Shown piece after piece: positions 1 through 64,000 of a stretch of 64,000 nucleotides of DNA. Each line of letters begins with the position of its first letter. Positions within the stretch are counted from its first letter, which is position 1. The notes below the pieces were generated by a model, which did no database searches, had not been told where the DNA came from, and saw only the letters and a list, made by a program, of their open reading frames with translations. The DNA comes from Magnetovibrio sp. (lineage in GTDB: Bacteria; Pseudomonadota; Alphaproteobacteria; Rhodospirillales; Magnetovibrionaceae). Where the stretch lies: positions 1 to 64,000 of the forward strand of contig JAPHSY010000017.1 in NCBI GenBank assembly GCA_026196495.1. The letters run 5' to 3'. A program made the translations under genes and the position numbers.

Positions 1-1354
1 GCACATCCATCTGGAAGCCAAATTTATCTGAATTCGGTGCTTCAAAGGTTCCGTCACGTGGGAAGATATGATCGGGCCTGTTGGACAGCATCGGTTCTTG
101 AACCGGAAGTTCAGAAGCGGGCTGAACCTCTTTGCGGCGAAGCTCTTCTTGAGAAATACCAAGGCGATCGTCCAGCGTGCGGGTCCATTCGCTCAACGCG
201 ATTTGCTTGAGGCGCTCGATCTTTTCTTCAGCCATGAACTCGCCACCAACGTTGCATTCAGCAACAAAGGCATAGTCGTCATCGATCTGAGATTTTTCCA
301 TCTCAAGGTTGGCTAACAATTCCTGGGCATCGCCGCCTTCGGCAATATCTTTCCAACACTGGGTTTCCAGTTGGCTTTTCTTCAGCTCAAAGCGCATGCG
401 CACTTCGTGGATGCGGTCGTAAATGGTTTCCAGTTTGGTGGCTTTATCGACCACGTATTCGGGCATAACCACTTTGCCGCAATCGTGCAGCCAGCTTGCC
501 AGATGAAGTTCGCGAAAGCCTTCTTCATCCAAGGTGAAATCTTTCAGTTCACCAAAATCGGCATCAACGGCAGCGGTTGCTAGCATTTCAGCCAGTTCTG
601 GCACGCGTGCGCAGTGACCACCGGTGTAGGGTGACTTGGCGTCAATCGCGCCAGCAATGAGTTTGATGAAGCTGTCCATCAAACGCGCCTGGGCTTCGAC
701 CAGCATTTGGTTGTCGACGGCGACGGCGGCTTGGGATGCCAAAGCTTCGATCATCGGTACGATTTGATCGCTAAAAGCAATGGATCCGCCTGAGCCATCC
801 TGGGCATTCAACAATTGCAGTACACCGATGATTTCGCCGGAGTGATTTTTCAGTGGAACATTGAGGAAGGATCTGGAGCGATATCCAGTGCTTTCATCGA
901 ATTTACGTGGGCCGGTGAAGTCATATTCCGTTGCTTCGTAAACATCGGGGATGTTGACCGTTTCACCCGATACGGCCACATGGGATGCCACGTTTTTGTG
1001 ATTAGGCTCCCCCGTCTCAGAGTTGTAGACCGAAATGGGCGGGAAGGGGATGTCTTCGCCCGTAGTGCCGCCTTTGGCGATGCCGAGGCTGTCGGTGCGC
1101 ATAATTTCAAATTTAAGGAACCGGCCGTCGGCTTCGGCTTCGAAAACCTCTTCACCGTCGCGCTCAGCCATGTTGCCACACAGATACAGCGTTCCGCCAT
1201 CGGCATGGCACAGGGCCTTTGCTTCCAGTAAAATGTTTTCAAGCAGGCGGTGGTGATTGCGTTCAGCCGAAAGTGCGATGCCGATTTCAATCAGCTTTGC
1301 ATAATCGGCATTGCTCACATTACCGCTGTTGGTCGATGTGGTGTTTGGGCTCAT
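1..1354 (-). CDS. GAF and HD domain phosphohydrolase (HD-GYP type), partial
   Basis: The reading frame starts at the ATG ending at 1354 and runs off the left edge, so the C-terminus is missing. The first 170 residues or so form a GAF-like sensor domain (it includes GVLQLLNAQDGSG). An HD domain follows, with GGHCARVPELAE and then HLASWLHDCGKV, the metal-binding HD pair. The visible end (SDKFGFQMDV) resembles the segment that precedes the GYP half in GAF/HD-GYP proteins. Such proteins usually hydrolyse cyclic di-GMP in the cytosol, but the GYP motif itself would lie outside the window, so that activity is inferred. It is divergent from ubiD. Confidence 0.82.
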   Translation of the reverse strand, partial: MSPNTTSTNSGNVSNADYAKLIEIGIALSAERNHHRLLENILLEAKALCHADGGTLYLCGNMAERDGEEVFEAEADGRFLKFEIMRTDSLGIAKGGTTGEDIPFPPISVYNSETGEPNHKNVASHVAVSGETVNIPDVYEATEYDFTGPRKFDESTGYRSRSFLNVPLKNHSGEIIGVLQLLNAQDGSGGSIAFSDQIVPMIEALASQAAVAVDNQMLVEAQARLMDSFIKLIAGAIDAKSPYTGGHCARVPELAEMLATAAVDADFGELKDFTLDEEGFRELHLASWLHDCGKVVMPEYVVDKATKLETIYDRIHEVRMRFELKKSQLETQCWKDIAEGGDAQELLANLEMEKSQIDDDYAFVAECNVGGEFMAEEKIERLKQIALSEWTRTLDDRLGISQEELRRKEVQPASELPVQEPMLSNRPDHIFPRDGTFEAPNSDKFGFQMDV

Positions 1355-1502
1355 TACACCTTTTATCCAGCAGTTGGTTTTCAACAAATTCAAACAATTA
1401 AAGCACTAAAGCAGAGTTTTTGAAATGCCTCAATATGTATATATTAGGGTTCAAATTTCATTTTTTCATTGAAGATGGTCACAAAGCTGTGATCTTTGGC
1501 AT

Positions 1503-3017
1503 ATGGCATACGCATCACTTAGAGATTTTATCGACGAATTGGAGCGCGCTGGCGACTTAGTCCGCGTGTCCACACCCGTTTCCCCACACCTGGAAATGAC
1601 CGAAATTCAAACCCGTTTGATGGCCGAAGGTGGCCCGGCGGTGTTGTTTGAAAACCCGGTTCATGAAGACGGAGCGCCTTATGACAAACCTGTTCTCGTG
1701 AACCTGTTTGGCACCGTTGAACGGGTTGCACGCGGTATGGGGCGCAAACCCGAAGAATTGAATGGGGTGGGCGAAACGTTGGCCTTTTTACGCCAACCTG
1801 AACCACCTGGGGGCTGGAAAGAGGCCCTGGAAATGGCGCCTTTGCTCAAAACCGTTATGTCTATGAAGCCCAAAACTGTGCGTTCCGCCCCGTGTCAGGA
1901 GGTGGTGATCACAGGTGATGATGTGGATTTGTCCACGCTTCCCATCCAAGGCTGTTGGCCGGGTGAACCCGCGCCGTTGATCACTTGGCCGTTGGTGGTT
2001 ACCGAAGGCCCCGATCCCAAGGGGGATAAGCGCGATGTATCGAATCTCGGCATTTATCGCATGCAGGTTACGGGCAAAAACACCACGTTGATGCGTTGGC
2101 TTCACCATCGCGGTGGTGCCCAGCATTTCCTGCGCTGGAAAGATAAACGCGAAGATCCGATGCCGCTGGCGGTGGCCATTGGTGCAGATCCGGGGACCAT
2201 TTTGGCGGCTGTGACGCCTGTACCCGATACCCTTTCGGAATATCAGTTTGCCGGCCTGTTGCGCGGTGCGAAGGTTGAATTGGTGGATTGCAAGACGGTG
2301 CCATTACAGGTGCCTGCAACGGCAGAGATCATCTTGGAAGGCCACGTGTCTTTGAGCGAAGAAGGCCCCGAAGGCCCTTATGGCGATCACACCGGGTACT
2401 ACAACAATGTAGAACCATTCCCAGTGTTTACGGTTTCGGCCATCACCATGCGCCAAAAACCGATTTATTTGAGCACTTACACAGGCCGTCCGCCGGATGA
2501 GCCTAGCGTTTTGGGCGAAGCTTTAAACGATGTGTTTGTGCCGCTGTTCACACAGCAATTTCCGGAAGTGCGCGATTTTTGGCTGCCGCCTGAAGCCTGT
2601 TCGTACCGTGTTGCGGTGGTGAGCATGAAAAAAGCGTATCCCGGTCATGCCAAGCGCATCATGATGGGTGTGTGGTCATATCTGCGTCAATTCACCTATA
2701 CCAAGTTCGTGATCATCGTTGATGAAGACATTGATGCGCGTGATTGGAACGACGTCATGTGGGCGCTGTCCACCAATGTCGATCCAGCACGCGATATGGT
2801 GTTGGTGGAAAACACCCCGATTGATTATTTGGATTTTGCCTCACCCGACAGCGGCTTGGGCTCCAAAATGGGTATCGACGCCACGACCAAAATTGGCAAC
2901 GAAACCAAACGTGAATGGGGCGAAAAAATCCGCATGGACAAGCAAGTGGTGGATAAAGTCAGCGATATTTGGGATGAATTGGGCTTGCCGGGTTCAGGAA
3001 AACCAATCTGGAAGTGA
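1503..3017 (+). CDS. ubiD: UbiD family decarboxylase (3-octaprenyl-4-hydroxybenzoate carboxy-lyase)
   Basis: The 504-residue product has the normal UbiD length and colinear family sequence, for example [11 protein letters not shown], the E-R-type active-site surroundings, and a C-terminal [10 protein letters not shown] segment. UbiD decarboxylates 3-polyprenyl-4-hydroxybenzoate in ubiquinone synthesis using prenylated FMN made by UbiX, which is not encoded nearby. The family also includes decarboxylases of other aromatic acids, so the ubiquinone role rests on overall resemblance. The gene is divergent from the GAF/HD gene and is followed 4 bases later by a DUF1835 gene, so the two are probably co-transcribed. 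Confidence 0.93.
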
Positions 3018-3021
3018 TGTG

Positions 3022-3975
3022 ATGGCTGAATTGATCATCACCAACGGTGATTCTGCCGGAGAATGCCTCAAGGAAGTTTATCCTGATGCAATAGTGTTAC
3101 CCTGGCGTGATCTGCTCCACGAAGGTCCCGTGCCTGTTTCAGATGAATTGTCATCCATCCGTGCCAAGTACATCGAAAAGCAATGGGGTGTGGACGCCCA
3201 GGCAGATTTTGATGACCGTGACGAGCTGTTGAGCAAGCTGTCGAAGTTTGACCGCATTAGCTTGTGGTTTGAACACGATCTCTACGATCAACTGCAATTG
3301 TTGCAGGTTTTGAATGATCTTAATACAAAGAGCGCAAATGTATTGTTGGTTCAGGCCGATGATTATTTGGGCCAGGATGGACCGCAAACCATTGGGTGTT
3401 GGTTGGATGGTGCAGAACCCATTACTCAGGCACAATATAATCTCGCAAAACGTGCTTGGTGGGCCTTTCGCCAAGACACGCCTGAGGATTGGGTCGGGCT
3501 GTTGGAGATGGACCTAAGCGCATTGCCTCACTTACAAAGTTCTGTTTTGAGGATGTTGGAAGAACTTCCCTCTGCCCCGGGGGGCGTGTCACGCACGGAA
3601 CGTCACATTTTAGAGATTGCTGCCAAAGGTGCGCAGACGCCGGGCGAAATTTTTAAGGTTTATCAGTCTTGTGAGGATGCTCAATTTATGGGGGATTGGA
3701 GCTTCTTTAATCGCCTTGATGGTCTAACCCGTAACAAATGCCCAGTATTAGGTGCGAGTACAAACGCAAAGTTTACCCCTCTTGAAGGTGAGGATGCTAT
3801 TCGCGCGTATCTCAACACTTCGTTTGAATTAAATCCGTTTGGACAAGCTGTCTTGGCGGACGAGGAAGACTATGCAGATGCCAATACCATTGATTATTGG
3901 TGGGGTGGCGTACATATCACAAATGACAATATGTGGCGTTGGGACTCAGATACTCTGCAGCTTGCTGCCCCTTAA
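3022..3975 (+). CDS. DUF1835 domain protein
   Basis: The true start is the ATG at 3022, four bases after the ubiD stop. A longer frame runs back through ubiD but is only a shadow of it. The 317-residue product begins ELIITNGDSAGECLKE and continues with PWRDLLHEGPVP and LWFEHDLYDQLQL, which are hallmarks of the DUF1835 family of cytoplasmic proteins of unknown function. The C-terminal half has the usual companion region with a predicted helical layout. Its stop codon overlaps that of the convergent rhodanese gene within one TTAA. Spacing suggests an operon with ubiD, but no functional link is known to me. Confidence 0.85.
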   Translation: MAELIITNGDSAGECLKEVYPDAIVLPWRDLLHEGPVPVSDELSSIRAKYIEKQWGVDAQADFDDRDELLSKLSKFDRISLWFEHDLYDQLQLLQVLNDLNTKSANVLLVQADDYLGQDGPQTIGCWLDGAEPITQAQYNLAKRAWWAFRQDTPEDWVGLLEMDLSALPHLQSSVLRMLEELPSAPGGVSRTERHILEIAAKGAQTPGEIFKVYQSCEDAQFMGDWSFFNRLDGLTRNKCPVLGASTNAKFTPLEGEDAIRAYLNTSFELNPFGQAVLADEEDYADANTIDYWWGGVHITNDNMWRWDSDTLQLAAP

Positions 3976-4412
3976 CCCTGCAACCAAGGCAGCCCGTCCA
4001 CTTTCCAGCCATTCTCACGTCCACGGTGTTTGTATTTGTTGTGATCGCCCTCGAAACCATGGGCAACGTTGAAGCATTTGTTATAGCCCATATCCGCTAA
4101 GGCCTGTGCGGCAAAGGCGGAGCGGATGCCAGAACGGCAGATGAACAGCACTGTTGTATCTTCATCCAACGGCTTAACCGTTTCCAAAACCTGATGAACG
4201 AAGTTTGGGTTGATGTTGTTTTTTGGGTAAAACAGCCAGGGTACGAAAAAGCATTCTTTACCCAAGTCAGAAATATCGGGAACCCCCACATAGGTCCATT
4301 CTTCAGGTGTGCGCACATCGACAAGAACAGAGTTTTCGTCCTCAGCCAAGCGAGTCCAGGCGTCATTGGGTAAAATATCGCCCGCATAGCGATTTTGATT
4401 GTTTGTAGACAT
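3972..4412 (-). CDS. Rhodanese-like domain protein
   Basis: A single rhodanese domain of 146 residues is encoded. VLVDVRTPEEW is the domain entry motif, and FICRSGIRS is the active-site loop with the catalytic cysteine. Such proteins transfer or carry sulfane sulfur in the cytosol. The open frame extends back to 4499, but the ATG at 4412 gives a protein starting MSTNNQNRYAGD and is preferred because the upstream residues do not look like rhodanese. The gene is convergent with the DUF1835 gene, with overlapping stop codons. The acceptor of the sulfur cannot be told from context. Confidence 0.9.
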   Translation of the reverse strand: MSTNNQNRYAGDILPNDAWTRLAEDENSVLVDVRTPEEWTYVGVPDISDLGKECFFVPWLFYPKNNINPNFVHQVLETVKPLDEDTTVLFICRSGIRSAFAAQALADMGYNKCFNVAHGFEGDHNKYKHRGRENGWKVDGLPWLQG

Positions 4413-4505
4413 GATGCTTTTCAAGGTCCGTGCAGTGGTTTCAACGCATGCGAAACGGGCAAAATAAAAAAACCCGCTTTGGCGCTTTGCTATGCACACT
4501 ATATA

Positions 4506-4527
4506 GTCAGTCTATGCCTGACTTTTT
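4506..4527 (+). terminator. Weak terminator-like hairpin upstream of the Nfn-like gene
   Basis: GTCAG at 4506-4510 pairs with CTGAC at 4518-4522 and is followed by five T. The stem is short, so it may equally be part of the promoter region of the next gene. Confidence 0.3.
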
Positions 4528-4554
4528 ACCCCCCAAACAAAAGCAGGCCCCACA

Positions 4555-4573
4555 TTACGCTGCATCAGCGTAA
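4555..4573. promoter_or_regulatory. Perfect inverted repeat before the Nfn-like gene
   Basis: TTACGCTG-cat-CAGCGTAA is an 8-bp perfect inverted repeat ending 19 bases before the start codon at 4593. It could be an operator for a dimeric regulator or a hairpin in the leader that affects access to the ribosome site. The sequence alone does not decide. Confidence 0.45.
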
Positions 4574-4592
4574 AAGCCAATAGGGATAGCGT

Positions 4593-7500
4593 ATGGGTTT
4601 GCAGCTGGCTTTCGGTCTCGAATTTGAGGATCTCTATAACAACAAGGGTTTACGCCGTGTCGATGATGCGTTCTTAGCTGCATTGGGGAATATTGATAAA
4701 GAATTACATGCCCGTCTGCTGGCGGCGCGTATCGGCCCCGATGGGCTGGATAAAAAAGGTGAGTCCGATCTGTTGATTGAGCTGTCTCCGCATGTGGATT
4801 CCTTTGTTTCTAACTTGTTTGGTGTCGAAGATGCATTGGCAAACTTATCCGGGCGTCATACGGCATTGGACAGTTTGTACGCGTGTAAGCGCTTGTTCGT
4901 GCAACGCCGCGCCTTAAAAGGTAAAACGGTTGAAGATGCGGAAACCATAGACGGCCCTACCATTGCCAAGCAACTGGCAGCGAAGACAAGTGGAGAACTG
5001 ACACAGTTTAGCTTTGCGCAAATGGTGATGAGTTGGCTGCAAGACGAATCTGCCCACCAAGATGATCTACAAATTGCGGCTGACTACGCCCTCTGGGCGA
5101 CGTTAAGTGTTGAGGGCAAAGAACATCATGTTCACGACATTGTTTTCCGCCAGCCATCCAAGTTGGATTTTGAAAACCTAGTCCACACGAATGATGTGGA
5201 GATTGATGGTATCACTGCGGTGGAATTTTCACCTGATCGCCAAATTCATCGTGATGGATTTAAGCTAACCGATCCAGGCTGTGATTTGGTCGGGGCGCTG
5301 GACCAAGCGCATTATTGTGTGCTGTGTCATGAACGCGGCAAGGATTCATGCTCTACCGGGATGAAAGATAAGAAAACCGGGGAATTTGCCAAGAATGCTT
5401 TGGGGGTGGAAATCGCGGGCTGTCCCGTTGATGAAAAGATTTCAGAAATGCACACCGTCAAAATGCGCGGCCATGCCGTTGCGGCATTGGCGATGATTGC
5501 GGTGGATAATCCCATGTGTGCTGGAACGGGGCATCGCATTTGCAATGATTGTATGAAGGCCTGCATTTATCAAAAGCAAGACCCGGTGAACATTCCTGAA
5601 GTTGAGACCCGTGCCCTGAAAGATGTGTTGGAGCTGCCCTGGGGTTTTGAGATTTACAGTTTGTTGACGCGTTGGAATCCGCTCAACATTCGTCGTCCAT
5701 TGCCCTTGCCTGAAAGTGGTTACAAAGTTTTGGTGGTTGGTCTGGGACCTGCGGGGGCGAGCCTCAGCCACAGTTTGATGAACGAAGGCCATGCCATCGT
5801 TGCCATTGATGGGGCGAAAATTGAACCCTTAGACCCAGGCCTCAGCGGTATTGATGCGTTGGGTGAACGCCATCCGTTTGAACCCATTCACAATATCGAT
5901 GATATACGTGAAGACCTGGATGAACGCACAATGGCCGGTTTTGGCGGTGTGGCGGAATACGGCATCACCGTGCGGTGGGATAAAAATTTCCTAAAAATTA
6001 TGCGTCTGCTGTTGGAGCGCCGTGCACAGTTTCGCATGTATGGCGGGGTGCGCTTTGGGGGGCAACTGACCAAAGAACAAGCATACAAGATGGGCTTTGA
6101 TCACATTGCGCTGTGTATGGGGGCTGGTAAGCCGACGATTTTGGATATCCCCAACAACTTGGCCCGGGGTGTGCGCCAAGCTTCTGATTTCTTGATGGCT
6201 TTGCAGCTCACCGGGGCGGCAAAGCACGATAGTCTTGCCAACTTGCAAGTGCGTCTTCCGGCCGTTGTGGTCGGTGGGGGGCTTACGGCCATTGATACCG
6301 CAACTGAGGTACTGGCTTATTATGTTGAGCAGGTGGAAAAGTTCTTAAGCAGATATGATGTGTTGGAAGCGGATCTTGGGCGAGCCAAGCTGCGCAAAGG
6401 TTGGAGCGTTGAAGACCATGAAATTGCCGATGAGTATCTGGAACATGGTCGTGCCATTCGCTTTGAACGTGTGACTGCCAAGGCTCAAAAGCGTGATCCT
6501 GAACTGGTGCAGATGTTAAACGCTTGGGGTGGGGCAACCATTGCTTATCGTCGTCGCATGGTGGATGCGCCCAGCTATACCCTTAACCACGAAGAAATTG
6601 AAAAGGCCTTGGAACAAGGCATTCGTTTTGCCGAATTGCTATCCCCCACAGCGGTGGAGGTTGATAAACACGGTTGGGCCACTGCCATCAAACTTGAAGT
6701 GCAAAAGATTGGGGAAGATGGTCGTCCACATGGCACTGGGCAGGAAGTCACCATGCCTGCCCGTGCGGTGTTGATAGCGGCCGGGACGCAACCCAATACG
6801 GTTCTTTCGCGTGAGGATCAAAGCTTTGCCGCATTAGATGGAAAGTACTTCCAGGCTGTTGATGTGAAGGGCAAGGCCGTTAAACCGGTTTGGTCTGGTA
6901 AACCCAAAGATGTTCAAATTTTGATGAATGCGGCGCCCGGTAAAACCATGAGCTTCTTTGGCGACCTGCATCCCAGTTATGCCGGAAATGTGGTCAGAGC
7001 CATGGGCAGCGCCAAGCAAGGTTACCCGTTTGTTGATGCTGCCCTTGCCAAATCAAAGCCTAGCGCTAAACCCTATGCTCAATTGGTGGAGGAGCTGGAC
7101 CGCGGTCTGATTGCCACCGTGGTCCGTGTTGACCGTCTGACCCCCACCATTGTGGAGGTTATCGTTAAAGCTCGTTTTGCGTCTCGTGCATTTAAGCCGG
7201 GGCAGTTTTTCCGGCTGCAAAATTTTGAATCCCTTTCTGCTGTCAAAGATGACACGCGTATGGCGATGGAGGGCTTGGCCCTTACGGGGGCCTGGGTTGA
7301 CCATGATAAGGGGCTGGTGTCGCTGATCGTGTTAGAAATGGGTGGCTCATCCAATCTATGTCAGTACTTGGAAACGGGTGAGCCGGTGATTCTAATGGGG
7401 CCGACGGGCTCCCCCACCGAAACCCCAGGGGGGGAAACGGTGTTGTTGGCAGGTGGTGGACTTGGCAATGCGGTGTTGTTTTCCATTGGCCAAGCGTTCC

Positions 7501-8066
7501 GGGCAGCGGGATCTAAGGTTTTGTATTTTGCTGGCTATAAAGACCCCGGTGATCGTTATCACGTCGAAAATATCGAAACGGCTGCTGACACGGTGGTGTG
7601 GTGTGTCGATACCCCCCCCGCCATCCCGGTGAGCCGTTTGGGTGACCTAACGTATGTTGGCAATATTGTTGAAGCCATGCGGGCCTATGGATCGGGGGAA
7701 TTGGGCGAACAACCCATTGCCTTGTCAGATGTGGACCGAATTGTCGCTATTGGCTCTGATTTGATGATGAAGGCGGTAAAATACGCCCGACATGGGGTGT
7801 TGAAGGAGTTGCTAAAGCCCGATCATCTCGGTATTGGGTCCATCAACTCGCCGATGCAATGCATGATGAAGGAGATTTGTGCCCAGTGCCTCCAGCGCCA
7901 TGTGGACCCCAAAACTGGTGAACAATCTGTGGTATTCAGCTGCTTTAATCAGGACCAAGTCCTGGATTTGGTGGACTTTGGAACGCTCAATTCACGGCTT
8001 CGTCAAAACGCGGTTACTGAAAAGCTGACGGCGGCCTGGATCAAGCACTGTAATAGCACTGGTTGA
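4593..8066 (+). CDS. Fused GltD-like and FNR/PyrK-like flavoprotein (NfnB-NfnA-like)
   Basis: This 1157-residue protein joins several modules. Residues 1-230 are an unrecognised helical region. Residues 240-330 carry clustered cysteines (HYCVLCHERG, then GHRICNDCMKAC) like the iron-sulfur part of the GltD family. VVGLGPAGASLS near residue 381 and VVVGGGLTAIDTATE near 559 are the two dinucleotide-binding folds of a GltD-like oxidoreductase. From about residue 835 a ferredoxin-reductase module follows, with FKPGQFFRLQ and VLLAGGGLGNAV. It ends in a cysteine group (CMMKEICAQC, then FSCFNQDQ) like PyrK or NfnA. The order matches NfnB plus NfnA, the electron-bifurcating NADH-dependent ferredoxin:NADP oxidoreductase, fused into one chain. 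The exact electron donors are inferred. Confidence 0.8.
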   Translation: MGLQLAFGLEFEDLYNNKGLRRVDDAFLAALGNIDKELHARLLAARIGPDGLDKKGESDLLIELSPHVDSFVSNLFGVEDALANLSGRHTALDSLYACKRLFVQRRALKGKTVEDAETIDGPTIAKQLAAKTSGELTQFSFAQMVMSWLQDESAHQDDLQIAADYALWATLSVEGKEHHVHDIVFRQPSKLDFENLVHTNDVEIDGITAVEFSPDRQIHRDGFKLTDPGCDLVGALDQAHYCVLCHERGKDSCSTGMKDKKTGEFAKNALGVEIAGCPVDEKISEMHTVKMRGHAVAALAMIAVDNPMCAGTGHRICNDCMKACIYQKQDPVNIPEVETRALKDVLELPWGFEIYSLLTRWNPLNIRRPLPLPESGYKVLVVGLGPAGASLSHSLMNEGHAIVAIDGAKIEPLDPGLSGIDALGERHPFEPIHNIDDIREDLDERTMAGFGGVAEYGITVRWDKNFLKIMRLLLERRAQFRMYGGVRFGGQLTKEQAYKMGFDHIALCMGAGKPTILDIPNNLARGVRQASDFLMALQLTGAAKHDSLANLQVRLPAVVVGGGLTAIDTATEVLAYYVEQVEKFLSRYDVLEADLGRAKLRKGWSVEDHEIADEYLEHGRAIRFERVTAKAQKRDPELVQMLNAWGGATIAYRRRMVDAPSYTLNHEEIEKALEQGIRFAELLSPTAVEVDKHGWATAIKLEVQKIGEDGRPHGTGQEVTMPARAVLIAAGTQPNTVLSREDQSFAALDGKYFQAVDVKGKAVKPVWSGKPKDVQILMNAAPGKTMSFFGDLHPSYAGNVVRAMGSAKQGYPFVDAALAKSKPSAKPYAQLVEELDRGLIATVVRVDRLTPTIVEVIVKARFASRAFKPGQFFRLQNFESLSAVKDDTRMAMEGLALTGAWVDHDKGLVSLIVLEMGGSSNLCQYLETGEPVILMGPTGSPTETPGGETVLLAGGGLGNAVLFSIGQAFRAAGSKVLYFAGYKDPGDRYHVENIETAADTVVWCVDTPPAIPVSRLGDLTYVGNIVEAMRAYGSGELGEQPIALSDVDRIVAIGSDLMMKAVKYARHGVLKELLKPDHLGIGSINSPMQCMMKEICAQCLQRHVDPKTGEQSVVFSCFNQDQVLDLVDFGTLNSRLRQNAVTEKLTAAWIKHCNSTG

Positions 8067-8125
8067 CGGCTCGGGCGTTGGGTCGTACTTTGCGCCCTCA
8101 TTCAACATTTTTGCGGTCTTAAGCC

Positions 8126-9736
8126 ATGCCTTTCCAACCTGATTCTGAGATTTCCAAAGCCCACGAACTGGCCGAGCATTCCAATGCCTGGCCCTTTGCC
8201 GAAGCACGTTCTTTGGTCAAGCATTTGAAGGGTAAGGAGCCGGAAAAGGGCTATGTTCTTTTTGAAACCGGATATGGCCCGTCAGGCTTGCCGCATATCG
8301 GCACCTTTGGTGAAGTGGCACGTACCACCATGGTTCGCCATGCCTTTGAAGTTCTGACGGGAATGCCGACCAAGTTGTTCGCTTATTCCGATGATATGGA
8401 TGGTCTGCGCAAGGTTCCTGAAAATGTTCCGAATAAAGAGATTTTGGAGCCGCACCTGGGCAAACCTTTGACGCAAATTCCTGATCCGTTCGGCACCCAC
8501 GAAAGCTTTGCGCATCACAACAATGCACGCTTACAAGCGTTCTTGGATGGTTTTGGCTTTGATTATGAATTCAAATCTGCCACGGAAGAATACAAAGCGG
8601 GTAACCTTGATGACACGCTGATGAAGGTTCTTCAGCACCACGACAAGGTTTTGGAAATTATTTTGCCAACCTTGGGTGAAGAGCGTCGTGCGACCTATTC
8701 GCCGTTTCTGCCCGTGTGCCCGGAAACAGGCGTCGTATTGCAGGTTCCTGTGGTGGAAACCAAAGCTGATGAAGGCCTGATTGTTTACAAACGTGAAGAC
8801 GGCAAGTTGGTGGAAACACCCGTTACGGGTGGTCATTGCAAATTGCAATGGAAAGCTGACTGGGCTGGGCGTTGGACCGCACTGGACGTGGATTATGAAA
8901 TGTCCGGCAAAGATTTGATCGAAAGCGTCAAGTTGGGTAGCCGTATTTGCCGCGCCATCGGTGGTACGCCGCCGCTAAACCTGACGTATGAATTGTTCTT
9001 GGATGAAAAAGGTGAAAAAATCTCAAAATCCAAGGGCAACGGTTTGTCCATGGAAGATTGGCTGCGTTATGCCACGCCCGAAAGCCTCAGCCTGTTCATG
9101 TATCAAAAGCCCAAAACGGCGAAGCGCTTGTTCTTTGATGTGATTCCGAAAAACGTTGATGAATATCTGACGTTCTTGTCCAAGTTTGACGGCCAAGAAG
9201 AAAAAGACCAGCTCAACAGCCCGGTCTGGCACATCCACGGTGGTAAACCACCGGCACCGGAAGCAGCGGGTCTCAGCTTCAACATTTTGCTGAACTTGGC
9301 AAGCGTGTGTGGTTCTGAAGAAAAAGCCGTGTTGTGGCACTTCATTACGCGCTACGCACCGGAAGCCACCCCGGAAAACTCGCCGATCTTGGATCAATTG
9401 GTTGGTTACGCCATCAATTACTACGCTGATTTCGTGAAACCGACGAAGAAATACCGTGCGCCGTCTGATGCGGAACGTGCGGCGTTGGAAGACTTGAAGG
9501 CCAAGCTTGCAACCATGGATGCCAATACGTCGGGTAAAGACATTCAGACCGAGGTTTACGAAGTGGGTAAAGCCCACGGCTTTGAAAACCTGCGTGAATG
9601 GTTCAAAGCTTGTTACGAAGTTTTATTGGGCCAAGAGCAAGGCCCCCGCATGGGCAGCTTTATTGCGCTTTACGGCATCAACGAAACGGTTGAACTGATC
9701 GGTAAAGCACTGGCTGGTGAAGATCTGTCGGCATAA
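8126..9736 (+). CDS. lysS: Lysyl-tRNA synthetase, class I
   Basis: The 536-residue product is a class I LysRS, the archaeal-type enzyme that many alphaproteobacteria use in place of the class II form. [17 protein letters not shown] holds the HIGH-type ATP motif near residue 57, and [12 protein letters not shown] holds the KMSKS-type loop near residue 295. It charges tRNA-Lys in the cytosol. A terminator follows at 9758, and the S24 repressor gene converges on it from the right. It marks the left chromosomal border of the phage-like cluster. Confidence 0.95.
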
Positions 9737-9757
9737 GTTGAATGAAATGTAAGGAAG

Positions 9758-9781
9758 AGGGGGCTTTGGCCCCTTTTTTTT
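9758..9781 (+). terminator. Terminator of lysS
   Basis: GGGGC at 9760-9764 pairs with GCCCC at 9769-9773 across a TTTG loop and is followed by eight T. Confidence 0.75.
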
Positions 9782-9785
9782 GTGC

Positions 9786-10415
9786 TTACTGCGCGGCCCA
9801 AATAATACGCGCGACCCATTCCACTTCTGAAAGCGGAAATTCTCGATCTTCGTGGGCTGGGTTGAAAGAGGTGAGTTCGATCCGTTGGGCAGATTGGCGT
9901 TTGAGAAGTTTTGCCATCACTTCACCGTCTTTGGTTTTCACCACGACACGATCGCCCCGGCGTACACCGCCTTCGGGGGAGACGATGACGATATCGCCAT
10001 CGCGATAGACAGGTTCCATACTGTCGCCTGAAATTTCCAAGGCAAAGGCATGACGGTCTGTGGTGCCGGGAAATGAAATTTCATCCCAACCGCCGCGAGT
10101 CGGATAACCCGCATCATCGAAATAGCCTTCGGCACCGGCTTGGGCAAAGCCGATCAGCGGAACGTTGCGTGGTGAAGGTGTTTCACCGTTTTGCACATAA
10201 GCCATGAATTCCGAAAGATCAGCACCCGTGGCATTCAGAATTTTGGAAATACTTTCCGTAGATGGCCAGCGCAGCTTGCCTTCGCGGGTGGTGCGTTTGG
10301 ATTTGTTAAAGGTGGTCGGGTCCAGCCCCGCTTTGCGCGCCAGACCAGAAGCGGAATAGCCATAAGCCGCCGCTAATTTGTCCACTGCTTTCCAAACATC
10401 ACTGTGTTTCATCAT
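9786..10415 (-). CDS. LexA-like repressor, HTH plus S24 self-cleaving peptidase
   Basis: This 209-residue regulator has an N-terminal helix-turn-helix (YSASGLARKAGLDPTTFNKS, residues 20-39) and a C-terminal S24 domain. The catalytic pair can be read directly: Ser132 in EISGDSMEP and Lys169 in VMAKLL. Their spacing of 37 residues is the same as in LexA. Ala93-Gly94 in GFAQAGAEG is the likely self-cleavage site. Such proteins are cleaved with RecA help after DNA damage, which frees their operators. It is divergent from the phage-type cluster and shares a 123-base control region containing repeated half-sites and an SOS box, so it probably represses the cluster and itself. It could also be an older host regulator recruited by the element. 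Confidence 0.9.
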   Translation of the reverse strand: MMKHSDVWKAVDKLAAAYGYSASGLARKAGLDPTTFNKSKRTTREGKLRWPSTESISKILNATGADLSEFMAYVQNGETPSPRNVPLIGFAQAGAEGYFDDAGYPTRGGWDEISFPGTTDRHAFALEISGDSMEPVYRDGDIVIVSPEGGVRRGDRVVVKTKDGEVMAKLLKRQSAQRIELTSFNPAHEDREFPLSEVEWVARIIWAAQ

Positions 10416-10416
10416 G

Positions 10417-10464
10417 GGAACATTGTCTCATCGATGCGGAAATGTGTCATTAGGACAAAATTCC
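10417..10464. promoter_or_regulatory. Operator cluster: three GGAA-N4-GTC half-sites
   Basis: GGAACATTGTC at 10417-10427 and GGAAATGTGTC at 10438-10448 lie in the same direction, 21 bp apart, which is two DNA turns. GACAAAATTCC at 10454-10464 is the inverse and forms a palindrome with the second. The positions, between the repressor start codon and the rightward promoter, suit autorepression and repression of the cluster by the S24 protein. Binding is inferred. Confidence 0.55.
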
Positions 10465-10473
10465 ATCATATTC

Positions 10474-10502
10474 TTGACATAGGAATAAATTACGAATAAA
10501 TA
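10474..10502 (+). promoter_or_regulatory. Early rightward promoter of the phage-type cluster
   Basis: TTGACA at 10474-10479 is a perfect -35 box. TAAATA at 10497-10502, 17 bases further, is a modest -10 box. The LexA-type site begins at the next base. Confidence 0.55.
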
Positions 10503-10517
10503 GAACAAAGATAGAAC
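10503..10517. promoter_or_regulatory. SOS box of the alphaproteobacterial type
   Basis: GAAC-AAAGATA-GAAC matches exactly the direct-repeat LexA site of alphaproteobacteria (GTTC-N7-GTTC read on the other strand). It sits at the downstream edge of the early promoter, where bound LexA would block initiation, and 22 bases before the first gene. Confidence 0.7.
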
Positions 10518-10538
10518 AAATTACAGGAGTTCAACCCA

Positions 10539-10931
10539 ATGTCGCGTACGAGGCGTATGCCCAACCCGATACCTGTCAAAGATGTCGTGGCTTTTATAAG
10601 TGCCGAAGAGGCTTGGTTTTGGTTTATGCGTTCAGAGCGCGCACGTCGTGAAGGTGCGCAGTTGAGCGATGGTTCCAGTTTGATGACACGTCCATGTGAG
10701 CCTGACGATATTTATCGTGCTGTCATGCGTTTGCATCGTCAGAAACGAATCACAAATGCCCACTTAAAAACATTGGCACATTTTGGGTGGCGGGAGTGCC
10801 CGCCAGATTCTCGGGTGCGTGAAGAGGAGTATCATTTGCGCCTTTGGGAGGATGCATTGGATCGTCTGACAACAGAGCTAAAAGCAAAGGAAATTGTTTG
10901 CCATGACACACAAAACCAAGATTTCTGCTGA
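10539..10931 (+). CDS. Hypothetical protein, first gene of the phage-type cluster
   Basis: The 130-residue, basic, probably helical protein is not recognised with certainty. It starts MSRTRRMPNPIPVKDVVAF. A good ribosome site (CAGGAG) lies upstream. The segment AEEAWFWFMRSERARREGA, followed by RPCEPDDIYRAVMRLHRQ and a later HLKTLAHFGW, looks like a conserved early protein of alphaproteobacterial prophages, possibly DNA binding. It overlaps the next gene by 29 bases. It lies directly behind the SOS-type promoter, so it would be the first product after induction. A role as late activator or antiterminator is possible but unproven. Confidence 0.7.
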   Translation: MSRTRRMPNPIPVKDVVAFISAEEAWFWFMRSERARREGAQLSDGSSLMTRPCEPDDIYRAVMRLHRQKRITNAHLKTLAHFGWRECPPDSRVREEEYHLRLWEDALDRLTTELKAKEIVCHDTQNQDFC

Positions 10932-11346
10932 TGTTGAGCATTGTGACCAAGCTCCCCGACGGGCCATGGTGGCATTTGGTGGGCATGCTGAATATAAGTC
11001 ACTTAGGTTGTTGCGTCCAGGATTTCGTCACTGTTTTGCTGTGATTGAAAGCCAAGGAAATTGGGTCATGTACAACCCACTGTCTATTGGAACACAGTTG
11101 GATATATGGCCAGCCGGGAGCGAAGAGACCTTGTGCTTGTGGTTGGAAGAACATGATTACAAGGTGATTATGGCAGAGGTGAAACCTCTTGATCTGGCCC
11201 CCTTACCCTGGTCAATATTCAGTTGTGTTGAGGCTGTGAAGCGCGTTTTGGGGGTTCGTGCACCTTGGATTATGACGCCTTGGCAACTCTATAAAAGCTT
11301 AACAAAAAATGACGGAAAAAAATCCTTGACTTTTGCATCATATTAG
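10903..11346 (+). CDS. Possible permuted NlpC/P60-like phage protein
   Basis: The 147-residue product starts at the ATG at 10903. The open frame reaches back to a TTG at 10894, which is less likely. Two conserved patches stand out: LLRPGFRHCFAVIES, with a histidine, and FSCVEAVKRVLGVRAPW followed by TPWQLYKSL, with a cysteine before a helix. A His followed by a Cys-x-E helix is the layout of permuted papain-like NlpC/P60 enzymes, so a cysteine peptidase or amidase fold is a fair guess. It precedes the late promoter, which overlaps its 3' end. The function in the particle is unknown. Confidence 0.65.
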   Translation: MTHKTKISADVEHCDQAPRRAMVAFGGHAEYKSLRLLRPGFRHCFAVIESQGNWVMYNPLSIGTQLDIWPAGSEETLCLWLEEHDYKVIMAEVKPLDLAPLPWSIFSCVEAVKRVLGVRAPWIMTPWQLYKSLTKNDGKKSLTFASY

Positions 11347-11355
11347 GATTATATT
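11326..11355 (+). promoter_or_regulatory. Late promoter
   Basis: TTGACT at 11326-11331 and TATATT at 11350-11355 with an 18-base spacer make a strong sigma-70 type promoter. It overlaps the end of the upstream gene and points into the structural genes. Confidence 0.65.
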
Positions 11356-11390
11356 CAATTTAACGAACGGCACACATGCGTCCAAAGCAA

Positions 11391-11420
11391 ACCCGGCAGA
11401 AAATTCTGCCGGGTTTTTTT
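11391..11420 (+). terminator. Terminator in the late leader
   Basis: ACCCGGCAGAA at 11391-11401 pairs perfectly with TTCTGCCGGGT at 11404-11414 and is followed by seven T. It lies about 30 bases past the expected start of the late transcript and before the first late gene, like the promoter-terminator leader that antiterminators act on in lambdoid phages. It also ends early transcripts. Confidence 0.85.
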
Positions 11421-11454
11421 GTTTTGAGCATCAATCAATAAAGGAGATGAGACC

Positions 11455-11664
11455 ATGGGTGGATTTTTTAGTGCACCGCCACCGCCACCGCCACCAGCAC
11501 CCCAGACCTATGTGGACAATACTGCAGAGCAAGAAAGACAAGACCGTATTGATATGATTGAGCGTCGACGCCGTGGGCGTGCGGGGACCATTAAAACATC
11601 AGAACGTGGTCTTTTGAGCAAGACAATACCAACCCAGACAAAGAAACAATTGTTGGGGGAATGA
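11455..11664 (+). CDS. Small conserved podovirus protein upstream of portal
   Basis: The 69-residue protein starts MGGFFSAPPPPPPPAP. After the proline tract it has an acidic-basic helix (EQERQDRIDMIERRRRGRAG) and ends KKQLLGE. Short proteins with this plan (a glycine-rich start, prolines, an RRGRA patch and a final K-x-x-LLG) are regularly found just before the portal gene in podovirus-like prophages, where their job is not established. It may be a minor virion part. Its stop overlaps the portal start in ATGA, so translation is coupled. Confidence 0.75.
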   Translation: MGGFFSAPPPPPPPAPQTYVDNTAEQERQDRIDMIERRRRGRAGTIKTSERGLLSKTIPTQTKKQLLGE

Positions 11665-13295
11665 TCATGGATGACTTAACCCCGGAAATGATCGTTCAAC
11701 AGTATCAACGTGCCAAGGACCGACGTCGGACATGGGAAGCACATTGGCAAGATTGTTATGACTACACCCTGCCGCAACGCAATCCAACGAATCAAGATGG
11801 ACAAAAAGCAGGAGAGAAGCTGTTTGATGGTACGGCACCGGATGCTGTTGATCAATTGGCCGCCAGTATGTTGTCGAATTTGACACCGCCATGGGCCCAG
11901 TGGGTTGGGTTGATGCCCGGAACCAATATTGACGAGGAAGATCGCAAAGAACTGGTGCCGAAGTTGGAGAAGATCTCCACCATTTTGCAGTCTCACATTG
12001 ATCGTTCGAATTTCGCCATTGAAATTCATCAGTGCTACTTGGACTTGGTGACCGTTGGGACGGCTTCTTTGATGTTGGAAGAAAATCCAATTGGGGAAAG
12101 TTCAGCCTTCCGCTTTACGGCGGTGCCTATGTTTGATGTGGTGTTTGAAGCGGACGCAGGTGGGGCCTTGAACGGTACACTGCGGCGACTTGAATTGACG
12201 CGACGTGAATTGAAACAGCGTTATCCCGATGCACCAGATATGGGTGAAGATAGTACATCGCTTGAGGCTGGAGAAGAACCACGGATTGGTGTGATTGAAG
12301 CCGTGCTGCCGCAAGAGCATGGCTATCGTTATATGGCCGTGGCAGAAACGTCGCCAGGTTTGGTTCACCAAGCAGAAGTGTTGTCGGAGGGAAATTTTGA
12401 AACATCTCCGTTTATCAACTTTCGATGGTTGAAAGCCCCAGGTGAAGTCTATGGACGATCACCTGTGATGAAGGCTTTGCCGGATATAAAAACGGCCAAT
12501 AAGGTGGTTGAGTTGACATTGAAAAATGCCTCTATCGCCGTAACTGGCATATGGCAAGCCGATGATGATGGTGTGCTCAATCCCGCAAATATTAAGTTGG
12601 TACCAGGGGCTATTATCCCCAAAGCTGTTGGTTCGCAAGGGTTGACCCCTTTGGGAGCACCAGGGCGGTTTGATGTTTCGGGCCTGGTGCTGGATGGTCT
12701 GCGCTCAAGTATTCGCTCGGCTCTGTTGGCAGATAAGCTTGGTCAAATAATGGGACCGCGTATGAGCGCCACAGAAGTGTTGGAACGATCTGCAGAAATG
12801 TCCAGGGTGTTGGGAGCTACGTATGGTCGATTGCAGTCAGAGCTTTTGACACCTTTGATCAGTCGCGCAATTGCAATTTTGCGTCGTCGCGGTGAAGTTC
12901 CCGCAGTTAGTATAGATGGCCGTGTCATTGATGTTGATTACAAGTCACCACTGGCCCGTCGTCAATCACAAGAAAATTTAGCAGGGGCCATGGGGTGGTT
13001 TGAAACAGCCAGCCAACTGGGTGTGGTTCATGAAATTGTGGATGTACACAAGGCTGCACGGTGGTTGGCCGAAATTTATCGTGTGCCGGAAAGCATTTTG
13101 TTAAGTGAAGAAGAAACACAGGCAAGGAAAGAAGCATCTGTAGCTTCTCCTGTGAGTTCAGATCAATTGAATCAACCTGATTTGAGCCACGTAACAGAAA
13201 CATTGTCGCCATCGGAACGTGCGGAAATCACTCCAAGCGATTTAGTGGGTGCATCTGGGCTGAAAATTAATCCCTTCGAGGGGCATGAAATATGA
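11661..13295 (+). CDS. Portal protein (podovirus head-tail connector)
   Basis: The 544-residue product matches the T7-type head-to-tail connector family. It begins with a conserved helical stretch (RRRTWEAHWQDCYDYTLPQR), followed by KLFDGTAPDAVDQLAASM and SNLTPPWAQWVGL. It would form the twelve-part ring at the capsid vertex through which DNA enters and leaves. Two ATGs are close (11661 and 11667). The first overlaps the upstream stop and is used here. The length is normal and the frame is intact, with no sign of decay. Confidence 0.93.
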   Translation: MIMDDLTPEMIVQQYQRAKDRRRTWEAHWQDCYDYTLPQRNPTNQDGQKAGEKLFDGTAPDAVDQLAASMLSNLTPPWAQWVGLMPGTNIDEEDRKELVPKLEKISTILQSHIDRSNFAIEIHQCYLDLVTVGTASLMLEENPIGESSAFRFTAVPMFDVVFEADAGGALNGTLRRLELTRRELKQRYPDAPDMGEDSTSLEAGEEPRIGVIEAVLPQEHGYRYMAVAETSPGLVHQAEVLSEGNFETSPFINFRWLKAPGEVYGRSPVMKALPDIKTANKVVELTLKNASIAVTGIWQADDDGVLNPANIKLVPGAIIPKAVGSQGLTPLGAPGRFDVSGLVLDGLRSSIRSALLADKLGQIMGPRMSATEVLERSAEMSRVLGATYGRLQSELLTPLISRAIAILRRRGEVPAVSIDGRVIDVDYKSPLARRQSQENLAGAMGWFETASQLGVVHEIVDVHKAARWLAEIYRVPESILLSEEETQARKEASVASPVSSDQLNQPDLSHVTETLSPSERAEITPSDLVGASGLKINPFEGHEI

Positions 13296-13573
13296 GCAAT
13301 CAAAAAATTGGATGGTCATGGTTTGAACGCAATGATGAACTCAATGCAGATATCCATGATTTAGCTGTGCCTGATCGTGAACTGAAATTGGCATATGCCC
13401 GTTGTTTTTCAAGTGAGCAAGGCAAACAGGTGATTTCTCATCTTCGTGCGATGACTTTGGATCGTGCACTGGGACCAAATGTGTCTGCTGAAACACTTCG
13501 ACACATCGAAGGTCAACGTCAGTTGGTGAGTTATATCTGCCAACTTATCAATCGCGGTCGCAATGGTGACTGA
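13292..13573 (+). CDS. Bbp19-like phage protein
   Basis: The 93-residue protein overlaps the portal stop in ATGA. The pattern LAYARCFSSEQGKQVISHLRAMTLDR followed by the IEGQRQLVSYICQLI stretch matches the Bbp19-type family of small proteins. These lie between portal and scaffold in Bordetella BPP-1-like and other podoviruses. Their function is unknown, and the place in the operon suggests a role in head assembly. Confidence 0.78.
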   Translation: MSNQKIGWSWFERNDELNADIHDLAVPDRELKLAYARCFSSEQGKQVISHLRAMTLDRALGPNVSAETLRHIEGQRQLVSYICQLINRGRNGD

Positions 13574-13613
13574 ATGTTAACAAGATCCTTAAACACAAAA
13601 GGAGAATGACTAA

Positions 13614-14288
13614 ATGCAAACCGAAAATCGAAATCCCATGAATGCTTCTCTGTCTGAGATGCCGGCTTGGCTGCCAGCTAAGTTCTGGGATGGTGAAAAT
13701 AATCAAGTGCGTATGGAACAATTGGCTCAATCGTATCAAGAGCTAGAACGTCAACTCAGTGCTCCATCACGTGGCATTATTCCAAAAGACCCTGCGTCAT
13801 ATGAAATTCTTATTGATGATGATTTGCTGGAAGTGGACGAAGATGTCAATCGCCGTCTGTATGATAAAGGATTTTCTCAGGATCAAGCACAACTGGTTTA
13901 CGATCTTGCCAAAGAACGTCTGATGCCGATGGTGCAGCAGATTGCAGCACAATTTGAAGATGCCCGAGAACAAGATCGCTTGCATCAACATTTTGGAGGT
14001 GCAGAACGGTTTGAAGCTATCCGCCCGCAACTACGTGCTTGGGGTGAAGCTAATTTACCGCCAAGTGTTTTTGAGAATTTGGTGGCATCTGCCGAAGGTG
14101 TGATTGCTATGGCGGAAATGATGAAAAGTCGTGAACCGAGCCTGAGCCGTAATTCAGAAATTACGTCTGGGGCATCCGAACTTGATCTAAAACGTATGAT
14201 GAAGGATCCACGATATTGGAAAGAACGTGACCCTGCATATGTGAAGCGTGTGCGGGAAGGTTTTCGCAATCTCTATCCCGGTGATTAA
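13614..14288 (+). CDS. Capsid scaffolding protein
   Basis: The 224-residue product is acidic and largely helical. It has the start typical of podovirus scaffolds: PAWLPAKFWDGENNQVRMEQ, then LAQSYQELERQLS. It is expected to guide capsid shell assembly from inside and to leave before DNA packaging. The position after portal agrees with this. Normally the capsid gene follows at once. Here 1.1 kb containing a structured RNA, a terminator and a CAAX-type protease gene intervenes. A ribosome site (AAAGGAG) precedes the start. Confidence 0.85.
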   Translation: MQTENRNPMNASLSEMPAWLPAKFWDGENNQVRMEQLAQSYQELERQLSAPSRGIIPKDPASYEILIDDDLLEVDEDVNRRLYDKGFSQDQAQLVYDLAKERLMPMVQQIAAQFEDAREQDRLHQHFGGAERFEAIRPQLRAWGEANLPPSVFENLVASAEGVIAMAEMMKSREPSLSRNSEITSGASELDLKRMMKDPRYWKERDPAYVKRVREGFRNLYPGD

Positions 14289-14301
14289 CTAAAATCAGAA
14301 T

Positions 14302-14384
14302 GCACAGTCGCAGCTCTTCCCTTACTCCCTGGGCTGCCTAAAGACTGTGCTAAGGCGGAGAGCGCGTTCGATCCGCAGCTCCTG
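14302..14384 (+). ncRNA. Candidate structured RNA between scaffold and protease genes
   Basis: GCACAGTC at 14302-14309 pairs with GACTGTGC at 14343-14350, and directly inside it GCAGCTC at 14310-14316 pairs with GGGCTGC at 14331-14337, leaving a bulge CTAAA. A second small hairpin (GCGGA with TCCGC) follows before the terminator at 14392. No reading frame explains the stretch. It could be a small RNA, a processing site, or a regulatory leader. Confidence 0.45.
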
Positions 14385-14391
14385 CCATTTG

Positions 14392-14434
14392 GGCCGTGGA
14401 CGATCTTTTAAGGATCGTCTGCGGCCTTTTCTTT
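14392..14434 (+). terminator. Strong terminator after the scaffold gene
   Basis: GGCCG at 14392-14396 and CGGCC near 14422-14426 form the base, and GACGATC with GATCGTC forms the upper stem around a TTTTAAG loop. The T-rich tail follows. It separates the scaffold gene from the protease gene. Confidence 0.85.
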
Positions 14435-14537
14435 CAGATTGACTTCTGAGGAACGGTGATGAAGATGAATAAGATCATTCCTCAAATAAATTCGGGATTA
14501 AGCTTGTGAAAGACACTGGCAAATTGGGATATCAACT

Positions 14538-15167
14538 TTGAAACATAGCCGCATTGATATTCTGGTAGCTCTCGCTCTGGCTGTTCTGTTTTATGGCAAT
14601 GATATTGCTTTTGACTATGTAGGTAATCCTGCTTGGTGGGTTGGTCTGGATATGGCTGTTCGTGTCATTGCTATAGGTTTGATTGTTCTAAGCCCCACTT
14701 TGCGATCTGCATCATATGATGCATTGGTGTTACGTCCTCAGCCCGTGTGGTTGCTATATGTTTTGGGGCTGATTTTAACCATTTTGATATTTGATCACTA
14801 TATCGGAGAACCTTTGGTTGAAAAGTTTCCGAGTTTGGAGTGGGGGATAGGAACGTTTGACGGTTATGACAGTGATAACTTACGTCTATTTGATTTGAGT
14901 ATTGGTTTGATCGTTGTTGCTGTCAGCGAAGAACTTGTATCACGATCTGTTGTTCGCAACATATATGAACGCTATTGGAGTAGCCAGTTTGGTTTGGTTT
15001 TTGTCTCAGCCTTGTTGTTTGCTTTGATACATTGGGGCGGTGGGCCAACTGGCATGTTGATGCCATTTTTCGCTGGTGTTATTTTAATGATTGTATTCAT
15101 ACGAACCGGGTCATTGTTGCCGGGGATAGCGGCCCATTATGCAATTAATTTTTACTATTATGCTTGA
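14538..15167 (+). CDS. CPBP/CAAX-type intramembrane metalloprotease
   Basis: The 209-residue protein has about six membrane segments and the catalytic signature of the CPBP (Abi/CAAX type II) family: SEELVSRSV with Glu131, Glu132 and Arg136; FALIHW with His165; and HYAIN with His200 and Asn204. All key residues are present, so it should be active in the inner membrane. Its start is a TTG at 14538 with a weak ribosome site. It lies between scaffold and capsid genes and is fenced by terminators at 14392 and 15231, like a phage moron. Relatives act in protein processing, bacteriocin immunity and possibly abortive infection. The role here, such as superinfection exclusion or self-protection, is inferred. 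Confidence 0.88.
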   Translation: MKHSRIDILVALALAVLFYGNDIAFDYVGNPAWWVGLDMAVRVIAIGLIVLSPTLRSASYDALVLRPQPVWLLYVLGLILTILIFDHYIGEPLVEKFPSLEWGIGTFDGYDSDNLRLFDLSIGLIVVAVSEELVSRSVVRNIYERYWSSQFGLVFVSALLFALIHWGGGPTGMLMPFFAGVILMIVFIRTGSLLPGIAAHYAINFYYYA

Positions 15168-15230
15168 TATAGATTTGGTGATTATCAAACACCCTTAATA
15201 TCAACGGATAACCGCACTTGTTGAAATGTG

Positions 15231-15260
15231 ACAGGCTCTCGAAAGAGGGCCTGTTTTTTT
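15231..15260 (+). terminator. Terminator after the CPBP protease gene
   Basis: ACAGGC at 15231-15236 pairs with GCCTGT at 15249-15254, with further CTC/GAG pairing around GAAA, and is followed by seven T. Confidence 0.8.
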
Positions 15261-15289
15261 GTGGCCCGTTTGATATTTCGTGTCGGAAT

Positions 15290-15339
15290 GTGGGCGGGGA
15301 ACCTAAGACTTTGTACCCGGGCGGTTCCCCATAACCCAC
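15290..15339 (+). promoter_or_regulatory. Long stem in the leader of the capsid gene
   Basis: GGGGAACC at 15296-15303 pairs with GGTTCCCC at 15323-15330, and the flanks GTGGG (15290) and CCCAC (15335) extend the stem. It ends 46 bases before the capsid start codon. It may stabilise the highly expressed capsid message or be a processing site. No clear promoter is seen between it and the upstream terminator. Confidence 0.45.
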
Positions 15340-15385
15340 TTTGGCGCGGTTTCACATAAAAGAAAACTTACAAAAGGAGACAGAC

Positions 15386-16207
15386 ATGTCGACAAGTGTC
15401 GAGCAGTCATTTGTCCGCCATTTCCAGGCGGAAGTGCATCTGCAGTATCAGCAGATGGGTTCTAAGTTGCGCAATACTGTGCGCAGTAAGGACAATATTA
15501 TCGGCTCTAGTACCACTTTCCAAAAAGTTGGTAAGGGTACCGCATCGACCAAAGCGCGCCACGGTAAAGTTCCTGTGATGAATGTTGACCATACCCCGGT
15601 CGAAGTCAGCCTCTATGATTACTATGCTGGTGATTGGGTTGATCAATTGGATGAGTTGAAATCCAACATCAATGAACAGCAAGTTGTTGCCCGTGCCGGT
15701 GCTTATGCATTGGGTCGTAAAACCGATGAACTGATTATCAGCGAAATGGATAAATCTACAAACTTTGCCGGTACGGGTGTTGATGGCCTGACCAAAGCCA
15801 AGGTGTTGGAAGGTTTTGAAATGTTGGGTGAGGCCGATGTTCCGGATGACGGCGAACGTTATGCAATTGTTGGTTGGAAACAGTGGTCCGAACTGTTGAA
15901 TATCCAAGAATTCGCCGATAGCCAATACATCGGTGATGATGAATTGCCGTGGAAAGGAACCCAGGCAAAACGCTGGCTGGGGGCCTTATGGATGCCGCAT
16001 TCCGGCCTCACCAAAGATGGTTCTAACATCCGTTATTGCTACTGGTACCACAAGTCTGCCATTGGTCATGGTGTTGGCTCGGACGTGAAGACTGACATCA
16101 CCTGGCACGGTGATCGTGCCGCGCATTTTGTCAATAACTCAATGAGCCAGGGCGCTGGCCTGATCGATGCCTCAGGTGTCGTATCCATGCGCTGCCTGGA
16201 ATCTTAA
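15386..16207 (+). CDS. Major capsid protein
   Basis: The 273-residue product starts at the ATG at 15386, behind an excellent ribosome site (AAAGGAG). An in-frame TTG further upstream is not needed. MSTSVEQSFVRHFQAEVHL, then KVGKGTASTKARHG and VEVSLYDYYAGDWVDQLDEL are typical of the capsid proteins of alphaproteobacterial podovirus-like prophages. It has an HK97-type fold by family knowledge. It would form the particle shell. It follows the scaffold gene functionally but is split from it by the protease insert. Confidence 0.88.
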   Translation: MSTSVEQSFVRHFQAEVHLQYQQMGSKLRNTVRSKDNIIGSSTTFQKVGKGTASTKARHGKVPVMNVDHTPVEVSLYDYYAGDWVDQLDELKSNINEQQVVARAGAYALGRKTDELIISEMDKSTNFAGTGVDGLTKAKVLEGFEMLGEADVPDDGERYAIVGWKQWSELLNIQEFADSQYIGDDELPWKGTQAKRWLGALWMPHSGLTKDGSNIRYCYWYHKSAIGHGVGSDVKTDITWHGDRAAHFVNNSMSQGAGLIDASGVVSMRCLES

Positions 16208-16220
16208 GAAAGGCGATTTC

Positions 16221-16490
16221 ATGGCTTATGCTTCTAAAGATCTAAGCGTTCTTGCTTACGCCAACGGTTTTACACTGTGGCATTACATTACGGCTGATGC
16301 AGCAGTTGATGTAGATACAGCTGGTTATTTCAATACAGCTTCTGACATGTTGCGTGTTGGTGACATTATCGTTGCCAATACTGACACGGATGGCACCCCA
16401 ACGTCGGGGTTCTTCTTGGTCAATGCAAATGCTGCTGGTGTGGTTGATGTCGCAGACATGACCTCCGTTGGCTCAGCTGATACTGACTAA
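16221..16490 (+). CDS. Small capsid-associated protein, decoration candidate
   Basis: The 89-residue protein begins at the ATG at 16221 after AGAAAGGCG. MAYASKDLSVLAYANGFTLW is followed by beta-rich sequence with LRVGDIIVAN and FFLVNANAAGVVDVAD. A small beta protein just after the capsid gene is a common place for head decoration or head-fibre-like proteins. The assignment is by position and size, and the family is one I only know as hypothetical phage protein. Confidence 0.72.
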   Translation: MAYASKDLSVLAYANGFTLWHYITADAAVDVDTAGYFNTASDMLRVGDIIVANTDTDGTPTSGFFLVNANAAGVVDVADMTSVGSADTD

Positions 16491-16500
16491 TGGCACAGGG

Positions 16501-16536
16501 AAGGGGAGGCGAAGAAAGAAAGTGTCTCCCCTTTTC
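16501..16536 (+). terminator. Terminator-like hairpin after the capsid gene pair
   Basis: AAGGGGAG at 16501-16508 pairs with CTCCCCTT at 16526-16533 over a long purine-rich loop, followed by TTC. The long loop makes it weaker than the others. Confidence 0.5.
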
Positions 16537-16583
16537 TTCATTCCTTAATCACTTTTTACAATTCAACATTATAGGAGAACGTT

Positions 16584-17150
16584 ATGGCTTTATCATCCAT
16601 AGCGCTGTGCTCTCGTGCGCTTTTGAAGACTGGATGTCGATCCATTTCATCGTTCGAAGATGGCACAGCAGAAGCAGAAATTGCGGGTAATCTTTATGCC
16701 CCCATTCGTGATGTTTTGTTGTCGTACCATCCTTGGTCTTTTGCCAGTGCACAAGTGACACTGCCACGTCTCCAAGCCAAACCTTTGGCTGATTATGAAT
16801 ATGCCTTTCAACTGCCATCAGATTTTCTGCGCGCCTTGTCAGCAGGCGCAGGGCGTGGCAGAGGATTGGAGTACCGCATTCAAGAGCGACGATTGCACAC
16901 GAATGCCAGTGAAGTGGTGTTGACTTATATATTTCGTCCTGAAGAAACCGAGTTTCCACCATTCTTTGACCAAGCACTGATTGCACGGTTAGCAGCCGAA
17001 TTTTGTATTCCACTCACAGACAGCACCACCCGTTCCGAAAAACTTTATGGTATTGCGGATGTGGAACTCAAACGTGCCAAAATGACTGACTCCATGCAAG
17101 ACACCCCCAATGCAATTGAAGACTATACCCTGGTGGGAGTGCGAAACTGA
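16584..17150 (+). CDS. Tail tubular protein A-like (gp11-type adaptor)
   Basis: The 188-residue protein starts MALSSIALCSRALLKTG and has the characteristic block AEIAGNLYAPIRDVLLSYHP, then WSFASAQ. It is the podovirus adaptor that docks the tail nozzle to the portal ring. A proper ribosome site (AGGAG) precedes it. Its stop shares one base with the start of the next gene (TGATG), so the two tail proteins are translationally coupled. Confidence 0.87.
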   Translation: MALSSIALCSRALLKTGCRSISSFEDGTAEAEIAGNLYAPIRDVLLSYHPWSFASAQVTLPRLQAKPLADYEYAFQLPSDFLRALSAGAGRGRGLEYRIQERRLHTNASEVVLTYIFRPEETEFPPFFDQALIARLAAEFCIPLTDSTTRSEKLYGIADVELKRAKMTDSMQDTPNAIEDYTLVGVRN

Positions 17151-19060
17151 TGGCACATGTGCGTACATACAAAACCAGTTTTACATCGGGTGAAGTATCT
17201 CTAGAACTGGCTGGGCGTGGCGACCTCAGTGCATATGACAATGGTGCTGGGACATTATCCAACATATTTGTGATGCCAACAGGTGGGATCTATCGTCGTG
17301 CTGGTTTACGTTATGTGAATACAGTTCCAAATGAAGGACGTTTGATTTCATTCGAGTTTAATACAGAACAGACATACTTATTGGTATTCCGAAATGCGCA
17401 AGTTGATGTTTATGAAGACGGTGAAGACCCGATCACAATTGACCCTGCGCCGTGGACACTGGATCAGATAAAACAAATCAATTGGGTGCAAAGTGCTGAT
17501 ACACTTTTTATTACGCATCCAGATGTTCCTCCGAAAAAGTTGACCCGCAATAATGGTGGTGAATGGTCTATTGATGATTGGGTGTTTTATACCAAAGATG
17601 ATGTTATCCATCAGCCCTATCATAAATTTTCTGATGATGAGGTGACGTTTCAAGCCAGTGTTACAGGGAAAGGAAATACGGGAACAATTACAGCGTCTGC
17701 AGATGTATTCGTTGCAGATCATGTTGGTAAACGTTTTCGTATTGAAGGCAAAGAACTTGAAGTTACATCATACACAGATGCGACACATGTTCAGGCCATC
17801 AATCGAGAGGCTCTGTCAACATCATCGGCAACAGTGGATTGGGAAGAACAAGCATTTTCATCTCATCGTGGTTGGCCGGTAACTGTTTGCTTTCACCAAG
17901 ATCGTCTGGTGCTTGGAGGATCACGTGATCTTCCCAACCGCTTATGGATGTCCAAATCTGCCGATATATACAATTTTGACCTAGGTACCGGTTTGGATGA
18001 TGAGGCAATTGAATTTGCGATTTTATCTGATCAAGTGAATGCTATTCGGGCACTATTTTCTGGCCGCCATCTGCAAGTGTTTACATCTGGAGCTGAATGG
18101 ATGGTGACGGGTGACCCGTTAACACCCAGTTCAATTCAACTTCGGCGACAAACACGGATTGGTTCTCCAATCGACCGTTCAGTTCCGCCCGTAGATGTTG
18201 ACGGTGCAACGCTATACGCATCGCGCGCCAATGATGAAATTCGTGAATATCTATTTACGGATCTGGAGCAAGCTTATCAATCTGGTGATTTGGCCTTACT
18301 GGCCCGTCATATGGTGAACAAGCCCATCACACAAGATTTTGATAAAGCTCGGCGCCAGCTTCATATTGTTATGGATGACGGTAGTATTTCGTCTCTTACT
18401 TTGTATCGGCGTGAAAAAGTAACGGCATGGTCACGACAATTGACAGACGGTGACTTTATGTCATTGGCGCTTGTGGGTTCTGATGTCTATGTTCTGGTCA
18501 AACGCAATGATAATTACTTCATTGAAGTTTTTGATGATGAATACAATGTGGACTCTGGTGTTAAGTATAGTGATACGAACGACCAATTGACTTGGAATGG
18601 CTTCGATCACTTGGAAGGCCAAACAGTTAAGGTTGTAGGTGATGGTGCCCCCATGGGTGAGTTTGTGGTAACCAGTGGTTCCATTACATTGTCTGATCCT
18701 GTTTTTAATGTCGAAGTGGGGCTTGGCTATACTCATATTGTTGAGCCATTGCCCCCCACCATTGCCAATCCAAATGCTGGTACTCAAGGCGGACATTTTC
18801 GACCCATTAGTTTTACCTTTCGCATTCGCAATACATCTGCCTTGCAACTGGATGTTGGGAATGGCCTTCAAAACGTGCCCTTCAAGCGCTTTGGACAAGG
18901 TGTTTTGGATGCTCCGCCCAAACCGTTTACAGGTGACAAAAAGGTGCGTTCATATGGGTGGCGTTTGGGGGGGGTAACACCTTTGTGGCGCATTGAACAA
19001 GATACCCCTTTGCCCTTTGAACTTTTGGCTGTTGTCAGTGAAATCAGTTTGAACGGCTAA
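17150..19060 (+). CDS. Tail tubular protein B-like nozzle protein
   Basis: The 636-residue protein starts MAHVRTYKTSFTSGEVSLEL, with LAGRGDLSAYDNGAGTLSNI and PTGGIYRRAGLRYV following. This is the usual N-terminus of the large podovirus nozzle protein. The body is beta-rich, as expected of the propeller-shaped nozzle. It would close the tail tube and help eject DNA. The frame is intact and of normal length for the family. It is coupled to the adaptor gene upstream. Confidence 0.87.
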   Translation: MAHVRTYKTSFTSGEVSLELAGRGDLSAYDNGAGTLSNIFVMPTGGIYRRAGLRYVNTVPNEGRLISFEFNTEQTYLLVFRNAQVDVYEDGEDPITIDPAPWTLDQIKQINWVQSADTLFITHPDVPPKKLTRNNGGEWSIDDWVFYTKDDVIHQPYHKFSDDEVTFQASVTGKGNTGTITASADVFVADHVGKRFRIEGKELEVTSYTDATHVQAINREALSTSSATVDWEEQAFSSHRGWPVTVCFHQDRLVLGGSRDLPNRLWMSKSADIYNFDLGTGLDDEAIEFAILSDQVNAIRALFSGRHLQVFTSGAEWMVTGDPLTPSSIQLRRQTRIGSPIDRSVPPVDVDGATLYASRANDEIREYLFTDLEQAYQSGDLALLARHMVNKPITQDFDKARRQLHIVMDDGSISSLTLYRREKVTAWSRQLTDGDFMSLALVGSDVYVLVKRNDNYFIEVFDDEYNVDSGVKYSDTNDQLTWNGFDHLEGQTVKVVGDGAPMGEFVVTSGSITLSDPVFNVEVGLGYTHIVEPLPPTIANPNAGTQGGHFRPISFTFRIRNTSALQLDVGNGLQNVPFKRFGQGVLDAPPKPFTGDKKVRSYGWRLGGVTPLWRIEQDTPLPFELLAVVSEISLNG

Positions 19061-19092
19061 TCCTATTTATTGATCAAAGAAGGAGAAGACAC

Positions 19093-19551
19093 ATGGCTGG
19101 ATCCATGATGGTTCCGATGATGGCTATTGGTGGCGGGTTGCAGTTTATGGAAGCTGCACAACAAAAAAAATCCAAAAAGAGAAGTCAACAGCTCTATGAA
19201 TTACAGCAAAGTGAAATTGCTCGACAAAAAGCAGCTGATGTTGCCAAACACAAACAAGCTTTGAAACGTTCTGCTGCCAGCCACCGTGCCCGCATGTCGG
19301 CACAAGGGGTGAATCCATCCGAAGGATCTGCTGGTGCAATCATGGACGGTCTCAGTCAACAAACACGGCAAAATATTGCCGATACCCAGGCACAATACGA
19401 TGCAACTTTACAGCAGAACTCCATTAACAACAGTGCTCAAGAAGATTCAGATGGTTCAGCATATGGGGCGTTGTCATCTTTGCTTGGACCATCCAGCAAT
19501 TATCTATCGGGATCAAGCCAGCTTTTAAACAGTCTTAAAAGCTGGAATTAA
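19093..19551 (+). CDS. Internal virion protein (gp14-like)
   Basis: The 152-residue protein has a short hydrophobic start (SMMVPMMAIGGGLQFME) and then a basic, Gln/Ala-rich helix (QQKKSKKRSQQLYELQQSE and onward) followed by RMSAQGVNPSEGSAGAIMD. This plan is that of small podovirus internal virion proteins ejected into the host envelope with the DNA. The large partners of T7 type (gp15, gp16) are not found in the cluster, which is unusual if DNA has to be delivered across a full Gram-negative envelope. Confidence 0.75.
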   Translation: MAGSMMVPMMAIGGGLQFMEAAQQKKSKKRSQQLYELQQSEIARQKAADVAKHKQALKRSAASHRARMSAQGVNPSEGSAGAIMDGLSQQTRQNIADTQAQYDATLQQNSINNSAQEDSDGSAYGALSSLLGPSSNYLSGSSQLLNSLKSWN

Positions 19552-19581
19552 TCTCATCAATTTGAATTTAAGGAACCAATC

Positions 19582-20916
19582 ATGACGCCCCATATTCAAA
19601 TCGGGAATATTTCACCGCGTGTCCAGTACGAAGGTGATGGCATGCAAACTGAATTTGTTTATTTATTTCAAATCTTTGCAGATGCCGATATGGAAGTGTA
19701 TCTTGACGATACCTTGCAAAGTTCTGGATATTCAATATCAGGTGCAGGCCAAACTCAAGGTGGTGCTGTAACCATGGATAGCGCACCACTCAATGGAGTT
19801 GTGGTTACGTTGGCTCGTCGGCTGCCCATTCAACGGACAACTGATTTTCTCGAATCTGGTGAATTTCGTGCAAAGATTATTAATGACGAGTTGGACTATC
19901 TGACGGCTTCTTTACAGCAAGTGACAGAAGATCAGTCACGTTCTGCACAAATGGCCATTACCTTATTTGGTAATGTTGACACAACGCTCCCAACTCCTCA
20001 GGCCAATTCAGCCCTGGTATGGAATGATACAGCCAATGGCTTTGTTAACGGGCCCACAGTATCAGAGATTAGCAATGCAGAAGGTTATGCTGCTGATGCC
20101 TTGGTGTCCAAGAATTCTGCTTTAGCATCGGCGTCTTCGGCTTCGAATAGTGCGACCGCTGCTGCCAGTTCAGCAACCGCAGCCCAAACTGCTGCTGCGT
20201 CAAATATGTATTCATCCAATGAGTCTAAAACTATAGATTTTGATGTGTTGACAACGGATGATGGTAAGCAATTTTTGATTGATACATCATCTGGTAATGT
20301 CACAGTTACATTACCAGAAGGTTCACTGTTAACAGATGGATTCCGTATAGCGCTTGGAAAAACATCTGCGGATAACAATGCTGTTATCGTTAATCGGTCT
20401 GGAACAGATACGATAAATGGCGGAACCACATGGCAGTTTTCGAGCCCGCATGGACAAAGTGTCATAACGGTTGACACCACACCATCACCAGACACTTGGT
20501 TTGCAGCAGGTGTCGGTGTGATGTCTCCTGTTGGTGTGTCGGATTTGCATGATAATGCACGCCCTTACGATATTGCTTTCGTCGCCGGGTATGATGGGAC
20601 GATGGCTGCAGAGGACATTGCTGTTCAAACTTACGGCGAGTTGGTTGTTCCACGTGCATTCACGTTGACGGGTGAGCAACTGTATATGGATATTCCTCCA
20701 GCAGGATCAGAGGCAATTTTTGATATTGAGAAAAATGGAACCTCGGTCTATTCGACAAAACCCCAAGTAGCGGTAGCGGCAAACGCGGGAACGGCGGGGG
20801 TGCTGTCGGAAACCTCAATTGCAGCAGGAGATCGCCTTACTTTTAAATGTACTCAAGTGGGCTCAACAGTGGCAGGTGGTGGGGTCCGTTTTACTTTGGC
20901 AGGGAAACTTTCATAA
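19582..20916 (+). CDS. Tail fibre protein with T7 gp17-like N-terminus
   Basis: The 444-residue protein begins with a virion-attachment domain: RVQYEGDGMQTEFVYLFQIF, then ADADMEVYLDD, as in T7 fibres. Residues 155-210 are an alanine/serine-rich coiled stretch typical of fibre shafts, and the rest is beta-rich. It should attach to the tail and contribute to host recognition. Its stop overlaps the next start (TAATG), so the adhesin that follows is coupled to it and may form the distal part. Confidence 0.82.
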   Translation: MTPHIQIGNISPRVQYEGDGMQTEFVYLFQIFADADMEVYLDDTLQSSGYSISGAGQTQGGAVTMDSAPLNGVVVTLARRLPIQRTTDFLESGEFRAKIINDELDYLTASLQQVTEDQSRSAQMAITLFGNVDTTLPTPQANSALVWNDTANGFVNGPTVSEISNAEGYAADALVSKNSALASASSASNSATAAASSATAAQTAAASNMYSSNESKTIDFDVLTTDDGKQFLIDTSSGNVTVTLPEGSLLTDGFRIALGKTSADNNAVIVNRSGTDTINGGTTWQFSSPHGQSVITVDTTPSPDTWFAAGVGVMSPVGVSDLHDNARPYDIAFVAGYDGTMAAEDIAVQTYGELVVPRAFTLTGEQLYMDIPPAGSEAIFDIEKNGTSVYSTKPQVAVAANAGTAGVLSETSIAAGDRLTFKCTQVGSTVAGGGVRFTLAGKLS

Positions 20917-23900
20917 TGGGTGTTTTACTTGTTCAATCTCTGATCTCCGCACGGCTTAAAGCCTACGGTATCGACTATGCAGCGCAATTCAATGGTGGAC
21001 GTCTCGACAAAACGTTCTCGACAGATGGTGGCGACACTTGGACGTTATCAGCTTTTGTACTTAAAGATGAGGTCGCAGGTAATTATCCGCACATCTTTAG
21101 TGCAGACGCCACAGTCAATAACTTAATTGGCTTCAACAATGATGATACATTTCGTTGTTTTGACGGTACCTCTAACTTTTATTCATCTGGCAAGTACCGA
21201 GATACGGCTGCATTTGCACATGTTGTTGTGTCCTCAAGCGCAGGCAATGTGACTGTCTATATTAATGGTGAAGATATTGGCATTGGCACGACCAACTACA
21301 CACATATTAACTACAACACCTTGCATCGAATTGGATGTGCGTCCTCTGCTGTCAATTACTTATTTTCTGGCCTTATGGCTGATTTTCACTTTGTTAGTGA
21401 TCAAGCTCTAATAGCCTCTGATTTTGGAGAGTTTGACCTTGTGACAGGCAATTGGAAGGCCAAGAAGTACACGGGCACCTATGGTTCCAATGGTTTTTAC
21501 CTAGATTTCTCAAACCCGGCAGATTTAGGGATGGACGTATCAGGCGGTGCTACATGGGGAAATAGTGTAAGTCTGCTGCTTCATTGTAATGGTTCTGATA
21601 CCTCGACAACCTTCACGGATGACAGCTTATACACATACACATGTACAGCTCATGGCAATGCTCAAATTGACACCGCTCAATCAAAATTTGGTGGGGCGTC
21701 CATGCTGTTAGACGGTGCTGGCGACTATGTATCAATTTCAGATAATTCGGTACTTGATTTTGGAGGAGAAGATTTCACGATTGAGACGTGGGTGCGGTTC
21801 AATTCGATTGGCACCTACAACATGTTTGCCAATAAGTGGACATCTAGTGGGAACCAACGGGGCTGGTACTTCCAATACGAAAGCGCAGGGCAACTTCGTT
21901 TCGGTTGGACGACAGATGGATTAACTGGTCAGTCATCAACTTTTTCTTGGAACCCGACTACAGACACATGGTATCACGTCGCAGTATCCCGAAAAGATGA
22001 TGACTTGCGTTGTTTTGTAGATGGTATTCAGGTGGGTTCAACATCTACAATAATTGCTGGAGACACCATCTATAACTGCACACAAGACCTCTGGATTGGG
22101 TCCGAGCCTGTTGGGGGGCAAGAACTTGACGGATGGATTGATGACTTCCGCATTGTCAAGGGGGGTGCCGTTTACACAGAGAACTTTGATGTTCCGACCA
22201 TGGCACACGAGGACCCTATCATTGCCAACCATTGGACCGTAAATGGTTCCATAACTCAGGTTACATCAATACCGAACAATACAGGTGTAACCCTCCTTGG
22301 AACGCTTGGCACTGTTACACATTTGTCAGATGGCACAGGAATAAAATACAGCTACAACACTTTAGATTGGCGCAATCAAGGCGGCATTACCAATCTTGTG
22401 ATGCATAAAAACACTGGCCTTTACAAAGTCAAATTTATCCAATACGGGGACATGACATTTTCAATATATTGTTTATTTGGTATCATGTCTCCCAATAGTC
22501 TTAATTGGTCTTCAAATAGCGGCCTAAGTGGTTGGGGTAAGGATTGCATCCATTTCGACCCACCTTGGTCTGGAACAACTTATATCTCTCATAGCAAAGG
22601 AGGTATTAACACCCAGGGATGGGGAGGTTCATGGCCGGGAAACCCTACCAATGGTGATGAAATTGAGTTCTTAATAGACACTAACAATGATACGGTAACA
22701 ATTTACAATGAGGATGGGTATAAGGTTACAGATGCTATGACCATGGGGCTACTTTATCCATTGGTTGTGGCATGTAAAACACGAGGCACGCAATGTGACG
22801 TCGTCTTTGATTTTACCGCAAGTGAAGCTGCGTGGAATGCTAAAGGTACTGAGTGGACAACTGACCGTTATCCAAAACAAACAGGTAAGTTGTCTGACCA
22901 TTGGAAGGCTGTTCTGTATACAGGCGATGGTGTTGCCATTGGTAGCGGTGGCAATCCAGTTTCTGGTGTGGGCTTTCAGCCTGATTTAGTGTGGCTCAAA
23001 AGTCGAAGCAGCGCAGATTATCACGCCTTGTTTGATGGCATTCGAGGCGCAACGAAGTACTTAGCCTCACATTTAACTAATGCAGAAACAACAGCCACAG
23101 AAAGTTTAGGTTCCTTTGATGCGGATGGGTTCACGCTTGGAAGTAACTCAACCTGGAATGCCAATGGACAAAGCTGCGTTTCGTGGTGTGCTTCACTCCC
23201 CAACACAAAAACAAGTGGGTGGTCAGGTTCGCCAACCATTACGCCATCCAAGGAAATCTATAACGCCACGCTTGGCATGAGCATTGTCAAATTTAACCGT
23301 GGTACAGGGGATAACATAACGTTCCCGCATAGCCTCGGCAATGTGCCTAAGATGGTCATATTAAAACCTACTGATGCTGTAGGTGGTTGGATTGTGTACC
23401 ACGTTGCCGCTGGAAATACGCATTACGGTATTTTGAATACAACGGCAGCATTTGTCCCTAACTCTGCCACATGGAATAACACCAGCCCAACAGACGAATT
23501 AATCACATTGGGCACCGAGGCGTTCTGGGTAGCTAACCGCGAATACGTAGCCTACATCTTCGCAGAAACAGATTTCTGTAAAATTTTTTCATACACAGGC
23601 AATGGTGATGTCGACGGCCCTTTTGTGAACTTGGGTGGTTCGGTTGAGTGGCTCATGCTGAAGAATTCAATTGGTGCAAATGGCTGGTATATGAAAGATG
23701 CTGTGCGCAGTCCTTACAACCCTACACAAGCAACACTATATGCCCATGCTAGCAATGCAGAGTCGATTGGTTCTGATGTGGACCTTGTATCAAACGGTTT
23801 CAAAGTGCGAACAACAGATGGGGGTGTTAATGGGTTGAATACTTACATCGGCCTAGCCTTCGTCAACCCAAATGGCCCGATTGAAAATCCTGCAAAATAG
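20916..23900 (+). CDS. Large LamG-type adhesin of the tail
   Basis: The 994-residue protein starts at the ATG at 20916, one base into the fibre stop. It holds two concanavalin/LamG-like domains (about residues 15-205 and 215-440; the second has FTIETWVRF and TWYHVAVSR). A further beta region follows, and then copies of a repeat with GVGFQPDLVWLKSRS like that of the family annotated DUF7483. Cysteines are unusually frequent for a phage protein. It is most likely the receptor or glycan-binding tip of the particle. The exact receptor cannot be read. Confidence 0.8.
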   Translation: MGVLLVQSLISARLKAYGIDYAAQFNGGRLDKTFSTDGGDTWTLSAFVLKDEVAGNYPHIFSADATVNNLIGFNNDDTFRCFDGTSNFYSSGKYRDTAAFAHVVVSSSAGNVTVYINGEDIGIGTTNYTHINYNTLHRIGCASSAVNYLFSGLMADFHFVSDQALIASDFGEFDLVTGNWKAKKYTGTYGSNGFYLDFSNPADLGMDVSGGATWGNSVSLLLHCNGSDTSTTFTDDSLYTYTCTAHGNAQIDTAQSKFGGASMLLDGAGDYVSISDNSVLDFGGEDFTIETWVRFNSIGTYNMFANKWTSSGNQRGWYFQYESAGQLRFGWTTDGLTGQSSTFSWNPTTDTWYHVAVSRKDDDLRCFVDGIQVGSTSTIIAGDTIYNCTQDLWIGSEPVGGQELDGWIDDFRIVKGGAVYTENFDVPTMAHEDPIIANHWTVNGSITQVTSIPNNTGVTLLGTLGTVTHLSDGTGIKYSYNTLDWRNQGGITNLVMHKNTGLYKVKFIQYGDMTFSIYCLFGIMSPNSLNWSSNSGLSGWGKDCIHFDPPWSGTTYISHSKGGINTQGWGGSWPGNPTNGDEIEFLIDTNNDTVTIYNEDGYKVTDAMTMGLLYPLVVACKTRGTQCDVVFDFTASEAAWNAKGTEWTTDRYPKQTGKLSDHWKAVLYTGDGVAIGSGGNPVSGVGFQPDLVWLKSRSSADYHALFDGIRGATKYLASHLTNAETTATESLGSFDADGFTLGSNSTWNANGQSCVSWCASLPNTKTSGWSGSPTITPSKEIYNATLGMSIVKFNRGTGDNITFPHSLGNVPKMVILKPTDAVGGWIVYHVAAGNTHYGILNTTAAFVPNSATWNNTSPTDELITLGTEAFWVANREYVAYIFAETDFCKIFSYTGNGDVDGPFVNLGGSVEWLMLKNSIGANGWYMKDAVRSPYNPTQATLYAHASNAESIGSDVDLVSNGFKVRTTDGGVNGLNTYIGLAFVNPNGPIENPAK

Positions 23901-23925
23901 CCTCTGTCTCTAGAAAGGAACTCAT

Positions 23926-23946
23926 ATGCCCTCATTTAAATTGTGA
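23926..23946 (+). CDS. Six-residue leader ORF before the terminase gene
   Basis: ATG at 23926 opens a frame of six codons (MPSFKL) ending in TGA at 23944. It has its own AAAGGAAC ribosome site, and its stop abuts the GAGGAGG site of the terminase gene. It may couple translation to the terminase, or it may be the remnant of a deleted gene (for example a small terminase subunit). It is too short to judge. Confidence 0.3.
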   Translation: MPSFKL

Positions 23947-23957
23947 GGAGGTGAAGT

Positions 23958-25454
23958 ATGGAAGAAACACCTGACTTTGCCACATTTGTTGACACCTGGA
24001 ACAAGGATCAAAACCTTAAAACCCCAAAGCATCACAAACAATTCATAAAATGGTTGGAAAATAGCTGGACGGGTAAAAACCGAGAACTGGTATTGATGGC
24101 CTTTCGCAATTCAGGGAAGTCGACTTTGGTCGGCCTTTTTTGTGCTTGGCTTTTGGCTACAGATGCCAGCTTACGGATTATGGTGTTGGCTGCGGATTTA
24201 TCGTTGGCGCGAAAAATGACGCGTAACGTTAAACGCATTATTGAACGCCACCCCGCTTGTGTTGGTCTTAAGCCGAGAAGCCGTGATCAATGGGCATCGG
24301 ATCAGTTTACGGTCAATCGAGATAGCGAGCTGCGTGACCCGTCCATGTTGGCCAAAGGTATCACCACCAACTTGACGGGATCACGTGCCGACGTGGTGAT
24401 TTGTGATGATGTGGAGGTCCCCAATACTTGTGATAGTGCGCAAAAACGCGAAGACTTGCGTGAACGGCTGGATGAAATTGATTATGTGTTGGTACCGGGC
24501 GGATTGCAGCTTTATGTGGGTACACCTCATACCTTCTACACCATCTATGCCAAGGTGCCTCGCCGTGATGTTGGTGAGGATGTTCCGTACCTGGATGGTT
24601 TTAAACGATTGGAGATCCCGATCTATGATGCCAAAGGGGTTTCGGCCTGGCCCGATCGATTTCCGAAGAAAAAGATCGAAGCCATTCTAAGACGCACTGG
24701 GCCGAATAAGTTCCGTTCACAAATGCTGTTGGAAGCCGTGGATATTGCCGAAGGCCGCTTGGATGCAGACTTATTAAAATCCTATGACACGGAACTTGTC
24801 TACAGCGAGATGAATGGTGAAGCCGTGTTGACATTGGGGGGGCAGAAATTGGTTTCCGCCAACGCCTGGTGGGATCCCAGCTTTGGTGCGCCTGACCGGG
24901 GGGACAGTTCAGTTATTGCCTGTGTTTTTACGTCAGAAGACGGAAGCTATTGGCTGCATCGGGTTCAGTATATGACACATGACCCGCACCGCGTTGATGA
25001 AGTATCAGAAGCCGAACAGCTATGTCGTCAAGCTGTGACATTCGTTGATGGACTGTACTTGCCGTCACTCAATTTGGAAACCAATGGGATTGGCCGTTTT
25101 TTACCGGGGTTGTTGCGCCGTGAACTGGAAAGCCAAGGTGTGGTTTGTGCTGTGTTGGATCAGTATTCATCCATCAGCAAAGACAAACGAATCCTGGAAG
25201 CCTTTGACGCCCCCTTGGCGGCAGGTCGCATTCATGCGCATGATAGCGTGTTGAAGTCCCCCTTTATCACTGAAATGCGTGAATGGCGACCAAGTTCCAA
25301 AGCGCGTGATGACGGTTTGGATGCGGTGTCCGGTTGTTTATTGGCGGAGCCGGTACGTCTGCCACGCAACCCCAATGCTCATCCACCTGGAAAACGACCA
25401 GGTTGGAAGGGCGGTGGACAAGCGTTCAACGCCAAAACCCAATTTGAGCTGTAA
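23958..25454 (+). CDS. Terminase large subunit
   Basis: The 498-residue packaging motor has an ATPase half with MAFRNSGKST (residues 48-56; Walker A with Arg50 and Lys54) and VVICDDVE (Walker B, residues 146-153). The nuclease half has NAWWDPSFG and later DGLDAVSGCL. These are typical of phage terminases that cut and pump DNA into the procapsid. It follows the tail genes as in T7. No small terminase, which normally gives sequence specificity, is visible in the cluster. That is a trait shared with gene transfer agents or reflects an unrecognised small gene. Confidence 0.93.
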   Translation: MEETPDFATFVDTWNKDQNLKTPKHHKQFIKWLENSWTGKNRELVLMAFRNSGKSTLVGLFCAWLLATDASLRIMVLAADLSLARKMTRNVKRIIERHPACVGLKPRSRDQWASDQFTVNRDSELRDPSMLAKGITTNLTGSRADVVICDDVEVPNTCDSAQKREDLRERLDEIDYVLVPGGLQLYVGTPHTFYTIYAKVPRRDVGEDVPYLDGFKRLEIPIYDAKGVSAWPDRFPKKKIEAILRRTGPNKFRSQMLLEAVDIAEGRLDADLLKSYDTELVYSEMNGEAVLTLGGQKLVSANAWWDPSFGAPDRGDSSVIACVFTSEDGSYWLHRVQYMTHDPHRVDEVSEAEQLCRQAVTFVDGLYLPSLNLETNGIGRFLPGLLRRELESQGVVCAVLDQYSSISKDKRILEAFDAPLAAGRIHAHDSVLKSPFITEMREWRPSSKARDDGLDAVSGCLLAEPVRLPRNPNAHPPGKRPGWKGGGQAFNAKTQFEL

Positions 25455-25471
25455 AGCAGCTCACTTCAATC

Positions 25472-25502
25472 AAGCCCTCGTATTTGCGGGGGCTTTTCTT
25501 TT
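25472..25502 (+). terminator. Terminator after the terminase gene
   Basis: AAGCCCTCG at 25472-25480 pairs with CGGGGGCTT at 25487-25495 (one G-T pair) and is followed by a T-rich tail. It lies before the lysis genes. Confidence 0.65.
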
Positions 25503-25533
25503 GTCAAAATTTTGATTTTTAAAGGACATGTTT

Positions 25534-25848
25534 ATGCAAACCGCTGAAGGTCTCGACTTCATCTGGTGGATAACGGCGGTCGAGCTTCCTGCTTTGGCCG
25601 GTCTGTTTTGGATCGGTTGGAAGAATTATCGTGCTGCCCATGATGAAATTGATGATGTACGCCATGCTGCTGAATTGGGATTGGCGCATCTGCGTCAAAT
25701 CTTAGATGCCTACAAACTCGATGTGGCGAAGAACTATGCTTCGATTTCATATCTGCGTGATGTGGAAGAACGGCTCACAGATCATCTCATTCGTATTGAA
25801 GAAAAACTCGATATCGCACGAGCTGATCGTGTTGGAGGCGCCAAATGA
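25534..25848 (+). CDS. Membrane-anchored coiled-coil protein of the lysis cassette
   Basis: The start at 25534 fits the AAAGGA ribosome site better than the ATG at 25528. The 104-residue protein has one N-terminal membrane helix (FIWWITAVELPALAGLFWIG) and then a long charged helix to the end (for example EERLTDHLIRIEEKLDIARA). This is the layout of an inner-membrane spanin (Rz-like), and a GTA/prophage protein of this kind is common in alphaproteobacteria. It overlaps the endolysin gene in ATGA. No outer-membrane spanin partner is seen, so the name remains tentative. Confidence 0.68.
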   Translation: MQTAEGLDFIWWITAVELPALAGLFWIGWKNYRAAHDEIDDVRHAAELGLAHLRQILDAYKLDVAKNYASISYLRDVEERLTDHLIRIEEKLDIARADRVGGAK

Positions 25849-26276
25849 GTCATCCCACAGATCGCAGACGTGAAGTCGATATCTTGGCCCGAACGATTTA
25901 TGGCGAAGCCCGTGGGGAAACTGTGCGCGGCAAAGAAGCCGTGGCCTGCGTCATCATGAACCGGGTTCAACGTGCCAAGAATCGGGGCAGTTATTGGTGG
26001 GGCAATACGGTGGAACAGGTCTGTCACAAGCCGTGGCAATTTTCCTGTTGGAACAGAAATGATCCGAACTTGGAAAAAATTGAAATTGTTAAACCAGGGC
26101 ATCGAGTATTCGACACCTGCTTGCGCATTGCTCGCCGTGCATTGTCCGGCACCATCGAAGATATGACCAACGGCGCCACTCACTATCACACCCAAGATGT
26201 TGACCCACCGTGGTCCCAAGGTCGTCCTGCCTGCGCAGAGATCGGCCGCCATCTCTTTTACAACAACATTGAATAA
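25845..26276 (+). CDS. Cell wall hydrolase, SleB family (endolysin)
   Basis: The 143-residue protein is a SleB/Hydrolase_2 domain almost from end to end: LARTIYGEARGE with the catalytic Glu, VACVIMNRV, and GATHYHTQDVDPPWS. It should cleave peptidoglycan. No signal peptide is present, so release would depend on the holin two genes on. It lies between the membrane coiled-coil gene and the holin, a complete lysis cassette. The same domain combination occurs in gene transfer agents and prophages of this class. Confidence 0.92.
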   Translation: MSHPTDRRREVDILARTIYGEARGETVRGKEAVACVIMNRVQRAKNRGSYWWGNTVEQVCHKPWQFSCWNRNDPNLEKIEIVKPGHRVFDTCLRIARRALSGTIEDMTNGATHYHTQDVDPPWSQGRPACAEIGRHLFYNNIE

Positions 26277-26287
26277 AGGAGGCCCAC

Positions 26288-26668
26288 ATGCTCCCCGCGC
26301 TGATTGGACCGTTGCTCACAGGTGTCCTGGGTGTGATTGACAAGGCTGTTGAAGACAAAGACCAAGCCGCCAAGATCAAAGCCAAACTTAACGAACAAAT
26401 TGTTTCAGGTGACATGAAAGAGTTGGAGGTTGCTGCCTCCATCCTCGTTGCGGAGGCTCAAGGTGAAAGCTGGCTGCAACGCAACTGGCGGCCGCTTTTG
26501 ATGGTGTTGTTTGGTGTCATCATTGCCAATAACTATATTCTTGTTCCCATTTTCGGAACGCCCTCGGCTGAAATTCCGCCGGACATGTGGGATCTGCTGA
26601 AATTGGGTGTGGGTGGTTATGTCGTTGGACGAACTGCTGAAAAAGGCCTGAAAGCTTGGAAGGAATAA
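26288..26668 (+). CDS. Holin of the GTA-type three-TM family
   Basis: The 126-residue protein has hydrophobic segments near residues 3-16, 68-86 and 103-117 and the block ESWLQRNWRPLLMVLFGVII, then LLKLGVGGYVVGRTAEK. This matches the three-TM holin family first described from gene transfer agents. It would open the inner membrane for the SleB enzyme. A ribosome site (AAAGGAGG) precedes it. It is closely followed by the toxin-like gene (4 bases). Confidence 0.85.
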   Translation: MLPALIGPLLTGVLGVIDKAVEDKDQAAKIKAKLNEQIVSGDMKELEVAASILVAEAQGESWLQRNWRPLLMVLFGVIIANNYILVPIFGTPSAEIPPDMWDLLKLGVGGYVVGRTAEKGLKAWKE

Positions 26669-26672
26669 CCCG

Positions 26673-28808
26673 ATGCTGAACACTTTGAACTTAAAGAGGC
26701 CTGTCGCTGAAAATTCCGCTGCCAGTCCTGCGGACATCATGGCTGCAAAACAGACCTTGATGGATTTAGGTCTTTATGAATCCTCTGGTACAGATGTAAC
26801 GGAAATCCCTGATCGTGCTTTGTTCGATGCCATTCGAACATTTCAAAAAGGCACAAAGTTGCGCACCGATGGCGTCATGAAACCAGGTGGTGAAACAGAA
26901 ACGTCACTCAAGACCGCAGCCGAACTTGTGCGGCGTCACGGACGTTATGGCGATACGATTTTGGCGCACATCACACCTGCGGAAGCTGAACTGTTGCATC
27001 GCATCACTGACGGTGGGTCCATCAATCCAGAAACGGGCCTGCCGGAGTTTTTTATTGGATCAGCGTTGGGCAGCCTAGCCAGTGGTTTTATCGGATCTTT
27101 CGCAGGCCCCGCCGTTGGTTCGATGGCGGGTTCCGCCGTATCGGGTTTGGCGGGCCAAGCGGTCGGCAATTATGTGTCCAATAAGATCAGCAAAAAAATT
27201 CGGGGTCCCTTTGGTGAAATGCTTGGCAGCGCTATGGGTGGCTATCTCGGCAATGGGTCCCATACAAATATTGCAGGCGGATTGGGGGCTGCTTTTGGCA
27301 ATGCAGCGGGCAATTACGTCAGCCACAAAGTGGGTCAAAAAATCGGAGGCCCCTTTGGCAGTACCCTTGGTAATGCCTTGGGAAATTCCATAGGCGGCTC
27401 AATCTCAAACACTTTCTCGGATGCTTTCGGATCTGGCCCCAAAGCTCAATCGGGCAGCTTCGGTGACAGTCTCGGGGATCAACTTTTTAACAAATCTGAT
27501 ATAATGGATCGGGCGTTGACCCCGGGAATCAACCCCAGTGCAGAAGACGACCTGCGTAAAAGAAGGCGTGGAAATAGACGTCAACATAGCATTGAGGATA
27601 TTGGTCTTTCGGGAGATAAACCTGAACCCAAACAAACGCCAATTGGGGTGTCCAGACCGCTTCCCTCCAAAACCAATACAGGACTGCAAGGCGTCATGGG
27701 GTCAATCAACAACCCGCTGACGGGTGAACCCATTCAGGCCAAAAATATCAACATTACGCAGCTCAAGACGCCACAGACGCAAACACGGAATATTCCTGAC
27801 CATACGCGTCAGATGGTCAAACGTGCGCAGATGCAAACACGTCCACAAACTATGGAGGTTAAGGCTAGGGAACCAGAGCTTCACATTATCGAAGGTTGGT
27901 CAGACCCTGTGGTAACACAAGGCAATATAGGTGGAGCCCAACCTATATCAGCAGAGGCTGAATCCTCAAACGCACGCATGGCTAAAACTCTATCCAAAAC
28001 TCGTGACTTTTCGGCCATCAAGCCACATGTGCAAGACGCGTGGAATACTGGTGGTGAGAAAGGCAAAGCAGAAGTCGTTGATTTAATCCGCAAGATTGAA
28101 GAACGCAACCCGGGTGCAGGTCACAAATTAATTGAAGAGTTTGATTTCACAAAAAATAACTCTGTTCGACCTGTTCAGGAAAAACACCAAGACGATCTAC
28201 ATACACATACTAAAGATCCAAGGAATGAGCGTACAAAAGCAGCATTAGACACGGTTGAAAATTTTGTCCGTACTGCTGTTGGTGTACCTGATCAAGAAAC
28301 TTTGGATCGTCTTAGTGAGATTCGAAGTGAAAGAGAAGAATTATTCAAACAAGGTAAAGTGAAAGAAGCTGCAACCCATCTCTTAAATGAAGAAATGGAG
28401 ATATTAGCGCCACACATGATTGGTGCAGGTCCAATCAAATATAAGGGCCGTGGTCCAGTTGGTCCGAAATACACAACCGACACTTGGAAGGAAACTGTCA
28501 GTAAGCTGAGGCAACGTCGTACAGGCGAAGTTACTGGCGGTCTTTACCATCCAGATATTGGTAAAATTGATGTCCCTTGGGGTGAGGCTGGAACCGGACA
28601 CAGTGATGGTTGGGGACTGTCAAAGTTACTTAAGCACCATCCACGGGATGTTGAGCGTATTCCCGCGATGCTGTCGAAGATGAAAGTTGTTAGTAAGTCT
28701 CCCAATCGCATCCGTCTGAAGTCACCTACAGGTGAAGGTGCTATTCGTCTTGAGTTGGATGGTAAGAAAAAGACATGGTTGTTAACAGTATTCACGCCGG
28801 ATAAATGA
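26673..28808 (+). CDS. Modular toxin-like protein: PG-binding, glycine zipper, BECR-type nuclease
   Basis: The 711-residue protein has three parts. Residues 20-80 resemble a peptidoglycan-binding domain (ALFDAIRTFQKGTKLRTDGV followed by MKPGG). Residues 125-255 are a glycine-zipper stretch with repeated GSALG, GAAFG and KIGGPFGS motifs, suited to membrane insertion. After a variable, charged middle, residues 590-711 resemble the phage-type Barnase/EndoU/Colicin/RelE (PBECR) nuclease domain: GGLYHPDIGKIDVPWGE, then DGWGLSKLLKHHP, NRIRLKSP and KKTWLLTVFTP at the very end. This is the layout of a polymorphic toxin, here behind a lysis cassette. RNase activity is inferred from fold resemblance. 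It may be injected with DNA or released on lysis. Confidence 0.78.
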   Translation: MLNTLNLKRPVAENSAASPADIMAAKQTLMDLGLYESSGTDVTEIPDRALFDAIRTFQKGTKLRTDGVMKPGGETETSLKTAAELVRRHGRYGDTILAHITPAEAELLHRITDGGSINPETGLPEFFIGSALGSLASGFIGSFAGPAVGSMAGSAVSGLAGQAVGNYVSNKISKKIRGPFGEMLGSAMGGYLGNGSHTNIAGGLGAAFGNAAGNYVSHKVGQKIGGPFGSTLGNALGNSIGGSISNTFSDAFGSGPKAQSGSFGDSLGDQLFNKSDIMDRALTPGINPSAEDDLRKRRRGNRRQHSIEDIGLSGDKPEPKQTPIGVSRPLPSKTNTGLQGVMGSINNPLTGEPIQAKNINITQLKTPQTQTRNIPDHTRQMVKRAQMQTRPQTMEVKAREPELHIIEGWSDPVVTQGNIGGAQPISAEAESSNARMAKTLSKTRDFSAIKPHVQDAWNTGGEKGKAEVVDLIRKIEERNPGAGHKLIEEFDFTKNNSVRPVQEKHQDDLHTHTKDPRNERTKAALDTVENFVRTAVGVPDQETLDRLSEIRSEREELFKQGKVKEAATHLLNEEMEILAPHMIGAGPIKYKGRGPVGPKYTTDTWKETVSKLRQRRTGEVTGGLYHPDIGKIDVPWGEAGTGHSDGWGLSKLLKHHPRDVERIPAMLSKMKVVSKSPNRIRLKSPTGEGAIRLELDGKKKTWLLTVFTPDK

Positions 28809-28824
28809 TTATATACTTTAAATA

Positions 28825-28899
28825 CCCGCCCGCGCTGGAGGATGCGTCCAGCGGTAAACAATGAGCCGGATCGTAGAACGCTCATTGCGGCGCGGGCAC
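28825..28899 (+). repeat. 75-bp structured repeat, copy 1
   Basis: The copy differs from that at 29393 by three bases, all in one loop. It folds into a three-way junction: GCCCGC (28828) with GCGGGC (28892), GCTGGA (28834) with TCCAGC (28847), and CAATGAGC (28859) with GCTCATTG (28880). CTTTTAT follows, so it probably also ends transcription of the toxin-like gene. Its origin is unknown. Confidence 0.8.
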
Positions 28900-28993
28900 T
28901 TTTATACCCATTGCAGCCATGCTTCTCTCATATAGACAATATTGTGTCGGAATTCGATCTATGTACTAAAAGCTTGCACGTATATTATATTTG

Positions 28994-29263
28994 ATGTGCA
29001 TGTATGTTTTTATTGTGGTCGTTATCCATCGCCTGTCCCTTGGTCATCATTTGTATACACATCCTTTGGTTTTAGGCTTAGTTGTATGGCCATTTTCATG
29101 CTTGCTTGTACTAACAGTTCTATCGGCTTTGAAAGTGCTATATGACTTGTTTCAACAGGACTGGCTTGCGTTTAAAAAGAACGGTCTATCTTTGGCGTGT
29201 GGTTTGGTGGTTTTGATAGCAGCAATATTCATTGATGCACCAATATTCATATATGGCACTTGA
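28994..29263 (+). CDS. Small membrane protein between the two repeats
   Basis: An 89-residue frame starts at the ATG at 28994 (another at 29000). It has three hydrophobic segments: YVFIVVVIHRLSL, LGLVVWPFSCLLVLTVLSAL, and GLSLACGLVVLIAAIFI. I do not recognise a family, and no strong ribosome site is visible, so the gene is uncertain. It is just downstream of the toxin-like gene and enclosed by the two 75-bp repeats. An immunity or membrane-protection role is possible, but it rests only on position. Confidence 0.45.
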   Translation: MCMYVFIVVVIHRLSLGHHLYTHPLVLGLVVWPFSCLLVLTVLSALKVLYDLFQQDWLAFKKNGLSLACGLVVLIAAIFIDAPIFIYGT

Positions 29264-29392
29264 TAGTTCAAGCCTCACAAACTGCTAAACCATGAAATAA
29301 AAGGCACGGCTTCAAGCTCTGGGGCTGGAGCCGGATGCAGTAATGGCTGTTGATTATGTTCACATCTGACTAAAAGTTGTATATTGGATATG

Positions 29393-29467
29393 CCCGCCCG
29401 CGCTGGAGGATGCGTCCAGCGGTAAACAATGAGCCGGAATGTACAACGCTCATTGCGGCGCGGGCAC
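29393..29467 (+). repeat. 75-bp structured repeat, copy 2
   Basis: The copy is identical to the one at 28825 except for three bases in the loop of the CAATGAGC/GCTCATTG hairpin. All three stems are kept. CCTTTTG follows. The two copies enclose 493 bases with the small membrane ORF, a GC-poor stretch and no other clear gene. It is the last phage-side feature before the shared terminator of the mutase gene. Confidence 0.8.
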
Positions 29468-29479
29468 CTTTTGAAAACA

Positions 29480-29509
29480 AAAACGGCGCTTCGATTGAAG
29501 CGCCGTTTT
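29480..29509. terminator. Bidirectional terminator of the mutase gene
   Basis: AAAACGGCGCTTC at 29480-29492 pairs perfectly with GAAGCGCCGTTTT at 29497-29509 around GATT. It works on both strands and separates the phage-type cluster from the chromosome. Confidence 0.85.
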
Positions 29510-29532
29510 GTATTTTGTGATGGGCTTAAGCA

Positions 29533-31677
29533 TTAAGCCGTGGTGCGAGCCGCCTTGATGCAATCCAACACTTCTTTGGCTGCTGTCGGGATGTGGGTGC
29601 CGGGTTCATAAACCGCGCTGGCGCCTGCTTCCTTCAGGAACGGGTGGTCGCGTTCCGGGACCACGCCGCCGACGATGATGACGATGTCTTCAGCGTCACG
29701 TTTTTTCAGTTCAGCAATCAGTTCCGGGACCAAGGTCTTGTGACCGCCGGCTTGGGTGGAAACACCGATGACGTGGACGTCGTTTTCGACCGCTTCTTGT
29801 GCAGCTTCAGATGGTGTTTGGAACAAGGACCCAACGTCTACCTCAAAGCCCAAATCGGCAAAGGCGGTGGAGATGACTTTTGCGCCACGGTCATGTCCGT
29901 CTTGACCCATTTTCACAACCAACATGCGCGGGCGACGACCACGCTCGGCGGCGAAGGCTTCGACTTCGTTGTGAGCTGAGGTATATGCGTCGTCACCTTT
30001 AAGTGCTGCACCGTAGACACCCGTGATGGTGCGGGTCGTGGCTTGATAGCGGGTATATTCTACTTCCAACGCGTCGGAGATTTCACCAACCGTTGCACGA
30101 ACGCGAGTGGCCTTCACAGACAGGTGAAGAAGATTGCCTTCACCCGTTTTTGCGGCATTGGTCAATGCAGCCAAGGCCGCGTCAACGGCCGCTTGGTCAC
30201 GTGTCGCGCGGATGTTATTGAGACGATCAATTTGCGCATCACGCACAGCGGAGTTGTCAACTTCCAACAGATCAATGGGGTCTTCTTTATCCAACTGGTA
30301 CTTGTTGACGCCGACCACCACTTCTTCAAGGCTATCAATGCGGGCCTGTTTGCGTGCGGCGGCTTCTTCGATGCGCATTTTCGGCAAACCAGATTGAACC
30401 GCTTTGGTCATGCCGCCCGCATCTTCGACTTCTTGAATCAATTTGCGGGCTTCTTCCGCAACCGAGTTGGTCAAGCTTTCGACATAGAAGCTACCAGCCA
30501 GTGGATCAACCACCTTGGTGATACCGGTTTCTTCTTGCAGCACCAATTGGGTGTTACGTGCAATGCGGGCTGAGAACGGTGTTGGCAGCGCCAGAGCTTC
30601 ATCCAAAGAGTTGGTGTGCAGACTTTGCGTACCACCCAACGTCGCGGCCATGGCTTCGACCGTGGTGCGGATCACGTTGTTGTACGGGTCTTTCGCCGTC
30701 AATGATACACCAGATGTTTGGCAGTGGGTGCGCAACATTTTAGAGCGTGGGTCTTTCGGGTTGAACTGTTCCATCAATTCAGACCACAGCAAACGTGCCG
30801 CACGTAACTTGGCAACTTCCATGAAGAAGTTCATGCCAATGGCAAAGAAGAAAGACAGGCGGGGTGCGAATGTGTCGACATCCATGCCGGATGCAATGGC
30901 AGTGCGTACATATTCGATACCGTCGGCGATGGTATACGCCAGTTCCTGCACACAGGTCGAACCTGCTTCTTGCATGTGATAACCCGAAATCGAAATCGAG
31001 TTATAACGTGGCATATGCTCAGAAGTGTATCCGATGATGTCGGAGACAATGCGCATGGAGGGTTCTGGTGGATAGATATACGTGTTGCGCACCATGAATT
31101 CTTTGAGAATGTCATTCTGAATGGTGCCCGACAGTTTGGATTGATCCACACCTTGTTCTTCTGCGGCAACGATGTAGCCAGCCAGAACCGGCAGCACGGC
31201 ACCGTTCATGGTCATGGAGACAGACATTTCATCCAGTGGAATACCATCGAACAATATTTTCATGTCTTCAACGCTGTCAATTGCAACACCGGCCTTGCCG
31301 ACGTCACCGGTGACGCGCGGGTGGTCACTGTCGTAACCACGGTGAGTTGCCAAATCGAATGCAACGGACAGACCTTTTTGTCCGGCCTTTAGATTAGCGC
31401 GATAAAATTTGTTGGATTCTTCAGCGGTGGAAAAACCAGCATACTGACGAATGGTCCAGGGGCGACCAGCGTACATGGTGGCGCGCGGGCCACGCATGAA
31501 CGGCTCCATACCAGGGAAGGAATTGACAGCTTCAATACCTTCCAGGTCAGATGCTGTATACAGCGGTTTAACGGGAATACCCTCAGGTGTTTCCCAAACC
31601 AGGTCTTCAGCTGTGCGGCCGCGCAGCTCTTTGGCGGCCATTTCATTCCATTGTTCTTGGGTCGGTTTTGAACTCAT
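29533..31677 (-). CDS. scpA: Methylmalonyl-CoA mutase
   Basis: The 714-residue enzyme has the large catalytic domain ([20 protein letters not shown] near the start) and the C-terminal cobalamin domain with [13 protein letters not shown], where the His binds cobalt, and [12 protein letters not shown]. It interconverts methylmalonyl-CoA and succinyl-CoA with adenosylcobalamin in propionate use. The ATG at 31677 ([14 protein letters not shown]) is preferred to an upstream in-frame start at 31722. This is the one-chain homodimeric type. It marks the right border of the phage-type cluster. Confidence 0.95.
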
Positions 31678-31999
31678 ATCCCCGTTCCTTATATACGCGT
31701 TCAGCCAGGCCGCGCCCCCCACAGGGCAGCCATGAAGAACGTTAGTATACCTGTGCTGTGGTGCGGTGCGAATAAGAATTTTGCAGTTGCGAAAGGAAAA
31801 GGGTTTTGCAACTGTCAGTATTCAACTTATCCACAAGATATTGTGTCTATGCACGTGCATTTTTCCAAAATGTTGATATTATCCTCTCAGCACCACAACG
31901 GGGGTGCATGCACAGAATACGCAATATATAAGGGGAATGACCCTTAAATCCGTACGTTTTAGCAAATGACGGTGGGTCAGAGAGAATTCGGAGTAGAAC
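31678..31999. promoter_or_regulatory. Divergent control region of scpA and gcrA
   Basis: This 322-base stretch holds no gene. Features seen: TTTTGCAGTTGCGAAA near 31779-31794 and TTTTGCAACTG near 31804, which form an interrupted inverted repeat (CAGTTGC with GCAACTG) and recall half-sites of the TTTGCAAA type used by short-chain acyl-CoA regulators; a perfect DnaA box at 31827; and an AT-rich region before gcrA. Binding by any of these is inferred. Confidence 0.4.
31827..31835 (+). promoter_or_regulatory. DnaA box upstream of gcrA
   Basis: TTATCCACA is a perfect match to the DnaA box, 165 bases before the gcrA start. In Caulobacter DnaA activates gcrA, so a similar circuit is likely here. 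Confidence 0.55.
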
Positions 32000-32479
32000 A
32001 TGAGTGCCATTGAATGGACACCTGAGCGCATCAAGATTTTGATTGGTCTGTGGGAAGAAGGCCTGCCCACCAGTGAGATCGGCCGCCGTCTGGGCGTGAC
32101 CAAGAATGCAGTGGTTGGCAAGGTGCACCGTTTGGGGTTGAAAAAGCGCCAATCACCAATTCGTCAAACCTCGGCGAGCAGTTCTCAGCCCAAAAAAGCG
32201 AAAAAAGTGGCCGCAGCTGCTGCACCACAACCTGCTCCGGCTAAGACGCCAACAGGTGATGTCGTGCGTTTGGAAGAATTGACTGCGGCTATGTGCTGCT
32301 GGCCGGAAGGTGAGCCGGGGACGCCGGACTTCCACTTCTGCGGCAAGCAAGCAGTTCCGGAAAAACCTTATTGTGAAGACCACTGCGCGCGTGCGTATGT
32401 GAAAGTATCCAAAGATAAAAAGAAATCAGCTCCCATCGCAATCGGAGCAAAATCCGGAAAGGGTTTTGAAGCTGCCTAA
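32000..32479 (+). CDS. gcrA: Cell cycle regulator GcrA
   Basis: The 159-residue protein begins IEWTPERIKILIGLWEEGLP, then TSEIGRRLGVTKNAVVGKVHRLGL, which is the GcrA DNA-binding start. The C-terminal part has WPEGEPGTPDFHFCGKQ and CEDHCARAY, the sigma-70 contact region. GcrA acts with RNA polymerase at promoters methylated by CcrM in alphaproteobacteria. The middle is an alanine/proline linker. The start is preceded by CGGAGTAGA. A shared terminator follows at 32539. Confidence 0.95.
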   Translation: MSAIEWTPERIKILIGLWEEGLPTSEIGRRLGVTKNAVVGKVHRLGLKKRQSPIRQTSASSSQPKKAKKVAAAAAPQPAPAKTPTGDVVRLEELTAAMCCWPEGEPGTPDFHFCGKQAVPEKPYCEDHCARAYVKVSKDKKKSAPIAIGAKSGKGFEAA

Positions 32480-32538
32480 GGGTGGTTTCTCCTTAGTGCT
32501 TTAAACGCCTTTAGGTGTTTAAAACACGGCCATAAAAA

Positions 32539-32580
32539 GGCCCCCAAAGATGGTTGGTTCGCCAATCTCTTTTGGGGGCC
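32539..32580. terminator. Bidirectional terminator between gcrA and the FliG-like gene
   Basis: GGCCCCCAAAGA at 32539-32550 pairs with TCTTTTGGGGGCC at 32568-32580, A and T tracts flank it, and it serves two convergent genes. Confidence 0.75.
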
Positions 32581-32595
32581 TTGGCTTGTTTGCGT

Positions 32596-33057
32596 TTAAG
32601 TGCTGTTTGAGATTTCCAAAACCCCGTCAGCCTCTAAACGGTTGGTGGTGTCAATCAGGCGGATAACGGCATCGCTCAGCTGTTCTTCATCCACACCTTC
32701 GGGAAAACGAAATTCCAGGTCTTCCGCCAACATGGTGTGTTTGCGCTCAGACATATTTTCAAACAACAATGTGTGCAGCGGTGCATCATCTTCGGTGGCT
32801 TTGAGAAAGACCAAGATGTCATTGTCGGAAACGCTCAAGATCAGTTTTTGCAAACCCGGTGGGTTCGCAGCTTTCAGGCGGGTCGCTAAATCGTGGGCTT
32901 CTTCTTGTGGACTAACGGATGAAATGGCGCCGGGGGTTAAGGCGCGCACAGCCTCCATCAACAAATGCTTGAGATCAAGCGTTGTAAGTGTGTGTGTTGT
33001 TTCGCCGATTGTGACGGCATAAACACCATTTTGTGCTTTTTTAACGCTGATTTTCAT
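32596..33057 (-). CDS. Free-standing FliG-like domain protein
   Basis: The 153-residue protein ends with a block that closely follows FliG: ILVFLKATEDD, then FENMSERKHTMLAEDLEFRF and RLIDTTNRLEADGVLEI. In FliG the corresponding NMS-R-...-EDLE helices belong to the armadillo domains that join the rotor parts. The first 60 residues are a short beta domain unlike FliG. No other flagellar gene is adjacent, but cheY and cheR lie within 2.5 kb. It could modulate the motor or be a diverged paralogue with another job. The assignment is from motif resemblance only. Confidence 0.6.
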   Translation of the reverse strand: MKISVKKAQNGVYAVTIGETTHTLTTLDLKHLLMEAVRALTPGAISSVSPQEEAHDLATRLKAANPPGLQKLILSVSDNDILVFLKATEDDAPLHTLLFENMSERKHTMLAEDLEFRFPEGVDEEQLSDAVIRLIDTTNRLEADGVLEISNST

Positions 33058-33161
33058 CTACCCAGCCGTTTCTACCCCATGTCTTTATTTCTTCTAAGCC
33101 TCTCATAGCCTTAGTCCGTTGACAAGTGCGTCAAGGTTTAAAGGTTTTGAGCCACAAAATA

Positions 33162-33192
33162 AAAAAGGCGATGCCTGAAGCACCGCCTTTTT
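33162..33192. terminator. Terminator of the DHH phosphoesterase gene
   Basis: AAAAAGGCG at 33162-33170 pairs with CGCCTTTTT at 33184-33192, with an inner TGC/GCA pairing. Confidence 0.7.
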
Positions 33193-33223
33193 GAAATAAT
33201 GATATATGAACAGGACGTGTCCA

Positions 33224-34153
33224 TTACCCTGCGCTAAGGCGTATGATTAGTTCTTTGAGAAGGTCATCGGCCTTGTCTTTATCAACTTGGCAGGTGCCCG
33301 CATTGGCGTGGCCACCACCTCCGTATTCCAACATGATCGAGCCAATATTGGCCTTGTTGGTACGGTTTAGAATTGATTTACCAACAGCCATAATGGTTTT
33401 GGAACCATCTGGTGTGTTGGTCATCTGGATGGATATGTTGCACGCCGGATAGACAGCATAGATGGTGAAACGGTTGCCTGCGTAGATCACGTCTTCGTCA
33501 CGCAGGTCTACGACCACCACTTTATTATGGACTTTGGAACATTCGCGCAGTTGTAGTTCGAACTTTTCTTCATGTTCGAGATACAGATGCGCGCGTTCTT
33601 CCACATCGGGAATGGTCAGAATTTCATCTACGGGGTGATGACGCACGTAAACCATCATGTCCTTCATCAGCTGTTCATGGCTGATTTCGAAATGTTCGAA
33701 GCGCGATAAGCCGGTGCGTGGATCCAAGATGTAGTTGAGAAGAGTCCAAGGCTCAGGCGCCAGGATATCTTCTTCTGAATATTGGGCGCTGTCGGCACGG
33801 TCCACAGCTTCCATCAATTGGTTGGGTATGGATGTGAACTTCTCTTTGCCGCCAAAGTAGTTGTAGACGACCCGCGCCGCCGAAGGCGCATCAGCATCAA
33901 TGATGTGATTATCACGATCACCTACACGTTCGGTTTCACTTACATGGTGGTCGAAGCACAGGTGTACGCCTTCCACATATGGTAAGTTGGTGGTGATATC
34001 ATTGCTGGTGATTTGAACCAAGCCATCTTGCATGGCTTTTGGTTCGGCGAAAACCACATCGTCGATCAAACCAAGTTCGATCAGCAGCCCCCCGGCCACA
34101 ACGCCATCGAAGTCAGCTCTGGTCACCAGACGGTATTTTTTGTCGTTGGACAT
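33224..34153 (-). CDS. DHH family phosphoesterase
   Basis: The 309-residue protein has the DHH signature FDHHVSETE near residue 67, the early metal motif TRADFDGVVAGG, and the DHHA1-type end GSIMLEYGGGGHANAGTCQV. Family members are exopolyphosphatases or nanoRNases/cyclic-dinucleotide phosphodiesterases, acting in the cytosol with manganese. Which substrate applies cannot be told. It lies next to cheR, 37 bases away, on the same strand, so it may share the transcript with cheY and cheR. Confidence 0.87.
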   Translation of the reverse strand: MSNDKKYRLVTRADFDGVVAGGLLIELGLIDDVVFAEPKAMQDGLVQITSNDITTNLPYVEGVHLCFDHHVSETERVGDRDNHIIDADAPSAARVVYNYFGGKEKFTSIPNQLMEAVDRADSAQYSEEDILAPEPWTLLNYILDPRTGLSRFEHFEISHEQLMKDMMVYVRHHPVDEILTIPDVEERAHLYLEHEEKFELQLRECSKVHNKVVVVDLRDEDVIYAGNRFTIYAVYPACNISIQMTNTPDGSKTIMAVGKSILNRTNKANIGSIMLEYGGGGHANAGTCQVDKDKADDLLKELIIRLSAG

Positions 34154-34190
34154 AGCACTCTATCTCTACGCGTCAGATTTTAGCTACACC

Positions 34191-35000
34191 TTAACCTAAG
34201 GCGTAGACGCCCCTCTGTCCTTGGACAGGTTTGAATTTTTCGGTCACACCGAGCACAGTTTCCGCACCACCCAAGAACATCATGCCATCTTTGGACATAA
34301 GCTTAGCAATGTTTTCGAGAACTTTACCCTTGGTTTCCGCATCGAAGTAAATCAACACGTTGCGACAGAAGACGATGTCAAACCCACCAAGTTGGCTGAG
34401 GTCATCCAGTAAGTTCCAGTATTTATACTGAACCATATTTTTGACCTCGGGTTTGATTTCCCAGTTTTCATCACGTTTGTCGAAGTATTTCAGCAGTAAT
34501 TGGATAGGCATACCGCGCTGGACTTCGAACTGAGAATACATGCCACTCTTAGCTTTCTTAAGAATGTCATGGGAAATATCGGTACCGACAATATCGATTC
34601 GCCATCCGGCAAGTTGCGCACCCAGTTCCTTAAGTAGAATAGCAATGGAATAGGGTTCTTGTCCGGATGAGGCAGCAGCACACCAAATGCGTAAATGCTT
34701 TTTGGCAGCGCGCTCTTTCAATATCGGCGGTAAAACTTCGTCACGTAGCAAATCAAACGGTTTCACATCACGAAAGAAGAAGGATTCGTTGGTCGTCATC
34801 GCTTCGGTGACTTCAACGATCATAGCTTCATCTCTGCGCGTGCGCAGTTGGGCAATCAGGTCCTCAAGACCTTTCAGGCCATGTTTGCGCGCAACGGGCA
34901 TAAGCCGACTTTCCAGCAGGTACGACTTATCGGGTGTCAGTACCAAGCCGGATCGGCTTTTAATCAGCGAGCTGATGAATTCAAAATCTTCGGGGCTCAC
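34191..35000 (-). CDS. cheR: Chemotaxis protein methyltransferase CheR
   Basis: The 269-residue enzyme has the helical CheR N-domain (FEFISSLIKSRSGLVLTPDK) and the S-adenosylmethionine-binding domain with RIWCAAASSGQEPYSIAILL and DIVFCRNVLIYFD. It methylates glutamates of chemoreceptors, one of which is encoded at 40768. It lies 25 bases downstream of the cheY-like gene in the same direction, so the two form an operon. Confidence 0.94.
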   Translation of the reverse strand: MSPEDFEFISSLIKSRSGLVLTPDKSYLLESRLMPVARKHGLKGLEDLIAQLRTRRDEAMIVEVTEAMTTNESFFFRDVKPFDLLRDEVLPPILKERAAKKHLRIWCAAASSGQEPYSIAILLKELGAQLAGWRIDIVGTDISHDILKKAKSGMYSQFEVQRGMPIQLLLKYFDKRDENWEIKPEVKNMVQYKYWNLLDDLSQLGGFDIVFCRNVLIYFDAETKGKVLENIAKLMSKDGMMFLGGAETVLGVTEKFKPVQGQRGVYALG

Positions 35001-35025
35001 GTCGGTTACTCCGTCGTGGGGGTGA

Positions 35026-35391
35026 TTAGATCAGGCCCACTTGCTGGAATTTGGCCTGGATGATATCGGAATCGAACGGCTTCATGATGTATTCGTTCGC
35101 GCCGGCGGTCATGGCTTCTTGAATGTGATCAAGATCATTTTCCGTCGTACAGAATACTACGATCGGTGCATCGCCACCTGGCAGCTTGCGCAATTCGCGT
35201 AAGTACGTAATGCCATCCATGACGGGCATGTTCCAATCCAGCAAAACAGCTTCTGGCATATTGGCTTTACAGGCGTCCAATGCTTCTTGACCGTCTGCGG
35301 CTTCCTCGGTTGCGAATTCCAGTTCCTGCAATATTTTGCGGGCGACCATGCGAATGACTTTGGAATCGTCAACAATGAGACAGGTTTTCAT
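35026..35391 (-). CDS. CheY-like response regulator
   Basis: The 121-residue single receiver domain has all active residues: IVDDSKVIR with the acidic pair, VLLDWNMPVMDG with the phosphorylated Asp, FCTTEND with the Thr, and MKPFDSD with the Lys. The ATG at 35391 is chosen; a longer frame to 35493 adds unrelated sequence. As a stand-alone receiver next to cheR it probably serves chemotaxis signalling, but the main flagellar cheY may be elsewhere. Confidence 0.92.
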   Translation of the reverse strand: MKTCLIVDDSKVIRMVARKILQELEFATEEAADGQEALDACKANMPEAVLLDWNMPVMDGITYLRELRKLPGGDAPIVVFCTTENDLDHIQEAMTAGANEYIMKPFDSDIIQAKFQQVGLI

Positions 35392-35596
35392 TGTTATAGA
35401 ATCTTCTTTCCAGGAGTTCCCTAGGATCAAAACAACGAAGGAAGAAACACATCCCCTTCGAAAGCTCAAGGCAGCCTCTTGGCAAAAGGCCATGTTCTTA
35501 ATTACCCCGCCGACATTAAAAGGCTAAAGCACCTGAAATCGCAAGCCGAATCTGCATAGTTTTTATAAACTTTGTGAATAAGTTCATTCTAAAACC

Positions 35597-36451
35597 TTAG
35601 TTTAACGGTGTTTGCGCACGAACTTGTTTGGGCGACATCCCGCTTTCGCGCAAAATTCTAAGGGTTTCTGCCCTGTCACGTTTCGCGAGACGGCGGCCAT
35701 CGGGTGAGCTCAATAATTCATGATGGTGGTAGGTTGGGGTATTTAAACCCAGGAGGTTTTGCAACAATCGGTGTACGTGTGTGGCAGCGAACAGATCTTC
35801 ACCGCGAATCACGTTGGTGATGCCTTGGAGGTGATCATCTACGGTGACAGAAAGGTGATAGCTGGTGGGGGTGTCTTTGCGTGCCAACACCACATCACCA
35901 AAGATTTCCGGTGTAGCGGTAAGGGGGCCCTTTTCTTGATCTTGCCATGTTAAAGGAGAACTCCCGACTATTTCGAGGGCGCGTTCCATATTCAGCCGTA
36001 AGGCATAAGGTTCTCCCGATTGGATCCGCTGGTGGCGCTGTTTGGGGCTGAGGTGGCGACATATTCCAGGATAAATAGGGCCGTCGGGGCCGTTTTGCAC
36101 CAGATGTGGAGCCCCTGCTGCCTGAGTGATTTCAGCTTGAATGTCTTTGCGGGTGCAAAAGCACGGATAGAGCAATCCTTGACTATCTAGTTTGTCCAAA
36201 GCTGCCTTGTAATCGTCCATGCAACAAGACTGGCGGCGCACCGGAGTTTCCCAGGTGAGCCCTAGCCAAGCTAAATCCTCATAAATCGCATGCTCAAATT
36301 CTTCCCGACATCGTCCATGGTCAATATCTTCCATACGCAAGAGAAATCGTCCGCCTGCATGCTGAGCCGTTTCATAGGCCAGCATGGCAGAGTAAGCATG
36401 GCCCAGGTGCAGTAAACCTGTGGGGCTGGGGGCAAAGCGCGTAATCATCAT
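35597..36451 (-). CDS. gluQ: Glutamyl-Q tRNA(Asp) synthetase
   Basis: The 284-residue protein is a shortened glutamyl-tRNA synthetase. RFAPSPTGLLHLGHAYSA holds the HIGH motif, and RRLAKRDRAETL the KMSKS-type loop. CFCTRKDI and the later GICRHL give the zinc-binding cysteines. It lacks the anticodon-binding domain. GluQ attaches glutamate to queuosine in tRNA-Asp. Two adjacent ATGs (36451 and 36448) are possible starts; the long upstream frame to 36682 is not coding. Confidence 0.93.
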   Translation of the reverse strand: MMITRFAPSPTGLLHLGHAYSAMLAYETAQHAGGRFLLRMEDIDHGRCREEFEHAIYEDLAWLGLTWETPVRRQSCCMDDYKAALDKLDSQGLLYPCFCTRKDIQAEITQAAGAPHLVQNGPDGPIYPGICRHLSPKQRHQRIQSGEPYALRLNMERALEIVGSSPLTWQDQEKGPLTATPEIFGDVVLARKDTPTSYHLSVTVDDHLQGITNVIRGEDLFAATHVHRLLQNLLGLNTPTYHHHELLSSPDGRRLAKRDRAETLRILRESGMSPKQVRAQTPLN

Positions 36452-36479
36452 CTTTTGAACATAGGCGAGATCACCAAAC

Positions 36480-36674
36480 AGTGTAAACATTTGGTAATCA
36501 TCCCCATATATATTGTGTAGAGCATCGATTCGGAGACACGCCGTGACCCTGAATATGACCATGCCGACGCAAATCATAATACTCCAGACATCCAGGTCCA
36601 TTAGGCCGGATACGGAAAGTTCTGTGCTTTGGTGCCGGTCCCGGATGACGCCGAGTTTACCCAAAATGATATTT
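36480..36674 (+). ncRNA. Possible small RNA upstream of the HNH gene
   Basis: The 273 bases between gluQ and the HNH gene hold no convincing gene, yet a good rightward terminator stands at 36675. A transcript ending there would have to start within the stretch. AT-rich CATATATATTGTG near 36504 could be part of its promoter. There is GC-rich pairing potential around 36640-36660. No known RNA family was recognised. Confidence 0.3.
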
Positions 36675-36698
36675 GCCCGCATTTGTGCGGGCTTTTTT
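36675..36698 (+). terminator. Rightward terminator before the HNH gene
   Basis: GCCCGC at 36675-36680 pairs with GCGGGC at 36687-36692 over ATTTGT and is followed by six T. There is no coding gene just upstream on this strand. Confidence 0.75.
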
Positions 36699-36724
36699 GT
36701 GTCCGCTGATGGAGTTCTTCAGGC

Positions 36725-37273
36725 ATGAGCAGCTTGCAAACCCTTGTTCTTAACGCCGATTATAGACCCTTGTCGTATCATCCGTTATCCTTGTGGTCGT
36801 GGAAAGATGCTGTGTCGGCTTTGATTTTGGATCGAGTTAATCTGGTCGAAAGCTATGACAAAGTTGTGCATTCCCCGTCCATTGCCTTCAAAGTGCCGTC
36901 CGTGGTGGCGTTAAAGCGTTATGTCAGCTTTAATGGTCGTCCGGCATTTACCCGCTATAACATTTACTTACGCGACAATTTCACTTGCCAGTATTGTGCG
37001 GAACCGTTTCCCGCCAAGGATTTGACGTTTGATCATGTTCACCCGCGTTCTCGCGGTGGCTTGACCGAGTGGACCAACGTGGTGGCAGCTTGCTCTCCTT
37101 GTAATTTGAAGAAAGCCAACCGCACCCCTGAAGAGGCCGATATGCCTTTGATACAAGATGCTTTGGAGCCGTCTGTACGATTGCTCAATCAGGTGTCTAG
37201 GCGTTTGCCGCCATCCGATATGCATGCCAGCTGGTTGGATTATCTTTATTGGGATACGGAATTGGATTTGTAG
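36725..37273 (+). CDS. HNH endonuclease
   Basis: The 182-residue protein starts LQTLVLNADYRPLSYHPLSL, the usual opening of a widespread bacterial HNH family. The nuclease core is CQYCAEPFPAKDLTFDHVHP, then RSRGG, TNVVAACSPCN, with two Cys pairs for zinc and the catalytic His. The family is chromosomal and not tied to phages, and its role (perhaps DNA repair) is unsettled. It is followed by the rpsD promoter. Confidence 0.9.
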   Translation: MSSLQTLVLNADYRPLSYHPLSLWSWKDAVSALILDRVNLVESYDKVVHSPSIAFKVPSVVALKRYVSFNGRPAFTRYNIYLRDNFTCQYCAEPFPAKDLTFDHVHPRSRGGLTEWTNVVAACSPCNLKKANRTPEEADMPLIQDALEPSVRLLNQVSRRLPPSDMHASWLDYLYWDTELDL

Positions 37274-37320
37274 CCCTGATTAATGTGGTCTTAAAAACAC
37301 CAAAAAACACCCGAAAACCC

Positions 37321-37348
37321 TTGCGTTCCGTACCGTTGTGCGTATATT
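37321..37348 (+). promoter_or_regulatory. rpsD promoter
   Basis: TTGCGT at 37321-37326 and TATATT at 37343-37348 with a 16-base spacer precede the rpsD leader of about 120 bases. The leader contains a small hairpin (CTGAC with GTCAG near 37381). Confidence 0.55.
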
Positions 37349-37474
37349 GCGCGCTCGAACATACTTCCGGGAATGTGGATGCTGACCTTCGTTGTCAGTT
37401 CTCCCGCTCTATGACGTGCTTGTAGAGACTACTGGAACAACAAACAACGTACTGAAAAACAAGGTAGAATTACT

Positions 37475-38092
37475 ATGTCGAAGCGTATCCGCTCGAAGTA
37501 CAAGATTAACCGCCGTTTGGGCGTGAACCTTTGGGGCCGTCCGAAGTCTCCGGTTAATGCTCGTGAATATGGCCCGGGCCAACATGGTCGCACCCGTCGT
37601 TCCAAACCAACCGACTTCGGTATCCAGTTGATGGCGAAGCAAAAGCTCAAAGGTTACTACGGCAACATCTCCGAAAAACAGTTCCGCAAATACTATGCAG
37701 AAGCTGTTCGTCGCAAAGGTGATACATCCGAAAACCTCATCGGTATTTTGGAAAGCCGTTTGGACGCCGTTGTGTACCGCATGAAATATGTGCCGACCGT
37801 ATTTGCTTCACGCCAGTTCGTGAACCACGGTCACGTCACCGTTAACGGCCAACGCGTCAACATTCCGTCCTACATGGTCAAAGAAGGCGACGTCATCGAA
37901 ATCAAAAACGGTTCCGAGGCCATCCCCATGGTTATCGAAGCCCTGAACTCTTCCGAGCGCGAAATCCCTGACTACATGGACGTTGACACCAAGAAGGGCA
38001 AAGGCACCTTCGTACGCGTTCCGAAACTGGAAGACGTACCATATCCGGTTCAAATGGAACCGAACCTGGTTATCGAATTTTACTCTCGTTAA
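37475..38092 (+). CDS. rpsD: 30S ribosomal protein S4
   Basis: The 205-residue protein is a standard S4: [20 protein letters not shown], the RNA-binding S4 domain with [20 protein letters not shown] and [20 protein letters not shown]. It nucleates assembly of the small subunit by binding 16S rRNA and often represses its own operon. Here it stands alone with its own promoter and terminator, as is common in alphaproteobacteria. Confidence 0.97.
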
Positions 38093-38098
38093 TCCCGC

Positions 38099-38161
38099 AA
38101 ATCTCCAATCTAGTCATAGATTGGATAGATTTGGGAGGACTACGGAGCCCACAAAGTGGGC
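38099..38161 (+). other. Hairpins in the rpsD 3' region
   Basis: CCAATCT pairs with AGATTGG, and outer AAATCT with AGATTT (38099-38132). GCCCAC at 38147-38152 pairs with GTGGGC at 38156-38161. They precede the true terminator and have no T-runs, so they may be message-end structure or a small RNA. Confidence 0.35.
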
Positions 38162-38197
38162 AAGTGTATGCGAGATGAAACCAGACAGAATACAGAA

Positions 38198-38228
38198 AGG
38201 CCGCTTCTCTTCGAGGCGGCCTTTTTTA
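38198..38228. terminator. Terminator between rpsD and the STT3-like gene
   Basis: AGGCCGC at 38198-38204 pairs with GCGGCCT at 38216-38222 and is followed by T6. It serves both convergent genes. Confidence 0.8.
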
Positions 38229-40013
38229 TTTCTCTATGGCATAAATTTTGGCTTCATAAGCACCAAGGTCATACAGCAAGGTCATACCAGGTACACTTCG
38301 CCCTAGACTGAGACGGGCATGTAAGGTTTCCTGGTTGCGTTGGTAAGCGATCATTTCTGGACCGACCGGACATACGACAATGACATCGGCAGCTATATCC
38401 TTTGGAACGTCAGGTTCAGTTGAGAGCAGGGCCGATACACTATCATGAACGGCGTCAGCATTTGGATGAATGGGCACTGACAATACGCGGTGGTTGGTGT
38501 GATACAGATATGTTGGCGTCACATTGGAATGAGCCAGGATAACCTGTGGCCCATAATCTTGTTCAAGGACATGGAGTTGAACGACCGTTTTGGGGATATC
38601 ACATCTCATATTTTTCATCTTGTCATATACATCGATTGTGGTGTTCCACTTCGGGTTTAAATACATGACTTGAGCAATGACGGTGTTCAGACTTGCCAAA
38701 CCTAAAATGGTGAAAAGGCTGAGTGGGCGTATCAGTACCCATATCCGATTTTTGCGTTGTGACATATGGTCCCAGAGTTTGGCAAAACCTGCGAACAAAT
38801 ATGGAATGGCACACAGTTGTGCATATGTAATCCAGCGTTCTGACGAAGCCCATGACAGGAGGCAGAACAAAACCAAAGACGGGGTGATGTAGGCGAGGCT
38901 GGCTTGCAACTGAACGTGATTGTTCCCATGGGAACGGATCATCATTGCCACCCCAATAAGGATGGAGAGGGCACAAAGTATCAGTCCAAATGATACCCCC
39001 AATGTAAAGCCATCACTGAAAACACCTGTCCACACATTGACAAACCACGTATCTGCATGTGCCATTGGACCGTGAACAGCTTGAGGGACGAGTGCAATAA
39101 GAAGAGCTGCGGCGATTGCACTGGTGATGAGACCCGCAAATATGCGGATCACAGGGGTGAGCACTTTCTTTTCAAGAAAATATAAGCTTGTCCATATCCC
39201 AACTAAGACTAGACTCAGTGCCAAGCTGAAGAGGGATAGACGGTCCAAAGCAAGGTCAAGTTTGCTAATCGCACCAAACTCAATCCACAAAGCCGCAAAT
39301 ACGCCTAGAGCCAACGCGATGGTGGATCGCAATACAAGGCGTGATACGTTTTTGTTCAACCCCATTGCCCATAGCAGTCCAAATCCAATATGCAGCGCGC
39401 CAATTGAGACTAAACTTTCTGGACTGATCCAAATGGCCAGAGCCTGAACGAATCCAAGCCCCCAGGCTGAACGCTTACTATCCTGATCCAATATGTTGTG
39501 GCCCAACAGTAGGGCTAAGATAAATAGGATTAGCAACAGGCCGTGATGATCTGGCCAACCTTGGGCGATAAAGACAAAATAAAAGTAGGGCAGCAATGAA
39601 ATGAATAAGGCCGTAAGCCCCAATGCCATGGGGCGATGTTCACCAGCAATCGATGGGAGGTTTGATGCTAAATAGAGTGCTATCCAAGCAGCGGGGAGGC
39701 TAATCACCGTTCCAGCCAACATCAATGGATCTGGTGATGTTGTAAAACTTTCTGCAATCCAAGTTGCCACAATCACCAGCGCATCGAGTGGGCGTGTCCA
39801 ATGCAAGATTAACTGATCATCCATGCCAACACGCTGGAACACGCGTTCGAACCAACCACCATCAACCATTAACTGGCGGATACGCTCCAAACGCACATAG
39901 GCATCGGGGTTGCCAATAAACCCAGGAGCTATCACGGTCCCAGCGCCCAGACTGAACCGTGCCCACACATGGGTGGTTAGGATAAGACCAGGAAGTATGG
40001 CAATGAAACGCAT
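38226..40013 (-). CDS. Multi-pass membrane protein, STT3/GT-C glycosyltransferase-like
   Basis: The 595-residue protein has about 12 membrane segments and a C-terminal soluble part. The start at 40013 (ATG) is preferred over a TTG at 40028. Near the N-terminus GNPDAYVRLERIRQLM stands in the first outside loop, and later AQGWPDHHGLLLILFIL. This acidic first loop followed by a DHH motif is the layout of oligosaccharyltransferase STT3/PglB-like GT-C enzymes. The catalytic WWDYG-type motif of true STT3 is not seen, so it may be a related lipid-linked sugar transferase. No glycan genes lie next to it. Confidence 0.6.
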   Translation of the reverse strand: MRFIAILPGLILTTHVWARFSLGAGTVIAPGFIGNPDAYVRLERIRQLMVDGGWFERVFQRVGMDDQLILHWTRPLDALVIVATWIAESFTTSPDPLMLAGTVISLPAAWIALYLASNLPSIAGEHRPMALGLTALFISLLPYFYFVFIAQGWPDHHGLLLILFILALLLGHNILDQDSKRSAWGLGFVQALAIWISPESLVSIGALHIGFGLLWAMGLNKNVSRLVLRSTIALALGVFAALWIEFGAISKLDLALDRLSLFSLALSLVLVGIWTSLYFLEKKVLTPVIRIFAGLITSAIAAALLIALVPQAVHGPMAHADTWFVNVWTGVFSDGFTLGVSFGLILCALSILIGVAMMIRSHGNNHVQLQASLAYITPSLVLFCLLSWASSERWITYAQLCAIPYLFAGFAKLWDHMSQRKNRIWVLIRPLSLFTILGLASLNTVIAQVMYLNPKWNTTIDVYDKMKNMRCDIPKTVVQLHVLEQDYGPQVILAHSNVTPTYLYHTNHRVLSVPIHPNADAVHDSVSALLSTEPDVPKDIAADVIVVCPVGPEMIAYQRNQETLHARLSLGRSVPGMTLLYDLGAYEAKIYAIEK

Positions 40014-40066
40014 GAAGCTTTGAGGCAAATCAGTATATCCACAGTGTTAGATAAACGGTTGCCATG

Positions 40067-40684
40067 CTAATCGTTGGGTAGGGGGCGTGCCACCAAAAGT
40101 TTGATGATGTCTTTGTGAAGGTACTTGGCTTCCACCAACTCCAATCCAGCGGCATCAAAATACTGTTCGGTATTGCGATCAAACTCAGCCCCATAAGCAA
40201 ACCGAACCCATGGTGCCCAGAGTTTCATGATGAACCGTCGCCAGGGGCTCTTAGAAATTGAATACTCCAAAATATGGATTTCTCCGTCAGGGCGGCATAC
40301 GCGGCGGATTTCTTCAAGGGCAGGTAACTGGTGTTCATCGTCGAGAACGCAAAACAGAAAGGTTGAAACAACAGCGTCAAAGCTGTCGTCAGGAAAGTCC
40401 ATCTCCATTACGTTCATCTCATAGAGATCAACGTTTATGCCAAGTTGTTCCTTGCGCCACCTTGCGCGTGCCAACATGGCTGGGGTGAGATCTATGCCAG
40501 TAACTTTGCTGTCTTTGGGGTAATGGATGAAGTTGCGACCGGTACCGACCCCGGCATCCAACACATCGCCTTTCACCCCCACAAACATAGCCTTTCGCAA
40601 TGGCATATACCGGGCATATTCAAACGGCAAATCCAATAGATCATAAAGTCGCGCAATGCGGTTATATGTTTTGTGTTTACTGAT
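40067..40684 (-). CDS. Class I SAM methyltransferase, apparent AUC start
   Basis: The conserved core VLDAGVGTGRNF and FDAVVSTFLFCVLDD place it with UbiE-like methyltransferases (Methyltransf_11 type). An ordinary-start call would begin at a TTG at 40636 and cut off a conserved start. In frame upstream one reads SKHKTYNRIARLYDLLDLPF, typical of the family, directly after an ATC at 40684. A perfect AGGAGG lies five bases before this ATC, and a stop lies just beyond. So translation probably starts at AUC, giving 205 residues. The substrate is unknown; with the STT3-like gene downstream a lipid or quinone role is only a guess. Confidence 0.8.
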   Translation of the reverse strand: MSKHKTYNRIARLYDLLDLPFEYARYMPLRKAMFVGVKGDVLDAGVGTGRNFIHYPKDSKVTGIDLTPAMLARARWRKEQLGINVDLYEMNVMEMDFPDDSFDAVVSTFLFCVLDDEHQLPALEEIRRVCRPDGEIHILEYSISKSPWRRFIMKLWAPWVRFAYGAEFDRNTEQYFDAAGLELVEAKYLHKDIIKLLVARPLPND

Positions 40685-40718
40685 GCTGGCCTCCTATCCC
40701 GCCGCAACACTAACATAA

Positions 40719-40752
40719 AAAAAAGGCTGCCCCAATCGGAGCAGCCTTTTTT
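40719..40752. terminator. Terminator of the chemoreceptor gene
   Basis: AAAGGCTGC at 40722-40730 pairs with GCAGCCTTT at 40741-40749, with A and T tracts on both sides. Confidence 0.8.
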
Positions 40753-40767
40753 ATATCCAGTTAGTTT

Positions 40768-42870
40768 TTAGCCATTGCGGATGTTTGCAAGGAATTTATC
40801 GACTTCACCACGCAACAGTTCTGATTGTTGGCTTAACTCGGTCGCTGCACCTAACATCTGTTCCGCAGATTGCCCTGTTTCGGTAGCAGCCTGATTAACG
40901 CCCGTGATATTCGATGAAACCTCACCCGTACCGGCCGCCGCCTGTTCAACATTGCGAGCAATTTCTTGTGTGGCTGCGCCTTGCTCTTCAACCGCGGCTG
41001 CAATGGTGCCGGCAATTTCACTGATCTGATTTATGGTGGATCCAATTGACCCAATTGCCTCAACCGCGTCTTTGGTGGCACCTTGGATGTCTCCAATTTG
41101 TGTTGAGATTTCTTCGGTTGCTTTTGCTGTGGCATTGGCAAGGTTCTTGACCTCCGATGCAACGACTGCGAAACCTTTACCAGCTTCACCGGCACGTGCA
41201 GCTTCAATGGTGGCGTTCAAGGCCAACAGGTTGGTTTGGTCTGCAATATCCGTGATCAAGGCGACAACTTCACCAATTTTGTTGGCGGCATCAGCTAGGC
41301 CTTGAACCTTTTCATTGGCACCATCGATTTCGGCAACAGCCGAGTCTGCAATCTGAGTGGATTGCACAACTTGGCGGGAAATCTCAGAGATTGAGCTTGA
41401 TAATTCTTCTGAGGCTGAAGCAACGGTTTGCACGTTGGCCGAAGCTTCTTCGGATGCGGCAGCCACCGTTGCGGCTTGTTGTGATGTTTGCTCGGCCGTT
41501 GCCGACAAGGTTGAAGCAGACGATTGCATTTCCGTCGAGGCAGATGATACCGAGTTCACAACACCGCCAACGCTGTTTTCAAAGTCGTCAGCCATGGTCA
41601 TCATCAGGCGAATTTTTTCTTCTTCGGTCTTTTGTTTTTGCGCTTTGGCTTCGGCTTCCATTTCTTGGGTGCGAATAGCGTTATCTTTAAAGACCTGTAC
41701 AGCCTGTGCCATTTCACCAATTTCGTCATTTTTATCCAAGGCAGGAATGTCTGTATGCAGATTGCCATCGGCCAGGGCGCCCATAGCCACTGTCATGCCG
41801 TTTACAGGACCAACAATGGAACGAATAATCAAAAAGCTGACGACACCAGCAGCAAGAAGACCGGCTGCCAGCAAAATCCATTCGGTATTGAGCAGGGTGG
41901 AAACGGCTGAATCGTTTTTAGCAACATCGTTGGTCAGTAGTGTTTGCTGATTTTGTTGCATGCCGCCTTCACGCACACCTTCGGCATTTTTATTGCCGAG
42001 TAACATGTTCAAGAGCTTCCCAGCACGTGGTGCAGCCTCGGTAACCAAGGTGTAGTTGGCCATGTTCCATTTTTTGGAACCACGGATTTCAAACATTTTG
42101 GGTGGCAGTGGTGAAAACTCTTCACGCTTGGCGGCAAAAGTATCAAATGCTGCTTTTTGTTCTGCCGATAAGTTGTCAATTTGGCCTGACAAATCACCAA
42201 AACGTTTGGCGTTTTTTGCCCATAATTTTTTAAAGTTTTCAGCAAATTTTGACTCACCGGTCAAAAGGTAAGCACGAATGTTGGCTAATCCTAACCCTAG
42301 AGAGCCACGGGTATCTGCCATCATGCCCAAAATTTGTACTCGGTCGCCGCCGGTGCCGCCTTGTCCCTGGAGTTCCAGGTCAATCATCGTGGAAATGTTT
42401 TTGACCATGTCGGCGGCACGCGGGGCAGCCTCGGTCACCAGCATCAAAGTTGCGGGTTGTTCCTGTGGGGTCTTGGCGATGTCTTCGACTTGTTGCTGGG
42501 CAATGCGGAACTCTTCGAGAATGCCTTTGAAAACCTGAAAGTTATCGACGTTTTTGGAGTTGGTCCAGGATTTTGAAAGCTCATCCATATTGGTGATGGT
42601 CTTGTCGATGTTGGCCCAAACTTCCTCACGTTGGTTTTTAAAACCCTGTGCACCCGTTAGCATATAGCCGCGCAAAGCGGCGAGAGAGCCATAAATATTT
42701 TTAACCATGTCAGAACTTGCCGCAGCAGTCGGCATACGCAATTCAACAATGCGTTTTGATGTTTTGTCAATTTCTGACACGTTCCAAATGGTCATGCCGA
42801 CGGCCACTGCCAAAATGGCAGCCATCGTGCCAAAGCCCAATATGAGGCGAGCACTTATCTTAAAATTCAT
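40768..42870 (-). CDS. Methyl-accepting chemotaxis protein
   Basis: The 700-residue receptor has an N-terminal membrane helix (residues 8-30), a long periplasmic helical sensor (about 30-330), a second membrane helix (WILLAAGLLAAGVVSFLIIR), a HAMP domain and the signalling domain with the hairpin tip (LIADIADQTNLLALNATIEA-type sequence, here DIADQTNLLALNATIEAARA). The sensor region contains two copies of VTEAAPRA about 120 residues apart, so it looks like a duplicated helical bundle, as in HBM-type receptors. It should be methylated by CheR. The ligand is unknown. Confidence 0.93.
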   Translation of the reverse strand: MNFKISARLILGFGTMAAILAVAVGMTIWNVSEIDKTSKRIVELRMPTAAASSDMVKNIYGSLAALRGYMLTGAQGFKNQREEVWANIDKTITNMDELSKSWTNSKNVDNFQVFKGILEEFRIAQQQVEDIAKTPQEQPATLMLVTEAAPRAADMVKNISTMIDLELQGQGGTGGDRVQILGMMADTRGSLGLGLANIRAYLLTGESKFAENFKKLWAKNAKRFGDLSGQIDNLSAEQKAAFDTFAAKREEFSPLPPKMFEIRGSKKWNMANYTLVTEAAPRAGKLLNMLLGNKNAEGVREGGMQQNQQTLLTNDVAKNDSAVSTLLNTEWILLAAGLLAAGVVSFLIIRSIVGPVNGMTVAMGALADGNLHTDIPALDKNDEIGEMAQAVQVFKDNAIRTQEMEAEAKAQKQKTEEEKIRLMMTMADDFENSVGGVVNSVSSASTEMQSSASTLSATAEQTSQQAATVAAASEEASANVQTVASASEELSSSISEISRQVVQSTQIADSAVAEIDGANEKVQGLADAANKIGEVVALITDIADQTNLLALNATIEAARAGEAGKGFAVVASEVKNLANATAKATEEISTQIGDIQGATKDAVEAIGSIGSTINQISEIAGTIAAAVEEQGAATQEIARNVEQAAAGTGEVSSNITGVNQAATETGQSAEQMLGAATELSQQSELLRGEVDKFLANIRNG

Positions 42871-43026
42871 GATGGTAGTCCCAGCTGTTTTAAATGCCTG
42901 AATTAGTCAGCCCCAACTGAACTCACGTCATTTATGTGAATACAATACCATGCAGCCCAAAAATAAATAACCATATCTTACTTATGGTTATGGGCGCGGA
43001 CATTTTGTGGATAGGATAGTTGCAAT

Positions 43027-43058
43027 AAAAAAGGCCGCCCCAAGGGAGCGGCCTTTTT
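43027..43058. terminator. Terminator between chemoreceptor promoter region and tsdA
   Basis: AAAAAGGCCGC at 43027-43037 pairs with GCGGCCTTTTT near 43048-43058. It lies downstream of the leftward tsdA gene. Confidence 0.75.
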
Positions 43059-43136
43059 GTGGCCCTTATTCGTGTTAGGGCCTTGGGTCGAGCTTGGGTC
43101 CTTGGGGGTGTCCAAGCTACCTGGGGAATATTTCTA

Positions 43137-44090
43137 TTATTGGGCGGCAATTTTTTGATCACCACGCAGTTCGTCTACATTGAGACCCCATTTCGCGAAG
43201 TTGCTGCGCACGGTATGTTTTTCGGTAAGAACCTTGGAGTTATAGACCCCCATCTTTTCACGTGGGAATAAAGCTTTGTTGAGATCGAATTCAGGTCGCG
43301 GTTGGGCATTGATATAAATTGCGAGATCAATGGCCTGCTGCTTGGTCAGATTGGGATCTCCCAAAGGCATGTTGTAGAGCAACCACGTGGGAAGCTTCTC
43401 TGGCTTACTGAGGCCTGCACCAGTATTGTAGGAACGATCTCCCCAAACGGGTGGGAACTTCATGTCTTCTGCTTGTAGTCCTTGGCCGTCAGCTTGGTGG
43501 CAATCTTGGCACTTTTCTGCATAAAGCTTTTCGCCGCTCTTGTAATTTTTGTGAGTGGCAGCTTTGAGCATGGGAACAGTCCAGTTTTTACCCCACCAAA
43601 CATCGGTAAAGAACGGATTGACTGGTTTCTTAGCGTTCTGGGTTACAGGTAGCCCGGTTGACAACCAGGTAACGTAGGTCGCCATGGCTATGGAGGCTTC
43701 CGTATCAATGATTGGACGTTTACCGTTCATGGAACGCATGAAGCAGTTGTTAATGCGGTTTTGCAGGGTTTGAACGGTTTTTTCCCGTGCAGAATAGGCT
43801 GGAAAGGAGGTTGCTGTTCCGATAAAAGTTCCTAACGTTGGTTCCTTACCTCCATCAAGATGGCAGTTGCTGCAATTCAAATCATTACCGACCAAGTCTT
43901 TGGTCAGTTCATGAGTGTTTGTATTGTAGATGATTTCTTCTCCCAGCTTGACCATGCGGCCTAATTCGCCGACTGGATAGGCAGTAGGTGCATCGGGAAT
44001 TTTTGGTAAAGGGGCTGGCCGTTCTGAAGCCAGGGCAGTGACACCAATCACACAGAAAGCTGAAGCCAACAGAGCTTGCTTGATAAACAT
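43137..44090 (-). CDS. tsdA: Diheme cytochrome c, thiosulfate dehydrogenase (TsdA) type
   Basis: The 317-residue protein has a signal peptide (FIKQALLASAFCVIGVTALA) and two heme sites, CSNCH near residue 93 and CQDCH near 195. RINNCFMRSMNGKRP matches the conserved Cys segment that ligates the first heme in TsdA enzymes. TsdA oxidises thiosulfate to tetrathionate in the periplasm, and some forms work in reverse. The neighbouring divergent ttrS-ttrR genes, which sense tetrathionate, support the assignment. No tsdB partner is seen. Confidence 0.85.
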   Translation of the reverse strand: MFIKQALLASAFCVIGVTALASERPAPLPKIPDAPTAYPVGELGRMVKLGEEIIYNTNTHELTKDLVGNDLNCSNCHLDGGKEPTLGTFIGTATSFPAYSAREKTVQTLQNRINNCFMRSMNGKRPIIDTEASIAMATYVTWLSTGLPVTQNAKKPVNPFFTDVWWGKNWTVPMLKAATHKNYKSGEKLYAEKCQDCHQADGQGLQAEDMKFPPVWGDRSYNTGAGLSKPEKLPTWLLYNMPLGDPNLTKQQAIDLAIYINAQPRPEFDLNKALFPREKMGVYNSKVLTEKHTVRSNFAKWGLNVDELRGDQKIAAQ

Positions 44091-44430
44091 GATACTATCC
44101 TCTTGTTCGTGACCTTTCTCTCAAGGAGCAAAAAGGTCGCTTGTTCAAACAATGCCAATGATCATAAATGCCGGTGTTTGGGTGTGTGTCATCCCTTGTA
44201 TAGCCAGGCTTTGTGTTAATTGACGCTATAATTTTAACGCTCACCAAATTGGCTTGGTATTGTGGTTGACCACATATTTTTATGGTCGCGATTGTTCTTT
44301 AGACTAATTTGTAAGTACCGGCATGGATGAGTATTTGTGTTTATGACTTCCATTGATACGCTAGCTTGTACGCTTGTATAGGTTGGAGTAAGGATGCCAA
44401 CATTATGAGAACCCAATTTGAGGAACCTTG
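44091..44430. promoter_or_regulatory. Divergent control region of tsdA and ttrS
   Basis: This 340-base stretch has no gene. TATAAT at 44227-44232 reads as a rightward -10 box without a good -35, suggesting activator dependence. GACCA at 44268-44272 and TGGTC at 44283-44287 form an inverted repeat around an AT core and are a candidate TtrR site. Either promoter could be the target. Confidence 0.4.
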
Positions 44431-46251
44431 ATGGAACGTTGCCAAGGTCGACAGAGATACAAGTTAAGTGTTGTTCTGGCGTTTGGGCTCATGCTTCTCG
44501 CAGGCTTCTTTATCGAGGATGGGCAGGCGCAAGAGAGTGCCAGTACATTCAGCACACGTGAACTAAAGGTCGCTGTTCTTGCATTTCGTGGAACAGAACA
44601 TGCTTTGCGCCACTGGTCTTCGACTATGTCTTATTTGACTCAGCAAGTGCCTGGTTATCGATTCCGTGCGGTCCCTATGACGCTTTCTAAATTAGATAAA
44701 GCGGTCACAGATGGAAGTGTTGATTTTGTAATAACCAATGCAGGACAGTTTGTTCGAGTTGGCTCAAAACATGGTATGAGTGGATTGGCGACGCTGAAAT
44801 CTCTCCGGCGTCAGGGGCTCGGTCCGGTGATCGGTGCGGCATTGACGGTTAGGGCTGATTCTCCTTTTAACACCCTTCTTGATTTAGAAGGGACACGTTT
44901 AGGTGCCGTTGATCCATTAGCCTTTGGAGGCTTCCAAATTTATTGGGGAGAAATGGTCAAACAGGGAAAACAGCCAGAACAATTTTTCTCTGACATTAAT
45001 TTTTCTGGTTTTCCTGCTGATGTGTTGGCGTATTGGATCCGTGATCGCCACGTTGATGGGGCTGTTTTGCCAGCGTGTTTACTTGAGGCCATGGTTAAAG
45101 AAGGACTGATTGAGGAAACTGAATTCAGGGTGATAGACGCCAAACCTATACCTGATTTCAATTGTCGCACGAGCACGCCACTTTATCCCAACTGGTTTTT
45201 TGCAAGTTTAAGGGAGACACCCCAAGCTGTCGCGGAACAAGTTGCCCACGCTTTGTTGATGTTACCAGCTGATTCAGAACCAGCCATAGATGCGGCCTCA
45301 TTGGGGTGGACTGCACCGATGAGCAGTTATGACATTCATCAACTTTATGACAGCCTTGACATTCACCCTTGGCAAAAGCCTTTGATGGAAGAAATCAAGG
45401 ATTGGTTGGTTAAAAATTGGCAAATCGGTCTGGGGTTTACGCTCTTGGTCATATTGGGCTTTTTGCATCATCTTTGGGTGCAATATGTTGTTCGAAAACG
45501 CACCCGTGATTTACGTACGGCGAATGACAACCTCATCTATCAGCAACAGCAGTTAGAGCATGCGCAACGGGTTGCCATTCTTGGAGAATTGTCATCAGAT
45601 TTAGCCCATGAACTAAACCAACCTCTAACAGCGATTAACAGTTTTGCCGAGGGTGGAATTGTGCGTATCGATAGGGCCTGCCCGACCACAGATATTAAAG
45701 TGGTATTGGATAAAATTTGTGCTGAAGCGCAACGTGGACACATCATTATTGATCGTGTGCGGGGTTTTGCACAAAAACAGGTGGCCACCCGTGAGTGGGT
45801 TGATATTACGGAATTGATCGGAGAAACACTGGCATTGCTGGACCACGAATTGAAAAAGCAACAATCCGATTTGAAAATTGAACATCCCAGTAAGGCCTTA
45901 ATGGCTTACATCGATACGGTAGAAATTCAGCAGCTTCTCGTTAATTTAATTCGCAATGGAGTTGAGGCCATGAGTGATTCACCTGGTCCGCACCAACTTC
46001 GTATCGTTGCCCATGCACTTGGTTCGGGGAAGGTCGAACTATGTATCGAAGATTCTGGTAAAGGCATTGCTGAGGATCAGATCGAGACCTTATTCAAGCC
46101 GTTCTATTCGACCAAGCCTGCTGGTTTAGGGCTGGGGATGTCTATTTGCCGCAGCATTGTTGAGGCGCATAATGGAACAATAAGGGTTGAGCCAATCATC
46201 ATGGGGGGGACACGGGTGGTTTGCACCTTGGCAGGAGAATATGATGGATGA
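44431..46251 (+). CDS. ttrS: TtrS-like tetrathionate sensor histidine kinase
   Basis: The 606-residue kinase starts at the ATG at 44431. It has a signal peptide or first membrane helix (residues 10-33), a PhnD-like periplasmic binding domain (KVAVLAFRGTEHALRHWSST through VDFVITNAGQFVRVGSKHG), a membrane helix near 335-352, and a kinase core with the phospho-His in SDLAHELNQPLTAI, LVNLIRNGVEAM and GLGLGMSICRS. A PhnD-type sensor on a kinase is the mark of TtrS, which detects tetrathionate. It overlaps ttrR by 11 bases. Confidence 0.85.
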   Translation: MERCQGRQRYKLSVVLAFGLMLLAGFFIEDGQAQESASTFSTRELKVAVLAFRGTEHALRHWSSTMSYLTQQVPGYRFRAVPMTLSKLDKAVTDGSVDFVITNAGQFVRVGSKHGMSGLATLKSLRRQGLGPVIGAALTVRADSPFNTLLDLEGTRLGAVDPLAFGGFQIYWGEMVKQGKQPEQFFSDINFSGFPADVLAYWIRDRHVDGAVLPACLLEAMVKEGLIEETEFRVIDAKPIPDFNCRTSTPLYPNWFFASLRETPQAVAEQVAHALLMLPADSEPAIDAASLGWTAPMSSYDIHQLYDSLDIHPWQKPLMEEIKDWLVKNWQIGLGFTLLVILGFLHHLWVQYVVRKRTRDLRTANDNLIYQQQQLEHAQRVAILGELSSDLAHELNQPLTAINSFAEGGIVRIDRACPTTDIKVVLDKICAEAQRGHIIIDRVRGFAQKQVATREWVDITELIGETLALLDHELKKQQSDLKIEHPSKALMAYIDTVEIQQLLVNLIRNGVEAMSDSPGPHQLRIVAHALGSGKVELCIEDSGKGIAEDQIETLFKPFYSTKPAGLGLGMSICRSIVEAHNGTIRVEPIIMGGTRVVCTLAGEYDG

Positions 46252-46846
46252 TGTGAGTTCCATACCTGTCTATCTGGTTGACGATGATGATTCTGTGCGC
46301 AGTGCAATTCGTTATATGCTTGAGGGCTATGGCTTTACGATTTTAGATTTCGAAAGTGGAGAACGCTTTCTTGATGAAGCACTGCTTGATGAACCTGGTT
46401 GTTTGATTCTCGATCATCGTATGCCAGGAATTAATGGTCAGCAGGTTCATGAGCGGTTAAATGCGGTCGAATCCTGTCTTGAGGTGGTTTTCCTCACTTC
46501 TCATGCTGATATTCCAATGACAATTAAAGCATTTCGCGATGGAGCTTGTGATTTTCATCAAAAACCCATCAAAGCAGATGATTTAGTCCCGAGCATTGAA
46601 AAGGCTCAATGTAAAAGCCGTTTAAATCATGCCCGTGAACAACAACAAAAGCGCTTTGAAACATTAACCGAACGTGAGATGCAGGTTTTTAAGCTGGTTA
46701 TACAGGGACAGATGAATAAACAAATTGCCTATGAGCTTAACCTTTCCATTCGCACAGTAGAAGTTCATCGAGCCAAAATGATGGAGCGTTTGGGGGCTAA
46801 GAACATTACTGAGCTTATGAATTTTTCAGAAATTCTGAAAGAGTAG
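46241..46846 (+). CDS. ttrR: TtrR-like response regulator (FixJ/LuxR type)
   Basis: The 201-residue regulator has a receiver with VDDDDSVRSAIRYML and LILDHRMPGINGQQ (phosphorylated Asp) and a C-terminal LuxR-type helix-turn-helix (LTEREMQVFKLVIQGQMNKQ, then IRTVEVHRAKMMERLGA). The start at 46241 follows AGGAGAAT inside the end of ttrS, so it is coupled. As TtrR it would be phosphorylated by the upstream kinase and switch on tsdA, in place of the usual ttrABC tetrathionate reductase, which is absent here. Confidence 0.85.
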   Translation: MMDDVSSIPVYLVDDDDSVRSAIRYMLEGYGFTILDFESGERFLDEALLDEPGCLILDHRMPGINGQQVHERLNAVESCLEVVFLTSHADIPMTIKAFRDGACDFHQKPIKADDLVPSIEKAQCKSRLNHAREQQQKRFETLTEREMQVFKLVIQGQMNKQIAYELNLSIRTVEVHRAKMMERLGAKNITELMNFSEILKE

Positions 46847-46898
46847 GTAAGCTCTAGGCATACGAAGAAACGAACAATTGAGTAAAGTATTAAAACAG

Positions 46899-46927
46899 AA
46901 AAGGCCACTCCAGGGGAGTGGCCTTTC
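46899..46927. terminator. Terminator between ttrR and grxD
   Basis: AAAGGCCACTCC at 46900-46911 pairs with GGAGTGGCCTTT near 46915-46926. It serves both convergent units. Confidence 0.8.
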
Positions 46928-46948
46928 CACAATTGATAACTTCGCACT

Positions 46949-47296
46949 TTAAGAAGCGGGAGCATCCTCAAATGCGATGCCGTTGTCGGTAAGTAGCTTT
47001 TGCAGTTCACCAGCCTCAAACATTTCTTTGACGATGTCACAACCGCCAACAAATTCGCCTTTAACGTAGAGCTGGGGAATGGTTGGCCAGCTGGAAAATG
47101 CTTTGATGCCTTCGCGGATTTCCATGTCTTGCAACACGTCGATGCCTTTGAATTTGATTTGCATGTGAGACAGCACACCGACCACCGCAGCGGAGAAGCC
47201 ACATTGTGGGAACATCGGGTTGCCTTTCATAAACAGCACCACGTCGGTGGAGCCGATTTCGTCTTTGATACGGTCAAAAACCGGATTGTCGCTCAT
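46949..47296 (-). CDS. grxD: Monothiol glutaredoxin, Grx4 family
   Basis: The 115-residue protein has the family core [20 protein letters not shown], with the single-cysteine CGFS motif, and [19 protein letters not shown]. Grx4 proteins carry [2Fe-2S] clusters and work as a pair with BolA proteins; the bolA gene lies just upstream. It is the last gene of the purC to grxD transcription unit. Confidence 0.95.
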
Positions 47297-47320
47297 TGTA
47301 TATTGTTCCTTTATTCGCGT

Positions 47321-47560
47321 TTAAGCGTCTTCTGGGGCCGAAGTTTGCAGGCCCAGTGCGTGCAACTGCTGATCCATGCTGCCCTTCAAGGCGGCGTAAA
47401 CCATTTGGTGCTGTTGCACACGGGATTTTCCGATAAATGCTTTGGACACCACACGTGCTGCATAGTGATCACCGTCACCACGCAAATCTTCGATGTGGAC
47501 TTCAGCGTCCGGCAGGCCTTCTTTGATAAGGCGTTCAATCTCAGCGGCTTCCATGGCCAT
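47321..47560 (-). CDS. bolA: BolA family protein
   Basis: The 79-residue protein has the BolA fold sequence with DGDHYAARVVSKAFIGKSRV and QQHQMVYAAL. It is the short type (IbaG/BolA2-like) that forms cluster-bridged heterodimers with Grx4. It lies between purL and grxD. That order is widely kept in alphaproteobacteria. Confidence 0.93.
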   Translation of the reverse strand: MAMEAAEIERLIKEGLPDAEVHIEDLRGDGDHYAARVVSKAFIGKSRVQQHQMVYAALKGSMDQQLHALGLQTSAPEDA

Positions 47561-47574
47561 TGAGCAGTCTCCTC

Positions 47575-49782
47575 TTACTCTTCAAAGTCGGGATGGGCCA
47601 TGTATTCCGGCATCCATCCTTCGTGTGCATCTGACAAACTTGCCACAGATATGTGTCCGGCACCTTCAATGGTCAAGTCCCCACCTTTGACTGAACCCAA
47701 TTGGGCGGCAAACAAGTCGGCGGCTTGGGCTGCAGCCACCAGGGCTGCGCCATCGGTGGTGGTGGTCAAGTAACGGGCTTGGTCCTCGCCAAACAGCCAA
47801 GCGTGTAGCGGCAGATCGCCGCTTAAATCTTGGATATCAGCACCGAGGCCGGATTTCATTGCCATTTCGGCAACCGCAACACCCAAACCACCGTCGGACA
47901 AATCGTGACAGGCTGTGACGTTGCCGCCCAGGATTTGTGAACGGACAAAGTCGCCAGTTTTGCGTTCCAAAGCCAGATCAACGTGGGGGGCTGAGCCTTC
48001 TTCGCGGCTTTCGATTTCCGCTAAGTACTGCGTGCAGCCCATATGGCCTTTGGTCTCACCGATCAGCACAATGTCTTCGCCTTCGGCAATGAAGCCCATA
48101 CCTACGGCTTTGTTGACGTCGGCAATGAAGCCCACGCCACCGATGGTCGGGGTCGGCAAGATGCCTTGACCGTTGGTTTCGTTGTAGAGCGAGACATTGC
48201 CGGAAACGACCGGGTAATCCAGTGCTTTACAGGCTTCGCCGATACCTTGAACCGCCCCCACAAACTGACCCATGATTTCAGGGCGTTCGGGATTGCCGAA
48301 GTTCATGTTGTCGGTGATGGCTTTGGGCTCAGCACCTGTTGCGGTGATGTTGCGATAGGTTTCTGCTACAGCTTGGCGACCACCTTCAACCGGGTCAGCC
48401 AATACATAACGCGGCGTTACGTCGGATGACATCGCCACACCTTTGGTGCTTCCGTGGATGCGGACCATGGCGGCATCGCCACCGGGACGACCCAGGCCCA
48501 TAGTATCACCCATGACCATGTGGTCGTACTGTTCCCAAACCCAACGTTTGGAACAGCCGTTGGGCGTACTCACCAAAGTTTTGATGGTATCCATAATATC
48601 GGCGGGTGCAGCAACGCTGTTCGGATCAATGTCCGGGCGCTTCGGTGTCGGTACGTGTGGACGGTCATATTCTGGGCTGGCATGGGCCAGTGGGGCGATC
48701 GGCAGGTCAGCAACCATGTCGCCACCGTGGAATAGGCGCATACGGCCGGTGTCGGTGATCTCACCAATAACTGCGAAGTCTAGTTCCCACTTTTCAAAGA
48801 TAGCTTTTGCCATGTCTTCTTTGCCGGGTTTCAAAACCATCAACATGCGTTCTTGAGATTCTGACAACATCATCTCGTAAGGTGTCATGTTTTCTTCGCG
48901 TTGAGGCACATTGTCCAGGTTCATGTCGATGCCGACACCACCTGAAGACGCCATTTCAAACGAAGACGACGTCAAACCAGCCGCGCCCATATCTTGGATC
49001 GCAACGATGGCGTCGGTGCTCATCAATTCCAGGCATGCTTCCAACAGCAGCTTTTCGGTGAAGGGATCGCCCACCTGAACTGTTGGGCGTTTTTCTTCGG
49101 TGTCTGCGGTGAACTCCGTGGATGCCATGGTGGCACCGTGGATACCATCGCGGCCCGTTTTGGAACCAACGTAGACCACTGGATTGCCGATACCGGCCGC
49201 GGCGCAATAGAAGATATTGTTTGCATCTGCCAAACCAACACACATAGCGTTGACCAAGATGTTGCCGTCATAGCTGGTGTGAAATTCCGTTTCACCTGCA
49301 ACTGTCGGAACACCCATGCAGTTGCCATAACCGCCGATGCCTTCGACCACACCGTGGACCAAGTGACGGGTTTTGGGATGATCGGGTAGACCGAAACGCA
49401 ATGCGTTCAAGTTGGCGATGGGACGTGCACCCATGGTGAACACGTCACGCATGATGCCGCCGACGCCTGTCGCTGCGCCTTGATACGGTTCGATGTAGCT
49501 GGGGTGGTTGTGGCTTTCCATTTTGAAGATAATGGCATCGCCATCACCCGCATCAATGATGCCGGCGTTTTCACCCGGACCGCAGATCACCCAAGGGGCC
49601 TCGGTTGGTAGGGTTTTCAACCACTTTTTGGATGACTTGTAAGAACAGTGCTCCGACCACATGACGGAGAAGATGCCCAACTCGTTCAAGTTTGGCTCAC
49701 GCCCCATGATGTCGAGCACCATTTTGTATTCGTCTTTGGATAGGCCGTGTTCAGCTACGATTTCGGGAGTAATTTCAGTCAT
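47575..49782 (-). CDS. purL: Phosphoribosylformylglycinamidine synthase subunit PurL
   Basis: The 735-residue protein is the small-type PurL that works with separate PurQ and Pur[19 protein letters not shown] near residue 40 and [20 protein letters not shown] are family motifs; [16 protein letters not shown] is in the second half. It makes FGAM from FGAR with glutamine-derived ammonia in purine synthesis. It lies 12 bases downstream of purQ. Confidence 0.97.
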
Positions 49783-49794
49783 TCTATCGCTCCC

Positions 49795-50460
49795 TTACGC
49801 CGCAATACTTTTGATGAGGCCGTCAAACATTGGACGACCATCGGTGCGCCCATGCAAAGGTTCAACCAAACGTTCGGGGTGGGGCATCATGCCCAACACG
49901 TTGCCCGCTTCGTTTAAAATGCCAGCGATGTCGTTGATGGAACCATTGGGGTTGTCGACGTAGCGAAATGCCACTTGGCCGTTGCCTTCAATGGCTTTTA
50001 AGGTTTCACCATCGGCGAAGTAGTTGCCGTCGTGATGTGCCACGGGGTAAGTGATGATGTCACCTTGGGTATAGTCGTTGGTAAAGGCTGTATCCGCACG
50101 CTCGACCTTCAGTTCCACATCTTTACAGATGAACTTCAGGTTGGCATTGCGCATTAGAACGCCTGGCAACAGACCGCTTTCGCACAAGACTTGAAAACCG
50201 TTACAGATGCCCAAAACTTTACCACCTCGTTCCGCGTGTTTGACCACTTCGGCCATGATCGGGCTACGTGCAGCCATGGCACCACAACGCAGATAGTCGC
50301 CGTAAGAAAAGCCGCCTGGAATGGTGACAAGGTCGTAACCGCTGAGATCAGTCTCGCGGTGCCAAACCATGTCTACGGGTGAACCAATGGATTGTTCCAA
50401 GGCAACCTTCATATCGCGGTCGCAATTGGAAGCGGGGAAGACAATGACGCAAGCTTTCAT
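49795..50460 (-). CDS. purQ: Phosphoribosylformylglycinamidine synthase subunit PurQ
   Basis: The 221-residue class I glutamine amidotransferase has [15 protein letters not shown] and [15 protein letters not shown] with the catalytic Cys, and MMPHPER with the catalytic His near the end. It supplies ammonia to PurL. It lies between purS (5 bases away) and purL. Confidence 0.96.
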
Positions 50461-50465
50461 GGAGC

Positions 50466-50708
50466 TCAGTCCTCAAGATCGATGGTGTAGTTCTCGATAA
50501 CCGTATTGGCGAGCAGCTTCTTGCACATCTGGTCCACCTGGGCACGGGCCTTGTCGGTATCCGTTTCGGACAGTACCAATTCGATGAACTTGCCCTGGCG
50601 CGCTTCGTTTAGGCCTTCAAAGCCCAAAGAGTGAAGGGTGTGTTCGATGGCTTTGCCTTGGGGATCCAAGACGCCGTTTTTCAAAGTGACGTGAACTTTG
50701 GCTTTCAT
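50466..50708 (-). CDS. purS: Phosphoribosylformylglycinamidine synthase subunit PurS
   Basis: The 80-residue protein reads [20 protein letters not shown], then EHTLHSLGF, the standard PurS start. PurS bridges PurL and PurQ in the FGAM synthase complex. It lies between purC and purQ in the operon. Confidence 0.95.
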
Positions 50709-50780
50709 GGGTGCTCTCGTTTAAATGTCGGTCTGAAACAGCACAGGCCGGGAGCGTCCCGACCTGAGCGTATTTGAAAT

Positions 50781-51545
50781 TTATTGCATGGTGTCCGTGC
50801 CGGGAATATCGCCCGGACCGGATTCTGGCAAGATGCCCAAACGCCGTGCGACTTCTTGGTAGGCGCCTTCGACGTTGCCCATATCGCGGCGGAAACGGTC
50901 TTTGTCCAACTTTTCGTTGGTGTCCTTATCCCACAGGCGGCAGTTATCGGGGCTGATTTCATCGGCCAGGATCAGGCGCATTTGATCTTCTTCATAAACG
51001 CGACCGAATTCCAACTTGAAGTCTACCAAGCGGATGCCGATGCCTAAGAATAAGCCAACCAGGAAATCGTTGATGCGCAGTGACATGGACATGATTTCGT
51101 CCATGTCTTGCGGTGTGGCCCAACCGAACGCGGTGATGTGTTCTTCGGAAATCATCGGATCGTCTAGTTCGTCGGATTTATAATAGTACTCGACGATGGA
51201 GCGCGGCAGCGGGGTACCTTCGGGCATATCGAAACGTTTTGCCAAAGAACCTGCAACAATGTTGCGCACCACGACTTCGATAGGAACAATTTCGACTTCG
51301 CGCACCAACTGTTCGCGCATGTTCAAGCGTCGTACGAAGTGGGTGGGGATGCCGATGTCGGCCAGTTTGACCATCAGGTATTCAGAAATGCGGTTGTTGA
51401 GCACGCCTTTTCCCGTGATGGTGCCTTGCTTTTTGTTGTTAAAGGCGGTGGCGTCGTCCTTGAAATATTGAACAACGGTTCCGGGCTCGGGACCTTCGAA
51501 GATCACCTTTGCCTTGCCTTCATAAAGCTGCCTGCGTTTGGCCAT
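50781..51545 (-). CDS. purC: SAICAR synthetase PurC
   Basis: The 254-residue enzyme starts at the ATG at 51545 ([20 protein letters not shown]); a longer frame to 51647 has no family resemblance. [20 protein letters not shown] and [10 protein letters not shown] are PurC motifs. It joins aspartate to CAIR in purine synthesis. It is the first gene of the purC-S-Q-L-bolA-grxD unit. Confidence 0.96.
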
Positions 51546-51671
51546 GATATTAAGCTTTCCATTTGTGGCGGTGTGGCACCTGCGCCGCTCGCCGTAAAGA
51601 AGGGGGTGATATAGCACTTGAGAGCGGCCAAAACAACGTTCTCGCACACGGTTTTGGCGTTCATGTGGGGA

Positions 51672-52439
51672 TCAAATTTTGATGTTTGTCCAGGGGACCT
51701 CTTTGGGTTTTCCGCCCCGAAATCGCCAAATGGCGGAAGTCTCTGGATTCTCTGACTTTTTCTTAAAGCTGGGAATGGCGATGAGGGAACTTGATGAGGT
51801 GCCGAAGCCAGTGTCGGTTTCAATCAGCATGGCACTTTCGGGGCTGTTATCATCGGCGCGTTGGCGGCTTTCCAGCAGATTCTCCCACTGTGACCAGTCG
51901 CCCGAGTCGGGATCTGGCGTTTGTGCAGCTGCAAAACGGGGATAATGGGTGCGTTGGCGTGCTGAATGGGTTGGATCATTGAGGTCATGTGCTGTGATCA
52001 TGGATAACCCTTCGGGGAGAGTTTGGACCTCAATTTTGTTTTCAATCTCCGGCAATGTAATCCAGTACCCATCATGGGCGTCAGCAACAATCAAGTTGAA
52101 TGGACGATAGGTGCTTGGGTCCAGAACACGAAGCGCTTCGGCGGCTGTACTGGCCTCGGCATGATCTAAGGCTTCTAGAGGTAATTCACCGCGGGAACGC
52201 TTGTTTTTCGCGGGTCCTAGGGTTCCAGGGCGGTTTAAGACACACGCCACAAGACCAAAATCATTGATGCCCAACCATGTACCGCCTGCCAGTTCATCCA
52301 GGCCAGCAACCACGTCGGCACGGTCATCCCAATGGCGTGCAGGGGCAGCCCAAGGACGGGTACCATTTTCATCACGATTGGCCCCAATTAACAGGGGCCA
52401 TGTGTGGTTAGAGCGGCGAAGAATCACAACTGTGCACAT
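51672..52439 (-). CDS. NRDE/TANGO2 family protein
   Basis: The 255-residue protein starts at the ATG at 52439 with Cys2 (MCTVVILRRS), which fits an N-terminal-nucleophile-like start. GANRDENGTRPW contains the NRDE motif that names the family, and GGTWLGINDFGLVACVLNRP follows. The eukaryotic member TANGO2 is linked to heme and lipid handling; the bacterial role is not settled. It is a separate unit upstream of purC. Confidence 0.9.
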   Translation of the reverse strand: MCTVVILRRSNHTWPLLIGANRDENGTRPWAAPARHWDDRADVVAGLDELAGGTWLGINDFGLVACVLNRPGTLGPAKNKRSRGELPLEALDHAEASTAAEALRVLDPSTYRPFNLIVADAHDGYWITLPEIENKIEVQTLPEGLSMITAHDLNDPTHSARQRTHYPRFAAAQTPDPDSGDWSQWENLLESRQRADDNSPESAMLIETDTGFGTSSSSLIAIPSFKKKSENPETSAIWRFRGGKPKEVPWTNIKI

Positions 52440-52561
52440 AATGGAAAGTTTATAACGCTTTTGTGTGCAAAAAACCCTTTTGTTTTGCAGTGCAAGATGG
52501 CAAAACAGCAAAGAGTTTGGGTACTGGTGTTGGATCACAGACACCTTATATAAAGATAAGG

Positions 52562-52582
52562 AGACTTAGATCAACTAAGTCT
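52562..52582 (+). promoter_or_regulatory. Hairpin in the leader of the zeta subunit gene
   Basis: AGACTTAG at 52562-52569 pairs perfectly with CTAAGTCT at 52575-52582. A second small hairpin (GGCCT with AGGCC near 52595) follows. They lie 40-75 bases before the start codon. Confidence 0.35.
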
Positions 52583-52637
52583 GACCCCGATATGGGCCTG
52601 AAAAGGCCAGAACCAGAATGCATAGGGAATACCGTTC

Positions 52638-52988
52638 ATGTCTGACAGCTTTTCTGATCGTGAAAAAAGCTTTGAAGCGAAACAAAAAATGGACGACGAG
52701 ATGAAGTTCAAAGCTATCTCTCGCCGCAATAAACTCTTGGGTGAGTGGGCCGCAGAGAAAATGGGGATGGAAGGTTCAGAAATTGAAGCTTACGCCAAAA
52801 CCGTTGTGATTGCGGATTTGGAAGAACCTGGCGATGATGACGTTCTGCGCAAAGTCCTAGGTGATTTTGAAAGCCGCTCCATTGAAATGAGCGAAGACGA
52901 AGTCCGTGACCAGCTAGAACGCCTGATGGGTGTTGCCATGGAACAGCTTAAAGACGCTTTCGAAGCGTTGGGTAAAGACCACGGCTAA
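52638..52988 (+). CDS. F1Fo ATPase inhibitor, zeta subunit (DUF1476)
   Basis: The 116-residue helical protein has the DUF1476 sequence: FSDREKSFEAKQKMDDEMKF, RRNKLLGEWAAEKMG and YAKTVVIADLEEPGDDDVL. In Paracoccus and other alphaproteobacteria it is the zeta subunit that blocks ATP hydrolysis by F1Fo ATP synthase. It is a single-gene unit with a leader hairpin upstream and a strong terminator downstream. Confidence 0.93.
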   Translation: MSDSFSDREKSFEAKQKMDDEMKFKAISRRNKLLGEWAAEKMGMEGSEIEAYAKTVVIADLEEPGDDDVLRKVLGDFESRSIEMSEDEVRDQLERLMGVAMEQLKDAFEALGKDHG

Positions 52989-53014
52989 GGTCCTAAAATC
53001 TCTGATGATTTTAA

Positions 53015-53044
53015 AACCCGGTGAGATCTCTCACCGGGTTTTTT
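53015..53044 (+). terminator. Terminator of the zeta subunit gene
   Basis: AACCCGGTGAGA at 53015-53026 pairs perfectly with TCTCACCGGGTT at 53029-53040 and is followed by T-run. Confidence 0.9.
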
Positions 53045-53141
53045 GCTGGAAATATGATCTATTTTGATTTCGCTCATTTGGTTCATACGAATTGCTGCCT
53101 ATAATCGGATCTGAATTTAATTTCACCTGGGGGATGCGAAC

Positions 53142-53933
53142 ATGAGTGACGATTTTAATGGTGTGTATGCACATGGTGTTGAAGGTATTGCTCATGAATT
53201 GCGCCAAGAATGCCTTGATGAAGCTAAAGAATTGGTAAGTGAGCTTGATTTGTGTCTCGATGATTTTCGTCACGAGCGGATTGAAGCGGATGAGTTGTTA
53301 TCCAAAGTTTCTCGCACTGCATTAAAGCTCCGGGTTCAAGCGGGCAATGTGGGTTTACGGTTGCTGGGCACGGTTGCGCATCGTCTCGAAGATTTTATCG
53401 TCAATGCCAAGGCACTGCCGCCAGGTGCTGCGGATGATTTACAGGTATTCATTGACCGCTTGGAAGACATCACCGATGGCCGTTTGGCGCTGGATAGTGA
53501 TGCAGGGCAAGTGGTTCGTGATTTGCCTGCCAAGGTTGGTTTTTCGGAAAGTGATATTGAGGTGCGCAACATCGAAGTGATGTTGGTGATGCTTCACGGT
53601 ACGGCGAACCACTACGTCGAACGTGAACTGCAACAGTGTGGTTATCGTGTGCACACCGTTACGACGACTTTTGAAGCCCTGCCGATGATTGTCCGTACTC
53701 AGCCGGATTTTCTCATCATCTCTGCCATCATGCCAGAATTGGACGGAATTGATTTGGCCATTGGTTTGTCGGCGATGCCCGCGACGCGCAATATCCCACT
53801 GGCTCTGATCACCAGTTTGGATGATAGCGATGAACACCTAAGTTATCTGCCGTCCAATACATCCGTCATTCACAAGGGGCCATCTTTTGGGGATGACTTG
53901 TTTAAGGCCTTGGATAACCACTTCTTAATCTAA
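53142..53933 (+). CDS. Pseudo-HPt plus pseudo-receiver signalling protein
   Basis: The 263-residue protein has a helical N-terminal half like an HPt domain (LLGTVAHRLEDFIV resembles the second HPt helix), but the phospho-His of the usual H-x-L-K-G motif is missing (RTALKLRVQ). Residues 145-263 follow the receiver fold (VERELQQCGYRVHTVTTTFE, then LIISAIMPELDGIDLA). The phosphorylated Asp is Ser194 and the acidic pair at the start is Met-Leu. So neither half looks able to carry phosphate, and it may be a scaffold or protein-binding adaptor. It stands alone between zeta and purB. Confidence 0.75.
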   Translation: MSDDFNGVYAHGVEGIAHELRQECLDEAKELVSELDLCLDDFRHERIEADELLSKVSRTALKLRVQAGNVGLRLLGTVAHRLEDFIVNAKALPPGAADDLQVFIDRLEDITDGRLALDSDAGQVVRDLPAKVGFSESDIEVRNIEVMLVMLHGTANHYVERELQQCGYRVHTVTTTFEALPMIVRTQPDFLIISAIMPELDGIDLAIGLSAMPATRNIPLALITSLDDSDEHLSYLPSNTSVIHKGPSFGDDLFKALDNHFLI

Positions 53934-53936
53934 CCA

Positions 53937-53983
53937 AAAACAAAACGCCGCCTGATCATTTGACCAAACGGCGTTTTGTTTTT
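53937..53983. terminator. Bidirectional terminator before purB
   Basis: AAAACAAAACGCCG pairs with CGGCGTTTTGTTTT across an 18-base loop; it serves the signalling gene and purB. Confidence 0.75.
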
Positions 53984-53999
53984 GTGTGCGTGCTGTGGC

Positions 54000-55388
54000 T
54001 TAGCCAAACACGCGTTTGAAAATCGCATCCACACGTTTGGTGTGATAATCAATGCTGTCTTCATCCAATAAACGTTTGAGATCATCCACGGACAGGACCG
54101 CTTTCAAATCTTCATCGTGTGACAAGAAGTAGAACAAGCGGTTGTCGTGTTCCGTTGCGCCTTGTTCAATGTCGTTGAGTTCTGGCGTGCTGTCAGGATT
54201 GTCCGGGTCAATGCCGAAGCTTTTCCACACCAACATGGCGTTGCGCTGAACGATCTTGTAAGCGTCTTCGCGCGATACATCGTTTTGCGTCAAGAACAGC
54301 AGAACGCGCTGGGCATCGTGGATGCCGCCGAATTCGTTGAGCTGCTTCATCATGTTGTCGGGATAAACCACCAACTTGGTGACGGTGCCGATCAAACGTT
54401 TCAGCGCGAAGTTCAAGGTCACAGTCGCATCCGGGCCAATCATGCGTTCGACAGAGCTGTGCGAAATATCGCGTTCATGCCAAAGCGCCACATTTTCCAA
54501 AGCCGGTGTAACCGACATGCGAACAATGCGCGCCATACCCGTCAGGTTTTCCGTTAGAATCGGGTTGCGCTTGTGCGGCATGGCGGAGCTGCCTTTTTGC
54601 CCCGGTGCAAAGTATTCCTGAGCTTCGCGCACTTCGGTGCGTTGAAGGTGACGAATTTCGGTGGCGATGTTTTCCATGCTGGATGCAATCACGCCCAAGG
54701 TTGCGAAGTAAGCCGCGTGGCGATCACGCGGGATCACCTGGGTGGAAACAGGTTCCGGTGTCAGGCCCATTTTTTCGGCAACGTGTTCTTCAACTTGCGG
54801 ATCAATGTTGGCAAAGGTGCCGACCGCGCCGGAAATGGCACAGGTGGCGATGTCCTTGCGTGCGGCCTTTAGTCGTTCTTTGCCGCGTGCGAATTCTGCG
54901 TAGAAACGTGCAAACTTCAGGCCCATGGTGGTGGGTTCGGCGTGAATGCCGTGGCTGCGACCGATGCAGGCCATGTGCTTGGTTTCTTCAGCGCGGACTT
55001 TTAATGCGGCCAGAAGTTCGTCCAGGTTTTCCAACAAGATATCGGCTGCTTGGGTCATTTGTACGGCCAAGCACGTGTCCAACACGTCGGAACTGGTCAT
55101 GCCTTGATGGACGAAGCGGCTTTCTTCGCCAACGTGCTCTGCCAGTTCAGTTAAGAACGCGATCACGTCGTGCTTGGTTTCCATTTCGATTTCGTCGATG
55201 CGTGCAATGCGTTCATCGGTGTAGGGCTTGTCGCCTTTTTCCCAAACCGCCTTGGCGGCTTCCTTGGGGATGACCCCCAGCTCGGCCAGTGCATCACAGG
55301 CGTGGGCTTCGATTTGGAACCAGATATTGAATTTGTTAGCCGGGTCCCAGATTTTGGTCATCTCTGGGCGGGAATAGCGCGGAATCAT
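54000..55388 (-). CDS. purB: Adenylosuccinate lyase
   Basis: The 462-residue lyase has the fumarase-superfamily signature GSSAMPHKRNP, and FVHQGMTSSDVLDTC and GRSHGIHAEPTTMG are PurB motifs. It acts twice in purine synthesis, splitting SAICAR and adenylosuccinate. A segment near residues 390-420 (DPDNPDSTPELNDIEQGATE) looks like an extra loop compared with the short forms. It has its own promoter and is away from the purC operon. Confidence 0.95.
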   Translation of the reverse strand: MIPRYSRPEMTKIWDPANKFNIWFQIEAHACDALAELGVIPKEAAKAVWEKGDKPYTDERIARIDEIEMETKHDVIAFLTELAEHVGEESRFVHQGMTSSDVLDTCLAVQMTQAADILLENLDELLAALKVRAEETKHMACIGRSHGIHAEPTTMGLKFARFYAEFARGKERLKAARKDIATCAISGAVGTFANIDPQVEEHVAEKMGLTPEPVSTQVIPRDRHAAYFATLGVIASSMENIATEIRHLQRTEVREAQEYFAPGQKGSSAMPHKRNPILTENLTGMARIVRMSVTPALENVALWHERDISHSSVERMIGPDATVTLNFALKRLIGTVTKLVVYPDNMMKQLNEFGGIHDAQRVLLFLTQNDVSREDAYKIVQRNAMLVWKSFGIDPDNPDSTPELNDIEQGATEHDNRLFYFLSHDEDLKAVLSVDDLKRLLDEDSIDYHTKRVDAIFKRVFG

Positions 55389-55452
55389 AGGGAATCTCCG
55401 TTAAATCAGATGGCCCGGATCATACGCAAAATTGTACAAAATGAAAGGGGGC

Positions 55453-56715
55453 TTATACCGCGACCTTGCGACGGCTGAGATACCAAACCATCGCCAGCAG
55501 TTGCAGCCCCAACATGAAGCCAAAAGCGGCTTGGAAACCTTCTGGGCTATACCCACCATTTGCCGTCTGTGGCCACAAATCAATCACGGCACCCACGGCC
55601 CATTGACCCGCAAAGGCCAGGACAAACACCAACAAATTCAATCCGGTATTCACCCGTCCGGCCAGGGCAGGTGGAAACGCTTGGGACATGGCGGCGTAGG
55701 GTAAAATCCCGACTGTGGCAAAGAAACCAAAGGCAATCCACACACCAAGAATGAGCTGCGGGTCACCCAGGACCAGCTCTGCGGTGATGATGGCCTGTAT
55801 CCCCATAAAACAGGCCATGCCGAAGGTTGCCACGCTCATAGGCTTGATGTCGTAGAGTTTCTGGACACGCTCAGCAACGATGCCCCAGATGAAAAATCCG
55901 GCAACCATGGCCGCGGCAATCCAAAACAGGTGTGTGGCGACGTCAGCACGTTCAAGGCCCGCAACATCGCGCAGCCACGGCCCGGACCAAAGCCCTTGGA
56001 TGGATAAAAATGTGGCTTGAGAAAACACGCACAGGGGGGCTGCCCGCCAAAACGTTGCGCTGGTGAACACGGCAGCAACGCCCGTCCAGGCATCGCGCAA
56101 TTTGGCGTCTTCGTGGCGGCCGCTGTGACGCTCTGGAACAATGAAATAGATGGCGAGGGCGGAAACCAGCGTCAATCCCGCCAGTATCCAAAACACCCCG
56201 CGCCAATCTGTGATGCCCAACAACATCTCGACAGGTTGTGTCGCGGCCAACGCGCCAAGCCCACCTGCGGTCATTTGAAACCCGTTGACCAAGGCCAAGC
56301 GTTCTTTGGGGAACCACATGACATAGGCCTTAAACGCTGCCATCAAACAGGCCGATACGCCAAAGCCGATCAGCCCGCGGGCGATGACCAATGTTGGCGT
56401 GTCGGGGGCCAAGGCAAATAGGGCGGCCCCGGCCGCAGCAAAAACCAAAAGCCCGGCTTCAATGGTGCGCGGGCCATAGTGATCCAGCAAAACGCCAAGC
56501 GGCAATTGAAAGGCGGCAAAGGTGAGGAAATAGGCGGCCGTCAGTAACCCCAGTGCAGACGCACCCAACCCCAAATCCGTCACCAAATCTGGGGCAATCA
56601 CGGCGTTGACGACGCGGTACAGGTAAGACAGGAAATAACCCAATGCAAACGGCACGAAGACGCGGATTGCGATCATGGGGGCTAAACGCGGGGCGGTATT
56701 GTTGCTCACAGTCAT
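55453..56715 (-). CDS. MFS transporter
   Basis: The 420-residue protein has twelve predicted membrane segments. It starts at the ATG at 56715 (MTVSNNTAPRLAPMIAIRVF); a TTG further up is less likely. VPFALGYFLSYLYRVVNAVI and the motif-A loop GVLLDHYGPRTIEAGLL place it with the major facilitator superfamily. ALGYFLSYLYRVVNAVIAPD is seen often in alphaproteobacterial MFS proteins of unknown cargo. It follows no operon partner with a clear hint of substrate. Confidence 0.88.
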   Translation of the reverse strand: MTVSNNTAPRLAPMIAIRVFVPFALGYFLSYLYRVVNAVIAPDLVTDLGLGASALGLLTAAYFLTFAAFQLPLGVLLDHYGPRTIEAGLLVFAAAGAALFALAPDTPTLVIARGLIGFGVSACLMAAFKAYVMWFPKERLALVNGFQMTAGGLGALAATQPVEMLLGITDWRGVFWILAGLTLVSALAIYFIVPERHSGRHEDAKLRDAWTGVAAVFTSATFWRAAPLCVFSQATFLSIQGLWSGPWLRDVAGLERADVATHLFWIAAAMVAGFFIWGIVAERVQKLYDIKPMSVATFGMACFMGIQAIITAELVLGDPQLILGVWIAFGFFATVGILPYAAMSQAFPPALAGRVNTGLNLLVFVLAFAGQWAVGAVIDLWPQTANGGYSPEGFQAAFGFMLGLQLLAMVWYLSRRKVAV

Positions 56716-56757
56716 CCCGTTATTAGTGGGGATGGGGGTGGGGGAGGTCAATGGTTG

Positions 56758-57297
56758 TTAGTTGTAACATTTGTAAAGTTCCTGCCCCAGGTATACCTGT
56801 GTTTTAATCATTTTGCTTGTTATTTTGTCGGTTCTCCGCTTGAAGTGGTCGGAGTATGGTTCTGCTAGATCAAACGCCTCTGCTTTAATAATTTCTGTTC
56901 GATATTTAGAGCGATCAATCATCGATTTCGCTATGTATTCATGAACATTCATCCTGTTTTCTACATCATGGAATTGTTTTGTTAGTTTCTGAATCTCATT
57001 CCATGTTTGTTTAGCTTTAGATATTTCATGTGATGCGTGTAAAACCCATATACGGTTTCTTAATTCTGAGTACACATTGAATTCAGCAACAAATGCTTCC
57101 GCTCTTTCTTCAATCTTCGAGCATTTCTCCAGGTCGAGACTATTCTCATTGGATAAATAAGTTGCATATGAAGAACCAGCAACTACAGCTACCGCAACGA
57201 TAGAACTCATCAAAGTCGCTAGAATGGCGACAACGTTTTGGTTGCTTGTGTGAGAGTTTTGTTTTTGTCGAATGCGCTTGGCACCGTGTTTATGCAT
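56758..57297 (-). CDS. Hypothetical single-membrane-helix protein, AT-rich
   Basis: The 179-residue protein is not recognised. It has a basic, Asn/Gln-rich start, one membrane helix (VVAILATLMSSIVAVAVVAG, about residues 22-44) and a long helical, charged C-terminal part that ends in CYN. The gene is clearly richer in A and T than radC, map and purB around it and has more rare-looking codons, which suggests recent gain. It lies between the MFS gene and radC, a place where accessory genes often insert. Confidence 0.7.
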   Translation of the reverse strand: MHKHGAKRIRQKQNSHTSNQNVVAILATLMSSIVAVAVVAGSSYATYLSNENSLDLEKCSKIEERAEAFVAEFNVYSELRNRIWVLHASHEISKAKQTWNEIQKLTKQFHDVENRMNVHEYIAKSMIDRSKYRTEIIKAEAFDLAEPYSDHFKRRTDKITSKMIKTQVYLGQELYKCYN

Positions 57298-57322
57298 TTT
57301 AGATCCTCACAAATATACTACT

Positions 57323-58003
57323 TCACAACAACCCCATCGTCTTAAACGAACTGTTCTCCGACTTACTCACAATCACATGATCGTGCAGCTGGATGCCGAG
57401 CTTTTCACCAACTTCTTGCAGTTCCCGCGTCATATCAATATCGGCTTGACTGGGGGTGGGATCACCGGAGGGATGATTGTGCACCAGGATTAGGGCGCTG
57501 GCTTCCAAATCCAAAGCGCGTTTGATGACTTTGCGGGGATAGACCGGGGTGTGATCGACGGTGCCTTCTTCTTGCAATTCATCGGCAATCAGAATGTTTT
57601 TGCGGTTTAAAAACAGCACGCGAAATTGTTCGGTTTTGTTGCTGCCCATAGATACACGACAGTAATCCATCAGACTTTGCCAATTGCTGAGGACTGGACG
57701 GTTGAGGACATCGTCTTGGAGCAAACGTTCAGCAGCTTGGCGTACGGCAAGCAGGCTCACGGCGGCAACTTCACCCATGCCGTTTATCTTTTGCAGCTCT
57801 GCGGCATCGGCATTGAGAACAGCCCCAAATGAGCCGAAGTGATTTAATAAGTCTTTGGCAAGCGGTTTGACATCTCGGCGTGGTGAGGCCGCGAACAACA
57901 ACAGCTCGATCAATTCATAGTCCGCCAAGTCACGCCCCTTGGATTTCAAGAAGCGTTCACGCAGGCGTTGGCGGTGGCCAGTATAGTGGGGTGCTTTGGA
58001 CAT
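57323..58003 (-). CDS. radC: RadC family JAMM-domain protein
   Basis: The 226-residue protein has the helix-hairpin-helix front (NGMGEVAAVSLLAVRQAAER) and the MPN/JAMM metal site with ALILVHNHPSGDPTPSQAD (the HxH...D ligands). It is called a DNA repair protein, but the real role of chromosomal RadC is unclear. It lies near map in the same direction, 69 bases apart. Confidence 0.93.
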   Translation of the reverse strand: MSKAPHYTGHRQRLRERFLKSKGRDLADYELIELLLFAASPRRDVKPLAKDLLNHFGSFGAVLNADAAELQKINGMGEVAAVSLLAVRQAAERLLQDDVLNRPVLSNWQSLMDYCRVSMGSNKTEQFRVLFLNRKNILIADELQEEGTVDHTPVYPRKVIKRALDLEASALILVHNHPSGDPTPSQADIDMTRELQEVGEKLGIQLHDHVIVSKSENSSFKTMGLL

Positions 58004-58072
58004 TTAAGGGCACACTCAAAGGGCTGTTTGCATTGCGCACCGCATCCAATGGGTGTGCTTGCCCTAATGTGC

Positions 58073-58864
58073 CTAACTATAGGGGGGCTTGTCCAGGCCT
58101 TCTGGTGACAACGTGAAGACTTCATAGCCATCGGCGGTTACTGCGATGGAATGTTCGAACTGCGCGGACAAGGACCGGTCTTTGGTGACGGCAGTCCAAC
58201 CATCGCCCAATATCTTCACATCCAATTTCCCCAGATTGATCATCGGTTCGATGGTGAAGAACATGCCTTCTTCCAGGCGTGCGCCTGTGCTGGGTTCGCC
58301 AAAGTGCATAATGTTGGGGGCATCGTGGAACACCCGGCCAAGCCCGTGACCACAGAAATCACGCACCACTGAACAGCGCTGTTTTTCGGCAAAAGACTGA
58401 ATGGCGTGGCCAATGTCACCCGTGGTGGCACCGGGTTTGACGACGCGGATGCCTTCCCACATGGCGTCAAAGGTGATGTCGATGAGGCGCTGTGCTTTGA
58501 CGGATGTTTCGCCAACGGTGAACATGCGTGATGTATCGCCAAACCAGCCGTTTAAAATGACGGTGATGTCGAGGTTGATGATATCGCCGTCGTGGAGTTT
58601 CTTTTCACCGGGAATACCATGGCACACCACGTGATTTACGGATGTGCAAATGGATTTGGGAAAACCGCGATAATTCAATGGGGCAGGTTGTGCACCATGC
58701 TGGACGATAAAATCATGACAGAACGTGTTGAGTTCTTCCGTGGTGACACCCGGTTTCACGAAAGGCGTAACCGCATCAATGGTTTCAGCAGCCAAGCGCC
58801 CGGCTTTGCGCATGCCTTCAAAGTCTTCGGCGGGGTGTATTTCGATGCTTTTAGAACTGTTCAT
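58073..58864 (-). CDS. map: Methionine aminopeptidase, type I
   Basis: The 263-residue enzyme has VNHVVCHGIPGEKKLHDGDI, NLDITVILNGWFGDTSRMF with two Asp metal ligands, GHGLGRVFHDAPNIMH with His, and MFFTIEPMINLG with Glu. It removes the first methionine from new proteins. This is the short single-domain form without a zinc-finger extension. Confidence 0.96.
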   Translation of the reverse strand: MNSSKSIEIHPAEDFEGMRKAGRLAAETIDAVTPFVKPGVTTEELNTFCHDFIVQHGAQPAPLNYRGFPKSICTSVNHVVCHGIPGEKKLHDGDIINLDITVILNGWFGDTSRMFTVGETSVKAQRLIDITFDAMWEGIRVVKPGATTGDIGHAIQSFAEKQRCSVVRDFCGHGLGRVFHDAPNIMHFGEPSTGARLEEGMFFTIEPMINLGKLDVKILGDGWTAVTKDRSLSAQFEHSIAVTADGYEVFTLSPEGLDKPPYS

Positions 58865-58922
58865 GGGCTCACAACGTATATTGAATTTTGGGGATTATGG
58901 CATGGTGGAAAGAAAAGAACAC

Positions 58923-59639
58923 CTATCCGTTTAGGTAGATGGAAACGGGGCGGTCGATATCAATTTCCTCTGGCGTGACGCGACAGCCATAGGCAATGAC
59001 CTCAACACCACGTTTTTGTGCGGCTTCCAAGCGTTCTGCGTACGTTGGGTCAATGTCTTTGGCGACTGTGAAACGATCTGCATCATCGCGCTGAACCAAA
59101 TAAAACATCACCGCACGGTGGCCTTGTTCAACCATATCGGCCAGCTCATCCAAGTGCTTGGCACCGCGGGCTGTGACCGAATCTGGGAATTCTGCGGGGG
59201 CACCGTCTGACAAGTCCCGGCGCATGGTGGTGTTTTTAACCTCGACATAACAATCGGGCTTATCGTCGGCTTGCAGCAACACATCGATACGAGAATTTTT
59301 GCCGTACTTCACTTCGCGTTTTTGGCTGTCATAACCCATCAACTCTTTGATTTTCCCGGCCTCAATAGCTTCAAAAACGATGCGGTTGGGGTGTTGGGTG
59401 TTGATGCCCACCATAGCGTCGCCAATCTTGGTGATTTCCCAAGTGTATTGAAGTTTGCGCTTTGGATTGTTGGCGGGGCTGATCCAGACATCTGTGCCGG
59501 GTTCATTAACAGACAGCATGGAACCCGAATTGGCGCAGTGCGCCGTGACCACCGTGCCATCGGCAAGTTCCACGTCGGTCATAAACCGTTTATAGCGTTT
59601 GATCAGTTTTCCGGGGATCAGTGGTGTTTCAAATTTCAT
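58923..59639 (-). CDS. sfsA: DNA/RNA nuclease SfsA
   Basis: The 238-residue protein begins FETPLIPGKLIKRYKRFMTD, then VTAHCANSGSMLSV, and has CYVEVKNTTMRRD, as in SfsA (sugar fermentation stimulation protein A). The nuclease-like PD-(D/E)xK core agrees with VEVK. The cellular role is not settled. It lies next to map, 58 bases away. Confidence 0.94.
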   Translation of the reverse strand: MKFETPLIPGKLIKRYKRFMTDVELADGTVVTAHCANSGSMLSVNEPGTDVWISPANNPKRKLQYTWEITKIGDAMVGINTQHPNRIVFEAIEAGKIKELMGYDSQKREVKYGKNSRIDVLLQADDKPDCYVEVKNTTMRRDLSDGAPAEFPDSVTARGAKHLDELADMVEQGHRAVMFYLVQRDDADRFTVAKDIDPTYAERLEAAQKRGVEVIAYGCRVTPEEIDIDRPVSIYLNG

Positions 59640-59671
59640 GGACGTTTATCTCGTCACCGTTTGGCGGTGTT

Positions 59672-60592
59672 TCAATCTTTTTTCTCTAAAACATCAATTA
59701 AGTTCGAAGTTGCCGTGCCGGGTTTCATGGGTTGTTGTTGATCCGGGTGAGGCGACCAAGCGGTGAGGTAGATGATGTCGAACGTTGCCGGGATACGGCC
59801 TTCGCCACAATCATCCTGGCCCTCAAATTTTTCAAAATAGATTTCGGCGGCACGCATGAAGGTATCGCGGCGGCTGAAATTTTTGCGTCGACCACTCACC
59901 GCACCGGCTTCGCCCATACCACGCAGGTCATGCATCAGCTTGAACATATCGGGGTACGAAACCGTGATGGTTTCGGTATCGACAACCGGCAAGGTAAAGC
60001 CAGCACGTTGTAACAAACCGCCCAAATCCTGCACCGTGGCGTAGGGCGAGATCCGGGGGCTGATACCCATTTCAACTTCCATTTCAGCCGCCATCAAGGC
60101 AGTGCGCAATTCTTGTAATGTGCCTTCACCCAACATGGTGGCCAGAAACAACCCATCGGGTCTAAGGGCTTTGCGGATTTGCACCAAGGCACCGGGCAGG
60201 TCATTGGCCCAATGCAAAGACAGGTTGGACAAAACCAAGTCTAAACTTTCAGCTTTGACGGGCAGGAACTCTTCATCGGCTGCGAAGCTGATGCCCTGGC
60301 TTTGTGTTTGAGCCTTGCTGGATAGCTGAGGTGAAGGGTCGCATTGCAGCAAGGTTTCAATATTGCCACGGGTGTGTGAGCCTTGCTTCAGACTTGATGC
60401 CACTTCACCACCGTGGCAGCCGATATCCAGCGCCAATGGGAAGTCGCGCTTCACATCGTCTAAGCGTTCGGTCAAGCGATCAGCGACTTCTGTGAATAGA
60501 AAATCGTGATTATTCAGTGTGTTGGCGGCGCGGTCACGGTGCATGCGCACGGCTTTGCGTTCAAATAATGCCATGTGTTCAGGTGTTGCCAT
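59672..60592 (-). CDS. NDUFAF5-like SAM methyltransferase
   Basis: The 306-residue protein starts at the ATG at 60592 (MATPEHMALFERKAVRMHRD). ALDIGCHGGEVASSLKQ is the cofactor site, and LVLSNLSLHWANDLPGALVQ is typical of the BioC/NDUFAF5 group; FLATMLGEGTLQELR follows. In mitochondria NDUFAF5 hydroxylates an arginine of complex I during assembly, and alphaproteobacterial relatives are its closest bacterial kin. BioC (biotin) is the main alternative, but no bio genes are near. It is divergent from the comF gene. Confidence 0.82.
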   Translation of the reverse strand: MATPEHMALFERKAVRMHRDRAANTLNNHDFLFTEVADRLTERLDDVKRDFPLALDIGCHGGEVASSLKQGSHTRGNIETLLQCDPSPQLSSKAQTQSQGISFAADEEFLPVKAESLDLVLSNLSLHWANDLPGALVQIRKALRPDGLFLATMLGEGTLQELRTALMAAEMEVEMGISPRISPYATVQDLGGLLQRAGFTLPVVDTETITVSYPDMFKLMHDLRGMGEAGAVSGRRKNFSRRDTFMRAAEIYFEKFEGQDDCGEGRIPATFDIIYLTAWSPHPDQQQPMKPGTATSNLIDVLEKKD

Positions 60593-60659
60593 GGCCCCTA
60601 TATGACACAGCCGCAAGCAGTGTTAAAGTGTTAGCCTTATGGTTGTGTTGTGGTGATTG

Positions 60660-61400
60660 ATGTATCTTAAAAAGAATGGCGTGTTTTCACGTGTGATTGA
60701 TGTGGTGTTGCCTCCTTCTTGTGCGGGGTGTGGAACGCAAGTGGATGCGCCACAAACACTTTGTTCCACATGTTGGTCGCGAGTTTCATTTTTGGGTTCG
60801 GCCTGTTGTCAGGCATGTGGTTATCCCTTTGAATATGAAGTTCCGGACCAGACTTTGTGTGGTGCATGTGTACGTGAACATCCACCATTTGACCGTGCCC
60901 GCGCAGCTTTGGTCTATGATGACAATACTCGTGATTTGGTGTTGGGGTTTAAGCATGCGGATCGCACTGAAATTGCCAACCTTTTGGCGAAATGGATGTT
61001 CGCCAGTGGGCGTGATTTGTTGGATGATAGTGATCTCATTGTTCCGGTCCCTTTACATTGGACCCGCCTTTTTTCCCGTCGTTATAACCAAGCCGCATTG
61101 TTAGCACTGCAATTGGGAAGGTTATCGGACGTGCCTGTCTTAACCAATGCCCTTGTGCGCAAACGCAAAACACCAAGCCAAGGACGGATGGGGCGTGGTG
61201 CCCGGGCCCGCAATGTCCAAGGGGCATTCGCGATTAACCCACGTGCTCGAAATCAATTGCAAGGTCAACGGATTGTCTTGGTCGATGATGTTTATACCAC
61301 GGGGGCCACAGTTCGGGCTGTGGCAAAGGTGCTCAAACGTGGCGGTGCAACTCAGATCAATGTCTTGACCCTGGCACGAGTGGTGCGAGATTTTGCTTAA
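60660..61400 (+). CDS. ComF family phosphoribosyltransferase-like protein
   Basis: The 246-residue protein starts at the ATG at 60660. It has a zinc-ribbon start with CAGCG, CSTCW, CQACG and CGACV, then the phosphoribosyltransferase fold with RIVLVDDVYTTGATVRAVAK. ComF acts in uptake of DNA in competent species; elsewhere its role is open. It is followed about 100 bases on by grxC and then a nitrilase-family gene, a common order in alphaproteobacteria. Confidence 0.92.
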   Translation: MYLKKNGVFSRVIDVVLPPSCAGCGTQVDAPQTLCSTCWSRVSFLGSACCQACGYPFEYEVPDQTLCGACVREHPPFDRARAALVYDDNTRDLVLGFKHADRTEIANLLAKWMFASGRDLLDDSDLIVPVPLHWTRLFSRRYNQAALLALQLGRLSDVPVLTNALVRKRKTPSQGRMGRGARARNVQGAFAINPRARNQLQGQRIVLVDDVYTTGATVRAVAKVLKRGGATQINVLTLARVVRDFA

Positions 61401-61499
61401 ATCTGTGCCAGAGCTCATATATATAAGAGATAAGTGATGTAGAAGCGCATCAACTGGATCTGTAAGACCCAGGTGCGCGAAATGATATGGACAGACTGA

Positions 61500-61757
61500 A
61501 TGACCAAAGTAGAAATTTACACCACGCCGATTTGCCCATTTTGTGTTCGTGCGAAAGCACTATTAGATAAAAAGGGCGTTTCTTATGAGGAGATTGATGT
61601 TCTCCGCGATCGCTCTAAACGCCAAGAAATGCAAGAACGTTCAGGTGGGCACACCGTGCCGCAAATCTTTATTGACGGCAAAGCTATCGGTGGGTGTGAC
61701 GATATGTTTGAACTGGATTTTGACGACGAACTCGACCCCATGCTTGGGATTGCTTAA
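61500..61757 (+). CDS. grxC: Glutaredoxin 3
   Basis: The 85-residue dithiol glutaredoxin has IYTTPICPFCVRAKALLDKK with the CPFC active site and HTVPQIFIDGKAIGGCDDMF. It reduces disulfides with glutathione in the cytosol. It lies 21 bases before the nitrilase-family gene, so the two are likely co-transcribed. Confidence 0.96.
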   Translation: MTKVEIYTTPICPFCVRAKALLDKKGVSYEEIDVLRDRSKRQEMQERSGGHTVPQIFIDGKAIGGCDDMFELDFDDELDPMLGIA

Positions 61758-61778
61758 ATCTTGATATAGGGCTCTGTG

Positions 61779-62603
61779 ATGAGCGACCTCCCCCCGGTAT
61801 TTAAAGCAGCCTGTGTGCAGGTAAACGCTAGCGATGATATGGATGCCAACATCCAGATCGCGTGTGATTTTGTGCGTGAAGCCCAGGGGCGGGGGGCAGA
61901 GCTTGTGTTTTTGCCTGAAAACGTCGCGATGATGACGTTTGGGGCGGACAATATTCGAGCATATGCAAAAACCCAAGAGGCTCACCCCGCCATTCCAGCT
62001 TTCGCATCACTGGCACAAGAATTGGGTATTTGGCTCCATGGTGGCACCCTGGCGATTGATTTGGGAGATAAAATTGCCAACCGCACTTTTGTTTTTTCCC
62101 CTCAAGGTGAGATTGCTGCGACTTATGACAAAATCCATATGTTTGATGTCGATCTGGCAGGCGGCGAAAGCTATCGTGAATCAGAAACATTTTCGCCGGG
62201 CTCCGAAAAGGTTTTGGTTGATCTGCCCTGGGGTGGCTTGGGGTTAAGCACCTGTTATGATGTTCGCTTTCCGTATCTTTATCGTGCTCTGGCGGGGGCG
62301 GGGGCATCCTTGTTGACGGTTCCGGCGGCCTTTACCGTGCCAACAGGAACGGCGCATTGGCATGTTTTGCTACGTGCGCGTGCCATTGAAAACGGCTGCT
62401 ACATTTTTGCACCTGCGCAAGTGGGGACGCATTTTGCAGGGCGCAAAACATACGGCCATTCATTGATCATTGACCCATGGGGGAAAGTGTTGGCAGATGG
62501 TGGCGAACAACCTGGTATTATTGTTTCGGATATTGATCCGTCGCGGGTTGTTGAAGTCCGCAGCCAAGTGCCTTCACTGACTCATACCCGTGATGTTTCT
62601 TAA
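61779..62603 (+). CDS. Carbon-nitrogen hydrolase (nitrilase superfamily)
   Basis: The 274-residue protein starts at the ATG at 61779; a GTG just before it is in frame. The catalytic triad is visible: Glu in LVFLPENVAMM, Lys in TYDKIHMFDVD, and Cys in GLSTCYDVRFPYLYRAL. This set is that of the NIT1/NIT2-like branch (omega-amidase or deaminated glutathione amidase). Deaminated glutathione repair would suit its place after grxC but is inferred. It converges on the diguanylate cyclase with a 4-base overlap. Confidence 0.92.
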   Translation: MSDLPPVFKAACVQVNASDDMDANIQIACDFVREAQGRGAELVFLPENVAMMTFGADNIRAYAKTQEAHPAIPAFASLAQELGIWLHGGTLAIDLGDKIANRTFVFSPQGEIAATYDKIHMFDVDLAGGESYRESETFSPGSEKVLVDLPWGGLGLSTCYDVRFPYLYRALAGAGASLLTVPAAFTVPTGTAHWHVLLRARAIENGCYIFAPAQVGTHFAGRKTYGHSLIIDPWGKVLADGGEQPGIIVSDIDPSRVVEVRSQVPSLTHTRDVS

Positions 62604-63589
62604 GCTGGGGTCACCACCACACAATTGCGGCCTTTGTGTTTGGCTTGATAGAGTGCATCATCTGCATGAGAGACAATTTCTTCAATGGTCGCTGTGTCGC
62701 CTGCGTATTGTGCGACACCGAAGCTGGCGGTGAGGCTAAGGCTGCCGCAATCGTAATCAATCGTGCTGCTCTCCAAACCTTTGCGTAACCGTTCGGCAAG
62801 GTTTTCTGCGCTGTCGGCTTGGGTTTGGGGCAATATGATGGCAAATTCTTCACCGCCTATGCGCCCTGCGACGTCTGATGTGCGGATAATTCTAATGAGT
62901 GTGTCTGCAATAACTTTAAGGGCTTTATCACCAGCGGCATGACCATGGGTGTCATTAATTTTTTTAAAAAAGTCGATGTCCATCATGATGATGGAATAAA
63001 GGTGTTTGTAGCGTTTGCATAGTTCATCAATTGTTCGTGCTTGCTCAAAAAAAGCTCGACGATTATTGAGCCCTGTTAATGTATCTGTGCGCGCCAAATG
63101 CTCGGCGGCAAGCTTGGCAGCTTCCAGTTCTTTTGATCGAGCATGTAATTCTCGATTGGTGGCTTCAAGATGGTTTTTAGCCATCACCAGTTCAGAGATA
63201 TCTGCAGTGGTGCCCAAGTAGCCGTGAAAAGTTCCATCATCGTGGAAAAGAGGGACCGCATTCACGCGCAGATAAACAATATGACCATCTGTGCCAACAT
63301 GTTTGTATTCAAAGTTTTTGATTTTCTCGTGATTTTGAATTTGTTCGATGTGATGTTGCCACTCAGGTGTTTTTTTGGTGTCTTCGGATGCCAAATCAAA
63401 TCGTGACATGCCAATATAGGTTTCACGCGGCATACCGGTAATGCGCTCAACTGATTCTGACATGTAAGTGACGACATAATTCTCGTCAGTTTCCCAGAAC
63501 CAATCGGTCGAGATTTTGGCCAACTTACGATAACGTTCGAGCAATTCATGCTCGTTGTTATTGGAGGCATTATTTTGAACGCTGTCCAT
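62600..63589 (-). CDS. PAS-GGDEF diguanylate cyclase
   Basis: The 329-residue protein starts at the ATG at 63589; a TTG at 63607 is less likely. Residues 20-140 are a PAS domain (ENYVVTYMSESVERITGMPR), a short coiled coil follows, and the last 170 residues are a GGDEF domain with the active GGEEFAIILPQ motif. DTLTGLNNRRAFFEQ is the usual lead-in. It should make cyclic di-GMP in response to the PAS signal. No EAL domain or RxxD-type inhibitory site is obvious. It is predicted soluble. Confidence 0.93.
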   Translation of the reverse strand: MDSVQNNASNNNEHELLERYRKLAKISTDWFWETDENYVVTYMSESVERITGMPRETYIGMSRFDLASEDTKKTPEWQHHIEQIQNHEKIKNFEYKHVGTDGHIVYLRVNAVPLFHDDGTFHGYLGTTADISELVMAKNHLEATNRELHARSKELEAAKLAAEHLARTDTLTGLNNRRAFFEQARTIDELCKRYKHLYSIIMMDIDFFKKINDTHGHAAGDKALKVIADTLIRIIRTSDVAGRIGGEEFAIILPQTQADSAENLAERLRKGLESSTIDYDCGSLSLTASFGVAQYAGDTATIEEIVSHADDALYQAKHKGRNCVVVTPA

Positions 63590-63706
63590 TGCCAAATTCT
63601 CCGGCAAATTTTTATATCTGTATATATCTGTATATAATAGTACAATGCTTCGCGTTATTGGTTTAGAGAAAAAAATAATACTCGTAGTTGTGGTTCTGGT
63701 TCCGGC

Positions 63707-64000
63707 TCATAGGGTCATGATGGTGTGAGGTTTTGGCTGTTGGTCATCGCGATCGGATATAGCCAAGTCGTTAACGGCACACAGTCTTTGTTTTACACCG
63801 GTTATATCTGCATTCGTAACTAGGCCATGCTCATAGCCGATCACCTGTAGCTTTCCAGAAACCAAATCTAATAATTCCCCTGTTCTTAGTAAATGGTTGG
63901 GGTTGCGTGGCCGGGCATAGTCTTCGTTTCCGCGTGCAAAGGTTTCATAGATAAAAATGCCGCCAGGATTAAGGGAAGCCAGAAGGTCGTCAAATAGGGG
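63707..64000 (-). CDS. Class I SAM methyltransferase, partial
   Basis: The frame enters from the right edge and ends at a TGA at 63707, giving the last 97 residues. LLASLNPGGIFIYETFARGN followed by EDYARPRNPNHLLRTGELLD and then VIGYEHGLV is typical of a small family of class I methyltransferases (TehB-like neighbourhood) found in many proteobacteria. The cofactor-binding half lies outside the window. The substrate is unknown. Confidence 0.75.
   Translation of the reverse strand, partial: PLFDDLLASLNPGGIFIYETFARGNEDYARPRNPNHLLRTGELLDLVSGKLQVIGYEHGLVTNADITGVKQRLCAVNDLAISDRDDQQPKPHTIMTL

Follow-up and report, generated by a model that had tools for sequence, protein, structure and literature searches.

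A probable AUC start codon behind a strong Shine-Dalgarno sequence in a PmtA/UbiE-like methyltransferase gene of Magnetovibrio sp., with AUH starts recurring in its alphaproteobacterial relatives

The stretch analysed here (the window) comprises 64,000 nucleotides of a Magnetovibrio sp. contig, and its minus strand carries a methyltransferase gene located behind a chemoreceptor gene (Table 1). The minus-strand start region reads GGGA TAG GAG GCC AGC ATC AGT AAA CAC AAA ACA TAT AAC CGC, and translation from AUC, a codon almost never used by bacteria for protein initiation, gives the N-terminus ISKHKTYNR. As the original prediction had stated, a perfect Shine-Dalgarno (SD) sequence lies five bases before the ATC and an in-frame TAG bars any upstream ATG, GTG, or TTG, so that an upstream canonical start was rejected for the window. 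The gene bound given in that prediction, 40690, required correction, as it lies two codons (six bases) upstream of the ATC. Between the TAG and codon +16 the frame contained zero ATG, GTG, or TTG codons; canonical codons begin only with the TTGs at +16 (40636) and +18, whose SD energies were +0.4 and +0.6 kcal/mol, respectively. The locus thus has no canonical codon able to serve as the start and has an AUH codon (AUC, AUA, or AUU) at normal SD spacing. From the end of the chemoreceptor gene to the ATC there are 83 bases, and the terminator-like hairpin lies within this interval. No match was obtained for a sigma-70-like promoter in 40600-40900 or for Rfam families in 39900-41000.

Table 1 Features of the methyltransferase locus in the window.
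Feature	Position	Strand	Basis and remarks
Shine-Dalgarno sequence AGGAGG	40690..40695	-	Direct reading; anti-SD duplex -10.2 kcal/mol at ATC
Probable AUC start codon	40682..40684	-	AGGAGG, five bases (CCAGC, 40689-40685), then ATC; aligned codon AUH in seven orthologues including the window
In-frame TAG barring upstream starts	40694..40696	-	Translation; overlaps the SD (TAG GAG GCC AGC ATC)
Methyltransferase gene (205 codons, 205 aa)	40067..40684	-	Translation, Pfam, and fold; stop TAG 40069-40067
Hairpin resembling an intrinsic terminator, behind the upstream chemoreceptor gene	40719..40752	-	About 30 bases separate the end of its T-run from the AUC

The predicted identity of the product as a methyltransferase was borne out by Pfam (Methyltransf_25, 5.4e-23; Methyltransf_11, 4.7e-20; Ubie_methyltran, 6.1e-13), the score of 81.9 bits against a gathering cut-off of 27 placing it in Methyltransf_25/11. 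The translation contains the SAM-binding motif DAGVGTG, with D45, G47, G49, and G51 invariant in an alignment of 17 rows; E/DxGxGxG is described as the SAM-binding motif of class I methyltransferases (PMC12139422). The cut-off was reached by none of the best 25 of 31 NCBIfam families, the nearest being CpaM (82 bits; cut-off 180) and the PmtA model NF045882, by name a Legionella-type model, of which the protein is not a member at 78.6 bits against 390. The predicted structure had a mean pLDDT of 86.9 and was weak over the first 30 residues; an N-terminal helix spans residues 2-35 in the model, with a mean pLDDT of only 49, 53, and 58 over the first three 10-residue blocks. The membrane helix of AtPmtA is reported to comprise residues 5-24 (PMC12139422). 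Among the best 50 of 1980 structural matches, the nearest solved fold was PmtA, the phosphatidylethanolamine N-methyltransferase of R. thermophilum (8ys9; TM 0.80), which was also the top match of a PDB profile search (1.2e-19), although this PmtA fold was not exclusive, since yeast Coq5 (4obw) reached a TM of up to 0.78 in the same best 50. The product differs from PmtA in that the identity to 8ys9 is 26%, its score lies below the NCBIfam PmtA cut-off, and its lipid substrate is putative. The enzyme is a class I SAM-dependent methyltransferase of the PmtA/UbiE-like kind and most likely a membrane-associated, PmtA-like enzyme, with a membrane lipid or similar compound as its putative substrate. 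In the window's genome, two proteins (L191 and L209) exceeded the UbiE cut-off.

A tree of 45 rows placed the gene in a 22-member clade (support 100/98) whose members were 63-76% identical to the window methyltransferase, with the bootstrap incompletely settled and many forks within the clade unresolved. The original prediction had proposed a check of whether relatives carry ATG at this codon. This held for nine of the 22, and the others started with AUH (seven), TTG (three), or GTG (two), with one ambiguous. The AUH members were the window, L032, and L036 (ATC), L003, L004, and L046 (ATA), and L045 (ATT), whereas in the ambiguous L038 an AUH codon and a GTG three codons upstream share one SD. 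Five canonical starts (L035, L037, L047, L052, and L178) had moved 1-5 codons off the aligned position; those of L035 (GTG) and L037 (ATG) stand right after an in-frame TAA, one codon past the AUH position. Outside the clade, 22 of 23 rows had a canonical codon within the range considered, L007 had none there, and AUH was called in 0 of the 23. As judged from the sequences, AUH recurs in the methyltransferase family across Alphaproteobacteria; it is not obligatory there, because 14 of the 22 clade members have canonical starts.

The surroundings of the AUH codon were similar among the seven genes. In six, no canonical start lies between the in-frame stop and the AUH; the exception, L036, has a TTG 19 codons upstream, with an SD of -4.3 kcal/mol versus -10.7 kcal/mol at its ATC. 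No canonical codon occurs within the next 15 codons in any of the seven, and in the six genes other than that of the window the first downstream canonical codon was at +28 (four genes) or was absent from the first 30 codons (two genes). L003 and L004 have tandem AUH codons (ATC ATA), either of which could serve as the start. Mapped on the tree, the AUH label required five changes (3-6 over the bootstrap), at least two of them forced by starred branches, and it was only mildly clustered on the whole tree (17 of 500 label shuffles were as low). Two sister-species pairs occur among the seven members, and the sisters agree. An earlier tree with 19 clade rows, in which L038 was scored as AUH, gave support of 98/92 and four changes. 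The ambiguous L038 and L007 were kept in the tree and excluded from the SD counts. The tree left out the same-contig rows L031 and L041 (contigs of L043 and L045), second copies (L177, L179, L181, L183, L184, L185, and L232), rows with a missing or unaligned N-terminus (L039, L040, L056, and L059), and the more distant rows L009-L030, L057, L058, and L070-L080.

SD strength separated the two kinds of start completely within the clade: the duplex energies of the AUH rows were -7.9 to -11.4 kcal/mol, and those of the 14 canonical rows were -2.2 to -7.5 kcal/mol. All these energies rest on what we take to be the common anti-SD sequence, in place of one from each genome's own 16S gene. Canonical rows were scored by the codon with the best SD in range, a choice that works against a difference between the groups. 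The Mann-Whitney test gave p = 1.3e-4 against the 21 canonical rows with at least 63% identity and p = 1.6e-4 against all 36, values that are not strict probabilities because the rows are related. A stronger SD accompanies AUH starts within the clade in a compensation-like manner. In the wider family a strong SD is not peculiar to AUH, since six canonical rows outside the clade had SDs of -8.7 to -10.8 kcal/mol. With regard to chance, 114 of 4000 random ATH sites in sampled pieces of the window's genome reached -7.9 kcal/mol, and when 288 coding-like ORFs from it were inspected for strong-SD codons ahead of the canonical start, 30 such codons emerged, 2 of them ATH, about the chance level. Strong SDs before ATH are therefore not rare, and the window locus by itself is no more than suggestive; the pattern exceeds chance because seven orthologues, that of the window included, carry AUH at the aligned position, each with an SD of -7.9 kcal/mol or better.

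The seven AUH rows were compared to locate the onset of coding selection. From codon +1 to codon +16 they showed 58, 30, and 152 differences at positions 1, 2, and 3, respectively, with 103 synonymous versus 81 non-synonymous differences (336 comparisons). In codons -6 to -1, the three positions differed almost evenly (75, 84, and 80), and 5 synonymous versus 109 non-synonymous differences were counted (126 comparisons). The residues right after the AUH were conserved, whereas those before it were variable. Furthermore, Y9, Y16, and D17 (numbering of alignment A1, 17 rows), all invariant, precede the window TTG. Coding-type selection from the AUH onward places the start at this codon and counts against both an upstream start and the downstream TTG.

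As a control, infC was sought in the ortholog-bearing genomes. It was recovered for 20 of 24 genome handles, representing 19 distinct genomes (G126 and G704 are one place), and every one of the 20 had AUH at the aligned start codon (15 ATA, 4 ATC, and 1 ATT). These starts were assigned by alignment, a prior regular-expression search having caught 7 of the 20 loci. Five infC rows from four genomes (L082, L085, L093, L094, and L097) have an ATG 5-6 codons past the AUH. The infC gene of the window's genome (L088, G000:C62, near 113617) aligns to an ATC start after AGGAGAAGGGCC and has a TTG 14 codons upstream. In 22 of the ortholog-bearing genomes, a canonical codon stood at or before the conserved region in frr (21 of 21 loci) and ubiE (23 of 23 loci). 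In four of these frr rows (L220, L221, L222, and L227), the canonical start is accompanied by an ATH codon whose SD energy is -9.0 or -9.4 kcal/mol, so that ATH with an SD is alone no proof of initiation. A scan of 704 coding-like ORFs from parts of three genomes (288, 164, and 252) flagged the methyltransferase in all three; the scan was not blind, as the pieces bearing this gene had been included deliberately. Strong-SD codons showed no excess of ATH (2 of 30, 5 of 128, and 2 of 40). The scan flagged infC in none of the three genomes, although it was present in all three samples: a canonical codon lies nearby in two of them, and the infC of G054 passes in SD, length, and coding score. Consequently, the scan cannot measure the number of AUH genes per genome. 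Its other ATH flags, one, three, and one per genome (L128, L140, L142, L155, and L166), have a strong SD and at least 12 codons without a canonical codon, and are chance occurrences or possibly further AUH genes.

The methyltransferase gene was sporadic. With a cut-off of E <= 1e-40, 26 genomes among 317 of the same order and 19 among 385 sampled from the class carried an orthologue, the window's genome being counted in both sets; the remaining members of the genus (five genomes) and of the family (twelve more) carried none. A search of genome contigs gave eleven orthologue loci. Searches centred on other carriers with stricter cut-offs gave 7 of 297, 1 of 292, 4 of 15, 1 of 5, 2 of 30, and 1 of 69 genomes; these sets overlap, and their counts include the centre genomes. 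In L054 and L064, one TGA lies within the open frame or match of each orthologue. No partner gene was evident across the neighbourhoods of 28 loci (27 distinct, L060 and L115 coinciding), compared as ORFs of at least 90 codons in the 30 largest clusters, of which those other than the methyltransferase comprised 2-3 loci each. A tblastn search of plasmids returned 227 records, every one below 60% identity, and a scan of viral contigs returned three loci with identities of 44, 42, and 31%. The gene has probably moved between lineages by horizontal acquisition, because it is sporadic and scattered over families.

The AUC start of the methyltransferase, the central claim of the original prediction, is probably real as read from the sequences: AUH in six other genomes, the SD, the onset of selection, and the lack of another usable start all speak for it. 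Two ways of refuting it had been named in advance. One was a true ATG misread as ATC by sequencing or assembly, an idea to which the nine ATG members of the clade and the draft state of the window's genome (86 contigs) lend something; however, six other genomes, two concordant sister pairs among them, have ATC, ATA, or ATT at this place in the alignment, and the AUH rows hold the stronger SDs of the clade. Since a one-base error would not recur there with three different letters, we regard this explanation as highly improbable. The other was translation from the TTG at 40636 (+16) or that at +18, the resulting protein lacking its first helix. Although both are the earliest canonical codons in the frame, they lack an SD, initiation there would delete the invariant Y9, Y16, and D17, codons +1 to +16 evolve like coding DNA, and the other six AUH genes offer no counterpart of these TTGs at such a distance; we consider a TTG start improbable. 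Hardly more credible is that translation of the AUH genes is coupled to an upstream frame or reinitiates after it, which would render the identity of the codon nearly irrelevant. It fits L046, where an upstream ORF of 483 aa ends nine bases before the ATA and its stop is the in-frame TAG, but not the window, in view of the distance and the hairpin that separate the chemoreceptor gene from the ATC, nor L045, where the nearest upstream ORF of at least 90 codons is on the opposite strand.

As to how and why an AUC would be used, we consider it likely that the gene starts at AUC by means of the AGGAGG, and that this start is weak and discriminated against by IF3, keeping a PmtA-like methyltransferase scarce; in this proposal the low expression, the IF3 sensitivity, the lipid as substrate, and the benefit of scarcity are inferred. 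The initiator tRNA would read the AUC with a third-base mismatch, which the perfect AGGAGG at good spacing would make possible. Discrimination by IF3 against AUH would then lower the enzyme level, down when IF3 is abundant and up when it is scarce. Overproduction of Agrobacterium PmtA is reported to cause intracellular structures, with the N-terminal helix involved in membrane deformation (PMC5312082), and scarcity would make sense because this related enzyme deforms membranes when overproduced. The serious alternative leaves the AUC start untouched and concerns its purpose alone: AUH would be a neutral or slightly harmful product of drift in a seldom-needed, horizontally spread gene, with the strong SD just sustaining expression. 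The scattered occurrence in the order, the lack of the gene in the rest of the genus (five genomes), and the intermixing of AUH and canonical starts in the clade agree with drift, whereas AUH on five tree branches (not all resolved), its retention in two sister pairs, and the combination of stronger SDs with purifying selection on the protein argue against it; we hold drift to be possible but clearly less probable than a start that keeps the enzyme scarce. A broader version of the latter, in which several alphaproteobacterial lineages have gained or retained AUC, AUA, or AUU as a dial, set by IF3, on a horizontally spread lipid-type methyltransferase, would tie lipid methylation to the IF3/ribosome ratio and keep the enzyme scarce in growth states or cold with high IF3. 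Cold is reported to raise the ratio of initiation factors to ribosomes about threefold (PMC6511846). We put this broader version forward as a speculation that is rather unlikely to hold as a whole. A self-limiting control, which the original prediction had also raised, found no support, because the product, a lipid-type methyltransferase, is not a translation factor.

The pcnB gene of E. coli reportedly starts at AUU. Non-canonical starts are reported to be repressed by IF3; this is how infC, starting with ATT in E. coli and with ATC in Streptomyces, regulates itself, and Streptomyces sigR, which starts at GTC, is repressed likewise (PMC5472188). The methyltransferase resembles infC in its AUH codon after an SD, with ATC in both genes of the window's genome, but differs in that AUH is found in 7 of 22 clade members as against 20 of 20 infC matches, and its product gives no autoregulatory loop. 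Similarly, sigR is a non-canonical start outside infC, with a different codon and in a different gene; its repression by IF3 has been demonstrated, while that of the methyltransferase is suggested by analogy only. The methyltransferase is also similar to ccpN (AUA) and cvfC1 (AUU) of S. aureus, described as conserved AUH starts with an extended SD that give about 10% of the AUG output in poor medium (PMC13009471). Those starts were mapped by Ribo-Ret and examined in reporter assays, whereas the methyltransferase start, in Alphaproteobacteria, is deduced from sequence and, unlike them, has ATG, GTG, and TTG relatives within its own clade. In Listeria, infC is reported to start with ATT and rnhC with ATC, and ATA or ATT in rsbW to reduce translation (PMC13068326). 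From the precedents of infC, sigR, and ccpN, an IF3-sensitive control of the methyltransferase appears plausible.

Few non-canonical starts have been experimentally characterized in bacteria, according to the account in PMC5472188, and AUH starts outside infC have been characterized in few bacterial genes. Among the literature matches listed, from a coverage that leaves out most subscription journals, no title or abstract opening named a methyltransferase with an AUH start. The methyltransferase very probably joins the small set of bacterial AUH-start genes outside infC. Public gene starts of this family may be wrong where AUH has been avoided. One aligned codon that is AUC, AUA, AUU, TTG, GTG, or ATG, with the stronger SDs of the clade on the AUH side, constitutes a natural experiment on the trade-off between start codon and SD, and the family offers a direct way to test whether IF3 controls the expression of a metabolic enzyme.
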